Assembly (NCBI GenBank): GCA_002803225.1
Contig: NXFV01000286.1
Location: 31,145 to 95,144, forward strand
Length of the DNA: 64,000 bases
Direction: 5' to 3'
Origin: Gamarada debralockiae
Taxonomy: Eukaryota; Ascomycota; Leotiomycetes; Helotiales; Hyphodiscaceae
Part shown: in pieces, positions 1 to 64,000 of the stretch
Numbering within the stretch: position 1 is the stretch's first letter
Layout: each line of letters starts with the position of its first letter
The notes under the pieces: generated by a model
Database searches by the model: none
Seen by the model: the letters and a program-made list of their open reading frames with translations, nothing else
What the model was told of the DNA's origin: nothing
Translations under genes and position numbers: made by a program

Positions 1-2
1 AG

Positions 3-197
3 ACTCTGATCCGGTTGGCATATAACAATATTACCGGCGCCAACCTCGGCCTACCCTCTATCTACGATGCTGCCTGTAGTTCTGTGAACGTGTCCAGCAC
101 AGCTAACAATCCGGTGGCTCCTGTGGCGCAATCTGGCACTAGTACGGTAGCTAATCAGGCGCTAACACTCTATCTTTGTCAATCTCAGACTCCATAA
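3..197 (+). CDS. 3' end of an unidentified protein (partial)
   Basis: The reading frame is open from the left edge of the window and ends with TAA at 195-197, so this is probably the last exon of a gene that begins outside. The visible 64 or so residues are rich in Ser, Ala, Val and Asn, with two cysteines (in AACSSV and YLCQSQ), which would suit the C-terminal part of a secreted or cell-surface protein. No domain is recognised. The only in-frame initiators are non-ATG, so it should not be read as a short complete gene. It could also be chance open frame. Confidence 0.3.
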   Translation, partial: TLIRLAYNNITGANLGLPSIYDAACSSVNVSSTANNPVAPVAQSGTSTVANQALTLYLCQSQTP

Positions 198-735
198 CCG
201 TCGGAGCATGGGTAGTAGTCCTTTTGGTTTGGTGAAGATCTGACTTTTACTTCATAAGATGTGTCGGAATCCTTATGCTTTTCTAGGTGCGAATGTTACA
301 TATTTTTGATGGTGAAGGCTTCGAATTTCTTGTTCTAGAAGCCAATAACACTCATGGAGAGCGAACTTTTAGTCAAATATATTGTTTTTCCCTTCCTTAG
401 CATCTAATGAATATCACACGAGGATGCAAGGTTCAAGGTCTTATTTTCCCTTCAGTGAAATCCAAGAGGTGGACGATGGGGACAATGAGTTAATGGCATG
501 GACCTGAAAACAGCGTCATGAATTCCTGAAGCTTTTACTTTGGACAGTGGTCTTGGATTTGACTTTATTTCAAAGATATTATTAAGTGATTTAGTTAAAA
601 TCGAAAACGAAAATCGATATCGAACAAATTAAGAAAGTGAGCATGTTCATTTAAGACAGAGATACGGATCTCGGCTCTGCTTTGCTTAAATCTGTGCCTA
701 CTGATTCTAGTCCTCGCAGCTCTACTCGGTGAAAG
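198..735. other. Intergenic, nothing recognised
   Basis: Convergent space between the partial gene on plus and the 3' end of the minus-strand gene at 736. It is AT-rich with no coding-like frame; it should hold the 3' ends of both transcripts. Confidence 0.5.
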
Positions 736-2093
736 TCAGAGTGTTTCTACGTGAGATAATACCCAGCCATAGTCTTCACACATTTGGCTTGTCTTCCTAC
801 TTGCCCAACCCATAAAAGGATCATCGCTGCACGGGGCTGATTTCTCTTCTCTCCCAATCGGATTCCGTTGCTGCAATGGACCTGAGCTCTCCGACCATGG
901 CACGGCGACTTGACTCACGCCCTCGGTCAGACTGAACTCTTCCAGAACCCCAGCCTCCACGGTCTTCCCGATCCCAAGATCCGCTGCAACAAAGCCATTG
1001 GCACCGAGGTGAATATCTCCATTGGAAACATGGGTGGAGAGCGAATGAATTGAATATCCACTGGCGTGAGAAGTATCTGCCCAGGAAAGTGCTTCGCTAT
1101 TGATAGATGAGTGGCCAAAGCTCAGGAGAGATTCTTCGGCGTCAAATGAGATGTCATGATGCTCTGCTGCTTCCCAGAATAAGTCCTCTTTGTCTTGAAA
1201 TGGAGCATTCTCTGTCTGGATACTCTCTGATGTGGCATTTGGAACGCTGTTAAAATGAGATCGGTCATTATTTTTGAGCAGACAGAAAGGAGGTCGTACC
1301 TTGGTGACTTTTCACTTCTTCTAATCTCTTTCACTGTAGATAGGCCGCTTAAACCGGCAGGGTCCTTCGAAACCTTGTCTGGTACCTTCGAATAGGCTTT
1401 ATTTTGAGGACAAAGCTCTGGGTCACACTAAAGGCAATCAGCCGAAGGACTTTGAAGGGAGTGTTCCAAGCTATTACTCACCGTCGTCTTGGACGCGCGA
1501 TGCTTCTCACAAACATTCCCCCTATTCTCAGCGACCTTTCGCCGCTTCACCGGATCATAAGGCTGCTTTTTCCTCCCCTCCACTTCCTGTCCATTCGACA
1601 ATATCCACGTCGTCACTTTCCCGCCAGAATTAAGGTCAAGTGGTGTGCTCGGGCGGGTGATTGGTGTTTCGGTGCGTGAAGATACTCTTGACAGCGCCCT
1701 TGACGGAGGCCGCGACGGAGGTCTCGAAGACGCTCTCGAACTCGCCCTCGATCCCCTCCTCTGCCCAGAGGGAACCTTCGAACTCTTCAGGGACGCTTTT
1801 CCGATCTGTATTGGCGAAATCTCACCATCCACATTTTTCGGCTTCGCAAGGCTGGTTTGCAAATCATTGTGCGGCAGCTCAAAAACAAACTTGCTACCCC
1901 GCTCTGAGTCGAAGAATTTCCTTAGCGCTGCTTGCATGAGCTGTAATTCTGTCTCGAGGGACGGAAATGCGTATATTAATGCATCTTTTAAGGCCTGGGT
2001 GCCTCGTTTGGGCTCGAATTGCGGGATCCCGTGCTTGTCGCGGAAGATTCGATACGTAGGCAGTGAGGCCGCGGAATCTGCATCGGCTTCCAT
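736..2093 (-). CDS. Fungal nuclear protein with C-x2-H-R-x2-K-x2-C motif
   Basis: Three exons: 2093-1482, 1427-1300 and 1246-736; 416 codons plus stop. Introns of 54 and 53 nt have GT-AG ends (GTGAGT and GTACGA donors) and joining restores one frame throughout. The N-terminal half has an Arg/Ser-Pro repeat stretch (SRASSRASSRPPSRPPSRA, about residues 115-135). Next comes a basic segment (PYDPVKRRKVAENRG) leading into C-E-K-H-R-A-S-K-T-T-C-DPELC, with the last part supplied by exon 2. This layout is common in fungal hypothetical proteins and in degenerate relatives of zinc-cluster regulators. A role in DNA binding or transcription is inference. The C-terminal 170 residues are acidic and unrecognised. 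The start is the first ATG of the long frame. Confidence 0.75.
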
Positions 2094-3959
2094 AGTGAGG
2101 TGAATACCTGGGAATTTTTGTTGGAGAGGACGAGACGCTTTTGAATGTTGGAGCCTTATTGAATGAATTGTAGGATACTATAGATAGGTGTGCAAGGTTT
2201 ATGTGGGTGAGATTCAGCGTGGCTGAGTCGGAAGCCTGATTGGGAATATCTGCAGGAGCCTGAGCCTGTCCCAATTAGGTGACCGAATTTCATCACGTGA
2301 ATGTCTCGGCTCCCTTTTCTTCTGCGGCGTGAATTCATTTGCCAGAAAGCTCCTGTCAAATAGATATGAAAGGGAAAGCTCAGATGTGAGGGGTTGTGAT
2401 ACTGATAATAGGCCATTAATACTAGTGAATGTGTTCGCATTAATGAACCATCCAGTCCTGAGAGCGACAGTGAAATAAACTCTCACAAACCCGGTACGCA
2501 AGCACATACAAAACCCCTCATCGCTTTGGGATTCAACCAGCAACAACTTGACAAGGTACCACACGACAAGCACTGACTCCATCTCTGGCCATGAAGTCAG
2601 AATCTAAAATACTCTTTCAAGATCAATAACCCATTCCAAAGAAGACTTTACACTGCTGTTCACTCCCCCCTTCAACTGCCCAAAACTAAAGGAGGTCCTC
2701 ATTGCCGATTTCGGAGATATTCTCAGTTGACGAAATTTCTTCTCGTTATCGAGCACGCGGTTATTTGCTGTTGAAGACGATTGAAAGTAGAATCCTCAAG
2801 GGATGGATTGTCTGCCCTGTGTTGCAAGCAGGGCTGTATGTGAAGCGCTGGTCGAGATTTTGTCTTCTCCAGATAGGGCACCCTACACGTGTATCTAGAG
2901 AGCGATACAGAGGTCCCTATGACATCAATCTTCAACTCTCTAGCGAATGTTGTGTTCTGGCTGTGGTTGAGGAGGGGATACCGATGGTGGGGGAACGCTT
3001 GTTGGGAATGAGTGATTCACAGGACGGAGAGCGAATCTGCCTGTCTGACATGCTCCAATAAGGTCCACTGATGGAAATGAATCTCAATTCAAACAAGACC
3101 TTAAATTCCCCTCCCCAACCCAAACGCTCAACTCCGCCATTACTCCATCTTGCGAGGCAGCACGACATAGATCCAGATTCCCTTTGCCAAATCGAGAAAA
3201 GCAGAAAATAAATCGAAAATTTTCTTTCTCTTCCACCCTTTCCTTCCCTATAACCAAACATCCTCCCAAAATAAACAATCCTTGACCCATTCTTCTCATC
3301 AGTACAACTGTCGTTGTCGAGCTCGTTCTTGTTATCGATGACCCTGTATTCAAAAGACAGGGGAAAGAGAGGATAGGGAGGAAGACATGAGGAGATATGA
3401 AGGATTCTTAGTCAAGATATTTAAATATTTTTCTTCTAATTATTGAGTGTGGCATCTCCACACAGAACGGCAGCCTGCAATACCCGCACCGTTTTGCTCC
3501 ACATCTGAGTTGATTTCAATCTGGATATGAATCAGGAGATATTTCTAATACAAGGATTGGTTACTTGACTTGAGTTGTTGGTTATGAAAGAATCTGTAAT
3601 TGTTCACAGGAGAACAATGATCTAGACCCTGCTCCAGATCAAATCCTTCATGCACTTGGAGCGACTGAATGAGGTGGATGGTGGGAAGGAAAGCAATTTT
3701 TATTCATTTGGCGGTAGGCTAAGCAATAGTATGGAGTGAAGGAAAGAAGGAAAGAACGACTCGCAAACATCCCTCGGCGACAATCACAAGCAGATCCCTC
3801 AGCAAAACGAATGTGTCGTATTATCCCCAAAAGCCTCAAACCCTCAAACGCACTAAAGAAAGAGCACGCCCCTCCCTCTCAATCACAATTTCAATTTCCC
3901 CTCCCCTCCCCTCCCCTCCTCCTCTCACCCCTTCCCCCTTCATCCTCTTAACCGTCCCC
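2094..3959. other. Intergenic region, no gene supported
   Basis: It contains the upstream region of the minus-strand gene ending at 2093 and the downstream region of the antiporter gene at 3960. Frames of up to 120 codons occur on both strands (for example 2702-3061 plus), but none shows a domain, plausible splice partners or coding-like composition. Pyrimidine tracts at 3890-3950 lie just beyond the antiporter stop. Confidence 0.45.
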
Positions 3960-6844
3960 CTAAACCATCAACAGACTCCGAATCATCTTACTAGTAGCAT
4001 CTGGATTACCGCCCAAAACACTCTGATCACTAACCACGGGATAGAAAAACGCTGCGACCGCAATAATGACATAAGCAGCACAAAGCAGCGCTCCTTCAAG
4101 ATAATTGCTCCTTCCGTCCAAGACGAGGAAATTGACGATGAAGGCTGAGACGAAGAGCGATACTGTTTCGAAGAGCGTGAAGTAAAGGGACATGTCTTTG
4201 GACATGCACCAGCCGAGGAGGACTATGAAGGGTGTTACGAAGAGCGCTAGGGTTTGTTAGCTTGAGGTTTGGAAAGGGGGGGAGAGTGGGGGGAGGGAGG
4301 GCGTAATTACCAATTTGGATGGAAGAGCCGACGGCTACGCCGATCGCTAGATCCATCTTATTCTTACTGGCAACGGTAACAGCAGTGACGTGCTCCGCTG
4401 CATTTCCTACAATAGGCAAGATAATGAGACCAATGAAGGCTTCGCTCAATCCCGAATTGCTGGATACGACGGCATTGATGGAATCAACCATGAACTCAGC
4501 GCACACAGCAACGAGCCCAGTAGAGATGAGCAAGAGGCAGATGGCGGTTGTTCGGGAGATGTTTTCGTCTTCTTCTTCGGAGCGTTCCTTGTTGGCAGCC
4601 ACGGCGGCACTGCCGATACGGAGAGGCTGGAGACCGGTGGAAGGGGCACGAGCTAGGAAGTTTTGATTCAGACGATCTGGGAGGGAGTTCGTACGGCGGA
4701 TTCCGTAGCGGACGCGAGGGATTGGTCCAGATGTTGGGTCAGGTGCAGGAGGCTGAGATGATTGCGAGAAGACGTTTTGAGATAACGTCTTTGGAATCTG
4801 AGGACGAATGGTGGTTGTGATGCCACGGAGTGTAAAGGGTCGTCGGGTGGCGGAATCGCTCAGGCCTGATTCGTTCTGTGCCTCTGCGTTACCAACGGCG
4901 AAGTCAATACGGCGGGGTCCATCAGCATCCCCAGGTTGCTTCTCGTGGGAAGTGTTATCGACGACACCTTCCGTGATTGTGTTCTCTTCATTTCGGCGAG
5001 CCTTGCGTTCTCTTTTCTCGCGGCGCTTTCGGTCCTTCTTGCGTTCCTTCTTCATAGGATGACCACCATAAGAGTTCTTGCGGCTTCGTTGACCTTTCTC
5101 GTCATCACCATCTTCAGCGAAGTCGATAGTAGCAAGGCGATGGCCAAATGCAACAGATTGAGGCTCTTCCGTAAGCGCGTCAGTGTGAACGGGAGTGATA
5201 GAGCTCGTTCCAAGAGAGGGTGTTCGAGTTCGCACAGTCTCAGTAACATCGGCGGTTTCCTTCGAGCCAGCGCTGGACTTGCGGCGTTTTCGACCGCCTC
5301 GCATAACTCGCTTGATACGTTTTGCCGTCGTATTCGAGCCACTTGAGGCATCCGAGTCGGAGCTGGAGCTTGAAGAATCATCCGATGAGGAATCTAACCA
5401 GTTTGCAACGGGTCCTGGAGCTGATTCTTCGTCGATAATGTGTTGTGGCGTGCTCTCGTACATGTATGCGTGGGACTTGAGCTGGAAGAGGAGGTACATT
5501 CCATAGACAAGGAGGAGGACCTGGTTTCATTAGCAATGATTCTCGGGAAATGGAGGATCGACTTACGACACTGGTACCACGGCTGACTTTCAACACAGCT
5601 GTTGTAGCATCACCTTCTTGCTGTTTCTCACTGTTGAAAGAAGCATGGAAAGCGGTCTAGGAAATAATTAGTCCAGCATGGGAAGTGGAAGCTCTGGCAC
5701 ATACAGGAAGCAAGAGACTCATTACACTCAAACTGAGTAGACATGCACTCATTTGGGTGACAGTACAATTGTAGATCTACCTGAAATTAGCATCGCACCA
5801 GAACTGGAATTGGAGGGCCATCCCTGTTCACGGAAACGAAGTCCACCGATGAGGAAACACATGCCTAGAATTAAGAGTAGGTTTGCAAGGATCGATCCGA
5901 GCAGTGAAGCTTGGACGATACGGATTTCATTCTGCAAATGTCAGCGAGATTCAACAAGACCAGAACGATGGGACTAACCTTTTGGAGAGCAATGCTATTC
6001 GGTTAGGAAAAGAAAAGGTGAGCATAGGTTTTGTAAATCACGGACAAAAAGTATGGGGTCAGGGGAACAAAGGGGAGGGACGGATGATATGGGACGCGAT
6101 TGATATGATAATGCCTTTAAGAGGGCTTCTCGCTCTTTCTTGTCTTGATCTCTTCTGAGGTAGACATACATGCTATGAAGGGTCAGCAACGATCAACGAG
6201 AACCTCGATGGAGGGACATACAAAATGATAAGCTCTACAGCGTTACCAAATGTAACATTCATTAGTGCACCAATAGTATCTCCCATTCTCTTGGCCACGC
6301 TTTCGGTAGCATGACTGAGTAGACCTGCCAGAGGTATGATAGCAATGGCATTCATTCCAAATATGATTCCCGGGCTGAGGTTTGCAGCTTTTGCAGCGAT
6401 ACCAACAGGGACAAAAACCAGCAGTAGGTTGATATAACTGGAGAGTATGATGGATTTAGCGGTAAGCCAAAAGCGTGTAGCAACATTCTTTTTCCTGGGT
6501 TTCTCGTCCTCTATGACAGCCCCCTCCCCATCAACTTGCGGAGGTGGAGCTGGTGGCGGATTGTCAGTCGATGTATTATCTGCAACGTTGTTCGCGGTAG
6601 GTCTTGAGGATTGGCACGCGAGGCCGTTAGGATCTGTCGAGGGAAACGGAGGGGCGTTGGTTGTGTCATTGCTGGCAGGTGTATTTCGGGTTATCTGTGA
6701 ATCTGTTCTGGGTGGGTTCGTCAGGGGAAGAGTCGGCGATCGGCTCGAGTCTTTGGAGAGTGGAGAGGGGCCATGCGCTTTGGTTCTTGCCCAAGAGCGT
6801 ATGCGATCTGTATATGAATGAGAGTCAGGCGAAGTTTTCTTCAT
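3960..6844 (-). CDS. Vacuolar Ca2+/H+ antiporter, CAX/VCX family
   Basis: Catalyses exchange of Ca2+ for protons, normally at the vacuolar membrane, to clear cytosolic calcium. Proposed exons: 6844-6222, 5994-5979, 5931-5824, 5776-5705, 5656-5567, 5520-4311 and 4246-3960 (801 aa). The family signature repeats are clear: GNAVELII in the first half and EAFIGLIILPIVGNAAEH in the second, with about 11 membrane segments. Exon 2 is a 16-nt micro-exon that restores the IFIALQKNEIR junction. Exon 6 carries a Ser/Asp/Lys/Arg-rich insertion of about 270 residues between the two halves, longer than in yeast VCX1. The N-terminal 120 residues are Pro/Ser/Thr-rich. The junction between exons 3 and 4 lacks a GT donor (see findings). 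The ATG at 6844 was chosen because upstream frame has only non-ATG starts. Confidence 0.88.
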
Positions 6845-9113
6845 CGATGTAGAATCAGACACGCAATTAATGTTTGGTGTCCTGGGAGGTCCGAAAGGAT
6901 CGTGAGGTCGAAAAGGTATGGTGGATGGGGCGTGGGGTTGGTGAATAGGCGTTGAGAACCGGGTTGGGGAGGGGGGGAACAAAGGTTGGTTGTTGGAGGA
7001 GATGGAAATCGTTCGGGGGCGGTGCGGCCTTGATAAAAGCCCCAGGCCTCGTCCGTGGCTGCCGACGCGAATTTGGAGCTGGGTCCGCCAAGGCTCTAAC
7101 CGGTGCGCCAAGCGGTGGAGAACGGTGCACAGCGAAGAAAAATGATTCGACAATGCAAACGTGTGGCGTGGACAATGATAGGCGATAGGATGGACGAGGT
7201 TCTGCTTGAGCAGTCGATAGATCGGAAAACAAGACCAGTGTTGATATTCGTCACCTGCGCATGAGGATGGAACATGACATGCTGATTGCTTATGTGGTGT
7301 TGTGTTTTGAGTGGATGATTCGATGTGCTCGGATGCAGCTCTCCATAGATAGAGTAACTAACTCCTCTACAATACGTAAAGGGGATCCCTAGTCGATGTT
7401 TGATAGGGCCAAGGTCCAGAATCCCACGGCATGGGCAAAGATAAGGAGCCACGGTGGTGCAGAGAAGGAGGGGGGTCACTCACGCATATCGTCGAACCTT
7501 CTTCAAAAGCCCAAGTGAAGAGCCTCAAAGGGGCCTTGTCCCAATGTTGTATCTTCCTCCTCCAATAATCAACTTCAAGGCCAGCCCCAAATCAGGAATC
7601 TAGAGGTGTGATCTAGGTTGCGCAACTTGAATTGGGTTGTGGCTGGAGGCGGGCAGTTGATTTGATGGGACGTCACTGCATGAGGACAAGTGGTGAGTCG
7701 CGTGGGTATTTGGGATTTGGAGCACGCGACACTGAAATGAGAGAAGGGGAAGGTGACAAAGATGCAAAGAAAGGGGAATTTCTTGTCGAAAGTTAAATTT
7801 ATACTGCATCTCTACTTTGTTGTCATTGCCAAGATGCCAAATACAGGTTTGCTCCTGTCAATTTACTGCATCTGTAATCATTGCAAACTGCCAAGAGCTA
7901 TCGAGTCGAGGATGTTCCCGACGCGTTTGCGCAATGTTCTCCACAGCTGTGCCACTCTCCTCTCGCTGGACGCTGTGTTCCTTTCTTCCTCTTCTTCTCC
8001 CTTCTCATGGGCCTCAATCACATCATATCTGTAGATCTTTTACCTCTTCTTCTCAATACTGCATTGCATTGCATTGCTCTCTATCATCCTCTTCGTCTTC
8101 TGACGAAAGCTGTTTCGGCCACCGGAATTGTTTGAGCAATCATGATGTGGCTAAAGATCTAATCTCACGCTAAGATCCTTAGCGTCGGATCAACGAATTT
8201 CCATCTCACAGCCACTTTCTCTTGTCGTCATTCATCGTCATTGAGCGAGATTGGGCGACACCTATAGGATTCCTTAACAAGACTTTCTCTCGATAAAGAG
8301 TCGCAAACGTCTGCATACATTAGGTTATAGTACCTCTGCTAAGCGCCATTATCTAGCTCTGTATAGAAATAGATATCACGATGAAACGTCTCTACGTGGA
8401 GATACAGGCCAAAACAGGCGCGCCAAATGCAAGTGGATTCCTCTTGCTCAGCATTTTCTTATTGTATATTGACAAGATTTATTTCCCACCCTTTCGAGAT
8501 GTCACTCGAAACACTGATCACTTCAAAAGGAGAAAGGACAGCAGCGTTCATGTGATTCACAACTGAGATTGAGAAGAGTTCTGCAAGAAACTTGTACTGT
8601 AGTACATTAGAATTCCTGCCGTTGCGAGGGATTCCTGACGAGGCCACAAGTACAGAAGTATTTTTTATTTGGTCTTTCATTTCTTTGTCGCTTCTATTCT
8701 CCTTGTCCCTGATTATGGGCTTGTGACAGCCCACAATGATTCAGTTTCGGAGGGGGTCTCAAGATCTTCAGATATACTTCGTTGAACCAGGGAGACATCA
8801 GAGTTTCAGGGCCTATTGTCTTGATCTTTCTTGAGAATTTCCGGTCCCAAATCCTTCGTCAGCTGCGTGGTTGTGGCAGAAAGTGTATTTTTGCACTTGT
8901 ACAACCACCTCACCTCCAAAGCCAAGGCCTTTGTACTTCATACCAGGACGCGATTCAAGGTTTGCGTCATGTGCGGCAAGGCTCTGTAATTTGAATACCA
9001 TTCAGTTGTGTACAAGAAGCAGACCCAGGCGCCGATTTCATCTTAGACCAGCAACTTAGAAGCAAAGGCTACATTCTCCTCGAATCACCGGCTCTCGAAA
9101 TATATATCCTGGC
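6845..9113. other. Upstream region of antiporter gene and intergenic
   Basis: More than 2 kb without a supported gene. The first 300-600 bases should hold the 5' leader and promoter of the minus-strand antiporter. Short CATTG iterations occur at 8063-8078. Open frames here are short, overlapping on both strands and without domains. Confidence 0.4.
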
Positions 9114-9343
9114 TACCGTATTAATTGCTTTATAGGATACGTTCTAATAAGTAAAATTCTTAGTTTTTAATGAATTAGGACCGTTGCTTATACAAGGCAT
9201 AGGTCCTTCTATGCAGGGATTATTTTGGTGAGTCCCCGCGACCTTATACGTGGAAATGTTACATTTGATCATATTTGGACCGTTGCTTATAACTTGGTAG
9301 ACCATTTCTGGTGATAAGGTCTTACAGAGCAATTAATACGGTA
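9114..9343. mobile_element. Small TIR element (MITE-like) with TA flanks
   Basis: A perfect 16-bp inverted repeat lies at 9114-9129 and 9328-9343, beginning and ending with TA, the target duplicated by Tc1/mariner-type elements. Inside, a 15-bp direct repeat (ggaccgttgcttata) occurs near 9178 and near 9278. The 230-bp size and absence of coding capacity fit a non-autonomous MITE. No second copy was seen in this window. Confidence 0.65.
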
Positions 9344-10505
9344 TCTTCATTCTAAGATTTCCTTCTGTACCTTATCCGGGATACCGACACCCATGATACA
9401 CTAGTGTCGGTTGAACCTGCCGTATTGAGTATAGCTTGTATTTGCTTCTTCCTTTAGGATAAACAGCATATCCCCCTCCTTGATTTTTCACGTTCCTTAG
9501 ATATCTAGCTAGTCAAGAATTCTATGATATTTCGCCCCGAAACCGTCCCAACTGACAACTAGTTTGCGGGACTACTGAGAGCCAATCCCATTTCTACATA
9601 TAGTTAGCAGTAGCTGTGGCGTTAGAGATTCGGCCAGACCAGGGGATAGTTTGTGATCCTTCTGCTGCCCGGATACATAGCGCCTCTCTTGTTCTCGAGG
9701 GCTTTTTCGTTGTCGTTAGCCATATCGGTGTCGAATTCATTTGCTGCCATATTGCGGGTGAACAATGCCTCCAACAGGTTGCTTCGCACCTCTCTTTCGC
9801 TCCTAGAATCATTCTCAAAGCAGCCTCCAGTATCGGCAACTTCGTTAGCAGCACCGCGACTGTTCCTCTGTCTGAAGCGCCTTAGATAATTTTGGTTGAA
9901 CCTGACCTTCGGCTCCACAGGCCTCTGCACTCGTCACCACTGCGATGGGCAAGCTTTGCGCAAGCTCGTCCTCGAGGAGACTCTCTCTTGCTAAGATGGT
10001 CCGGCGACCAAGTCTTCGCCATCAACATCTCTTCATCTTCGGCAAATCGGGTGCCAATGACCGCTGCACCAAAATCCTCTCATTCCATCCCATCCCAGCA
10101 AAATAAGCTTTCGCTGAGGCTTCAATTTCACTACTCGGAAACCGGAATGGTTGATGACGTGTTGACCTGATACATGATTTCACCACTCCTTTCAACTAGG
10201 CATTAACCAGGAGACTGGGCCCTTCCCCTCGTAATCCTCGTCGTAAATAACTAGACTAGCTCGTTGTTTTTCAAAGCAATATTGTCCCAAAGTGTGGGTC
10301 ACATGCTCGGTTGAGTCATGTGACTCTGGGAACACCACACATAAACTCTCCAGCTCTCCAGAGTCTTAGAGAATCAGAGTCAACTTCAAAACCTATCTTT
10401 GAGCCTATATTTTTTGTGTGACAAATATGAAATAACTATGAATTCCTGCAACAATGACCTTTGCGATGCTCACGACTTGTCGAGGAAGGTGCTTCCCATC
10501 TTCCT
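9344..10505. other. Intergenic, weak coding hints only
   Basis: A short hairpin (ACCGACAC / GTGTCGGT, loop 13) sits near 9390-9420. The minus frame 9930-9622 has a plausible polar composition, but no motif, start context or splice partner that would justify a gene call. Confidence 0.3.
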
Positions 10506-11895
10506 CTATGTGGTGGGGTCTTTCGTGTGGTATAGATTCCTTCCTTCCGACTCAACTCTCTTCTTCTCATTGACGAGTTCAATATCAAGCATAGCGGTGC
10601 TTGTAAAGAAGGCAATTATTTGCGATGTGTCGGCTTTTGCTTGCACACAAACGCCAATGCCATGCTGGAGAGTATCCACGTCTGGTTCGAAATGAAAGCT
10701 CCTTTCTTCTCCCAACACCAGATCCCCAAAGGTTCGGGTTCCCAACACTTTCCAAAGGCACCCCAAGATCTTGCTGGCTGGGAATTAAAATATACAACAA
10801 GCGTTCTCCTGGTCTAGTGGCTTCGAAACATTGAAAGTTAAGCAAGTACCCCAATGTCACTCAGCCCACGACCATCTGGGAAATTCACACCTCTAGGAAG
10901 GCCCTGTATGTGCCAAGAAGCTGCTCCCAGGGGTATCTAATTGGTACACGTTATTAAATTTTCCCAAGCATGGCTCGAGCCACTTAGCAGGTCCTGCTAA
11001 TGCATTCCGAATATCGCCAGGATGAGATAGGTTGCGGCGAAGATATGTCGACAGAACCCACTGGTACCGGTAGCTCCAATTTTCGACCACCGTATTGGAT
11101 GTGAGCTTTGAAGAAATCGAATATTCTTTGTTTCGGGCAGTTTTGGGCTCGTAGTAGAGATCCTCTCTCCATAAAGTTACTGCGCATTGGAAAACAATCA
11201 TATTTTCGGTGAAAATGAGTGCCCAGCGGGAGAAGAGTTTCTCTTGCAAAGTCCAGCGCTTCTATGCCATGCGGATTGGAAGAGATGTTTATGGTTCCCA
11301 AGATCGATAGAATAAGTTTCAACCCATTCACAATTCCGGTCACTCGAGAGGACTTCCGGGGCCAAATAACTGGAAGTCTAGGTAAGCTGGCACTGACGTC
11401 TTTACCCGCGGCGACTATGATGGTGAGCGTCGCTTCGTGATATATAAGATGCATATACTCGATCTGGACCTTGCGATCTTCCGGATCATTGTTTATGATA
11501 CAGAGAGCATCAACCCAGAGGTATTACTGTCCAAGTTGGCAAGTGAGGGAAATTGCATCTCTGAAGGTGTTCGGCAGTGGAACAGATTCCAGACCGCCTT
11601 CTTGACTCCAGAGCCTGAAAAGTCTCTTTGGCAACTTTGGTTGATCAACAGCACCCCAGATATAGCTGAGAGCCAGATATGTACAGTTTAAAGGTACACG
11701 GCAGATGCACATATTCTTGGCATCTATGGCTCGTACATAGAATGGTCGATGTGCCAACGTAGCGAGCTTCGAACACGTCTCATTATGGTTTTCAAGGCAT
11801 AGAGATGTTCTCTGCCGGTCGTTATGTCCCACTTCGGACAGCGTAGCTTTTCTTTGAAAAGCAAGTAGAAGTTGATTCGGGCACAATTGGAACAT
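10506..11895 (-). pseudogene. HET-domain protein, disrupted
   Basis: HET domains belong to fungal allorecognition proteins that trigger cell death on fusion of unlike strains. Reading minus from ATG 11895, the first block has Y-L-A-L-S-Y-I-W-G followed by L-P-N-T-F-R-D-A-I, then an in-frame TAA (11524-11526). Immediately after it the same frame resumes with YLWVDALCIINNDPEDR, the second HET block. Around 11250-11275 the frame changes again: HET sequence continues as RWTLQEKLFSRWALIF in another frame down to about 10893. Further family-like C-terminal pieces follow in shifted frames to about 10506. One nonsense codon plus at least one frameshift makes it a pseudogene. No intron with good splice sites removes the TAA. 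Confidence 0.8.
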
Positions 11896-12120
11896 AGTCG
11901 TTTGAACTTGGGGACATTATGCTGTGGGAAAGCGCAGTCTCATCTAGGGCGAGTCATGGGGCACCGTAGGGCCCCGAGTAACCCTTCGAACCGCTCCATG
12001 GGTCACCCGACCTGTGGTGGGAAAGGAGAGGTTAAACCGGCCCACGTGGACCGTAAACCAATTGTGAACTATCTACACGTGAGTTAATATCACGCATAGT
12101 CAAATGTAAACTTACGTCAA

Positions 12121-12221
12121 GCACTTAGGCCATTATAATCAATGACTAAGGCTATTAGACTATTCCTAATAAAAAAGAACTATATATTTATATAATATTG
12201 TCAATTAAATGGCCTAAGTAC
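12121..12221. repeat. Short inverted repeat in AT-rich DNA
   Basis: The 14-bp arms at 12121-12134 and 12208-12221 (cacttaggccatt and its complement) differ at one base and enclose 73 bases of almost pure AT. This looks like a decayed foldback element. Confidence 0.45.
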
Positions 12222-12913
12222 TATATTAGGATTTTTGGAGATGAGAGCCGCTATTTACTTGATCAGCGGAAAGCAAAAAAGAGCGGCATGAGCTTGTTAT
12301 TGCTGGATTATGGTTTCGGATCAATAGTCATTATGGTGTCTTAGTCTGTTGAGCGCTTCCTAGTTTAAGAATAATTATTCCACATCTAATTTCGTGTCAA
12401 GCCTTTGCATCCTTCTGTTCTCTCCAGACACAACTGGCTGGCCGCTTAGATACGAAGCAAGTGCACTGATTGGCTTCCAGCGAAGCTGTGCCGTATGTGA
12501 AAACCTGGCTCTCTAGCTCTTCAGCTGAAAGGGCAATCGTAGTACCACTTCGTATGCCTCGCCGCGAGAAGATGTCAGCAGTAACCAATCTCGATGAGTA
12601 ATTTTTAGCTATAGACACCCCTTCATCTCGTTTGTCGGAACTGTGGTCTTGTTAATTGGTCGAAGTTGAGGTTCCTATCCGCTTTAGACCCAATGAGTCT
12701 CACGTAAGAGCTCATTACTGTCCACTCACAGGGATCGATGGTTATCTGCGGGATAAACATTCTCTGCTCAGAGCCCTCACAATGGTATCATTCTCATCCT
12801 TGATGCCAAATAGAGGTCATAAGGTACTACTTCTGGAGCATCTAAACCCCAAGGAGATGAATATTTTGCCTTGCTCGTACAGAGGAAGGGCAGTATCCTA
12901 GTCTTCAGACACA

Positions 12914-12920
12914 TATAAAT
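12914..12920 (+). promoter_or_regulatory. TATA box of the dehydrogenase gene
   Basis: TATAAAT lies 74 bases before the ATG at 12994, followed by a C/T-rich stretch just ahead of the start, the usual arrangement in fungal promoters. Confidence 0.45.
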
Positions 12921-12993
12921 ACACCTTCAGCGCGTCAATACAAACATCAATATACAGCATATCAATTCTTCGTCTCTCCATCATCCTAACACC

Positions 12994-14229
12994 ATGTCAG
13001 ATCTCCAGACTCCCAAGATGAAAGCCCTTCAATGGGAAGGCACCCCCTTCTCCGTCAGCATCAATGAAGTTCCCATCCCCACCATCACCAACCCCCTCGA
13101 CATCATCGTCCGTCTAACCAGTGCCGCAATCTGCGGTTCAGATCTGCACACCTACCATGGACGCATTCCCACAGCCAAAAATCTAACTCTCGGCCATGAA
13201 AACATGGGTATCGTCCACGCCATTGGCTCTGACATAACGACTCTCTCAGTCGGTGATCGAGTCCTGGTCGGCTCTTTGTCCGATGAAGCGACTAACAACG
13301 GCGACGTTGAACTCGTTGGTGGCTTTGGAATTGGCAATTATACGGGCGCGAAGGGATTTGTGTCTAATAATGGAGGACAGGCACAGTACCTCAGAGTCCC
13401 GTTTGCAAACGTGAATTGTATTAAGTTGCCGCCGGGAGAGGAACATGAATTAGATTATTTGTTGTTGACGGATATTTGGCCTACGGCTTGGTGGGCTTTG
13501 GAGTGTGCGGGGCAGGTGTTGGGTGACACAGTTGTGGTTTTTGGTGCTGGTAGGTTCTTGATCACACAATTCGATGATATATGTATGCTAACAGATTCAG
13601 GTCCGGTCGGACTTCTGTGCGCGTACTCAGCTCTTCTCCGTGGCGCCACGAGAGTGTATAGCGTTGACCATGTCCCAGCGCGTCTCGCGAAAGCGAAGAG
13701 TATCGGCGCTATACCTATCGATTTCTCAGCCAGTGATCCTGTCGCTCAAATCCTGAAGCTTGAACCTAATGGGGTCGACCGCTCCTGCGACTGCGTTGGC
13801 TTTGAATGCGTTGATGCGACAGGAACCAATGTTGAGAATTTGGTCCTAACCTGGGCTATCAGTGTCACGAGAGTCTTGGGTGGTATCGGATTTATTGGAG
13901 TTTACATTCCTGATGATTTGAGTAAGTATCCTTGCGTCGTTCACAAATTTTGGCCATTGTGTTAATGTGAAACGATAGAACCTGCGAAGGATAGTAATAC
14001 CCAAGGCGATATCTCCTTCCCGGCAGGTACTTTCTGGGTCAAAAATCTCTCATTAAAAGGTGGTCCGGTGCAGTTGCATCTCTATCAGAACTTGCTAAAG
14101 AATCTGATTGACAGTGGGAAGGCGAAGCCGAGTTTTGTATTTGAGAAGGAGTTCAAGATTGAGGATGGTGCGGAGGCTTATAGGGAGTTCTCGGAGCATA
14201 AATTGGTTAAGGTTGTGTTCAGATTCTAG
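12994..14229 (+). CDS. Zinc-type (MDR) alcohol/formaldehyde dehydrogenase-like oxidoreductase
   Basis: NAD(P)-dependent medium-chain dehydrogenase. Exons 12994-13549, 13601-13921 and 13979-14229 give 375 aa. Catalytic zinc ligands are recognisable: Cys in AAICGSDLHTYHGR (about residue 48) and His-Glu in LGHENMG (about 69-70). The nucleotide-binding glycine motif GAGPVGLL is formed only after removing intron 1. Intron 1 is 51 nt and stop-free, so the genomic frame reads straight through it; its GTAGGT donor, CTAAC branch site and TTCAG acceptor are good. The region where relatives of the glutathione-independent formaldehyde dehydrogenase type carry the structural-zinc cysteine cluster (about residues 90-105) has none here. 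The substrate is unknown. Confidence 0.88.
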
Positions 14230-15379
14230 GATGGGATATGAGCCGAGAAGAAGGCAAAGCTTTGGAATAAGTGTGGTGGGTTTGATGTAGGCCTAGATTG
14301 ACACGCGTTGGTCATCGAGTTCGAATTACGACATGTTTCAAAATATGGTACCCTTGATGATAACAGGTCAGTACTAGGCGATAACTCAAGCAGTAGTCGA
14401 GGTGAGCATGCTCCCTACCTTCTGTCATGGAAATGACGACTAGTTCCTCTAATATAGCGCAGGAGATCCAATTGTGCTACTGGGCGATAACGACTTGAGT
14501 GCCTCTAAAGCCGAAGTCGATGACGATGGTCTTCATGCCGATAATACAATAGCAGACAAAGGCCTTCTCGATATCCCAGAGACTGTAATCAAGTCGACAC
14601 CTCCGGCCCCTTCTTCCAATCCTAATGTGTGGTATGATATTAATGACTTCCTTGAGACGGCACAGCGCTTGTAGTGCTCTGAACAAAAACCTTCAACGCC
14701 CGATCCTATATGCTCTTACACTTCTTCCTTTTCCCGTACCTTGAGCGAGCCATTGCATGACTACACCAGTGCAGCAGGCCAATGTATGATCCGCGCCAGA
14801 TCCGAGACTGCAAGGTCCTATCCTGCTCGATCTCGCAGCCACCCCTTAGATCATTTTCCTACGGATCAAGGCGCAAGAGACGAGGACTACGATAACACTT
14901 ATGAGGACGGTGGGCAGCCGCAGCAAAAGGTGAAAGAAGATGCGGCTGTGGCACTGATATCCGGGACGGTTGGCATTACCCACCCATCTACCGAGAAGGA
15001 CGAGAGCCCACGGCTGGCTGACCCCGGTGTATCTCCAGAGCCGAGTCGCGACAAGTTAGTGAGCCATAACGACAGTTGCAACAATGACGAGCTTAATGAC
15101 CCTAAGTCGGACAATAATAATAGGAGGCCAAGTCCTACTAAGCAGAAACAAAACAGCTATCCTCACCCAAAAACGGCCCAATGTACAAGAAGCATAAGCG
15201 CTATCCTGAGCAGAGGTCTCCCCGCTAACATGGACCACATTTCAAGCCCTATCAGCACTTTTCAAAATCACACTCCCTCCCGACTAATATTCGAGAGTTA
15301 CCCTAGTATCTAGTAGAAAGGATCGATTGCATGGCGTTGCCCCTTTGTACACAAGCGCACGGGATATTTCCATGCCGAT
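14230..15379. other. Intergenic with weakly coding-like stretches
   Basis: Two plus-strand frames, 14474-14674 and 14741-15313, are Ser/Pro/Asp-rich and lack ATG starts. They could be exons of an unrecognised gene, but trial splicing did not give a continuous frame. A 30-bp repeat shared in inverted orientation with 28644-28677 lies at 14316-14345. Confidence 0.3.
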
Positions 15380-17621
15380 TTAGGGTTCCTGAGCTGCGTA
15401 ACTCAGTGGAGAAAGCGGCGTAGACCAGCCAACGGCACACATCACGCACTCGGGATCTGCACCCATTTCTAGGAGAAGTCGCACCCCTGACACACAACCC
15501 CCCACAATTGCAGGGACAAGGGGCGTATATTTCTCCTCGACTCCTGTAAGCCGTGATCCGTGCTTCAGGAGAAGATGGGCCAGTTCCAGTGCTTGCTTCG
15601 GTTCTCGTTGCCAGTATTTTACACCGATACAGGCAAGAGGATCAACATGGACATAGGGGCTGCCGTATCTTTGCTGCCGCGGGACCTTGTAGGTGTCCCC
15701 GAGTTGGAGAAGGAGAGATTCGACGGCTGCGAAGCCTGCATATCGGGTAAAGCAAGCAAGAGTTGACAATGCGACCTTCTCGGAAGCCGATTCGAGTAAC
15801 ATGGCGGGTTTGTCCGCGTCGAAATTTGGCTGCTCCATTATCAGGTGTAGAAGTCGTAGTCTATCCTGACGTCCTTCATCGTTCACCCGGCTGAGAGCCC
15901 CAAGACAAGACTCCTGTGTTTTGTCTCCATCCCCTTTCACTGCCCACATGAAGTTGAAGTCTGCATGCGGCACAAGCTTCATAGCGATGTCTATACAGTC
16001 TCCTCGGATGATCGCCTGATGTAGCGCATTCGCGGCAGATTTTTTGTTCATGCCCTTCCTCAGTAGGTATTCCACAACGTGGTCATTCTTCGAAGTAACG
16101 CCTCGTGTAGCAGCGTAATGACACACCTCCTCCTTCCGCGACGAGTAGTTTACATCTGCACCCAATTTCAAGATAGAAGCAACGAGTGGCAAATTCCCTG
16201 CCTCCGCCGCATCCCCAAGTATTTTCGCCAGTCCACCAAGTGAGAATCCACTGGCTGCTAAGTCCGGGTCCGAGCGGGGATTTTCTGACTTCTTTGACTT
16301 CCTTGAGCCTGACATCATACTACGACTAAATTTTTTGATGTTGAGTGTCGGCTTCTTCTGCTGGGGCTTCTGAGTTTGCTGAGGCTCTCGGGCCGTGATG
16401 AGAGTAAGTGCTCGATCATCGCTTTCTTTGGTCACGATTGGTGCATTGGTCTCAGGGACACTGGGATTCAGGCGAGGGTTCCGTATTGGCGTTGCCACTT
16501 CTCTCGCCGTCTCCACTGGCTCGAGTCCTGACTCAATTTCAGGCACGACTTCAGGGAATGTAGGGGGAACGACCTCGGGTAGTGTAGGGAGAGAAAACCG
16601 GACTGCCTCCTTGTAGTCCATTTTGCCATCCTCGTCTGTTGATATTTTGTCTGACGATAGATCTATGTTTCGTTGGAACTCGCATACACCACAAGTAAGG
16701 CTATCAAACAAATTTCGATATGTGCATTTAGAGCAAACCCAAGAAGAGGAGAGCCCTAGCTGTGTCTGTTTGCCACTTCCAGTATCCTCAAGCTCAACGG
16801 GATACGATGGGAGTCGGTTCTGAAACGTTGCGTATGCCTCCTCGTGGTCTGGAGTGCTTACTTGGACGAGGTCCGATCCGATGGAATCACTCATACTAGG
16901 CGACTTCATTAGTTGGCCTCTGGGAAGTGGCTTTCTGTTTATGGACAACTTTGTCTGCTGGGAATAGTGAGGCGTCCGTGTGGTCTCGCGATGTTCATCA
17001 AGTCCAATCGCATACGAGTATGTTGTTGAAGAGCTCCCTCGCCTAGCATCTGGTTCCTGGGGGACTGCAAACCTCCGCTGGAACAAATCATCACCCATAC
17101 GAAGCTTTGCCTGAAGGCTAGCAAGGAGTATGAAGAACTCGTCTCAGTTGAGAAAGCCTTCGCGTGACCCAGCTGGCAAGGAAGGCTGATATGTCGCGCC
17201 CAGAGCCTGTGATTGATTTAACATTTGTTCAAATACACCAGGAAGGGCAACTCACATCATCCCAGAGACTCTCCAGTTCTTTGTCATGGAGTCCAGACAA
17301 CTTCACTACTTTGATGGCGGCATCATCTGCGTCCAGTGAGTAAAGGTAGATTTACGACGTGGAGGAAGTTAGTATACCGAGGATATAGGACGAGTCCGAA
17401 CACGCTCTTTCGAAGATGGTCTGGTAAACACGACAGGGTCCAGAGCTTATCTTTTTTGCCTCCCCATTAAGGCTGTAGCTGAATCCAGGGCCGCTCCAAG
17501 AGGCGCGAAATGGATTGCGAGCAGAGGTGGCCGAGGAGGTGATTGTGGAGGTGGTAGAGGAGGTAGGAGATCTAACGAGTCGCTCTCCTGCCATGTTCCC
17601 ATCTACTCCTCGATTGACCAT
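15380..17621 (-). pseudogene. EH-like / RanBP2 zinc finger / ankyrin protein with one internal TGA
   Basis: Exons 17621-17378, 17326-17256 and 17206-15380 join in frame through GT-AG introns (51 and 49 nt) to 714 codons, with a TGA at codon 126 (17144-17146). Residues about 70-140 resemble an EH domain: YQTIFERACSDSSYI, a helix with KVVKLSGLHDKELESLW, then GFLN-stop-DEFFILL, where family members have a residue such as Arg. Beyond it come an RanBP2-type zinc finger (WVCSKCTYRN-x5-CGVC) and ankyrin repeats (GNLPLVASILKLGADVNY and others) to the end. An ATG at 17098 downstream of the TGA could still start a 572-aa finger-plus-ankyrin protein, so function may survive. EH domains bind NPF peptides in endocytosis; the role here is unknown. 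Confidence 0.7.
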
Positions 17622-18716
17622 AGCTTCGCTGACGTCGACCAGAGTATCAGTGAGATGTAGCTCGGGGTGGGATCAAGGGAAGATAACCCGGTCAGCGTAC
17701 GAACACGAATGTACTCCCAATCTTTGGGGCTGAGCGCTAAACTTCTTCCACGGGACCAAATACGCTTCTTGCCCAACCACCAACCACCAGTCATAATCAA
17801 CACCACAACGCCAACAATACAAATACGGGCTACTTTTACCCGTGCCACCCGGAAGTCTGACAGTGGAGTAAGCCTATTTCAGGGTGTGGACCGACGAGCT
17901 ACTACCTACATGCGTTAATAAATGTTAGGCGAGTCCAAATACCGAGTGGCCTGACCAATCACCTGCTCAGGATATCTCTTTTTGGGATATAATTGGTCAA
18001 ATCCTGGGGCGTCATTTAACATTTATTACCCTGGTATAGAGGTAATCAGTCAGACAGACTGCCAATTAAAGGTTGCGGGAAGGGCTCCATTGTCAGACTT
18101 CTGGGCGACACTAGACACTAGTACCGTGGCGTCCCCTAGAATGGCGCACGTTCTTGCACTGCTAGCTTGATGAGCTGAGCTTTGTCTCGGTACTTCGACT
18201 CCGGAGTCAACGTCTCCAGTTCTCCGCTTCCTCCATCACAGCACATGCTATTACAGAGAATTGAAGAAGGATATACTAATCTGCCATTTCACTTCTCGGG
18301 GTCCTCCCACTCGACGAGAAAGCCGTGCAGTAAGACCGTTCGCCCTCAATGCACAAGAAAAGGTCTACCAAGCAATGATGGATTTTCAGATGCGTTCGAA
18401 TGGGTTCGAGCGTGTAAAGTGATGCGCGAGTGACATTGGGAGAGCATGGTTCATTGCCTTTGAAGCGGAAATGAAATAAGGGAGAAATAGGAAGAAGGGG
18501 AAGAAAAGGGTGGAGGGCAAGGTAGTGAACATGAGAGGGTTTGAGATGGGAGACGCAGACTGTAGTTAAAGAGACGGAGCAAGAATTCCTGGATGGTTTG
18601 CATTGTTTGTAGTTTTGTAAGAACATCGATATTAGAAAATCACTGCTGTCTAATCTGAAATACGACCATCAAGGCTACATGCGCACTGATCCCATGATCT
18701 CCCTTTCCACCAAGAA
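17622..18716. other. Intergenic; possible short membrane-protein exon on minus
   Basis: The minus frame 17848-17603 encodes a convincing transmembrane stretch (ICIVGVVVLIMTGGWWLG) followed by a basic flank, but has only a GTG start and could not be spliced confidently to neighbours. It may be an upstream exon of the EH/ankyrin gene or a separate small gene. The remainder to 18716 shows nothing recognisable. Confidence 0.3.
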
Positions 18717-19600
18717 TTAAGCAGCAACAGCATCTTTTGTAAACTCAAGCGGTCTTGGCTGCCCAAACATCGTACATGGAGTGAATCTCCAGCTTCCACT
18801 GTATCTCCGAGCAAAGTAATACTTCACCAAGTAGGGTACGAAGAATGGAAAGGGAGGAAAGTCGGCATTCTTTCCGCCCTCGAATGTCCTATCAATGCAA
18901 CCAAGAGCGCATGGAAGCAGACGATGCTACAATTAAGTCAGTCGGTATTGCCCAAACCAGGTAAGCTACAAGGAGAGAGTGAAGAACACACCTTATCTTT
19001 GACCTCATTCATGACATTCTTGTTGAAGTTCTCGAAAATAGGGCCCAACTTCTCTCCTCCATATTTCTGCAGCGCAAGCAGCGTCTGTATCTCATCATCC
19101 AAATGTACCACCAAGACCTTCGCAAAGCCCTCAAGCAACCTCTTCAACTCCACTCCATCATACTTCTCAGGCGTGAGCTTGTAAATATGTTCCTCGAAAA
19201 CGGTCAGTCCGGCGTCAAAAGCGCGATGTTGTTCGATGTTCTTCTGCATGATGTCTGGCTCGCCCGTATACTCGGCAATCTGGGGGAAAAAGTTTGCTTC
19301 TTCCATCTGGTGGTGTGTATGGATCACCTCGATTGCAGCCTGGCAGAAGATGATGAAGTCGGCTTGGTCTTTAGGCACGGTGATTTGTTCGCATTGTAGG
19401 TAGATTGCGTTGAGGTTCCGGATCATTGCGTTGTGTGCCAAGCACATTTCACGCGCGACAGCGATTACTACTTTGTCGAACTTTGGCTGGTTAGCTTTTG
19501 GGTACAAGATGGTGGGAGGGAAGTTGCGTACGCCCTTTGTTTGTTCCTCCGTTGGCGTTGGGATAAGGCTGAAGGGTTGGTCTGCCCATGGTTTCGGCAT
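18717..19600 (-). CDS. Hemerythrin-like domain protein
   Basis: Exons 19600-18992 and 18926-18717 (65-nt GT-AG intron) give 272 aa. A four-helix hemerythrin/HHE pattern is visible: His in CLAHNAMIRN, H-T-H-H-x3-E in HTHHQMEEANFFP, His in NIEQHRAFDAG, and H-L-D-D-E in VVHLDDEIQTLL. These are the usual ligands of a non-heme di-iron site. Fungal members are small soluble proteins, presumably binding iron and oxygen or NO; physiological roles are mostly unknown. The C-terminal exon adds a Phe/Pro/Tyr-rich tail (PPFPFFVPYLVKYYF) common to this fungal subgroup as I recall it. The start is the first ATG (MPKPWADQPF); upstream frame offers only TTG before a stop. Confidence 0.85.
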
Positions 19601-19782
19601 GATGGGCTCGAATGTTGAGGAAGTGGCATTGAGGTGGTGGATTTCGATTTTGGGTGCCAAGATGCAAGGCAAGGTGCAAAACCAAGAGCACGAGAAAGAA
19701 CAGCCTTGAATGTTGCAAGACTGAGGAGCTGTGAGCTGAGAGCTTTAGAATGAGACGATGCTAAGTGGGCCAACCCTTGCTC

Positions 19783-19985
19783 GCGCTAAAATAGCGCCCG
19801 CCTTGAGCGAGCCCATCAGAACCCCCATACCAGCCTACATATCGGACGCCAAATCAGGGGTAGAAAGCGGAAAGGATAAACAAGGTTCCGCATTAGGGTT
19901 AATGTCCGCCTGTGTGTCAGACGCTATATTAGCGCTCGCAGCCTGCATGTCAGACTGCATGTGTCAGACGCCATTTCAGGCGGCT
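19783..19985. repeat. Cluster of short GC-ended palindromes
   Basis: Four related motifs occur within 200 bases: the perfect palindrome gcgctaaaatagcgc (19783-19797), cggacgccaaatcagggg (about 19843), cagacgctatattagcgc (about 19918) and cagacgccatttcaggcg (about 19966). All share a (c)gacgc-AT core-(a)gcg plan. They lie about 180 bases upstream of the hemerythrin gene start. They may be binding sites or a decayed repeat. Confidence 0.4.
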
Positions 19986-20964
19986 GACGTGACAAACAAG
20001 CATGGGATAGAGCACGTTCCTGAACCCCCGCATATTGAACAGGGCCAGCCCAGCTACCTGTTACTCTGCCCGTTGTATCTACCGGTGCAGGAAACGGGAT
20101 TCGAGATTGCCTTCCAGGTTGCGCTTGGTCCCATTGTCTTATTTCCTCCTTCTACCATGCGATGTGATGCTTTTGGACTTCTGTGGTTGCACAGATACCC
20201 AAGACCATTCCTTTTTTACCCTCGTGTTGTTCTCTAGAATTTGGAATTGACTAATGATTTGAGAAATCATTTGTGACCCCAATAAAAGTAGGAGCTGTAT
20301 GCCGACCTCCCTGCCCCTCTTCCCGTAGGCCTGGATTTTGATTGAGGTGCCTGCCCCTTAGGTGCATACGTTTCTGTTACAGAAGACACCATAAAGTAAA
20401 ACATGGTATTTGGTCCGCACCATTATGGATTCACATGTTCCAAGAGTTGCAGAATAGATTGGATTTTTTGGGTAGCTATTCAGAGCTCGTAGTATATAAT
20501 AGATGCGTTTCCAATACCCCAATTGTTCAGAACAAACAAGCGAACATATAAGCCTTCTTAGATATATTAGACTATAGCTATACACTAAGCTCTAGTTTTA
20601 GGTATAGCTATATTAAATATTTTAAACTATTACTTTAGTTTATAAGTAAGCTTCAAATAAAAGGCCATAGCTAAGGCTACTTTATCTTACTAAGATAAGT
20701 CTCTTTTAATAGCTGTATATATTCACTCCGAGGCCTTCTGTTCCTTAATCATCCATTAGTATAACTATAACCACATTATAACCATTACTCTACGTGATAG
20801 AACCTAATCGAAGGGCTATATATATAGATAAACTAATACTTAAGATAATAAAGAAGGCGTTAATTTTATATAATATTGTTTATATAAATTATTTGATTCT
20901 GATTTAATTAAATCAGATTAACCAAGGTAATTAATCTGATTAATTTGATTAATTTGATTAATAT
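19986..20964. other. AT-rich relic DNA
   Basis: No gene. From about 20550 the sequence becomes strongly AT-rich and TA/TG-skewed, as after repeat-induced point mutation. At 20890-20965 a short tandem of ttaatttga-type units occurs next to the HET relic. Confidence 0.45.
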
Positions 20965-20976
20965 TGTGAACACACT

Positions 20977-21004
20977 GATCGAGCCGCAGTAACGCGGCTC
21001 GATA
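20977..21004. repeat. Hairpin with 10-bp GC-rich stem
   Basis: atcgagccgc and its exact complement flank six bases (agtaac). It stands out from the surrounding AT-rich DNA. It lies inside a stretch that can still be read as HET sequence, so it may be coding by origin. Confidence 0.4.
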
Positions 21005-21109
21005 TAGTAATTGTTTCTAAGAGGCTCCACCCAAGTATAGTCATGAGGGGAGAAAGAGCATCTGATCTTCGGCAGACGTTGCACTAATATTGTAGACCGC
21101 AAATTTATA

Positions 21110-21374
21110 CGGAGGTCGCGGCCATAAGTCTTGCAACAGGCAGGGGTGAGGGCCAAGCCGCAGGATGCCACATAGGTCTGGCAGAGCAACGGCCATTAGG
21201 GGCTTAATAGCCTGAAGAAATAAGGTTTGTAGCGATGTATATAGGGCCTGTGCGCTGGACTTTGGCGCCGGGCACCCTATAGAGCCCTACAACTACAGCG
21301 CTCTCTGGTTGCTATGCAACAACCCCTGCCAGTCAAGCGAACGGTCGTTGCAAGACTTACGGCCGCGACCTCCG
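21110..21374. mobile_element. TIR element (MITE) inserted in HET gene, TA target duplication
   Basis: The 28-bp terminal inverted repeats (21110-21137 and 21347-21374) match at 27 positions, start with cggaggtcgcggcc, and are flanked on both sides by TA (21108-21109 and 21375-21376). The interior has no coding capacity. Conceptual removal with one TA rejoins the HET frame exactly, so the boundaries are well supported. A non-autonomous Tc1/mariner-type element is the best reading. Confidence 0.8.
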
Positions 21375-21458
21375 TAGACGTTGTTCATTCGAGATATTCT
21401 ACCTCCTAGACTTTCGGACTGTCTTGTATAATACACAGAGAGTCAACCCAGATATACC

Positions 21459-21600
21459 TGTTCCGAGGTCTTAATTGCAGAATGTGAAAGCAGCTTAGCA
21501 TTTAGAGAGTACTGATCCTAGGGCTATATATACAGCGTAGTGACTCATACCCTAGGCAACAGGGCCAAGTGGGTTATGACTCGGGTGTCACGTTCCAACA
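21459..21600 (-). mobile_element. Solo LTR, 142 bp, with 5-bp target duplication
   Basis: On minus it runs from TGTTGGAACG to CGGAACA, the TG...CA ends of a retrotransposon LTR, flanked by GGTAT on both sides (plus strand atacc at 21454-21458 and 21601-21605). No internal retroelement sequence adjoins, so it is a solo LTR left by recombination. A second 142-bp copy lies at 23071-23212 in the opposite orientation. A TATA-like stretch (tgtatatatag) inside may be the LTR promoter. Confidence 0.85.
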
Positions 21601-21894
21601 ATACCAAATTCCAAGCCGTCTTATAATGTCAACAGCATCCCCGAAAGTTTTGAGCCTGTTAAATGGAGGAATCGCTTCCTTCCAGTCCTTGAGGTTCCCT
21701 TTTTTGAGGACAAGCTTATACTTAATCTTGCCCCAAAAATGGGATAAGGTCGCATAAGTGACTGTATCGGGAATATCCTTTGGTTCGAATAGGCGGAGAT
21801 GATCTTCGTATATGCGAATCAATCGAGTTGGCTTCCACCTCTTTTCGCGCTTTGCTTCGCTGTCGTGCACAATTTTTTGTGCTGCTTTTGGCAT

Positions 21895-23070
21895 ATCGTG
21901 AGCTAGTACTTAGCAAGATCTAGGCAAGCTCCAGAGTCTGTCCTAGATGTGGGCCTGTAGCCTAGAATTTCAAGTCGACCTAGTGTTCCATTTTGTCAGA
22001 TGAAATATTAGCTTATTTTACCCCCCCTATTTGGGCCTAGCTTAGCCCCTTTTCTACGTGTATATAGCCCCCTTTCGCACCCTACTTTTACTCTGCAATC
22101 GAGTCTATTTTCCCCATCCGATACATTTCCATTGGTATTCTGTCTCTCGGATGGGTCAATGTCCCAGTGGCAATAAGAAATCCCACCCCGGCCCGACCAA
22201 CAGGGACAAAGTGAGAACCCCCTGCATAGTTGTTGTCCCCATCTTCCCCGCCCAGTACGAGGCCCGGGAATTCGTTTTTATACCAATCCCAATGCAAAGT
22301 AGGTTTTAGCTGCCAGAGTGTATCGTTCTCACCGCTCAAAAAGCCATCGATCTGGGTTTCAAATTGTTTTCGAGTGAACGTACATAATATACAGCCTTGC
22401 GCGATTGCTTCTTGCCACGATTTCTATGTCTTATGATGATAAAATTCCTCTCTGGACTTTTGTCAGATGAACTACTGCCTAAGCGCCTCTTTTTGGCTCC
22501 ACATCTCATTTCCCATGTATCTAGCCTCCTCCTACCTTAGATTCTATTCTACAGACTTTTCTCCTCATCCGACAACTTTTGCCTCTTCATTGGACAAGGT
22601 AGCCTTTATAGCCAGTGAAAGAACTCTTCGCAGGATGTACATACCATAGTCCTTTAGCATGATAATAGTTGTGGCAGAAAACGAAGATATAGTGTTTAAT
22701 TTCTAGTGTTTCGATTAGACTCGTCGTTAGAGAGGAAGGAGATTGAGGTCTAACGCAGGGTCGCTGAGTTAGCAGTCAGCCGGGATTAGTCCACTAATTA
22801 TCGTGTATAATTTTCAATAAAGCTGCTTTAAATAATCAGACCTTGAGCAACACGACTTCGCCGAGAGTAGTATCTAGTGGAGAGCGGCACGCTAACAGAC
22901 CCAACAAATCTTGAGGGGTGCCGTTGCGACGTGAACTCTCAAGTTGCTGAATAGTTAGTCAACCTTGCTGCAGGCTGTGAGCGTATGCCGATGCGAAGGT
23001 CAACTACTCACCGAGATGAGATGGGCTACGTACGCCTTGCCTGTGCAATGCCTCCTCGCTAGCACAGCCC
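21895..23070. other. Repeat-derived intergenic DNA
   Basis: No supported gene. The minus frame 22339-22088 has a plausible protein composition (YKNEFPGLVLGGEDGDN) but matches nothing I recognise and has no clear continuation. Confidence 0.3.
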
Positions 23071-23212
23071 TGTTGGAACGTGACACCTGAGTCATAACCC
23101 ACTTGGCACTGTTGCCTAGGGTATGAGTCACTACGCTGTATATATAGCCCTAGGATCAGTACTCTCTAAATGCCAAGCTGCTTTCACATTCTTCAATTCT
23201 GACCTCGCAACA
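23071..23212 (+). mobile_element. Second solo LTR, same family
   Basis: The same 142-bp length and TGTTGGAACG start as the copy at 21459-21600, nearly identical over the first 120 bases and more divergent at the 3' end. Flanking pentamers agccc (23066-23070) and aaccc (23213-23217) differ at one base, consistent with an aged target duplication. No internal domain lies beside it. Confidence 0.78.
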
Positions 23213-23574
23213 AACCCCATGAGTGGTACGAAATGTGTCGGCGCCAAACTTGTCAGCACGACACTAGTCGGCGGGAAACCTGTCGGCAAAGAAGCAGATC
23301 TAAAGCTCTAAGTTCCACCTGAAATCTGAGAATCTCTAAAACCTTCTACTTACTCTAAGATAGGCAAGGCTAGCTGTTGGTGCTCGCATCGGTACCTCAG
23401 ATCACAGCTCCATTTCCTGTGGAAGAAGGTTCTTGGGAAGAGGGTATGAAGCTTGCTACTTGACATTAAATCCTCTATAGAAAGTTCAAACTGGGTTATC
23501 GACCTACGATCTGCTTCATAGTCGGTGGCCAAGACTCCTGATTCATAGACCTGTACGTGGACTAGCGACCATTC

Positions 23575-24416
23575 TTATGCATGGTCACAGTTAGAGATGG
23601 TGAAGAGATGGAAGAGAGAGGAGTGAAGGGAGTGTGATGAAGGCATTATCATTTGTTGTTGGGCCTGCGGACTGCCTGCTGGGGATGTTGCTGCGCTTGT
23701 GCTTGAGCTTGCTGGAACTGCATCCGCATCTGCTGCTGCAATTGCTGCACGCTGAATTTGGTGCATCTGCTGCATGTTCTATACCCCGCGGTGTTTTGTT
23801 GGTGAACTTCATGTTTGGCCGTATGCCTCCTCCCGCCCCGTTGTATTGCGGCCATTTTGTGCAGGGTAATTCTGGGCCGTCAGGTTGCCCATCTGACTTG
23901 CCTGCTGCTGTGCCCGTACCATCTGCTGTGCCCGTATCATCTGCTGAGCATGCAACATCTGCTGCAGATTAATCGGTTGGCCGTTTATACCAGCCATACC
24001 CTGAGCTGCAGCAGCTTGCTGTCGTATGCGTTGTTGGAATAGGGCCTGCTGTTGCCGGGCAGGATTAAGATTTATCAGCTAGCCGTTAGGTCCCGTCAGG
24101 TGTTGGCCTGTGAGGAACTTGTCCCATCTAGCGGGCTATCCTCGGTGTCTGGCCCATCTGTCTACTAAGTGGAACATTTGTTGTAGCATTCGGCATTCGA
24201 GGTGTCCCGGCGTGACTTTGCTGGCTCCTCTGCGCTGTCATATTCCAAGAATAACCCTGGTCGCAACTTGAGAGGTCTTTCCCATAAATGACCATAATCC
24301 AACGCATATTGGGTGAAGGGCGCTAGCCGAACAATTAAATGCGATTGGCGCGAATCAGTTTGACAGACTTTGTTTGGTCGGTGGCGCCTGCAAGTAACGC
24401 TGCCGAGGTACCTCAC
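23575..24416 (-). pseudogene. Gln-rich protein fragment, frameshifted
   Basis: Reading minus, pieces in different frames give RMPNATTNVPLSRQMGQTP, then MAGINGQPINLQQMLHAQQM with MIRAQQMVRAQQQASQMGN, then QQLQQQMRMQFQQAQAQAQ. Together they resemble the Gln/Met-rich tracts of fungal transcription coactivators (Mediator tail or SWI/SNF-type subunits). Several frame changes and stops break it. The exact parent cannot be named from composition alone. It is probably a degraded duplicate of a gene elsewhere. Confidence 0.5.
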
Positions 24417-24462
24417 GATAACAACTTAAGAAGATACGCACCTCACCATCGATCTGATATCA

Positions 24463-24494
24463 ACGATTGAAATCCTTTGATTGAAATCGTTGAA
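24463..24494. repeat. Short mixed direct/inverted repeat
   Basis: caacgatt ... aatcgttg pair around gaaatcctttgattgaaatc. It lies about 110 bases upstream of the P450 ATG and could be a binding site or chance. Confidence 0.25.
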
Positions 24495-24604
24495 TCATCC
24501 ACTGCCATTTCAGAAGAACCATAGCGGCCGTACAAAGTAGACGCGAGAAGTTTCCTGAAATAGCCATTTGAAAACGTCATATCTGAGGATCGTCCTAGGA
24601 GCTC

Positions 24605-26479
24605 ATGGAGATGACTTTACCTTTCTCGCGGCAACCATTTGCCGAAATGAAAGAGAACTGGAGCAGTGAATCAATTCGCAACGCTTGCATGGTCTTCATA
24701 CTCCTCACATTTATTCTGTATAAGACTATACATTTCATTCAATGGCGGAGACGTCGTCAACAATTTCTTGACTTTACTCGCACAAACAAGTGTGCGAAAC
24801 CCCCGAGAATCACTGGCTCTTTCATCTCGGGTATAAGCCATAAGTGGAAGCGGCTACACCAGCGCGGTGATATCTTCAACGACTATATGAATAACGTCTT
24901 CCGTGATAATGGACCCACTCATGCAATCGTCGAACCATTTACTGGTGACACAAAAACGATATATACAATCCAACCGGAAAATGTCAAAACTATGTTATCA
25001 ACAAAGTTTTCGAATTACCATCGCCCAAAGACTATGCCAAACGCACTGAATCCAGTGATGGGGCAAGGGGTATTCACTAGCAACGGCGCAGCTTGGTCAC
25101 ATAGTAGGAGTTTGGTCAGGGCGCAATTTTCAGCCAGGCGAATCCGCAACGTGGCGAAGCTCGATGTTCATGTACGGAACATCTATGAGGCTCTCGGGGA
25201 GGAACTCGAGGATGGGTGGACCGAGGAGCAAGAAATCCTGCCCATTTTCAACCGCTTTACGCTGGATGCAGCAACAGAGTTTATGTTTGGCACGAGCGCT
25301 GAGTCGCATGAAGCGGCAATGAGAGAAAAGGCTTTGCTCAAAGCGAGAAAAGAAGAGCAATCCGGTCATTGGTACCAGCGTTTCTGGACTGCCCTTGGTT
25401 ATATTGGACGAAGTGGATTCAGCGATGTTAGGCAGGCTCATGATTTTTGGGCTCGCAGCAGTCTTATCATGAGTGATTTCGGCACGGCTTTCGATATTGC
25501 GCTCGACTATGTCGCGCTCCGCCTTAAACTCGGGCGCTTGTGGTTTCTGGCAGATGGGTTTTCGTTTCGTTTAGCTTGCTACAAGGTCAAGACGTTCGCT
25601 GATAGTTATATCCGGGATGCTGCCGCACATGCAGATGCTGCAAAAGAGGTTGCCAGGAAGCAAGGAATGCCCAAAAAGAATGCTACCGATGTCAATAACC
25701 CGGAGCCACTCGACGACCGTCGCTATGGTCTCATTTCCGAACTGGTTGACTCGTATCCGGACAAGATTGCATTGCGTAACCAAGTAATGCAGCTACTCGT
25801 CGCAGGACGTGACACGACTGCCGCTACACTAACTTGGTCTCTGATTCTTCTCGAGGCTCACCCACATATATTTTCTCGCCTTCGCAAAGCCTTACTCGAA
25901 GTCTTCGGCTCTGAGTCCAAGCCAATCGCTCCCGTTACATTCGAAAATCTTCGGTCATGCATTTATCTTCAATGGGTTATCTCTGAAGTCGTCCGGCTGT
26001 ATCCCACTGGCCCCTTGAATGCGCGCAAAGCCAGCAATGATACTATTCTTCCAATCGGCGGTGGACCTGATGGAAAGGCTCCAATTGCAGTGAAGGCAGG
26101 CACAACGGTTGCATACAATACCTACCTGATGCATCGGCGGGAGGATCTCTGGGGTCTAGACTCATGGGACTTCAATCCAGAGCGCTGGGACGGGAAGAAA
26201 GCTGGTTGGGAGTACATCCCATTCCACGGCGGACCGCAAATATGTCTCGGTCGTAAGTCATGCTTCTTTGGGAAACCTACAGTTTGACTTGTGATCCTGA
26301 CCAAGAGACTTGCAGAACAACATGCCTTGACCGAGATGGGCTATGTCCTTACGCGCATGCTCCAGCGTTATGATCGTATATATAGCTCAACTCGAGAGAC
26401 AAATTTCGAAAACAGTATCAGGACGATCTTGGTCCCAAAACATAGTGTTTGCTTCCAGTTTCGGCGGAGTGTGGAGTAA
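24605..26479 (+). CDS. Cytochrome P450, alkane/fatty-acid hydroxylase type (CYP52-like)
   Basis: Exons 24605-26252 and 26316-26479 give 603 aa. An N-terminal membrane anchor (ACMVFILLTFILYKTIHFI, about residues 29-47) is followed by a basic flank, so it should sit in the ER. I-helix oxygen-binding motif AGRDTTA (about 400), K-helix ExxR as EVVR (about 461), meander NPERW, and heme-binding FHGGPQICLG with the cysteine near 547; the loop form FxGGPxxCLGQQ is typical of CYP52/CYP63-type enzymes. The final glutamine pair appears only after splicing the 63-nt intron. It is longer than the usual 510-540 aa, partly through extra residues between about 225 and 320. Needs an NADPH-P450 reductase partner; the substrate is inferred only from family. 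Confidence 0.9.
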
Positions 26480-27021
26480 AAGCACTGTCAGAAACCAAGT
26501 CCGAGCGACCGGATAAACAATTCTGACTTCTTTTTACGCCTTAGTCTCGCCATTTGCTAGGTATTCGAATTTGAATGCCTCTTAATTTTTGCATCATTTC
26601 AATATGTGAAGGCTAAAAAATTGTGTCCCAACACTCGGATGACAGTTGGTTATAACAAGATTACACCTTAAAATGTAATCTGTTGATGCTGCTGAGCTCC
26701 TGGCACGAAAATGCCATATTCCGGCGATGCGAGATAACTTGCCACACTCTGCAACGTTTCTTCATCAATGTAAGAAAACAGAAAGGGATGGAATCAACGT
26801 GACAATCGAAGCATTACGAGAGACTATTATAACACTGCCAGCTGGGTTTCACAAAGTCCGCGGAGAGGACGGCACCAATAATCGGATAGTGCAAAGGGAA
26901 TACGAGCAAAAGAATCTTACTCAATAGATATATGAAACCTGGTCCCAGATTCTATAGCCAAAATAATAAACACTAACATGGTCAAGCAACATTATTTACA
27001 ATCCTTGACGGCTAGCAATAT
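26480..27021. other. Intergenic, nothing recognised
   Basis: Downstream region of the P450 gene; the short plus frame 26727-26927 has no recognisable feature. Confidence 0.4.
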
Positions 27022-27507
27022 TTAAACAAATACTACTGCATTGAGAGTTGAGGGAGCATACATTACTTCTTCGCGGCGCATGTCGGGCAGCCGCTTAGGA
27101 CTGGGATCCAGAAAGTGTTGTGCCACACCCAGGGCATGACATAGCGATAAGCCTCTACATATCACGCTTCCCTCGGTCAGCCAGTTTTTCTGCGCCTTTG
27201 CAGGTGCCTCTTCGGCCGTTAGCTGAAGATGGCCGGCTATCCCCTTGAATTCGCTATTCGGCGACAAGAACTTGGCCATGTTAATGTGGTCATCAATTAT
27301 AGCAATTGTTTCTGCATCCACTTGGCCTGGGACCACAGCAGAGGCCTTTGGAACGACGATGATTGAGCTGCCAATGACCAGAGGTGTGGCTTTAGTCTCG
27401 AGCAAACAAATCTTCTGCTCGGGGGCGAAATCAGGAAAGTACGCGAGATTACACAACAGAACTTTCCCCAGCTGCTTGATCCCATCTTGGCGTCGTACAC
27501 TCGGCAA
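27022..27507 (-). pseudogene. Fragment of a serine-esterase-like domain from a NACHT/TPR-type protein
   Basis: The frame has no ATG start. The segment IIVVPKASAVVPGQVDAETI followed by DDHINMAKFLSPNSEF is the kind of sequence found near the end of the N-terminal alpha/beta-hydrolase (lipase-like) domain of fungal NLR-like proteins, where a conserved D-H-x-x-M-x-K-F closes the domain. The rest of such a protein is absent on both sides. I treat it as a gene fragment; assignment rests on a remembered motif pattern. Confidence 0.4.
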
Positions 27508-27515
27508 TCACCACA

Positions 27516-27923
27516 GTGTCTGTATGTCTATCATTCCCCCCTTTTCACCAATACGGGAGAGCCAGTGGAACCGTGTATGCTAACGATACACGTATATTTC
27601 TGCAGTTCATCCCAGTTGCTGGTACTATAGCAGCATTCTTTCTAGCTTTGGGGATCAAGTGGAACAAATCCCAGATGCGGAGAAACCCACGACAGAAATG
27701 CAAATTACAGAAGCCGGTTCAGAAAGAACCGATTCAGGAAAAAGTAAAAGGAATTGGCCGACGATATAGCGCTGCATGTACTAAGGTAGCCCCTCCGGAC
27801 CTTTGGATACCAAAATGGCTCTTTGATGCTTGCTCAGGCCGTGCTCAGGCTTGCTCACCCACGGCTCAGACTAAAGCAGCAGCAGCTCAGGTCCAAAGGC
27901 GGAAGTGGAAAGTGCTTATGTGA
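27516..27923 (+). other. Uncertain open frame with hydrophobic N-terminus and basic C-terminus
   Basis: A 135-codon frame; FIPVAGTIAAFFLALGI could be a membrane segment and the remainder is Lys/Arg/Gln-rich. The apparent start is non-ATG. It overlaps the end of the esterase-like fragment region in opposite orientation. No family is recognised; it may be chance. Confidence 0.2.
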
Positions 27924-28643
27924 CAGTCCGATGTGGAAATGTCTGTATCTTATTCTGACTCAATGCAAGAAAGTTCATACATGCGCCTCTCTATAACGGA
28001 CCCTTCCATTACGCACTGTACTATGAGGAGTTTCAGCATCGGTATTTGGTTTCCTACCCCCTTTTGCTATAGTCAAGCTATTTGATTAACCGAAAATAAG
28101 TATGGTAATTTCTCTTTCGTTGGCTATGCTTGCCAAGTACTCGAGAAATCTCTCGCTTCAAAGGAGGCTCCAGTTATCGAATTATATCGGCCAGGCTCTC
28201 CGTTGGGCTTTCAGCTGAACTGGTCCGTTGAGTTCGCATTACAACGTATTATGGATATAACCATCCGACATCGGCTAGTAAAACACAACGTCTTATAAAG
28301 ACTCTAAAGAGTATGGTTTGTACGTCTTGCTCTGATAAATCAGTTGTATGAAACATCTCCTTTAGCCAAGCGCTAATAAATAAAGTTATCACACACAGAA
28401 TAGTTCTGAAGCATATCACAAGGTTAAAAATTAGTGATACCTAAGGGGGCGACCCCCCAACTTTAGGCTTCACTCCCTGAAATACCAATCTCAGTAATTT
28501 TAGCTTGATTGAAGAGCTTTCTTAGCCATTTGTGAACAAAGGTAAGAGAGGTATTTTCCCTTCTTCAGAATTATTATAAGGTACTGTGTTATCAACTTTT
28601 AGTATCTCAAGTCTCGAGCAGGTCTTGGTGCAGCCGCATTATA

Positions 28644-28677
28644 ATATTTTGTAACACGTCGTAATTCGAACTCGACG
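28644..28677 (-). repeat. Dispersed repeat, inverted copy at 14316-14345
   Basis: cgagttcgaattacgac followed by tgtt-caaaatat is present at 14316-14345 on plus and here on minus with about three mismatches in 30 bases. The rest of the two neighbourhoods does not match, so this may be the end of a transposon family or a conserved short motif. Confidence 0.45.
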
Positions 28678-28800
28678 GACAAGCTCACGGATACAAGGAT
28701 GATCTAGAATCCTACCTAGCGCAGGCTGCGGCAATCTCTACTGCTTCGTAGCCATGATGAGGACATAATTTTTGTTGATAGGTCTAGAAGGTACAGTGAT

Positions 28801-28880
28801 ATCTAGGGACAAGCAGCAGACTATCGGTACAGGCAACAAGATATCGGTACAGGCAACTAGCTATCGGGACAGGCAACAGG
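28801..28880 (+). repeat. Tandem 20-bp repeat, 3-4 units
   Basis: Units ctatcggtacaggcaacaag (28821-28840), atatcggtacaggcaactag (28841-28860) and ctatcgggacaggcaacagg (28861-28880), preceded by a more diverged unit at 28801-28820. Confidence 0.75.
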
Positions 28881-29643
28881 AATAAGCTGTATCAAGCTGT
28901 AGATATAGTAGAAGGGTTGAACTATGTAGGAAAGGATAGAGATTTTGAATTGAAGCTTTCGAAACCTATTTTGGACTAGCGCTATATGCACCTTAGTATT
29001 AGGGTTCACATAACAACAATTTTCATCTTAATGTACTCTATTCTCTGTTATTCGTGCTGCGAGAGTCTTTGATTGAGACGTTCCTTCAATTCAGGTCATG
29101 TGACCCGATTCCGTGCGTCCCATCGAAATCGATGATCCGTCTGCGGGATTTCACAATTCATGTATGTCATTTCCTACAAGCACAATACAGTCTCAGCCGT
29201 TCAATCTATGAAACCAGACTGTATTACGAGACAACGGGCGAGAAGACGGCGACGCCGATGGAGAAAATATCTCACGTGATCTTGGCGCTAACGAGAAATA
29301 GAAATTGCCGAGGTACAAAATGGCGCTAAAGAGAAAAATGGTTAAGGGGCAAACGAAAATACTTCTGCTACTCTTTGACATATGAAAGATTCCACTTTCC
29401 GTGCGGCTTAACAATCCTCCCGAGTGGTTATGGCTACGTTATCGAACGACTTTGCTGGCTATGGCTGCCAGCATGTCGGTAAGTCGGCGCCTTCCAAGCT
29501 GGCAGGGCAATTTCCTTATGTGGGACCCAGAATTCAGGGTGTTACTTAATCCTCCTGAGAGCCCCCTCCAAGATGGATCGTGCTTCGTTCAGTATTTGAA
29601 ATTGTTCTGTCGGATTTGCTTCTATATCATATTTTGAACGAAA

Positions 29644-31440
29644 ATGGAGAAAGACTTGGAAGTCGAAGCTCCCAAAACAATACCATACTGGCGACTCATC
29701 ATCGACCGATCTCGCGTCACACAAGATGTCATAACATATCGGTATGAAGGTGGAGGAACGGAAGATGACCCTTTCATCGTCACTTGGATCCCAAACGATC
29801 CTGGAAATCCTATGGAGTTCTCAACCTCCAAGAAGTGGTTCGTCAGTGGTATTGCCGCTGTGTCCATGCTGGCAACGGCTTTCAATTCAAGTGCATTCAG
29901 TGGCAAGTTCTCTATCATGCCACTTTTGACGGCAGTCCAGACTGATCCTACTTTAGGTAGTATACGAGAGATAATATACGGTTTCGATATCAGCACTGAG
30001 GTTGCCACCCTAGGAGTTTCATTATTTGTACTTGGATTCACGGTAGGGCCTCTATTTTGGGCACCATTATCTGAAATGTACGGTCGGCAAGTTGTCTTTG
30101 CCATCAGCTATGGTGCCTTTACAGCATTCAACGCTGCTACCACTGGTTCAAAAAACATACAAACATTGCTCGTTCTACGCTTCTTCGCAGGGTCTTTCGG
30201 ATCATCGCCGCTCACAAACGCTGGAGGTCAGATCGCGGACATCTTTAACGCATCGGAGCGTGGGCAAGCGATGGGCTTATTCGCCCTAGCTCCATTTCTT
30301 GGGCCAACAATTGGACCTATTGCTGGTGGATTCCTTGGCGAGTCAAAAGGCTGGAAATGGGTGGAAGGTCTGATGGCTATCTTCTCGGGTGTGATGTGGA
30401 TCTTGGGTCTATTCGTTCCCGAAACTTACGCACCAGTCCTGTTACAAAAGCGCGCACAGAAGCTTTCGTCGATGACTGGAAAGGTCTATCGAACCAAAGC
30501 TGATGCTGGAGGACGGATCGGCGACGGCCAAAGACTGAAGATAGCCCTCGTACGTCCTTGGATCTTGCTCTTCAAAGAGCCTATCGTCCTCGTGCTGTCG
30601 ATATATATGGCCATCATCTACGGAACGCTCTACATGCTCTTCGGCGCATTCCCTATTTGTTTCCAAGAAGTCCGTGGCTGGAGCGAGGGAATTGGTGGCC
30701 TGGCATTCCTTGGTGTCGCTGTTGGAATGATCATCGCTGTTATGCTTGTACCTCTCGGCAACAAACAGTACATGCGAGCCGCTGCAGAGCATGGGGGTAT
30801 CGCCCCACCTGAAGCACGTCTCGTGCCAGCGATGGCTGGTGCGATTGCCATTCCAATCGGTCTTTTCTGGTTCGCATTCACAAACTATCCCTCGATACAC
30901 TGGATTTCCAGCATCATGGCAGGTGCACCTTTTGGCTTTGGCATGGTCATCATCTTCCTCGCCGTCACAAACTATCTCATCGACGCTTACACGATCTTCG
31001 CTGCATCTGTTCTCGCAGCGAACTCGGTCCTTCGATCGCTTTTCGGTTTCGCCTTTCCATTATTCACGAAATACATGTATCAAAATCTTGGTATACACTG
31101 GGCTTCTGCTGTGCCTGCGTTCCTGGCTCTCGCTTGCTTGCCGGCTCCGTTCCTTCTTTACAAATATGGCGCTGCGATTAGAGCACGCTGCCCGTACGCG
31201 GTAGAGTCTGAGGCGGTGGTGCAGGGCATGCGCAGCCAACAGGAGACTCAAAATGGACCGGCCGATAGCCATGACAGTACGAGCGATGATGACGAGGATC
31301 ATGTGCCACCGATGAAGAAGACCATGACCGCAGCTTCGAAGGCTTCAGTAAGCGTTGCGGCTGCAGTGGGTTATGAGGCGAGCCCCTTCGACATCGATCG
31401 CGTCTATACAAAGGATTCCTTGTCTGGGCTTCCGCATTGA
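29644..31440 (+). CDS. MFS drug:H+ antiporter family transporter (DHA1-like)
   Basis: A plasma-membrane proton-coupled exporter of the 12-segment DHA1 type. The frame is open for 598 codons from ATG 29644. Motifs: GFTVGPLFWAPLSEMYGRQ (motif A loop after TM2), LRFFAGSFGSSPLTNAGGQI, and ALAPFLGPTIGPIAGGFLG (antiporter motif C). A 54-nt stretch (29903-29956) inside the frame looks like an intron with a GC donor (G|GCAAGT), CTGAT branch site and TTTAG acceptor; removing it joins SAFSG to SIREIIYGF as in relatives and gives 580 aa. The C-terminus has an acidic tail (TSDDDEDHVPP). Candidate substrates are toxins, polyamines or metabolites; none can be named. Confidence 0.9.
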   Translation: MEKDLEVEAPKTIPYWRLIIDRSRVTQDVITYRYEGGGTEDDPFIVTWIPNDPGNPMEFSTSKKWFVSGIAAVSMLATAFNSSAFSGKFSIMPLLTAVQTDPTLGSIREIIYGFDISTEVATLGVSLFVLGFTVGPLFWAPLSEMYGRQVVFAISYGAFTAFNAATTGSKNIQTLLVLRFFAGSFGSSPLTNAGGQIADIFNASERGQAMGLFALAPFLGPTIGPIAGGFLGESKGWKWVEGLMAIFSGVMWILGLFVPETYAPVLLQKRAQKLSSMTGKVYRTKADAGGRIGDGQRLKIALVRPWILLFKEPIVLVLSIYMAIIYGTLYMLFGAFPICFQEVRGWSEGIGGLAFLGVAVGMIIAVMLVPLGNKQYMRAAAEHGGIAPPEARLVPAMAGAIAIPIGLFWFAFTNYPSIHWISSIMAGAPFGFGMVIIFLAVTNYLIDAYTIFAASVLAANSVLRSLFGFAFPLFTKYMYQNLGIHWASAVPAFLALACLPAPFLLYKYGAAIRARCPYAVESEAVVQGMRSQQETQNGPADSHDSTSDDDEDHVPPMKKTMTAASKASVSVAAAVGYEASPFDIDRVYTKDSLSGLPH

Positions 31441-31599
31441 TGAATGTTGTCTGTGGTCACGTCGCTACTCAATCTTTTATATTTAATGTTTGTCTTTGCA
31501 ATTTGAAATAATGGTTGGAGTACATAGATGGGATTGCTGTCGGTTCTGTATTATTAGATAACCGGAAATATAACTAGACATAATGACATTGACTCTAAT

Positions 31600-31838
31600 T
31601 GGAATAGCCATAAAAATTGCACTTTCCTGCCTCCATTTATTATGACAAGTTGGCTTCCGAGTTTAGGATTCGTCCGATTAGAGAGAAGGCAGATTACGAG
31701 GAGAATATCGAACTGATCAAAGGCTGGATTAAAGACTGTGAAGAGAGCCACAATGAATGTCCCTCACAGGTACACGACGATAGCCTCCTAGAACTTCCTG
31801 AACGCGTCATAGATGTAGGTCCACCCGATGGCTTGTAG
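31600..31838 (+). pseudogene. N-terminal fragment of a HET protein
   Basis: Contains SEFRIRPIREKADYEENIEL then I-K-G-W-I-K-D-C-x3-H-x2-C and L-P-E-R-V-I-D-V-G, the characteristic lead-in to a HET domain, but then stops at 31836-31838 and no HET blocks follow in any frame. It is therefore a truncated copy, the third HET relic in the window. Confidence 0.6.
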
Positions 31839-31890
31839 GAGCTGAAGCTCTTGCAAAAGAGCTCAAATCGTGGCCAATAGGTACGTTAGG

Positions 31891-32148
31891 TTATTGCTGT
31901 TTGTAAGTGCTTCTCTTGCGTTTCGCCCGGGTCCTACTGTAGCTTGTGGGGCGTCGTATCTTTGTAGACTTTGCCTTTCTGAAGCTAGAGAAATGCGCGG
32001 AGGACACATCAATTGGAGGGGCGCTGGCGTCCAAGGACCCTTGTGAGACTGTTCCGTGGAAGAAACGGTCAGTAAGTTGAGAAACGGGTGCCTTTCGCTG
32101 CGGTGAAGACTTCCCAGCTAGAGCTTCCAGAACTTGAGTAACAGACAT
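31891..32148 (-). CDS. Small hypothetical basic protein
   Basis: An 85-codon frame from ATG 32148 ends in a Lys/Arg-rich tail (SRTRAKRKRSTYKQQ). No recognisable domain; no splice partner seen. It lies among HET and transposon relics, so it may be a fragment or chance. Confidence 0.2.
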   Translation of the reverse strand: MSVTQVLEALAGKSSPQRKAPVSQLTDRFFHGTVSQGSLDASAPPIDVSSAHFSSFRKAKSTKIRRPTSYSRTRAKRKRSTYKQQ

Positions 32149-32164
32149 TGATTTACGAATCAAT

Positions 32165-32659
32165 GATAATCATTAACAAATCTTGAGCAGTTCTAATCTA
32201 AGTCGACGACAAAACGTGTTGTCGGATAAAACTAAAGGACACCGGACTGCCAAAAAGCAGGAAGGTTTTACGGGAGAAGAATTCTTTCAGAACTTGGTAT
32301 CGCTTTGCTCCCGAAAAGGAAGGTACTGCCCTTCCATCATCAGTTCACCCAATGTGGGAAACACCAAATTGCTGGGAGCTCCATTAAAGGGTGGTAAAAA
32401 TTCTTGCAATGACGGATGAAGAAGTATGTTCGCCTCACTTTCACCGCAGTCGTCACCGACTGCCTACTCCGCATACACCCCTGATGGCGGGACAAACCAG
32501 TGTTTCCGTAGTTTTAAGACGTAATATATGACTAGTTTTTGGACTTTCTAATATTGCTACAGTATAGACTTTCTTAGTATAGTATGGTATGAGATAAGGG
32601 TCAGGATGTATGATATCATACCATAATTATTACTAGTGTATTACATGTATTATAAGTAA
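32165..32659. other. Intergenic, nothing recognised
   Basis: A local palindrome around tatgatatcata at about 32610-32626 is the only visible structure. Confidence 0.35.
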
Positions 32660-33020
32660 TCACTCCTTCAGCGCCTCTACCTTCACTTTCTCCTTCCAAG
32701 ACTTAATCAACTCTGCCTCCTAGTCCCTAATTCCTAACCAAGATCGTAGATACTCTAATGCCTCATTTGTATTGCCTCCCAGTTGATTCTTTCACTCTAT
32801 AATAGTGATTTTAGTATGGGGGAAAAGCCTCTTTGCCTTAGCTGACATAGCAAGGATAGACAAGAAATCCAAGGCCATTCTGCTGAGATTAGGGTATGTC
32901 TTTTGCTGTGTGTCCTCCAACCACCACTTGATTGCGTCATTGACAAATGCCACTGGTGCCTTGCAGTTTTGAGTGTATTGAGAGTAGGTTTTCGCAGCAA
33001 TGGAAATCGGGCTCTTGCGG
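32660..33020 (-). pseudogene. hAT-family transposase C-terminal remnant
   Basis: In one frame, with two internal stops, minus reads AFVNDAIKWWLED, then YPNLSRMALDFLSILAMSAK and later LGGNTNEALEYLRSWL. This is the hAT dimerisation domain, whose hallmark is W-W then the L-S-R-(M)-A-x-D-x-L-(S)-I-P-A-(M)-S-A-E-x-E-R-x-F-S series. Nonsense codons stand at the positions after ITIIE and LGIRD. AT-rich decayed DNA adjoins it on the upstream side. Confidence 0.8.
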
Positions 33021-33693
33021 GCTACGTGAGGGTCATGTGTTAAGGCTCTACTAATATTTATAAAATTATTTATTTAATAATTACCGAATTAAATATTTAA
33101 ATCCTTAATTAGTAGAAAGCATATAATTAGAGGTATAAAATGCTATTAATGGTATCTTTTTACATTAAATTTAGTAGTTTAATAAGTAATTTAAGTTAAG
33201 GTCAGATCGTAGAAAATTACCTTATAGGCGCACTAAGCGAGCCCCTTAAGTAATGTCATATATTACTAGTATGGGCCCCCTATTATCATATGATGTTGGA
33301 TCTTTATAGGACTAATACTATATTAAACATTTATAACCAATTTTCGGCCTTTCATTATTGTATGATATTATTGGTCATATATTACTACATTTGCTATGCT
33401 ACCGGAAACACTGGGACAAACCCTGGAGGTTCACTCCCTTCGTGGGGGTAGTTCCGGGCTTTATCCGAACTATGTATGTATTCGGAAGGAGTCATCTTTG
33501 ATGAGTTGACTACCTTGTAAGAGTGGAAGATAGCGACAGAATATGAATTACGAAAGAAACCTTCTAGTTGATTTAAAACTGCTTGAAACTTTTTGATGAC
33601 AGTCAGCATCGCTCCCCCAAAGTCCAACAACTCCATATTATACATCCCAGAACTTTGTATTAATTTTACATATCCAAACCCACTAGATCCAAT
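33021..33693. other. RIP-like AT-rich island
   Basis: At 33040-33380 the sequence is strongly AT-rich, with an inverted pair ctactaat / attagtag at about 33049 and 33108, presumably decayed non-coding parts of the hAT element. From 33400 to 33693 lies the 3' region of the rhodopsin-domain gene. Confidence 0.45.
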
Positions 33694-34939
33694 TCAAGAC
33701 TCATTCACTGCCTTGTCAGCAATCGTCGAAGCATTGCTCCTTGAGTCCTGCTTCCCAGCCTCCAAGTCTTCGTTCTCCACCCAAACATCGACCTGTTTAT
33801 GAATCCCAGTTGGCATGATAATCATCTCCTCGCTACTGTTATTTTCGAAATACGGCGATCTCGTAGTGACTGTTGTCTTCGTGCCTTTGTCGGTATTTGG
33901 TGCTGCGTGTGGGATAGACCCAAGGGGATAGGAGTTCTTAGGATGGGAGGGGTTGTAGGCAGTGCGGTGTGAGCTGCCACCGAAGACTGCGGGAAGGTAA
34001 TGTCGAAAGAACGCTAGGAAAGCGGGACCGCATGCAATAAAGATTGCCAGGTTCACTTCAACCGTGTACCAGATTAATGGAGTAACGACATTCCCTGCCA
34101 CGAGGTTAGCATTAATTAAGAAATTTGAAAACTATTGACTGACAAGTCATATCACTTGAACCTAGTAGGTCCCGAAGTGTCACAATTCTATAACAACTGA
34201 TCACGATCAACCTGTCGGTGATTAGCAAAGCAAACCCGACTTAGAATTCCTCACTCACATGGCGCCAAGTCCCAACAACCCGCATAACCCAAGCTTTTGC
34301 CTTAATGGAAGGTGCAGTTTCCAAAGTGTCTGCACAGGCAAAATGTAAATGAGAATCTCGGTGAAAATATGAATTCCCGCGTTGGCGAAGTAGAAAGCGT
34401 TGATATTTACGCAGTGACCCGGTTGGGTGGAATCCCAGAGCATAGAAATAGGTATGCATTGCAAACCGGCTGCGAGTATACTACTGATTCCGAAGCTAGC
34501 TGTTACGAAGATCAAAATGTAGGTAAGGAGTCGAAATTTAGGGTTCGGTGATAGTCGTAGGTAGAAAGCGAGTAGAGATAATTTCACGAACATGGCAGAT
34601 GCTGAGTATGCAAGAGCGGCTGTCAGGTCGGCTTTGAAGTAAGGCTCTCGCCATTCCGCTGGCAGGTCCTCGATGTGTCGTCCCATACCATGCTTGCAAG
34701 CTTAGAGCACAGTCAGCGTAGTATAGGTTTATAAGATTGAATAGCATACAAATAATAATTCCGGCATGCATCGTCATAGAAGAGAGAGCAGCGCAAATGA
34801 TGAGGACATCATCAGCCCCAATCCATTTGACTAATCGAAGCCTCGTGAATATTCTTAACCCAGTGCTCAGAATTGTAATACATAGGAATGCGGTGGAGAC
34901 GGCCACCAGCTGTGGGCCTTTGTTGTCTGTAGACGACAT
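33694..34939 (-). CDS. Rhodopsin-domain integral membrane protein (PTH11-like/SAT4 family)
   Basis: Exons 34939-34750, 34700-34259, 34211-34144 and 34094-33694 give 366 aa through short introns of 46-49 nt. The first acceptor is AAG, less common than CAG or TAG but with a CTGAC branch site. The protein has seven hydrophobic segments. Family hallmarks: GADDVLIICAALSS after TM2, FVKLSLLAFYLRL, NAFYFANAGIHIFTEILIYILPV, and W-N-V-V-T-P-L-I-W-Y-T-V-E-V-N-L, reconstituted across intron 3. These fungal seven-TM proteins resemble GPCRs but ligands and signalling are largely unknown. The C-terminal 100 residues are a hydrophilic Ser/Thr-rich cytosolic tail. Confidence 0.88.
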
Positions 34940-36073
34940 CCTGAAGTAGTCAAGCTAAGGGGAATGGAGTAAACAGAATTTTAGTCAAACTCTAATGAGG
35001 ATGAGAAAGGGAAATACTCGTTGCTTTAATGACTGCATGTTTGTGTAACTTCGCTAATCCAAGATGCAGGTCCTCGAGGGGAAGATCGATAATTTGATTC
35101 ACGGTGGTATGAAGCCCGAATGGGCTTCGAAAGCTGACCCGCCACACAGGTAGGAACTCAGGATTCACATGGAAATTTGTGGAGGAAATGCGAAGCAATC
35201 ATTAGCAGGAAATAGAAACATTCCCTTTCCCCGAACCGCATTAAGTAGAGGGTTCTCCCTGCAGAAGTCAAAGCATCCATTCGAAATTCATGCAAGCGTG
35301 GCGCGGGGCCCCGGGAAACGAGATAAGGGACTTCTCTTGGAAGCATGATACGCTAGGGCCGAAGACAATAATATCTCCAACCAATATGTTGACTCAAACT
35401 GTGATCAACATCGACACATGGATGATGCTTCCAAGATCCAAATTCACGAGGTCTGCAAGCCACTCACAGATTAGCCGAGGACGGCGAGTAATTTGAATGC
35501 GTGTGTGCGACACGGCTGGTAAAGCTAATGACTCGAAATAAACTCTCATTCGTCCCAGCTTTTAGTAGGCATATCAAATGTCTCACACAACGCCCACGCG
35601 GAGACTGTTACCCACTTAACCGAACAGATCACGATTGATTTGTAAACGAACCTGAAATTTGATAGACGGAATAGGGAAGCGGTCTGAGAGTTGGGCTTCT
35701 GCCACTCAGGAAGAAAATTATCTGCTTTTGGGGTTTCATCTCGTCTTTACGGAACGTTCCATTTGCGGGATCCTGTCACAAAACGGACCAAGCTGAACTT
35801 ATAGGTCGGTCCGAGTTGAGTGTCACTAGGGTCGCCGGGTAGATATGCTCGTCTCCCCTTTGGTAAGGACGAATGGGTTATCGAAACAAGATGAAGCTGC
35901 GGGGATATTCTATTACCGTCTAGGGCTGAATTCACTTCACATATTCTTTTGGTAGATGGCTGAGTCTAAGATTGTGTATTAGAGAAGTCTCTGAGAGGTA
36001 TGCTAGCGCGTACTTGACAACAATTAGCTTGCAAACGCAAAAATAATGGGGGATGAGCTATAACTCACCTTCA
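34940..36073. other. Intergenic, promoter of the membrane-protein gene
   Basis: No coding-like frame longer than 70 codons and no domain. The first few hundred bases should carry the promoter of the minus-strand gene ending at 34939. Confidence 0.4.
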
Positions 36074-37672
36074 CTATGTGAGGTACTCGAAGGGGTTCAG
36101 ATCCTGTGCGCAAATAATCGAGCTTGGGCTGATATGCAACGACGTCGCCATTTCTTGTAGCTTGCCGACAATCCAGCCTCTCGTGCGTTCTTCAGTAACT
36201 CCCAGATTTGCAGCTTGAAGAGCAAACTTCATATAGAGATTTCCAAATGGCGAAAACTTTGCGCAGTATTCGTAAGACTGGCAAATTTGTGTCGCAAAAC
36301 GTTCACTTTCTTCTTGAAGAACCGCTGATTCAGCGCACGAAAATCGGGAAAGCTGAAGTCGTAATAGGGTACTGTTTAAGAGAATCATCATAGCCAAATA
36401 AGTGCATTGTAAGCCAGCTGCACTGATAGAGCGATATGACACGATTCTTGGGAAGAGCAGACTTGTTGAAGGGTGTTCGTGGGTTCGAAAAAGATCTCTT
36501 TGGCTCGGCAAGTCTCGCCATGCTCGTAAACGTGAATTCAAAAGAGTCGCTCGGTCACGAAGTTCTATTTTAGAGGCTTCGGATACAATTGGGGTGTTCT
36601 TCATCGGTTTGAAAATTTCCAGAATGGTAGGAACTTCAGAGCTTATAGAAAAGAAGGTATCAAAGGCCGCAGAATCGCGCGAGTTATGAGCGTGAAAAAG
36701 CTCCTTCCACCCCGGAAAATCCAGGAAACACTTCTTCCCCTTAGTGGTGGCGTCAATAATCTGCTTTGGCGATTAACAGCTTATCTTCATCATGAAGTTT
36801 GGGAATGGTGGCTAACTGTTTTGCGGCGTAGAGCTGCCAGGATTTCTCGAGCAAAGGAGTCTTGAAAGTCACCTGGGCCCTTGACCCGGATCAAAGTCAT
36901 TGCGCCACCAGCATGCTTGATCGAAGCATTCTCAGTACCGACTATAGCCTACATCGCACGTCAACCTTGTAACCAAAATTCTTAGGACAACCAACCTCAT
37001 AGATGCTGAGAAGAACGGTTGCACACAAGGTCTCCGAAGCTCTCGCTTGATCTTTGCTTTGAAGGCATTGTTGTAGGCTTTGAAGGGCCTGCCCATACAA
37101 CGTCTGACTGCAGACGAGTAGATAGTCATTCTTAGTAAACAGTGCACCATGCGCAAGATATAAGGACTCCACAGAGAGGTCAAAAGCCTTCGAATGACCA
37201 ATGTGGAGTGGCACTTCAATCATAAACTTTCCAAACGCTGCTAGATTCGTCCCTGAATGTGCTTGGATGTCGGACCCGAGTAGCTCGCAAAAGCGGGAGG
37301 CAAGTATTTCCGATGAAGAGAGGGGGAAGGTTTGTATTGAAGTCCCCGCTGCAACCTGAGTCGAGAGTTGGGGTGACGCGGATTTGCTGGCTTTCTGACT
37401 AGTCAATGATGCCGACATTCGACCTGGCTCGTCAAGCTCCCCTTTGGCGCCATATTTTCTCTTCAAAGCAGCTCCTTCGTCGTGGAACTTTAACCGAGGG
37501 GGGTATCCAGGACATTGGAAACCACTGTGGAGGCATTTCAAGCATGATGGTTTCACCTCATCGCACTAGTTCATGTATTAGTGCGCATACAATCTGATCG
37601 TGCAGGGGAACAAGCCTTGATCTTGCGTTTTCTGCACGTTGCACAGCCAGTGCTTTTGGCTACCCCCACCAT
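36074..37672 (-). CDS. Zn2Cys6 transcription factor
   Basis: Exons 37672-37616, 37565-36996, 36948-36817 and 36760-36074 give 481 aa. Joining exons 1 and 2 yields the complete zinc cluster C-A-T-C-R-K-R-K-I-K-C-D-E-V-K-P-S-C-L-K-C-x6-C (residues 10-37). The intron that splits it (37566-37615) starts with GC, has a CTAAT branch site and ends TAG; no GT donor fits the frame. After the cluster comes a short linker, then a fungal-specific C-terminal region (ETLCATVLLSIYE, KHAGGAMTLIRVKGP, and a Leu/Arg-rich tail) typical of the group whose members often regulate neighbouring metabolic genes. It is divergent from the NmrA-like gene, with 455 bases between starts. Confidence 0.87.
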
Positions 37673-38127
37673 TTCCTAAGTGTGTTTGTGAGAAAGAAGT
37701 GTGTTTTGGCAAAGAGAACTTCCAGGTGTTAAGGGCATTCACGTGTAGGGCTAAAATGAAGCGTATCCTGCGGGAGAGACTTGCGAAGCACTCCACTCTC
37801 TATGATATTATTGGTCGGATCGCTGCATGCCACCAGATGCGGTTAGGGCATTCTCTACGAATAGATGACGGTCCTAGCGGAGTTAAGAATGGACTTGGGT
37901 ATGTCCGAATGCCTTCCTTGGACTGACCTATGATAAGCTCTCTGGCGCAGCATAACGCTGAAGACCGTTAGAGGCTGAACTTGGAGCATAACAGCAAGGT
38001 GAGAGAAACGGTTCGAAGGATCCTGTTATTGTAAACGGAAGAAGAATAGATATATAACCTGCCACTTCCTTGATATTTCAAAAGAAATCATTTTGTAACC
38101 TCGCACTATTAACTTGGATTAACCTCA
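37673..38127. promoter_or_regulatory. Shared upstream region of a divergent gene pair
   Basis: 455 bases between the ATGs of the Zn2Cys6 factor (minus) and the NmrA-like gene (plus). A TATA-like atatataacc stands at about 38051-38060, roughly 75 bases before the NmrA ATG. The arrangement allows co-regulation, but no operator was identified. Confidence 0.4.
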
Positions 38128-39097
38128 ATGTCTAATCTTAAGAACATCGCCATCGTTGGTGGATCCGGCCAAGTAGGCCGTCCCATCATTGAAGCCCTAC
38201 TCGCATACACCAAATTCACTGTGACCGCCATCACTCGAGAGGAAAGTTCAAGCACCTTTCCTAATGCCGTCAACGTCCAGAGAGGTAACTACAGCTCGAG
38301 TGAATTCTTGATCTCCACACTCCAGGGTCAAGATGTTTTGATAATCATCATTAGCCCAATGGCTCCAAAAGATTTCCAGTCCCATCTCATTGAGGCTGCC
38401 GCAACTGCCTGCGTACCATGGATTCTCCCTTGTGAATTTGGCCCGGACACCGGGAACCCTGCAATGGCCAACAACGTGTCAATTCTTGGGTCTAAGAAGA
38501 GGTACCGAGATGAGATTGAGGCTTTGGGAAAGAGCAGCTGGATTGGATTTGTCACTGGGCTTTGGTTTGATTTTGTCCGTCTCTCCCTCAAGCCGAATGA
38601 CTTTGCCATCTAACACGTTCCAGAGCCTCGCTGGTGGCTTTTTCGGCTTGAAAATCAGAGAGCGTACCGTACGACTCTACGACGATGGAACCACCAAACT
38701 TAGCACCACCACATTGCCTCAAGTTGGCCGCGCTGTTGCGAAGCTTCTCGAACTGCCTGCCTTGTCACTCGAGCAGTACAGAAACAACTTCGTATACGTC
38801 TATTCATTCAATGTCTCGCAGATGGATATTTTGAGAGCTCTCGAGAAAGCTACGGGGACGACTGAGAAGGACTGGGAAACCACGAAAGTCCCCGTTGACG
38901 AGGCCATTGCAAATGGAAGAGAAGAAGTTGGGAAGGGTAATCGTCGGGGTATGATCGACGTGTTGTACGGGATGAACTTCAAGCCAGGAATGGGTGGATG
39001 CTATGAGGAGAAGAGTTCAAATGGTGTCCTTGGTCTGGCGGAAGAGAATCTTGACCAAGTTGTGACTGAGATTGTGAAGAAGGCTGAAATGAGCTGA
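38128..39097 (+). CDS. NmrA-like NAD(P)-binding protein (isoflavone-reductase family)
   Basis: Exons 38128-38574 and 38624-39097 give 306 aa; the 49-nt intron has GTCCGT donor, CTAAC branch site and CCAG acceptor. Residues 7-17 show the Rossmann motif GGSGQVGRPII (GxxGxxG). The active-site Tyr/Lys pair of classical SDRs is not seen, as usual for atypical NmrA/PCBER members. It is a cytosolic reductase or a redox-sensing regulator; the substrate is unknown. Fungal homologues often accompany metabolic clusters. It is divergent from the Zn2Cys6 gene on its left. Confidence 0.87.
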
Positions 39098-39325
39098 GTT
39101 GAGACTTTTCGCCATATTTAGTACAGTCCTGTGTTTGGTGGAAATCATAAAATGAACAATAATTAAAACACAACTCAGCTCAAGCTTTCTCAACAAAAAG
39201 AAGACTTGAAAAAGACTGGACTGGTCGTCTTTTCAGGGGTGAAGCGAGATGATCAGCCCCCGCCAAACCAGCGCCACAGAAATACTTGGCATCGAGGCCC
39301 CTGGATTTCCAGTGCTCTATCCGCG

Positions 39326-40828
39326 ATGACAACCTCCTCTGGACGCAACTCAGTAGCCAGCTCGCCCATCGACCCAAGCCCTTTGGGAGCACCTCATAGG
39401 AGCCACACGATTGATGTGATAGAGCACCGCATCGACTCCGAATTTGAAGGCGTCAAGCGCTGGCGAAAAAATCGAACGACGCACCTCTCGCTGCAAGAAT
39501 GGGAGCAGCGCAACCAGCGACAACCGTATCACGACTATGTGCATCAACTCGTCGGAGCAGGATGGGACAACTTGTTAGACCTGGATAAGTACATGGCCAC
39601 GGCCCCGGCGCAGCAGCCTGGTCTGGTTATTTCGGTGCTGGACATTGAGCATGGCCACGAGGGCTTAAAGAAGAAACGATGGCCGGAATTATACAACGAG
39701 GATGAATTGAACGACTTCGTTAAGAAAGACAAGGGAGGTGATGTGAAGGTGCGGTTGTATATGGCAGAATACAGCGATTGCCCAGCGACGTGCATCATTG
39801 AGTCTTTTGGGAGTGCGTTGAAGCTGGATCCTCGATTCTTCAATTGGAGTATCCACAGCCAAGGCCATGTATTCACCCCTTCCCAAAGACACCGCGCACC
39901 GTATACAGCCCTTGGATTTGGTGTGTTGGATACCTCGACTCCGCGCAAGACGGATGCGGAAAAGTTCAAAGTCCTGATTTATATCCAGCCCGACGAACGC
40001 GGCGATGGATGGACGGGAATCATCCTCTTTTCCTCGCACACCAAAATCAACCTCTCACCGCGCATCGTCACCGACCCGCCACCATTCCAGTCGCGACTTC
40101 CACCTCCAAAACGCCTCGAACCCGCATCCTTCCGCGAGCTCTACCTCCAATCGTTCGAATTCGTGGATCTTAAAAAGGCTACACAGTCGCCCTTCTATGC
40201 AGTCTCGAATCTTTTCCGCCTCAACTGTTTCTGCTGGAATCAAATAATAACGGCCATTCGAGAAGAGGATCGAAGAATCAATGGGATCTCAGATACAACG
40301 GTGGGCCACGCAGAGGAGATAAAGAAATCGCTTGGCGTGGTTGAGAGGGGTGGCAGCTTGGGGTGGAAGGGGGGTGATGAGAAGGGGACGCTGGAGACCC
40401 GGCAGGTCTTGGATGAGGACTTTAGGCATTTGGTGGATCAGACTGAATTGCTGTGGGAGACCAGGGACAAGATGGCTTCGATACGGGCGACGAAATCAGA
40501 GGCAAGGTGGAATTCTCTCACCAACGCCTTCACATACCTGTGAATCTTCCTCACCACGACCCCTTGCTTACTCGCTCCTTACTAACTGGTTAGGTTTGCA
40601 CCTGTCACTATCATGACCGGAGTGTACGGCATGAACGTCTCTCAGATTTCTGGCAGTACTTCGAACCCGAACATCTGGCAGTTCTTCGTTGCAGTTGCGG
40701 TGATGAACGTTGCGGTTGTAGTGGCATTAGCAATGTGGAACTGGATTCATATCCAGATCAAGCATGGCCGATCTGCGGGATTGACAGAGGTCCTTGGATT
40801 TGCTGTTGGGGCGCATATCATGAAGTAA
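39326..40828 (+). CDS. CorA-like Mg2+ transporter
   Basis: Exons 39326-40539 and 40594-40828 give 482 aa. The CorA signature Y-G-M-N stands after the first C-terminal membrane segment (TNAFTYLFAPVTIMTGVYGMN), and the second segment is FFVAVAVMNVAVVVALAMW; the first half of the signature segment is created by splicing the 54-nt intron. The long N-terminal domain (about 400 aa) is hydrophilic and cytosolic. The C-terminus ends soon after the second membrane segment. Family members are pentameric divalent-cation channels; this fungal subgroup is divergent from yeast ALR1/MRS2, so ion specificity is inferred only. The frame extends upstream of 39326 but offers only a TTG, so the ATG at MTTSSGRNSV was chosen. 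Confidence 0.85.
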
Positions 40829-40986
40829 CACGGAGCCGCTCTCCGAGAATGGCAGCGAGTACTAATTATTGAATCTATGATACCCTTTTTCCACTTTATA
40901 CTCATTTCGTTACGTTTTCCCCGTCCTATGAACAAATTGTGCCATCTGGATTTGGGGCGACTGGTACCCTCTACAATGCAAGGTAA

Positions 40987-43250
40987 TCACAACTTTTTTC
41001 TGACATTCTCATGACAGCATCCTTCCTTCTCCACCAACTTCGATGTCAAATTTCGACTCGAAGGGACGTCAATCGACGGATTCGCCACAAAGAAGTCGGC
41101 TGGTTTAATCTGCAACTCATGGATCTCAACAGGCCTGCAGCATACATCATTAGCCACTCTCCCCATATCCCTCCCTTCCCCTAATAGAGTTACTCACATT
41201 ACCGGCCAATCCTCAACCCTAGGATTATGCGTCAAACCAAAGCAATTCCAAACAACCACATCCTCATTCTTCACGCTCTCTTCCCTCTTCACCGCATCCG
41301 CTACCCCATCAATCTCATCCTGACTCTGTAGGGTAAATCGCCCGCCCGCGTACAACTCTCCATCCCTGTACTTCGTCACCCAGACGTGATGCTGGGCGAA
41401 TTGGGCTCGGCGGGCTTGAATGGAGTCTGGCTGTGCGAGAAGCATCTGCGTCGGAGCAGGCGTGAATTTGTAGCCTACGGGCTTCCCGCTGATTGGGTTG
41501 AGCTTGCTGGGATTCACCATCTTAATGACGCGATTGTGCTGGGGAGCAGCGTCGAGCCATTGAGACTTTGTGATAGGCGTTTTCACGATTTCGTAGAAGT
41601 TCCCTCGAGGGTTCCTCTCCTTTGATGTGGGGACGGGGTGCGATTCTTCAACCACCACTGTGTTCTGAGCTCCATCGATTGCGGGATCCATTCTTACGCA
41701 GAAAATGTGTTGGTGATTCTGAGCCAGAGCTCCTGGAGAAACGACGTTGCCATATGGCGACTTCTTGCCTGCATCAATTGAAACAACACTGACGATTCCT
41801 GTGGCTCGAGTCTCGACTGTGATGCCTCCTGATTGGTCGAACTTGTATGCGAAAATATACTCGTAATTGGCTAGTGTGATGACGAACTGAACGACGAGTT
41901 CCCGGCGTCGGGTAACGACTGCGCGGCCGGTGCGCCAGTTGGTGTGTTTCCAGGCGATTCCGCTGTCTTGCTCATGGAGGCAGATGACATTCGGGCTCGT
42001 TGACACAGTTCCGTCGCTGGAAGTCGAGGTACCGTCGAAGTACTGGGACCAAGGTTAGAAAAGGGCTGCAAAGTTGCCGGACTGACCTACCTTGATCGTT
42101 CCCAAGCAATCACACCCAAGCTCGAGGTTGTTCGCACAGTTACCAGCACCCCCATCTCCAAAATCGAACGCCTGCTTCCGGTGAAAAGGGAATCGCGCAT
42201 CAGCGTATGGGACAGTCTCCATTCAAATCAGTAGGTATCCCCACCCTCAGAGTTTGAATACTCACCATCTCACTAACACTCAACCGATACATCACACTTC
42301 GCCCATCATACCTAACATCATGAACCGTCGCTCCCTCCCTATGATTGAAACCAACCCTAAAACTCCACTTTTGCCACTCAACCAAACTCTCATCCGTGAC
42401 CTTGAAACTCGGTCCCTCGGGCTGACTTACATTCAACGGCTTCAAATCCCTCCTCGTTCCCTCTTTCAACAACTCTGGCACATACTCACTCGGCTGGCAA
42501 TGCTGCACAATGTCTTTCGCATGTGTACCAGCTTTCAAACCATCATCCTCCCCGCCGGTAGCCAGTTTATCAATCTTGACGATCTCTCTTGTGTGAGCAT
42601 CCATGACGGGAATTAAAGGAAGAGGATAGCCGTAGAAATTCGAGTCGGGGTTACCGGATCTAGTGTCTTGGGCGAAACAGAGACCCTGGAAGTATCGTCG
42701 GTTATCTTCGTCGAGGTCGCGGCCGCCGTAGGGCCAGGGCTCCACGATCACTTCGAAGCCAGGTGGGAGGTTGAATTCGGCGATTGCGGATTTGAAGAGG
42801 GGGGATGCCCAGACTGCTTTTACTAGGTTATCGAATTCTCCCCTAGTAAATGTTAGCAATCATTAATTGTTTAAGCGGGACTTGGGCTACGTGCAATGTG
42901 AGAGGTGCATGGTGTTTCGCATCGATAATCTCATGACCAACTTCAACCCTATTTCGGACGTTGATAACGGACTCGTGGAATACTGGAATCTTGTCGCTCC
43001 CGATGACATCGTACGACACTCGGGCTAGACGGTCCGGTCGTGGTGTGTTGGACTGGAGATGTCCGCTGTGTTCAATTTCGAGGAACTTTTGGAGCAGGGC
43101 TTTTGGTGGTTCTTCGAGGGAAATAGTCCGAAAGTCGATGACTGCTTCTTTGTGGGCGCGGCGAACGAAGTCTCGCGCGTGATTGCATTCGGAAATCGTC
43201 AATTGCTCCAGAGGATGAGGAGCCGTCTCCGATAGCCGCAAGTGTTCCAT
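40987..43250 (-). CDS. Copper amine oxidase
   Basis: Oxidatively deaminates primary amines to aldehydes with H2O2 and ammonia, using copper and the self-made cofactor topaquinone. Exons 43250-42895, 42842-42266, 42216-42091, 42042-41198 and 41134-40987 give 683 aa, the usual family size. Order: N2 and N3 domains, then the catalytic domain with the aspartate base in AFDFGDGG (about 322), topaquinone precursor Tyr in L-A-N-Y-E-Y (about 413), copper ligands His-x-His in NHQHIF, and the third His in GLTHNPRVEDWPVM. The first intron (42843-42894) fits the frame only with a GC donor. The C-terminus KKL is a weak match to a peroxisomal signal, the location of several fungal amine oxidases. Confidence 0.9.
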
Positions 43251-43953
43251 CGCGTTTCTGGGTGTGGAAGATTTGGGGAAAATACAAAGCGTGTGAAGAA
43301 AGGTCTATGATCGAGGAGATGCGCAGGATTGAAATTACGATCAAAGAAGACTGATAGAGCTTGAATGAATGTATCGTGGAAAATTTGTTCTTATGTTGAA
43401 ACCGGGTCATCTGATGTCGTCAGCTCGCTCCGGGTAAGAATCGTTTCCCGTCGGATCTTACGCTACCGGCCTCCTTCCGCCGTAAACTCAGAGCAAAGGA
43501 TAAGATGATTGGGCTTATCTGCAATTATTCTGATAAATTTAAACCTTGCTCACGGATAATTTGAAAGCTAGAGTGACGATTGGTTGGTGGTCCGGGTATC
43601 AATTTTTTACCCGTTTTATCTAGCCATAATCTGTACCGAAATGTAGCGATTATACCCCGCATTTCTGAGCCGAGCACTTGCCACCGAATCACTCGTCAAT
43701 TCTTGCTTATCTGCTTGGATTTCAAGTTTAGGGGCTGAGATAGCGGAATTTGGCCGCTGTAGATATCTAGGAGGATGGGGTGAAGAAGGGCAGTCTTGGC
43801 CGTGAAAAGGAATGAAGATGCCCTTTCAAATGGAAGTGTATAAATTGCTGACAGTTCCGTGGATGGAAGAAAATTGATCGTCGAGCCTAAGCGGACAATT
43901 GTACATTCATAAAGCTTCTCCCAAAATCAATTGACAGAAGCAAGTTCCCAGCC
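43251..43953. other. Intergenic
   Basis: Upstream of the amine oxidase (minus) and of the permease relic (plus). No gene or clear element seen. Confidence 0.4.
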
Positions 43954-45640
43954 ATGGGTTTAGAAAAGGGCTCGCCGTTCACCTCGGGAGACGAAGAATC
44001 AAGGATGTCGAGAAGCTCACGAATGTCGGCTACGTTGAGGAACTTCGACGAGACTTCTCCATCTGGTCACTTGGCTCATCATGTCTCTGCTTAGCAACTG
44101 TAATGTCTCGGAATCCAAATATCTGTTCCACCCTTTTCGTCATTCGGTAATGGCTGACTCAATGATGAAGATGGGGGAGTTGGGAGGCTTGCAGTGTCGT
44201 GGCCGCAGCATTGACGAATAGAGGCGCTCCGTGTTTGTTCTACAACTAGTGAGTCCCTAATCCTTGTCCCTTCAAAACGCCCGAGCAAACACTAACTGAC
44301 ATGTGCTCTTCAGCATCGTCTCCTTCATCTGCTCCTTAACAATAGCCTGTTCCCTCGCTGAAATCGCCTCCATCTACCCCACAGCCGGTAGCCAATACCA
44401 CTGGGTAGCAGCCCTCGCCCCTCCCCCGACAACGCATCATCGCATCCTGGCTCACAGGCTGGATCTCCGTCGGCGGACAAATAGTCCTCACAGCATCCGC
44501 TGCATTTGTTGCTGGTCTTCAATTCCAAGCTTTGATCACGTTGAACCATCCCATTCTTATGTCCCGGAACGATGACAGGGGATGCTCTTTTATTGATTTA
44601 TTTTGCTGTATTCTGGGGCTTGTTGCCGCATACGAATCTTGCTTCCGGTAAGTCTGCGTTGATTGTTGAGAGGGCTTGAGGGCTTGGAGTAATGTTTGTA
44701 GGGATCCTCCACATCGCGGGAGTGGTTGTTATTCTCGCAGCGTTGGCTGCGATGGCGCCAAAGCACGACACGCACTTTGTCTTCGTTGAAGTAACAAACA
44801 CAAGCGGCTGGTCTCCCACCGGTGTCTCCTGGCTGATCGGCCTCCTCTCAACCGTCTACCCCTTCCTCGGCTACGACGCTGCATGCCACTTAGCAGAAGA
44901 GCTTCCTCGGCCAACTCGAAATGTTCCCATCGCTATGACAGGTAGCGTCATCGCCAATGGCATTTTAGGACTCGGCTGTTGCATCGTGCTTCTTTTCTCA
45001 CTTGGGAGTCTTGACGATCTGCTTGCTTCACCTACTGGAATTCCGTTTATGCAGCTTTTCTTAAATGTTACGGGAATAAGGCTGGCGCTACGGTGCTTAT
45101 TTTGCCGGTGAACTTGGTTGCTGTAGCAGCTAATGCGGCGGGTTGTACGAGCGCGAGTAGGACGTACTGGGCACTGGCCGGCGACAATGGGACGCCATTC
45201 TCAGCGTATTTTCGCACGTTCACGCGAAATTGCAGGTGCCAGTGAGAGCAGTGGTTGCCCTCACAGTGGTGGAAATGTTGTTGGGATTGATCTACCTAGG
45301 CAACAGCACCACCTTCAACGCGATTCTTTCCATATCTATCCTCGGCATGTACGCCTCATACTTCCTCCCGATTGCGTACATGGTCATCTATGGATGGCAG
45401 GAAAAAGCTGAGAAGCGATCAATATGGCCGTTTCGGATGGGGAGGTGGGGGATATGGACTAACGCGGTTGCGATTGCCTGGGTGGTGCTGGCGATTGTGT
45501 TCAGTACATTCCCCAGTGTAAGGCCTGTCACGGCGCAGAATATGAACTACAGTGTTGTGGTCATGGCTGGATGGTTGGCGTTCAGGGTCGCGTTCTTTGT
45601 GTTGTTCGGAAGACGGCATTATAAGGGCCCGGTAGTTTAG
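43954..45640 (+). pseudogene. Amino-acid/GABA permease (APC family), multiply frameshifted
   Basis: Homologous segments follow one another in order but in different frames: MGLEKGSPFTSG; GYVEELRRDFSIWSLGSSCL; WEACSVVAAALTNRGAPCLF; FICSLTIACSLAEIASIYP with GSQYHWVAALAP; WLTGWISVGGQIVLTASAA; VSWLIGLLSTVYPFLGYDAA with HLAEELPRPTRNVPIAM; then AANAAGCTSASRTYWALAGD; and a final intact 137-codon frame to 45640. Lesions include an extra C in a CCCCC run (44423-44427), frame changes near 44550, 44615, 45078 and 45207, and two TGA codons (44572 and 44593) at sites where the family has Trp. Genuine-looking introns remain (44250-44315, 44643-44700). The parent would import GABA or related amino acids or choline. 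Confidence 0.85.
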
Positions 45641-45742
45641 TGTATCAGACAAGTGTATCGATAGGGAGATATTCCTAGGAGTGTGCTCGGATATGAGCGA
45701 ATTAATTCATACAGTATCTCAAAGCCATGTTGGATCCGGAGT

Positions 45743-47862
45743 TCAGACAAAACCACTGTTTTCAGGTCCAACCTGGCCGTTCAGGAGACCTAGAAGTTGG
45801 ACATCGAGCGAATAAAATTCATCGGTTGAATCTCCAAAGTCGCGTAGGAATCCCCAATCTTCAGGTGCCTGTGAAGATTCTCGTGGAAAGTTGCCGTTCG
45901 TAGGGAGAGAGGGTGATGCCGATAAGTATTCTGGGCGTGGCGTACCTTGATTGAATGGAGTCTGTGGTTTGGGTTGCAGCAACTGACCATTCGTGGGATC
46001 TTGTAGGTGTCGAGGCAGATCGAACATGTCCGAGAGAAGTTGCTGGCGTGCTCCAGCACTCTTCCAGCTTTTGCCAAGAACTGATAGCCAATGAATGCAC
46101 AATTTGAGACGTCGCTGGGCATCAACTCCAACCTCGTTTTCGGATTGCTTTGAATTGTACAACAAAGTACTCGCGGCGGTAAAAACGCTGAACACCATGT
46201 CGCAGGGTAAGCCAGGTAGACGATCGAAATACTTCTCCAGGATCAAGCAGATATTGTTCGCGGCTTGCAAGCAGATGTGGAGTGGGTTGATGGCGGAATC
46301 GGGGTTTGTGGGGTCTGGTTGCCACCGGGCGATGAAAGGTCGATGAAGTAGAATAGTGCCGTGCCACATGATCTAGATAAGATTAGAATACCATATATCA
46401 GGACAAGAGAGTAAGATGACTAACGACATAGTTTGTGATTGCTCCCGGCACCGAAGTAAGTTCGTCACTCAGATCAAGCTTCAATGGCGATGCTTCGATG
46501 TCGCGCTCCCACTCCCGTAAATCCATCCACACATCCATTCTCTTGGTCTCTCCTGCAGCCTGGTTCTGACGAATTGCTTTTCGTGCCGACAACCCGTAGA
46601 TCTCTCTGCAGATTCTTTCCATAATGATCGCAAGTCTTACGCTCGTGTGAAGAACCGAGATAGTGCGTAATTTGATGGACGTATTGCGGACTTGATCAGA
46701 TAGTCTTAGATTTCGGGCATATGAAGACATCAACTCGAACTCATCAGCTTCTGATACCGAAGGATATGGGCAATCAGTCTCTTCTGCTCGAAGTAGGATT
46801 GGTTTGCCGGTCTCGGAAGAGAGCATTTTCTCGAGAATGAACAGATTCCACCAAAGTCGAGACCGAACCTCTGCCTGAATGGGATCATTGGAGTCGCATG
46901 CTCGATGTATCCGCATCTCAATGGCCATAGCCGATGCAAGACCGCAGAGCATGGCAGCACGCGAATACTCCGCGAGTCCATGCTGTTGTAGGAGGAGAAT
47001 AGCGAGCACTTGGCAGTTGGTTATGGAGGGCGTGAAGGTCTTGACTGGCTGTTGTATGCCACTTTCCCCGTTTCCCTCTTGAAGGAGGTCGAGCGCTTCC
47101 TCGAAGAACTCTCGGGGTTCTGGATATCTCTGTACGATAGTATTGGGCGCAAACTGCTGTGACTTATCCACGCACGACGCAATCGCATATATGGCTGCGA
47201 CCAACGCCGGCGGCATCATATCCGAGGGAGATGCATAGTCGAGCGAAGCGTACAGAGGTTTGTAGAGGATCGGCCATAGTGGATGAATGCAGTTGAAGTA
47301 GGTCTGGAAGAGTCTCGTTGAAATTTCGGGTGATACCGTAGAGTAATGTCTTCGGGACGGCTTATGGTCGTGTATTCGATTAATCGGAGGGAGGGCGTAA
47401 TGGTTTTGCGGGGGAAGAGGCCTCTGGGTCTCATCTCGAGGATGCTGGGAAGGATGAGGTAGGAAGTTATGCGGGCGGGGACTGCCAGGAAGGCCGCTCC
47501 GTGCTCTGCGATATGTGTTAGCATGCTGCGCAAATATATGCCTACGCGAGTGTGCCGGTTCGCAGAGCCGACGTGTCTTCCGGGTCGCTGTCGCATTCAA
47601 TGGGGAGCTGCTCACCTGCGCTTAGATACTCCATAAGAGCAATCGATGCCTTTGGTTTGGCAAGGTGTACATTTGGGTAAATTCCCATCGCACTGGCGGA
47701 CAAGGTTAGCAAACGAAAACTGAATGCGGCACCCGGGGGCTGTGGTACCTTAATCTTCTTCAGACCGCATGGCTGGCAAGCTTGCGATACTCGTTTTCGC
47801 GGACGAGAGTCTGAGGATGAAGCTGGGGGAGGAGTCGACATGTTGGCCGTAGAGTCCGCCAT
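45743..47862 (-). CDS. Zn2Cys6 transcription factor with fungal-specific TF domain
   Basis: Exons 47862-47749, 47692-47616, 47505-46425 and 46372-45743 give 633 aa. The zinc cluster C-Q-P-C-G-L-K-K-I-K-C-D-G-x4-C-x2-C-x6-C spans residues 29-56 and is split by intron 1 immediately before the third cysteine, the same site as in the other factor at 36074-37672, here with a GT donor. Residues about 130-420 form the fungal-specific regulatory domain (FQTYFNCIHPLWPILYKP, AMLCGLASAMAIEMRIHR, EVRSRLWWNLFILEKMLS). A poly-Thr run upstream of 47862 has no ATG start in frame. It lies next to the permease relic (converging ends), so the permease may once have been a target, but this is speculation. Confidence 0.9.
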
Positions 47863-48427
47863 GAAGACCTGCGATGTTGTTGTTGTGGTGGTGGTGACAT
47901 ATTTCAGCCGGAGAATGTCCCGAGCTGCTTTATTGGGGGAGGTCGGGCGCGGTTGAAAGGGCGAAACCGAAAAAGTTGAATTCGGGAATGCAGGCTCCCG
48001 TGCCAGGGACAAGGATGAGAAAACTAGCGCGTGCGAGGCTGGCTTTCAGCCTTATTCAAATTCCAAATATGAACTTAGGTAAGTAGATAGGGAGGGAGGT
48101 ATGGTGTAGTCTTTGAGGGATTAAGATTCATCAGGCCTGGCATTCAACCGGAGAATCGCCCGAAGAAATGTGACTCTTCGAGAGATGGGAAACATTGCCG
48201 GCGGCTCAGCGTGCTCGCATTCGGGTTGAAAAGGCAAAGCCATTGCTCTCTTTCGGCAGTCGGAGGATACGTTCGTTGGGATAGGATAACAATCGCTCCA
48301 TGGATTTCAATCATTCAGATAAAAATAGTTTGATCTATCTCAGTCCGGTATCATTTCGCTTCTCATCCCAGCAGAAATCCATACACAAGCTCGCAACTCC
48401 CCTCTTTCCACCCAGCTTGTCGCGTGA
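47863..48427. other. Upstream region of the Zn2Cys6 gene
   Basis: Holds the 5' leader and promoter of the minus-strand factor; downstream region of the glucanase gene. No other gene supported. Confidence 0.4.
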
Positions 48428-49534
48428 TCATCCAACCGTGACCTTGAAAGCCCTGGGATTCCCATTCACAAATCCCGATTGATCAACTTCCCCTGGTGCA
48501 GAAACATCATCATAAGGGAAAGCATATCCTCTCCCATCAATGTTGGCCTCATGAACCAGCCTCGCATAATGATTCGTGATCTTCTCCTTATAATAATTCT
48601 CCACCCTCTCATTAATCGGATGAACGTCATTCGTCAACAACGTCGACCTATTGAACGCCGCACTGATACGGGCAGTCAACGGTCCCAGCGCTCCTTCATT
48701 GCTGGTGAATGGTCCGGTACTGCAGCTGAAGATATCTTTGCTGGATGGCTTGCCAAATTTGCCTCTGCCGGGGAATTCGAGCTCGCCATTGACGACTTTG
48801 GCTTCCATCTTGCCCCATTGTGCTTGTGTATCGACCACCAGGGGGGAACGACTGTATTTCTCCCATACTGCGTTGACGTATGGATCATAGTAGCCTTGAA
48901 ACATGTTTCCGCCTTCCATGACGCCTCCGTTGTTCGGGCTCAAAGCACGTAACTTCTTCCCTCCAGACTCAAAGACGAGTTTATGCCAGTCTATGCCGTC
49001 TACCAAGTTTTGAGATTCCAGACCGGCACATATTGAAGCAAGGCCATCCGGTTTGAGACCAAAGACTTTTTGATCCGGTCCTTTATCAGGCGTAATGGTC
49101 AGAGAAATAGGCAGGCTGACGAAATCGACATAGCTGATATTCGCATACAGCTGGTTGTTGGCAAATGTAAATTCACAGAAGTCCCACGCAGTGTGGATAT
49201 TTGCATCAGAAGGATTTGTGACGGATGGTTCGACGATGGCAGGTCCTGGGTTCAGGTAGAATGTCAATTCCTTGCCGATTGAGAACCAGATACGGCCGCC
49301 GGCAAGATGGGGAATGGTGGCAGTGATGGTTCTTCCTTGACCGCCGAGTCTTATTGAACAGTTTTCGGAGAGGGGAGTGATTGTTCCGGGAGGGGACTCA
49401 GGGTAGTAGGGAGTCTTTCCATCGGCTTTCATCAAGCATACGTGATTTCCATTGTCGAGAGCTTGTCCGGTGATGTATGCGTACACCTCGTGAGAGTTGG
49501 TCCGGTTTTGGAGCTCGATATTTAATGTGGCCAT
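48428..49534 (-). CDS. Glycoside hydrolase family 64 beta-1,3-glucanase-like protein
   Basis: Single exon, 368 aa. The sequence follows the GH64/thaumatin-like-protein pattern: LGGQGRTITATIPHLAGGRIWFSI, WDFCEFTF, NISYVDFVSLPISLTI, DWHKLVFESG, and the C-terminal YYKEKITNHYARLVHEANIDGRGYAFPYDDV. GH64 enzymes release pentasaccharides from beta-1,3-glucan. No N-terminal signal peptide is visible (MATLNIELQNRTNSHEVYAY), so this member would be cytosolic, exported by another route, or have a missed 5' exon; the frame upstream of the ATG offers none. Divergently transcribed from the Clr5 gene. Confidence 0.85.
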   Translation of the reverse strand: MATLNIELQNRTNSHEVYAYITGQALDNGNHVCLMKADGKTPYYPESPPGTITPLSENCSIRLGGQGRTITATIPHLAGGRIWFSIGKELTFYLNPGPAIVEPSVTNPSDANIHTAWDFCEFTFANNQLYANISYVDFVSLPISLTITPDKGPDQKVFGLKPDGLASICAGLESQNLVDGIDWHKLVFESGGKKLRALSPNNGGVMEGGNMFQGYYDPYVNAVWEKYSRSPLVVDTQAQWGKMEAKVVNGELEFPGRGKFGKPSSKDIFSCSTGPFTSNEGALGPLTARISAAFNRSTLLTNDVHPINERVENYYKEKITNHYARLVHEANIDGRGYAFPYDDVSAPGEVDQSGFVNGNPRAFKVTVG

Positions 49535-50343
49535 GGTGAAGCTTGGAGGTTGCTAATGAATCTAGCCAATGGTCAGTCAATATTTTGATTTTTGGGTTGT
49601 CGGCGGACTACTAACAAACCGAGATAGCTTTTTAATTGCCAGTGAAGGTAAGGAACAGCACAGTAATGGAAGTATTTCGCTTTACTTGCAGACGAAACAA
49701 TGCTCTCAATCAGAAAAAGGAGACTAGAGAGAGTGTGTTGCAAATACTTATTGGCTGAGACGCCCACTATGAGTCTGTTACGATGGCGAGCTTAAACTTC
49801 GGAAAAATAGGGGCTATCGGAACTTGAAAGTGCTTTGGACACGGAAATCAAATGAACAATTTATACTTATCTTCCAATTCCTAAAATTTTGGGGATCTCA
49901 TGGCTTTAAAGATGTCATCTGGTCCGGCTGGAAAACGACCAAAAGCTTGGAACTTGGCACAGATCAAGCGAGGCGGCTTTTGGAGGGGGACTGGATGTTG
50001 CGAATTCGTACTTTGAATTCCTCAGTTCATATGAAACCGGACCCGATGTTTGTAGGACAGCGAAGATACTTAGGTATTTGGAATCGTTCACCTGCAATGA
50101 GCGATTGAAGACGAAGAGATCGATCCTGTGTGTACAGCACGTGACAAGGGCGCTAAGAAAAACTCGCTAAAGTCCCGGCTGCCAAGAAAAAGGTCCTTTC
50201 GCCTTCTTTAACGAATTGAACGGTAGCCTACAACCTCGTCGACGCAGTCTTCGGTCACCCCTACGAACCATCTCTACCCAGGGATATCAAACAGCTTTGA
50301 ACGATTCGAATTCGCGGGCTTTCGCGCGCTAGATTAATTCACG
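49535..50343. promoter_or_regulatory. Intergenic region between divergent genes
   Basis: 809 bases between the glucanase ATG (minus) and the Clr5-protein ATG (plus). No ORF of interest and no defined motif. A pyrimidine-rich stretch precedes the Clr5 start. Confidence 0.35.
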
Positions 50344-52346
50344 ATGGTATATGATTGGGATAACAAGGAGGAGATATGCTACCGAATGTATATTGAGGAG
50401 AAGAAATCCCTCGAGGAGATCATGGAATATATGAAGGAAGAACACAAATTCGCTCCCAGGTATGTAAATCCAGCTGGACGTACCTCACCGTACACCAAAC
50501 CAGCAAAACAATCTACCGTCGTCCGTACTGACACCACAACAGCAAACGCGCCTTCCAGACCCAATTCAAACGATGGGACTTTCCCTCGAAGCAAAATCCC
50601 GCCCACAAGAATGCGGCTCTCGTCCAACGCGTCAAAGAGCTATGGGACTGCAACACCTCCCAGCGGGAGATGCTTCGCACTCTCAACGAAGAAGGATTCG
50701 ACATCAAAGAGCGCGAACTCATGCGCGTCCGCGCGAAGAATAGATGGCTGCTACGAGTTCCCAACGGAATGAAGGCAAAGAAGCGCGACGCGGATCAAGA
50801 CGTTATTAGTCAACTGCAACAAGCATTATATCCTGACGCTCAGATGGCAGATGCAGAGGGAGAAGTTGAGCCGATGGACGAAGACTTGCAGCTGTCGATT
50901 CCCAAAGATGTCCCTCCTCGCGCCGAGTCACCTCCCCTCAGCCCGGAAGTGATGGCAAAGAGACAGGAGCGCCTTGCGAAGCTTCAGGCCGAGTCTGCAG
51001 AGCGATGGGCTACGCGCAAACGCCGCCGTCGAACTCGCGGATGGGCAGGTCTCCCTGCTGATCCTCCTGGACCTCCACGATTCCCTTCCGAAACTACGAT
51101 CGACGAGAGCAAAGCTTTCTTGAGCCTCGACAATAGGCTCTATCGCGATATTCGTAATCGATTCCAACGAATTTGCGAGGAGGCGGATATTATCAAGAAG
51201 ACAATTGCCGGGCCAGAGCGATGGGAGGCGGCGAAGGATAGATTAGTTCAAGAGAGCCCACATCTGCAGGGCGTATTCTGGGGCAACGAAGACAATCAGG
51301 AAGCGAAGAAATTGGCGCTCGATGTTATCTGCAGTGATGTCACAAAGAGAATGCGTACATTGGAACGTCGCATGACGATCGCGGAGGCCAAGAACGCTCT
51401 TGGAGTCAACCCAGAGGAATCTCGTCAACTGCGAAACGCCTTCTACCAAACCCTCAAGGCGGATCATTTTACAAGCAAGCTCGAGGCTGGCGAAGAGCAT
51501 TGGAAGGAGTTGAAGGCATCATGGATCAATGGTTCAGAGCTCTTGCAGAATATTCTGGCACCGGGTGATACAGATCCCCAACACCAGGAGAAGGTTAAGG
51601 CTATGGAAGTTCTCTGCCGAGATGTCATGAAGCGCCTCCGAGATGACCAGACCAAGCGCGACCCAACCCGAAAGAAGAAGTTCGATTCCAACTTTACTGC
51701 TCCCGATGCCATGCCGCAATTCGACAACTCTGGCGATGCAAATGCATTCCAACCTACTCACCACAATCTCGTCCAGACTGCGACCCGTGCTCAGGCTCAG
51801 TCTCAGGCAGCTCAAGCCCAACCTCAACCCCGCCCCCCTCGCCAAACTCGACAACATCCCCAACAACACGCTCAACCTCACCCACAGGTGATGATGGATC
51901 ATGGCAACATGCAAATCGATCCCTCTTTGCTCCTTGCTGCCGCCAACGATCCATCTCTCTTGAATCGGGGCATGCACAACCAATTCTCCGATCAACAATA
52001 TGCCGATCAGCAGTACGCCGCTCAAGCTGCCCAGGCTGCGTTCCCCTCTGCACCAAGCTCCATTGCTGTCTACTTCCGGCTGCACCCTACGTCAGATGTT
52101 CAGACCAATTCTAGACTCTGGGTTAGCACTCTCAGTTCGATTTCTCTCAATGAGTTGCGTCAACTAGCTTGCGTCAAGTTCCCTGGAACGTATGCTTATC
52201 ATATTGAGGGTATCATGAAGCAACCAAATGGTCAAGAAGCGCCTTTACAGATCGAAAGCGATGATGAGCTGGAAGCTTATTTGGCGGGTATTGGTGGTGT
52301 AAAACCAACTTTCTCCGTTCAATTAGTGAATGCTTGGAAGCAGTGA
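50344..52346 (+). CDS. Clr5-domain protein
   Basis: Exons 50344-50459 and 50543-52346 give 639 aa. Clr5 domain at residues 1-55: W-D-N-K-x-E-I-C-Y-R-M-Y-I-E-E-K-x-S-L-E-E-I-M-x-Y-M-x-E-x-H-x-F-A-P, then after splicing (83-nt intron) SKRAFQTQFKRWDFPSK, the usual helix-turn pattern. A second helical segment (WDCNTSQREMLRTLNEEGFD) follows. The middle is charged and helical (RKRRRRTRGWAGLP, MRTLERRMTIAEAKNALG), then a Gln/Pro/His-rich stretch (about 470-540), and a compact C-terminal domain (SIAVYFRLHPTSD ... LACVKFPGTYAYHIEG). Clr5-type domains occur in many fungal nuclear proteins including a fission-yeast silencing factor; DNA or chromatin binding is inferred. Confidence 0.85.
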
Positions 52347-52886
52347 AATGGCTGAAGGGATTGCGGTCTTCTCAGAGAATGGCTTAGTGGATGTGAACGA
52401 TTATGCAGGATTAGGTTTCTTCTATTACTTTCGTCGGAAAATGGTTTATGGGAACTACTGGTACTCAAACTGTCCGGATTACACTGGTGGTGTTACTGGC
52501 CTTGCCTTGGGGTGCATCTCACTGAGAGGCGTTATATTATGAAAGGGCCGGATGGTTGCCGGCATTATCACAGACAGGAGATAGCTATTTCATTTCCAAA
52601 ATGCATTTATAATGAAACCTTTGACCCCATATATATATATGACGTGATCATAAAGTACAATGCCGTGACATTCGCTGCCACCAATGAGCGTCTTCGGAAC
52701 TGGGCCGCTGTGGATGTGGGGAAAGCTTTAAAGCTGTACTTCGTATCGCTAAAAAGTTGCAGATCAACGATCTACAAGAACGTTCCCATTCTCTCGTACC
52801 ACAACGACCACCCTCTTCACATCTCCCAACCGCTTGTTCTGCCATATGTGAACCCTCTACAGTCCAATTGTCTTCTAGACTTAACC
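52347..52886. other. Intergenic; promoter of the D-lactate dehydrogenase gene
   Basis: A TA run (tatatatatatg at about 52629-52640) and C/T-rich DNA lead to the ATG at 52887. The frame open from 52512 is upstream reading-through and not thought coding. Confidence 0.4.
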
Positions 52887-54818
52887 ATGCCGTTCCCAAG
52901 GCGAGCTCCCTCGAGAGCATTGCTCACCACTCTTACCAAGACCTCAACATCCACAGCTCCATCCATCCGCGCCACAGCTCCACGACAAACACGATTGGTA
53001 TCTACGGAGCAGAAACCGAGCGATGAGGGACGATCATTCAAAGGGCAGCTATACAACAGTACCGCGGAACGATTGGCGAAGGAACGCGCAGAGCAGCAGA
53101 GGTTTGCGAACGAGAGGAACGAGGGTGCCGGAGGAAGAAATGCGGCGTTGACATTCAGTATGATTAGACCTTCTATCACCCTTCTTCCAATATTGGAAGC
53201 CTAGGTCTAACTTATGTGATTCACAGCTCTCATCGCTACAGCTCTCGTATCTTACTACCTTGGAACCAAAAGCAATGTAGCTCCATCAACAGCCTCCACG
53301 ACTCCTCTTGCCGCGACCAAGCCTCTCAAACATGATATTTCGGGTTCCAATATGGAAGCTGCGTGGGCCGATTTCGTTGAGATAGTGGGCGAGAAAAACG
53401 TCAGTACGCTAGACACAAATCTCGAGCACCACGCAGGCAGCGAATGGTCAACGTACACTACCAAAGATACAGAACGTCCATTCTTAGTTGTGTATCCAGA
53501 AACCACGGAGGAAGTTAGCAAGATCATGAAGGTCTGTCATAGAAGGAAGATACCCGTTACAGGCTACAGTGGGGGAACAAGTCTAGAGGGACATTTCGCG
53601 GCTACAAGGGGAGGAATATGCGTGGACTTTGGAAGAATGGGCAAGATTGTGACGCTACATAAGGAAGATATGGATGTAGTGGTGCAACCAGCTGTGGGAT
53701 GGGAGATGCTGAATGAGGAGCTTGCGAAAGAGAATCTCTTCTTCCCGCCGGATCCTGGACCAGGTGCTATGATTGGGGGTATGGTGGGCACGGGATGCAG
53801 TGGCACGAATGCATACAGATATGGCACCATGCGGGAATGGGTCCTGAGTCTTACGGTCGTGTTGGCGGATGGAACGATCATCAAGACTAGACAACGACCG
53901 AGGAAAAGCAGCGCAGGGTATGATTTGACCAAGATGTTTATTGGGAGTGAAGGCACACTGGGACTGGTTACGGAAGCTACGTTGAAGGTCACTACGAAGC
54001 CAAATACAACCAGTGTGGCAGTATGCTCGTTCGGATCGATCAAGCAGGCTGCGGATTGTGTGGCTAGTGTTGTGAGCAATGGGGTGCCGATCGCGGCAAT
54101 TGAGATTTTGGATGATAATCAAATGTTGTCTATAAATAAGGCTGGCATGACGGAGAAAGCGTGGCATGAGGCTCCAACTTTGTTCTTCAAATTTGCAGGC
54201 ACGCCGAACGCAGTTAAGGAGCAGATTGCTATGGTGCAGAAATTAGCTAAGAGCACTGGGAGCAAGACCTTTGAGTTCGCGAAGAATGCTGCAGAGCAGA
54301 CCGAGCTTTGGAGTGCGAGGAAAGAGGCGCTATGGAGTACGATGGCTATGCGAGAGAATGAGAGTGATCACGTATGGACTGGCGATGTGGCTGTTCCCAT
54401 CAGCCGGCTGCCGGACATCATCAATGAGACGAAGGAGGATCTGAAGAAGAGCGGATTGTTCGCTTCGATTGTAGGCCACGTGGGAGATGGGAATTTCCAT
54501 ACCATACTGTTGTACAATGATAAGCAGCGCAAGCAGGCGGAGGAGTTGGTGCATCGTATGGTGAAGCGCGCGGTGGAGATGGAGGGCACGGTTACGGGTG
54601 AGCATGGGGTGGGGTTGGTGAAGAGGGATTACTTGAATCATGAGTTGGGGGAGACTACAGTTGATGCGATGAGAAAGGTTTGTCTCCCCGAATACTTGAG
54701 TTGATTGCTTGCTGATCATTGGTAGTTGAAACTGGCTTTCGATCCACTGTGTCTTTTGAATTGCGACAAGATCGTTCGAGTTGAGAAGCCGAAGGCTGGT
54801 GAGGTAAGTGAGTGGTAA
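52887..54818 (+). CDS. D-lactate dehydrogenase (cytochrome), mitochondrial
   Basis: FAD flavoprotein that oxidises D-lactate to pyruvate and passes electrons to cytochrome c. Exons 52887-53157, 53227-54677 and 54726-54818 give 604 aa. The N-terminus is a mitochondrial presequence (MPFPRRAPSRALLTTLTKTS), followed by a membrane anchor (FTLIATALVSYYLG) created by the first splice. The FAD-binding PCMH domain shows PVTGYSGGTSLEGHF and PDPGPGAMIGGMVGTGCSGT, and KMFIGSEGTLGLVTEATL; the C-terminal FAD-oxidase domain has ASIVGHVGDGNFHTILL and GTVTGEHGVGLVKRDYL. The last exon encodes the conserved tail LKLAFDPLCLLNCDKI. Likely inner-membrane protein facing the intermembrane space. Confidence 0.93.
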
Positions 54819-54981
54819 ATCTCGGCTAATAGAGGTCATCCGGAGACATGATAAATGGATGAATTCACTCCTCCAGCAAGACAATCGGGATTTATTTTGG
54901 TTATGGTTGAGCAGTTCGAAAGCCCGTCTGGGTAGTCCCACTTTCCAAAGTGTCCAGCACCAATTCCTATCCCCTTTTAGC

Positions 54982-55400
54982 TCAACCTGCCAAACTCAAT
55001 CGACCGCTTTCCTCGTCCCCTCCCCCATCCTCCGCGATGTCCCATTCAGCATCCCATTCAGCATTCCAACGCCGTCCCCTCAAAATCGATGTCACTGTCG
55101 CAATTATTGCACTTCGAGCCGCTTTCTGGGAACATCTCGATATTCCTGGGCACGGCGCCTTTTCATTTTGCATCGCCAATAACATCAAAGATATAGTTCG
55201 TCCCTCCGTTCCTCCTATGAGGGCACTCCATTCGGCCTCCGTCAACATGTATAGAGTGGGCCTGAAACCGATGAACTGTAGCAATTTGTCAAGTGCACGC
55301 TGTGCCTCCCCACCACATTTTCATGCAGGACTTGGTACAGTCAGATATGGCATTCGGTGGTATTCCAGGTCCATTACGGTATATCTGTCGCTTGGATATA
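54982..55400 (-). pseudogene. Array copy A of an unrecognised protein family
   Basis: Minus frames give HYIQATDIP-stop-WTWN (anchor 55361-55379), then LYQVL, and in another frame LLQFIGFRPTLYMLTEAEWSALIGG followed by LMLLAMQNEKAPCPG. This is the family plan W-(AT)-W, V-W-L-(FY)-K-V-L, F-x-G-C-G-(PT)-T-L-Y, W-x2-L-(VI)-G-G, (M)-R-x-E-(K)-(AG)-(AV). Two stops and at least one frame change. Upstream lies a small (taattgac)3 repeat. Confidence 0.6.
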
Positions 55401-55730
55401 ATGTTCTTCCAGGTCAATTAGTCAATTAGTCAATTAGCGATTCAGATTTCATTTCAGTTGAAGAATCGGAGGGCGTGGTGTATGATGGCTACGTTTCCTC
55501 ACGGGGCTTTGATGCGAGGGGCTTCGATTCTCGGTTGCCCATTCTGGACTTCATGAAATTCGGAAGTGTGAGCAACAAATTTTTGGAAGTTTCCACAGAT
55601 TTTGCCATTCCGTACTAGTCGCTGTTTCAAGCTGGACATAACGCTACTGACATTGACTACGAGGAAAGACCACACTCCCTTAATACAGCACCCCTCTCTC
55701 TTCCTCTCCGCGTAGTCTCCCCCCTCACAT

Positions 55731-56080
55731 CTAATTTCCCTCTGGCCGGCCCTTTCCAGGTGGTATTGAGAACCCAGCTGGTACAGCTCCTTTCTCCTTT
55801 CGCATCACAAACACCATCGAATAGAGTGTTCCTCCGACCAGCGTCCCCAGAAGATCCTCACATTGGAACTTGTCGTAAAGGTAAATTGTTGGTCCACATC
55901 CTTTGAATCTTATCGCAAGTCGGTCAGCACCTTGAAAATCCAGACACGGCATTCGAACCTGGACCATTCCCACTGAGGCACGCTCTTGGCTTGGATGAAA
56001 TGCTTTTGTATGCAGCTATCAGTTGAGAATCCTCTTGCTCTAAGTTATCGGGATTTCCCGCCAAGCATGGTGGAGGACCG
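55731..56080 (-). pseudogene. Array copy B of the unrecognised family
   Basis: Begins with MDGPPPCLAGNPDNLEQ; after a one-base frame change HFIQAKSVPQWEWSRFECRV continues to WIFKVLTDLR and a stop (anchor PQWEWSR at 55957-55977). The second half in another frame is RFKGCGPTIYLYD, LVGGTLYSMVFVMRKEKGAV. Closest in order and spacing to copies A and C. Family unknown to me. Confidence 0.62.
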
Positions 56081-56244
56081 TCCATGAGGGTTGAAGGTTG
56101 AGCGCCCGTTTCCGATTTGTGTGAGATTGGGAAGTGAGAGGAGACTCAATGGTTGGAAGTTTTCCGAATAGTTTGTCTTTTCATTCATGGCTAGTGTCTT
56201 GTATGACCTTCGCGGTCACAGGTACGTAGCGCTACCAAATGTTG

Positions 56245-56600
56245 CTACGAAGGCAAATTCGCCACAGCGGCCTCCTCATGTCGCGCTGCAAACACTCTCC
56301 AATACAGCATCGCTCCTTCCGGTCCTCCGACAAGTGTCTTCCATTGATCCTTTCTCATCACATATAAGGTAGTTCCACAACCTGTAAAGTCGTTCGCCCA
56401 GTGCCCGCTCTTCCTTCCAGTACAGCTCTCAGTCAAGACCTTAAAAAGCCAGACAACGCAGTCTACCCTGGACCAGGCCCATTGAGAGATGCCCTTTACA
56501 TCGACGGGACACCCAGCGATTAAAGCCATCATTTCAGGGTTCGGAGGGGGAGTAAGGCGGGCGGCTTGTCGCCACGGGGCTTTGAGGCCTCGTTGCTATT
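56245..56600 (-). CDS. Array copy C, the best-preserved unit of the unrecognised family
   Basis: A single open frame on minus of 95 codons from ATG 56532, and open further upstream to about 56600 (APWRQAARLTPPPNPEMMAL). Key run: GISQWAWSRVDCVVWLFKVL (anchor 56468-56487), then DFTGCGTTLYVMRKDQWKTL and VGGPEGAMLYWRVFAARHEE. The other copies align with this one block by block. Tryptophan- and cysteine-rich for its size, no signal peptide visible. It may be an exon or a decaying gene; whether it is expressed cannot be judged. Confidence 0.5.
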
Positions 56601-56729
56601 TTGTTCTTCAGGGTCCTTGGTGTTAGCTTGATAGGATATGCCAGGATGGAAGTAATGAGAGAATCATATAACTTGTTGCGATTTGTACTAGCATTTTGCC
56701 TAATCTTCAAAGTCATAGGTAACTCAACG

Positions 56730-57224
56730 CTACCAAACAGGTCACGACCCCAAAAAACACCGTGTTTGCCAACTTTGCCTCCTCCACCTGAGAATGCAAT
56801 TTGACACCTTTTGGCACTGCACCCTTCTCCTCTCTCATAGCAACGAGCACGAAATAAATTGTAGGGCACTCTAATCCTCTAATCAATCTATTCTACTCTA
56901 AAACTCTCATCATCTAAATAGTCGGTCTGAAACTTTTAGATTTGCTTGCACCTTATGTGCCTTCTCCGTCGTCCACCGGCACATGTTCTTCAGTACTTTA
57001 TACAGCCAGATCACGCATTACCAGCGCGCCCAAGCCCATTGCGGTACATCTGTCGCCTCAATAGGGAACGCCTCGACTTGTTTGAGGATTTCAGCTAAAT
57101 ACTCCGCATTATGATCAACGTATGGTGGCGGTAGATCTCTGAAGTATCCTCCTAGTAAGGGGTTGTTGTACATTTTGAACAGCGTGTCAGGATCTGGGAT
57201 TTGGTGTGTATAATGAGAAGACAT
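56730..57224 (-). pseudogene. Array copy D of the unrecognised family (with N-terminus)
   Basis: Starts at ATG 57224 with MSSHYTHQIPDPDTLFKMYN and contains YFRDLPPPYVDHNAEYLAEI and VEAFPIEATDVPQWAWARW (anchor 57021-57041). A TAA follows directly, then the family continues in frame with C-V-I-W-L-Y-K-V-L. Further down, in a shifted frame, PTIYFVLVAMREEKGAVPKG matches the second half of copies A-C, while the segment between is decayed. It supplies the only clear N-terminus of the family. Confidence 0.6.
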
Positions 57225-57317
57225 GGAGGCAGCAAACGTTTGTCTGGCACCTTATCTCTCATATCTCCATCTACACTAGAATTACGAGTAGCCCTAGGAA
57301 GTCAAATAACGAGTCCG

Positions 57318-57545
57318 TCACGCACCCAGGTTCCAAAACCACAGGCCCTCACCTGTCCAGCACGAAGCCATATTCTGCCAGCTCTCCCAAATTTCCGTCC
57401 TCAATCTACTCAGCATGTTCCGAATCTTCGGTCCAGTCGACGTCCCCACCAACTCGCACCATTGGTCGCCTTTAATTGCGTACAACTTTGGTGTAAACTG
57501 ATCAAATCTTAGCACGACGTCTAATATATTGCCAAATATTACCAA
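57318..57545 (-). pseudogene. Array copy E, second half only
   Basis: The open frame on minus has FDQFTPKLYAIKGDQWCELV followed by G-x3-G-P-K-I-R, and SRLRTEIWESW; it aligns with the second half of copy C (F-T-G-C-G-T-T-L-Y, K-D-Q-W-K-T-L-V-G-G, F-A-A-R-H-E-E). The first half is missing; AT-rich DNA with repeated attgcca motifs (57520-57690) takes its place. Confidence 0.5.
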
Positions 57546-57689
57546 TATACAGTGTAGTGCAGTGTATCACTTGGGCTAACCAATATGATATAGTATAGCT
57601 GGGCCCACACTGCAGTGATACTAGCAATCTTTTTATATTGCCAATATACGCACTACTCGCACTACTGGAAACACTGACCTGAATAAACC

Positions 57690-57820
57690 TCCATCGGAGA
57701 TGTTCCCGAGAAATCAAGTCATCGCCTTCCTCGTCAACTCGCCAACGTGCGAGAGCGACAGGCCTCAGTAAAATTGGACGAACCGCAAGAACTACATCTG
57801 GCTGTTCAAAACCTGATAGA
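57690..57820 (+). pseudogene. Array copy on the opposite strand, first half
   Basis: Plus strand reads D-R-P-Q-stop-N-W-T-N-R-K-N-Y-I-W-L-F-K-T-stop at about 57757-57813, matching V-P-Q-W-A-W-S-R-x-E-C-x-V-W-L-F-K-V of copies B-D position by position. Stops flank it, so it is a remnant. Confidence 0.45.
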
Positions 57821-58229
57821 ATACCACCTCGGGGATTAAAAAGATGTGTCGAACGCCGCACTGGGTTTTGATAAGTCTAGACCAGCACTGGATGGTATAA
57901 CTGGGGATCAGTGGTGTGAAAAAGCTGGGAGATGGACTGGACCAAAGAGTAATGCTAGACTGGATATAAGTGATTTGGGAATCTGGGTGGGATTACGTAC
58001 CTTGTGAGGTTGTGACTAGAATCCAAATGTAAGACTAGACCCAAAATACAACCCCTCCAATTCAGTTTCCTGGCCCCACTATCAATCCAAGAAAGCAGTA
58101 TAATGAAATTCAATAGGCTCACATCTCTCAAAATCACGCAGGAGGCATCCAGCCTCTGAAGCTGCACCACCACCGTACTCCTCCATCCTCATAACCCCCG
58201 GCCAACGACTCGCCCAGCTTGAGGACTCC

Positions 58230-58400
58230 AAAAAGCAAATTCCGCAACCAGCCAGGAGACTCACCATTGTCCTATTTCTCGATTCCCACATCAACGTGAA
58301 GGATGTCCCTGAATAAAATTGGACCAAATTCGCTAGCTGTACCTGGTTGTTTAAAGTCCTCACGAAGACTATAAATGGACCAGTACCTTACCCTAGCAGA
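58230..58400 (+). pseudogene. Second opposite-strand array copy, first half
   Basis: Plus strand reads H-I-N-V-K-D-V-P-E-stop-N-W-T-K-F-A-S-C-T-W-L-F-K-V-L-T-K at about 58286-58366. The D-V-P and W-L-F-K-V-L-T blocks are as in copies B-D. The stop sits at the same place as in the copy at 57690-57820, so these two share an ancestor younger than the array. Confidence 0.48.
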
Positions 58401-60659
58401 GGCACGTTCGACAGGCGCCTTCGCATAAACTGCAGCAGACGGCATCGTCACAGAGGCTGAGGTCCGGCTTCTCCTGCGAGAAGAGTTTATAAGGCACTAG
58501 TCATAACAGAGCGCTTACATAACTATTATACTAATTAGTAGTAGTGATTAAGAACACTAGAGATAGCTTTATATTAAATGTAGATCTATATTATACTTAT
58601 AGTTTTAGATAATGCAATTGATACTTAAAGATAGTGGCTAGGAACTAGGTCCTTGCAGCTCGCTATCGCTCGCTGGCGTGGTGCCGGCTGCTATGCGGGC
58701 ATGTGACTTAGGGTGAAGCCTGTAAAGCCTGTAACCACTACCTGTAGGAGCCTGTAAAACCCCTAAAACCTGTAGAATTACCCATAGAACCACCCGCAAG
58801 AAGCCTCGGAAATAATAGTCCTCTGCTACGCTACGGAATTATTGTCTCGGTGCGTGTCCTTTCTTAATAATCATCGTTCTATTGGTAGTCCTCTATATAC
58901 ATTTCCGCCTCTTGGCTGTCTACTGGCCGTAGGCCTGCCCGCTAGCCCTTTCCTCCTGCTCTTGTCACTCTGTCCATCTATCTGACTCCTTTTTTATTTT
59001 CCTACGTTCCCTCTGTTTCTCCTTCCAACTTTCAAGCGCTATCTGTCTCCCTTCTCTCTCTTCTCCCACTACGCCTCAAACTCTTGCTCTAGCTCCCCCT
59101 TTATGCCCGTAGCTGCTTTACCCGCTCCTTATCTTGCTGTCTCTGGACTATCTGCTATTCCTCTACACCTCGCGCCGTTGCTGCGGTTCTTATAACTCGT
59201 GCTCCTCCTGTTGTGTAGGGGAACGGTGCAATCCTCAACCGGAATTGGCTAGTAGCCTACCTACCACCTTTCCGGCTTCCCTGTGGCTTGTTCCCGGCAT
59301 AGGGTATGGATTTGTAGTATAGCCGGATCAGGGAAGGGTCTTTGGACCTATTAAGTCTTATAGCATTGAGCTTTTGCATTTCAGCGGCGGCAGGGCTCAC
59401 AGATAAGAAAGCGGCCGAAGAGAGACGTTTGGCGAAGCTGCGTACAGCCGGAGCAGCTGGTTTGTGTAATAGGAGCACAAGTAGGAGACGTATTTACTGA
59501 GCCAGGGCTCAGCATTTACCGCTGAACAGTACGGAAGCCCCAAAGAGACTAAGAAGGCCCGAACGGATGGGGCCATAAAGTACAAAGTGACCTAGGAGCC
59601 CAGACCTCAGTAGCCTCCAAAGGAATCGGAAAACTGCGATACGAGCTTGCATAAAGCCAGCTGCTAGTATAGCTAGTACAGGGAGCTAGTGACTAGGGAT
59701 AGAGTATAAGTAAGGGCTGTCGACCTTCTTGGAGAAGGGCAAGCTTGAGTTTTTCTTTTACAAGCATACGAGTACTACGGAACCTCTTTTCGACTATCAC
59801 GAATATAACCATCATTGCCTCTTTTCCCCCATTGCTACTTCTCTGATATATTGTACTCCCTCCTGTTGCCCTCTAGTTACCAGTAGCTGTTACACGCTGA
59901 CTATTAATACGGTATGTCTATCTTTTACGTTTATGCAAGATATATTAATATTATGCTTCCTGCCTTGGCAAGACCACCCTGCTAGCGTGGGCAATAGCTC
60001 CCAGACGAGGGGATAAGAGCCGTGGTTACGTTCGGGTTTTGACGTAAGTTTTGGTGTTTCCGGATTAATATTGCAACTCTGTATATGAAACACTGTAAAC
60101 CTTATCGCCCATCCTTTATCTTGTTACTCTCCCCCTAGATGAATGTTAAATTTTTGGCGAGTGGCACAGCCAAAAATTTAACCTTCATTCCCCGGGGAGG
60201 GGGTGAGTACTGTACCACTACTGTACTGTAATGAACCCTCGCTAGCGCCATCGGCGACGTCCTACTTTATCTCTCCATCTCTCGGTCTTATGCCTATTTG
60301 CTAGTGGCACCCCATGCCCATTTACCAGCTGGTCTGCGCTGCGAAGGCTATGGCAGACCCCTGTCAGGGGCTTGTGTCCTCTTGCGCACCGACGTATCCA
60401 CTCAAAAAAGAATGCATGAAGATCGTATCTTATTAGCCTTTGAAATACGACCTAGGCATAAATATTTTTAAGTTGGAAAAGTATCACCACAACCTTTAGC
60501 TCTTAGGGAGATAATGATGAGGGAAGCTGCCCGGAAGCAGAATCCAAATACACTCGGGCCGGACAACATTCGATCGAGCAAGCTTCACACGAGAAAGAAT
60601 AAGTAGAACAGTTCTGTATCAACGACATCTTTTCTTTCCAATCACTTATAGCCTTCAAA
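58401..60659. other. Repeat-rich region without a supported gene
   Basis: AT-rich at 58500-58650, then a segment (58900-59720) whose minus strand reads as a basic, charged protein with stops (for example RQQDKERVKQLRA), suggestive of the C-terminal part of a DDE-type transposase but not provable here. At 58720-58790 a cctgtaaaac-type short repeat occurs several times. A strong stem-loop lies at 60141-60190. Confidence 0.35.
60141..60190. repeat. Long stem-loop
   Basis: Arms 60146-60158 and 60169-60181 are exact complements (ttaaatttttggc), extended by gaatg/cattc after a two-base bulge; loop of 10. Outside it, C-rich and G-rich runs (ctcccccta and ccggggaggggg) can extend the pairing imperfectly. 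Confidence 0.7.
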
Positions 60660-63254
60660 ATGCAAGTTCCAAAGCACTTTTTTACCTTTGTTCTGCTTGC
60701 TCTGTGGGTCCCCCAAGCTATCACAGCTCCCACTAGCAATAGCACATCGCCTTCGTTGAATGGTACATCAACATCAACGCATTTGAAAAGCTCTACTATG
60801 TGGTCAAACTCCTCATCTATTGCTTCATCGATATCCTCGAATAGCTCTTCCACAATTCTACATACACCATCGATTACATCACCACCAACAACAACTCCAG
60901 CAAAGCCTCCTACAACTAGCTCTAGTGCTACTTCCACTACTACAATCAGCGGTGGCGCAATTGTTACGCTTCTGCCTGGTGTTGTAGCTTTCGGAGGACC
61001 AGGTGGCGGTACAGTGGTTATTGGTGGAGTTCCCACTGCGATTGTCGCCGGTCAGACTATTACAGGCCAGGAAAATCATCAGAGTGCTCCAACTGCAACC
61101 AGGCCGTCAACGTCAAGTCACGCCCCAAGTTCCTCTTCCTCATCTTCTAGCTCAACCACCTCTTCCGCTGCACCCAATGCAACCCCCAATCTAATTTTCC
61201 CTGTTGATGGCGCCTCCACAGCCGAACAAGCCAGTTTCTTGTCCTTTCTAGATCAGCAGCTTGGGGGACCTTCAACTTATATGGTTTCCCAAATCACAGG
61301 ACTTGGAGTACAATTCGTCTTTGCCAACATAACGACAACACAAGCGACTGCTATTTCCGCTAATAAGCTGGTACGTGTCTCTTTTAACAAGATACTTGGA
61401 TTATGACTATTACTAATAAAGCTTAGGTTAGTGCAGTGATTCTCAATGTGGACAGTTCCCAAGATTTCGGTGCAATCAATCCTGGAGTCGCACGCCGAGA
61501 CTTCGCCAACGGAGTAGATGAAGTCGAAGAGAAGATAAAAGGGCGAGCTACAATGCACCAGGCAAATGCAAAACCCGAATTGAAGGTTGTATCACAGCCT
61601 CCTGGCACTGCACTCAACGCTATGACAAGCTATGCGTATGATTCTAGTTCAGGGTTTGACGTGACAGTCTATGTTGTGGACTCAGGTTTCTACACACGTA
61701 GCCCTGTATGTGCAAATATGAGACTCCTCAAACTGATGACAAGACTGATCCAAGTTCTAGGAATACAAAGGCATGAAGGGAGCTGCGCCACGCTGGTTAT
61801 TTGGTGGGAATCAAAAGCATAACCAAAAGAAGGAGGATATAGATATAGAAGGTCACGGGTCATGTGTGGGCTCAAAAGTCAATGGTCCTAATTATGGTGT
61901 TACTAAAATGGCAAATTTGGTTATTGTAAAGTCAGCACCAATCGCTTACGACACCCTTGACGGGCTGGCGCAGGTTTATGATGATATTATCAATAACAAC
62001 CTGGAGGGGAAGGCGATTATTGTCCTTTCACGCGGGTGTAAGTAATGATGCTCAGAGATTGACAGTCCTTTGGAGTACTCTGCTAACCTCTTATATAGTT
62101 GATCTTAACTCCCCAGAAACGCCGGCCATTATGAAACAGTTTTCCTTTTACTTGCGTGAGTTTACGCGTTTGGATGTTGTGTTCATTGCAGCATCGGGTA
62201 ATGATGATAATCAAGTAGGGTGTCTGCCTAATATTTGAACTGGTGTTTAAAGCTAAATTTCAATACTAGGTTGGAACAGCTCCAGCTAAGGATATAGACC
62301 ACATTCCGCAGGTGTTGGCATCATCTTTCCCGATTATCAATGTCGGCGCAGTCGACAACAACGGTGTCAACGCCACATTTTCACAAGGAGGACCCTTGGT
62401 CCACGTGATGGCACCAGGAGTAGATATAAGTTGTGCGAGCAATAGCTTTTTTACTAACACTAACGTATATGACGGAACGTCTTTCGGTATGTACTAGTAC
62501 TAAACTTCCAGCCTATCACAGTGACAAGCTTGACGCTGATCCGTATCACATAGCTGCACCTGCGGTTGCTGGACTAGCCGCGTATCTCTTAGCCCTTGGA
62601 GAATACCCGCAATTATACGCCAAGGGAAAGGTTGCACAAAATATGAAGGATCTGATCATGAGCATGGCATACCCTAGAGTATCTGACGGCATGCCAGTCA
62701 TCTTCAATGGTCAGGGAGCGTCATGCTCTAGACTACTAGGCGCAAAATTCAGACGGCAAGCAGGAGGCAAGGCCTGTTCTGCTTCAAGCTCTGCGTCATC
62801 AACAACTGCCGCGGTAACATTAACATCGTCAACTGCACCACAGACTACGTCTATTTCATCTTCCAGTCCAACTACGACATCGGCTACCACTACGACATCG
62901 GCAGTGGTCAGTTCGGAGCAGAAGTGTCCTGGCGACCTCAACCAATCCTGTGCCGCGAGCACTGACGGTGTACATCGATGCCTTGTTGTGTAGGAAGACC
63001 CCTCTCAACCCCTCTGCTCTAGTACTAACAAATAATAGGGGTGGTGCTAATGTCTGTGTCATCGATTGTGAATCTCAGACGGCCTGCCGGGCGTCGTGTG
63101 TCAATGCCGGCTTCATTAATGGCTTCTGTACTACTGGGTATATCTTCAGCTCCTCTTCTCTTGTATCACAAGGCTAGCTCAAGAACTGGCTGACTTTTGT
63201 TATAGTAACAACCCTTGTGTCTGCACCAATAGCGACGCTAGTGGCAGCTCGTAG
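60660..63254 (+). CDS. Secreted subtilisin-like serine protease (S8) with Ser/Thr-rich linkers and Cys-rich tail
   Basis: Eight exons: 60660-61370, 61427-61705, 61761-62037, 62099-62214, 62270-62486, 62554-62989, 63039-63137 and 63206-63254; 727 aa, all introns GT-AG and all phases consistent. Signal peptide [20 protein letters not shown], cleaved near ITA-P. A 150-residue Ser/Thr/Pro region with a Gly/Val patch follows, then the peptidase: Asp in VYVVDSG (about 321), His in EGHGSCVGS (about 361), and Ser in GTSF-AAP (about 531), where the splice joins F to AAP; oxyanion Asn region ASGND. The C-terminus has another Ser/Thr linker and about ten cysteines in 70 residues, possibly a binding module. 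The catalytic set is complete. Confidence 0.88.
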
Positions 63255-64000
63255 GAGTTAAGGAGTATATGATAACATACAGCAGAGAAGATAAAAAGAT
63301 AGGAGTTTAGAAATAGAAGCAGATTATACTAATTGAAGTTCTCTTTGTGTGTACTATTATGACGTAGGCTCAATGTTAGGTGAGCTCAGGTGCGAAGTTC
63401 AAATCCTCGCTTAAAAGGTCAGCTTAAATGGCTAGTAAAGATAATTAGATCCTAAGATTAATTTACATAAAGGAAAGGTTTTTTATTTATGTAGAGAGAA
63501 TGCTTATATAATCTATGCAGTCATTGCTAACGAAAAATATCTTATAATTTAAAAAAGTTAGGCCTTAGGGCCAGACACGTGATAAGAAAGTCATGTTCTA
63601 GCGTTGAATTTTTAATAAACTACTAGTACTAAGGCTTTTGTATTAAGGTAGAAGTAGTAATTATATAATATTATAGAGCTATAAGCACTTATTGTAATAG
63701 GATTCTAGGTCTAGGCGTTTGGGGACCCTAAAGGAAACTTTTAAGGATCCGAATTTCTCAATAGCGGTCATTCTTCCACTTCCCGCTCTGCCACCTTTCT
63801 CGTCTCAATTTCCAAATATTCTTTCTCCGCACACCTCCCAAGCCCGCTTTTTCCACAATGCCCACCTCTTCAAGCCCAGCTCTTTCCAGAACCCATCTCT
63901 AATCTGCCTCTTTCCTTCTCTTTGTCCACCATCTCGCCCAGGCTCGGCAGAAATACGCGATAAGCGGTATCGATACGTATCGATGCCAGTATCGTAAGGT
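63255..64000. other. Intergenic, AT-rich then a possible promoter at the edge
   Basis: AT-rich with short repeats to 63710. From 63770 the DNA turns C/T-rich, as before fungal start codons, and an ATG at 63859 opens a 14-codon frame only; a gene starting beyond the window is possible. A pol III-like A/B box pair lies at 63365-63408. Confidence 0.35.
63365..63410 (+). ncRNA. tRNA-like A and B boxes (possible SINE or tRNA relic)
   Basis: taggctcaatgttagg resembles the D-arm/A box and gcga-agttcaaatcc-tcgc forms a T-arm with a B box. Only about 11 bases separate them, too few for an anticodon arm, so it is not a functional tRNA. A truncated tRNA gene or SINE head is the best guess. Confidence 0.35.

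What the first reader, a model, noticed from the sequence alone, without database searches (positions are those of the whole stretch)
54982..58400. Degenerate array of an unrecognised Trp/Cys-rich protein family
Four same-strand copies (A-D) carry the anchor P-Q-W-x-W at about 55370, 55968, 56478 and 57031, spacing 598, 510 and 553 bp, and each is followed about 190-220 bp later by the same second block (F-x-G-C-G-x-T-L-Y ... R-x-E-K-G-A-V). A fifth half-copy and two opposite-strand half-copies extend it to 58.4 kb. The conservation is at protein level across copies that have diverged in DNA, so the family was under selection before it decayed. I know no named domain with this block order. Copy C is still open. 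It could be a local expansion of a fast-evolving, possibly lineage-specific gene.
Basis: seen in the sequence. Interest (0 to 1): 0.78.

Follow-up and report, generated by a model that had tools for sequence, protein, structure and literature searches.

The report
Dead cluster of fungal SAM-like genes
This stretch of a fungal genome is a small graveyard of broken, duplicated copies of an unnamed gene whose intact relatives encode a short protein that is predicted to fold like the common SAM interaction module and to carry a docking motif for WW domains.

Summary
Profiles built only from sequences outside the window find block 1 of copies A-D (16-30 bits) and block 2 of A-C and F (10-36 bits); the best score in 60 shuffled windows was 9.2. 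The array holds at least seven copies: A-D and F on the minus strand, G and H on the plus strand. All are truncated, frame-broken or stop-bearing except C, which is open but lacks the N-terminal motif.

Damaged copies lie on four other contigs, with a weak fifth, and environmental assemblies hold relatives, one of them (P0001, 160 aa) intact. No Pfam or NCBIfam model reached its cut-off.

Best reading: decayed duplicates of a small intracellular adaptor gene. The fold is a prediction and the adaptor role inferred. RIP does not explain the decay. The family has no name in the libraries searched; the kind of module is known.

The parts
55320..55403 (-). copy A, block 1 (P-stop-W-T-W .. C .. L-Y-Q-V-L; two in-frame stops)
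   Evidence: profile from outside the window 27.0 bits; translation; stops counted
55147..55293 (-). copy A, block 2 (FIGFRPTLY...W..LIGG), in another frame than its block 1
   Evidence: 29.2 bits; pairwise
55919..56002 (-). copy B, block 1 (VPQWEWSRFECRVWIFKVL)
   Evidence: 30.0 bits; genome-wide E 8.3e-5 to copy C
55764..55940 (-). copy B, block 2 (FKGCGPTIY...MRKEKGAVP), another frame than its block 1
   Evidence: 31.9 bits; genome-wide E 3.8e-5 to C32
56065..56076 (-). copy B, possible remnant of the PPxY motif (PPPC)
   Evidence: translation only; weak
56248..56595 (-). copy C, both blocks in one open frame of 116 codons; ATG-to-stop ORF 56532-56245 (95 aa); PPPN in place of PPxY
   Evidence: block 1 16.3 bits, block 2 36.0 bits
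57021..57224 (-). copy D, N-terminal half with Met start, LPPPY and the PQWAW anchor, ended by a stop
   Evidence: block 1 29.7 bits; PPxY shared with C673 and C891
56913..57017 (-). copy D, rest of block 1 after the stop (CVIWLYKVLKN...)
56797..56931 (-). copy D, degenerate block 2 (..GLECPTIYFVLVAMREEKGAVPKG)
   Evidence: pairwise with C32, part of E 6.5e-14; only 2.8 bits in the independent profile
57393..57518 (-). copy F, block 2 only (FTPKLYAIKGDQWCELVG)
   Evidence: 10.3 bits; E 2.6e-5 to copy A in the window set
57763..57810 (+). copy G, block 1 (PQ-stop-NW...YIWLFK)
   Evidence: 2.3 bits, within noise alone; right place and order before G block 2; shares its PQ/PE-stop-NW form with H
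57843..58013 (+). copy G, block 2 (GDQWCEKAGRWTGPK)
   Evidence: E 6.4e-6 genome-wide to F
58290..58379 (+). copy H, block 1 only (VPE-stop-NW..CTWLFKVL)
   Evidence: E 4.6e-4 to C in the window set; 3.6 bits, within noise alone
57536..57677 (.). A+T-rich, partly self-complementary dispersed element lying between copies F and G
   Evidence: second copy at C290:2137-2277, 69% identity, E 4.0e-6; hairpin z -1.97, 9 of 200 shuffles fold as well

Best explanation
The array is a cluster of decayed duplicates of a small protein-coding gene (about 160 codons when intact) in a fungus. The protein has a low-complexity N-terminus with a PPxY motif and a C-terminal, all-helical SAM/Pointed-like domain: block 1 is its first helix (W-x-W....C..W-L), block 2 the middle turn and the long last helix (F-x-G-x-G..(I/L)Y....W..L-x-G.....(I/L)Y...). 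Shown: homology of the copies, further copies elsewhere in the genome, an intact environmental relative, the conserved PPxY, broken frames, no RIP signature over the array as a whole. Predicted: the SAM-like fold. Inferred: the protein works as an intracellular adaptor. The PPxY would dock on WW domains, most likely those of the Rsp5/Nedd4-type ubiquitin ligase, while the SAM-like domain would bind a partner or self-associate. The gene duplicated head-to-tail and in inverted orientation, copies diverged as proteins under constraint, and this cluster then lost function by ordinary stops and frame breaks, with one repeat insertion. My shares: decayed family 0.93, SAM-like fold 0.85, WW/SAM adaptor role 0.35.
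Confidence: 0.72

Rival explanations
1. Copy C is still a working, shortened gene: a 95-aa SAM-like protein without PPxY, kept while its neighbours died, perhaps as a free domain that competes with the full-length protein.
For: Both blocks in one open frame of 116 codons with the signature residues kept. Its homologous frame has the best codon score of six, 0.10, against 0.31 for the neighbouring FAD-linked oxidase gene, which was itself in the training set.
Against: Some frame this long occurs in 159 of 300 shuffles of the array. The PPxY Tyr is absent, no Met precedes the PPPN stretch in the open frame, and block 1 scores lowest of the four (16.3 bits). The codon score is well under that of the live gene.
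Confidence: 0.12
2. The array was one long gene for a protein with repeated SAM-like domains, not a row of small genes.
For: The spacing of about 510-600 bp leaves only some 30-120 bp between 160-codon units; four copies on one strand.
Against: Copy D has its own Met start with a stop upstream in frame. PPP remnants recur upstream of B and C. Copies G and H face the other way. C673 and C891 look like single-domain genes with a Met start and P0001 is a single-domain protein.
Confidence: 0.06
3. The blocks are remnants of a mobile element's protein (for example a Gag-like protein; PPxY is also a late-domain motif of retroviral Gag, recalled).
For: Dispersed broken copies on several contigs; a PPxY motif; a dispersed repeat next to copy F; a DDE-transposase-like sequence near C581, by eye.
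Against: No reverse transcriptase, integrase or transposase among the 18 neighbouring ORFs scanned (a part of the flanking ORFs). DNA identity between copies is 35-62% in the 35 pairs compared, so there is no recent burst. The fold matches SAM. The C891 copy has a probable intron.
Confidence: 0.04
4. The decay was caused by repeat-induced point mutation (RIP) acting on the duplicates.
For: Several stops stand where the family has Gln or Trp (A, G, H). The right half of the array (56600-58400) leans mildly that way: 0.88 and 1.18.
Against: Indices of the whole array are ordinary: TpA/ApT 0.74 and (CpA+TpG)/(ApC+GpT) 1.24, against tile means of 0.73 and 1.28 for the window (array tiles included). 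The left half, which holds copies A, B and C, has 0.57 and 1.32.
Confidence: 0.05

Closest known systems
Pointed/ETS-type SAM domains (TEL/ETV6, Yan, Mae, ERG, FLI1)
   Different: Sequence identity 8-16% in those rows. No SAM model among Pfam hits for P0001-P0004 and ten other family pieces. Here the domain sits in a small PPxY protein without an ETS domain.
Fungal SAM adaptor Ste50 (and its partner Ste11)
   Different: Ste50 also has a Ras-association domain (PMC4824985, passage). P0001 is too short for one and carries PPxY instead.
Rsp5 adaptors with PPxY (alpha-arrestins such as Rod1/Art4, Rog3/Art7)
   Same: A PPxY motif outside the folded domain, the established WW-domain ligand (PMC4824985, passage).
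   Different: The folded part is a predicted SAM-like bundle, not an arrestin fold. Binding to Rsp5 is not tested.
Unnamed environmental proteins P0001-P0004
   Same: Same family: PPxY (P0001-P0003), block 1 (P0001-P0003), block 2 (P0001, P0003, P0004), same order.
   Different: P0001 is intact over its length. It is closest to the C891 copy (77% identity over its N-terminal piece), not to the array copies.

Membership tests
SAM / Pointed domain superfamily | Five-helix bundle with a long C-terminal helix | tested here: met
   Predicted only: P0001 model helices 72-85, 91-99, a three-residue turn 108-110, 113-120 and 122-139, with another three-residue turn at 67-69; VIA-align Z to 9.5, 37 of rows 1-43 named SAM, PNT or TEL, then unrelated at 4.5.
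SAM / Pointed domain superfamily | Match to a curated SAM sequence model | tested here: not met
   No SAM family among Pfam hits at E up to 10 for 14 queries; HMMER filters drop most weak hits. I therefore call it SAM-like, not a filed SAM member.
SAM / Pointed domain superfamily | Homo- or hetero-association through mid-loop and end-helix faces, or RNA binding | not testable with these tools
   Needs purified protein.
PPxY/WW adaptor of Rsp5 (Nedd4-type) ligase | Conserved PPxY in an unstructured part | tested here: met
   6 of 6 sequences that keep the N-terminus; residues 1-60 of P0001 at pLDDT block means 51-72 without helices. Copies B and C have PPPC and PPPN; none was recognised in A and C32.
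PPxY/WW adaptor of Rsp5 (Nedd4-type) ligase | Binding to WW domains and recruitment of the ligase | not testable with these tools
   Needs a binding assay.
Transposon or retroelement protein | Linked polymerase/integrase/transposase or match to a transposon protein model | tested here: inconclusive
   Pfam found none in the family pieces or in 18 neighbouring ORFs scanned, but not every neighbouring ORF was scanned and a DDE-transposase-like sequence is seen by eye near C581.
RIP-mutated repeat | TpA/ApT raised and (CpA+TpG)/(ApC+GpT) lowered | tested here: not met
   Whole array 0.74 and 1.24 against tile means 0.73 and 1.28; left half 0.57 and 1.32, right half 0.88 and 1.18.

The most novel reading that the evidence does not exclude
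An unnamed, fast-turning-over family of small fungal SAM-PPxY adaptors exists whose members are repeatedly duplicated and lost between lineages. Each would couple a different SAM partner to a WW-domain ubiquitin ligase, so that the cluster in this window is the wreck of a former local set of specificities.
Probability: 0.2. Interest if true: 0.6.

Novelty: new variant of a known kind. Interest (0 to 1): 0.36.

Why it matters
It turns an anonymous, apparently lineage-specific 'orphan' array into members of a recognisable kind: a SAM-like module that the sequence models searched here miss, in a small protein with a WW-docking motif. If the adaptor reading holds, fungi have a class of ubiquitin-ligase adaptors built on SAM rather than arrestin folds, and a family whose turnover can be followed between species. 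The array itself appears to be dead DNA.

Tried and rejected
Led nowhere: Pfam on 4, 3, 10 and 4 family sequences and NCBIfam on 5 gave no family at its cut-off; the weak Pfam hits (PGAP2IP 0.072, TraN 0.22, Fungal_trans 0.22, PRIMA1 1.4, Mito_fiss_reg 1.6) are far below theirs and I take them for chance. The PDB sequence search gave 0 hits with alignment A2 and one antibody hit at E 1.1 with A6. The first two protein-database searches found nothing: copy C alone and alignment A1 (267 candidates). Only the third, with the two paralogues that keep the N-terminus, found relatives (4 of 279 candidates), so the earlier blanks did not show absence. In one search, two of the eight query pieces (D2, D3) were cut in the wrong frame by my mistake and are ignored.

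Literature: searches returned no paper; 72 (2 papers), 73 (10 of 89 listed) and 76 (1) listed none whose title or shown abstract describes such a family. I saw listings only, except passages of PMC4824985. Subscription papers and preprints are not in the library.

Rejected: RIP as the cause of decay. A shared neighbour as a hint of function: the flanks differ among the 18 ORFs scanned (FAD-linked oxidase, Clr5-type gene and GH64 in the window; CAP/Srv2 near C32; sugar transporter and carboxylesterase near C1038; HET domain near C581; nothing in the one ORF scanned near C891 or the two near C673).

Hits dropped: C511 (E 0.085) and C696 (E 0.11) (C696 was read on one strand only, not that of the hit); C238 (E 0.18), 6 of 17 hits are family (C32, C72 twice, C673, C891, C1038) and 11 were dropped, two after reading (C526, C852) and nine unread, against 4 for the reversed control pattern, 5 of 6 hits are family and C885 was read and dropped (control 3). 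Most of the 66 hits (control 17) were not read, so the number of genome copies is a lower bound. A block 1, G and H were left out of the structure alignments because of their stops or weak match.

Not tested: expression; sister species (the tool holds no relatives of this genome); the DNA around P0001-P0004 (no scan of metagenome contigs was allowed); how many fungal proteins the protein database holds. The organism's name is unknown.

Full report
WHAT IS THERE. The window lies on contig C72 (31145-95144) of a 54.3-Mb genome in 1112 contigs with no relatives in the tool. Between an FAD-linked oxidase gene (53352-54704 and on) and about 58.4 kb lie repeated remnants of one protein family. Six-frame translation shows anchors with TGGnnnTGG at 55373, 55972, 56481 and 57038 on the minus strand. 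Copies B and D read P-Q-W-x-W, A has a stop for Gln, and C has S-Q-W. A second block (F-x-G-C/F-G..(L/I)-Y....W..L-x-G, ending near R-x-E-K-G-A-V) begins 65-107 bp later and ends 190-223 bp later. Block 2 only is left of copy F (57518-57393). On the plus strand lie copy G (57763-58013, both blocks) and copy H (58290-58379, block 1).

CHANCE. Profiles made only from sequences outside the window (7 rows per block: environmental relatives and paralogues on other contigs) were run over all six frames of the window with stops as X. Block 1 finds B, D, A and C at 30.0, 29.7, 27.0 and 16.3 bits, the next hit being 4.1 at an unrelated place. Block 2 finds C, B, A and F at 36.0, 31.9, 29.2 and 10.3, then D at 2.8 and unrelated places from 1.3 down. 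In 60 dinucleotide-preserving shuffles the best score was 9.2 and 8.4 bits. F stands little above that ceiling but also has E 2.6e-5 to copy A in the window set. D block 2, G block 1 and H are not above noise in this test and rest on pairwise matches and on order.

A FAMILY, NOT A LOCAL ODDITY. Genome searches gave further loci. C32:36398-36748 has both blocks in one frame with two TGA stops. C673:53674-54122 has a Met start, LPPPY, block 1, and block 2 in another frame. C891 has a Met start, APPPYSG, block 1, a probable GT-AG intron, and block 2 split between frames. C1038:7326 has both patterns 103 bp apart, in different frames. C581 is weak: E 0.004, with two stops. So each of the four firm loci outside the array looks damaged. 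DNA identity is 35-62% over aligned codons in the 35 of 36 copy pairs that share 20 codons or more, so the duplications are old. Within the array B and C are locally closest (75% over 68 bp). The list of loci is a lower bound (most of the 66 anchor matches were not read).

INTACT RELATIVES. A profile of C673 and C891 found four environmental proteins: P0001 (160 aa, E 2.6e-38), P0002 (93 aa), P0003 (128 aa) and P0004 (96 aa). P0001 spans N-terminus, PPPY, block 1, block 2 and tail without a break. P0002 ends, and P0004 begins, at about the place of the probable intron of C891; P0001 is continuous there, which suggests that it came from a spliced transcript (inference). Pfam and NCBIfam gave no family at its cut-off.

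HOW IT MOST LIKELY WORKED. Shown: conserved PPxY, a coding signature, broken frames. Predicted: SAM-like fold. Inferred: an intracellular adaptor. In yeast, PPxY motifs of alpha-arrestins recruit the Rsp5 ligase through its WW domains, and Ste50 and Ste11 are joined through SAM domains (PMC4824985, passages seen). A small protein with both parts would link a SAM partner, or a self-assembled polymer, to a WW protein. I give this about 0.35.

HOW IT DIED. RIP indices of the array are ordinary as a whole, 0.74 and 1.24, with the right half (0.88, 1.18) leaning mildly towards RIP and the left half (0.57, 1.32) away from it. An A+T-rich dispersed element (57536-57677; second copy on C290) sits between F and G, where the missing block 1 of F would be expected. 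Copy C is open for 116 codons, but some frame as long occurs in 159 of 300 shuffles of the array. Its codon score is 0.10 against 0.31 for the oxidase gene, which was in the training set; over eight family pieces the homologous frame scores best in five. A working copy C is possible but not indicated.

VERDICT. A real observation, largely right in kind: a decayed cluster of an unnamed fungal family that is predicted to be SAM-like. Moderately interesting for the family, low for the array itself.

Noticed in passing
57536-57677: A+T-rich element with partly self-complementary sequence and the repeated word ATATTGCCAATATA; a second copy lies on C290:2137-2277 (69% identity, E 4.0e-6), with further inverted matches of the word beside it. 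It may be a MITE-like element.
   Followed up: partly
L034 / L067 (C891) and P0002, P0004: The C891 copy has a probable GT-AG intron between blocks 1 and 2, and P0002 ends and P0004 begins at about that place, whereas copy C and C32 run from block 1 to block 2 without one: two gene structures within the family.
   Followed up: partly
L010:1-330 (C32, upstream of the paralogue): Open frame with LLVIIDGFEVLD, looking like a NACHT/STAND ATPase piece (by eye). Pfam gave no family for the long frame there.
   Followed up: partly
L036:1051-1350 (C581): DDE-transposase-like sequence (..PYSLNFNPIEEFFNDLK..) ending about 0.15 kb before the weak paralogue (by eye), with a HET-domain ORF further upstream (L069:632-1444).
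   Followed up: no
62433-62993: Frame with HIAAPAVAGLAAYLLALGEYP, looking like the end of a subtilisin-like protease (by eye). Pfam gave no hit for this ORF alone.
   Followed up: partly
56101-62900: Three of the window's four 3.4-kb tiles with TpA/ApT above 1.0 start at 56101, 57801 and 59501 (1.06, 1.19, 1.01; the fourth starts at 20401), so A+T-rich repeats or mild RIP may lie at and right of the array's right end.
   Followed up: no
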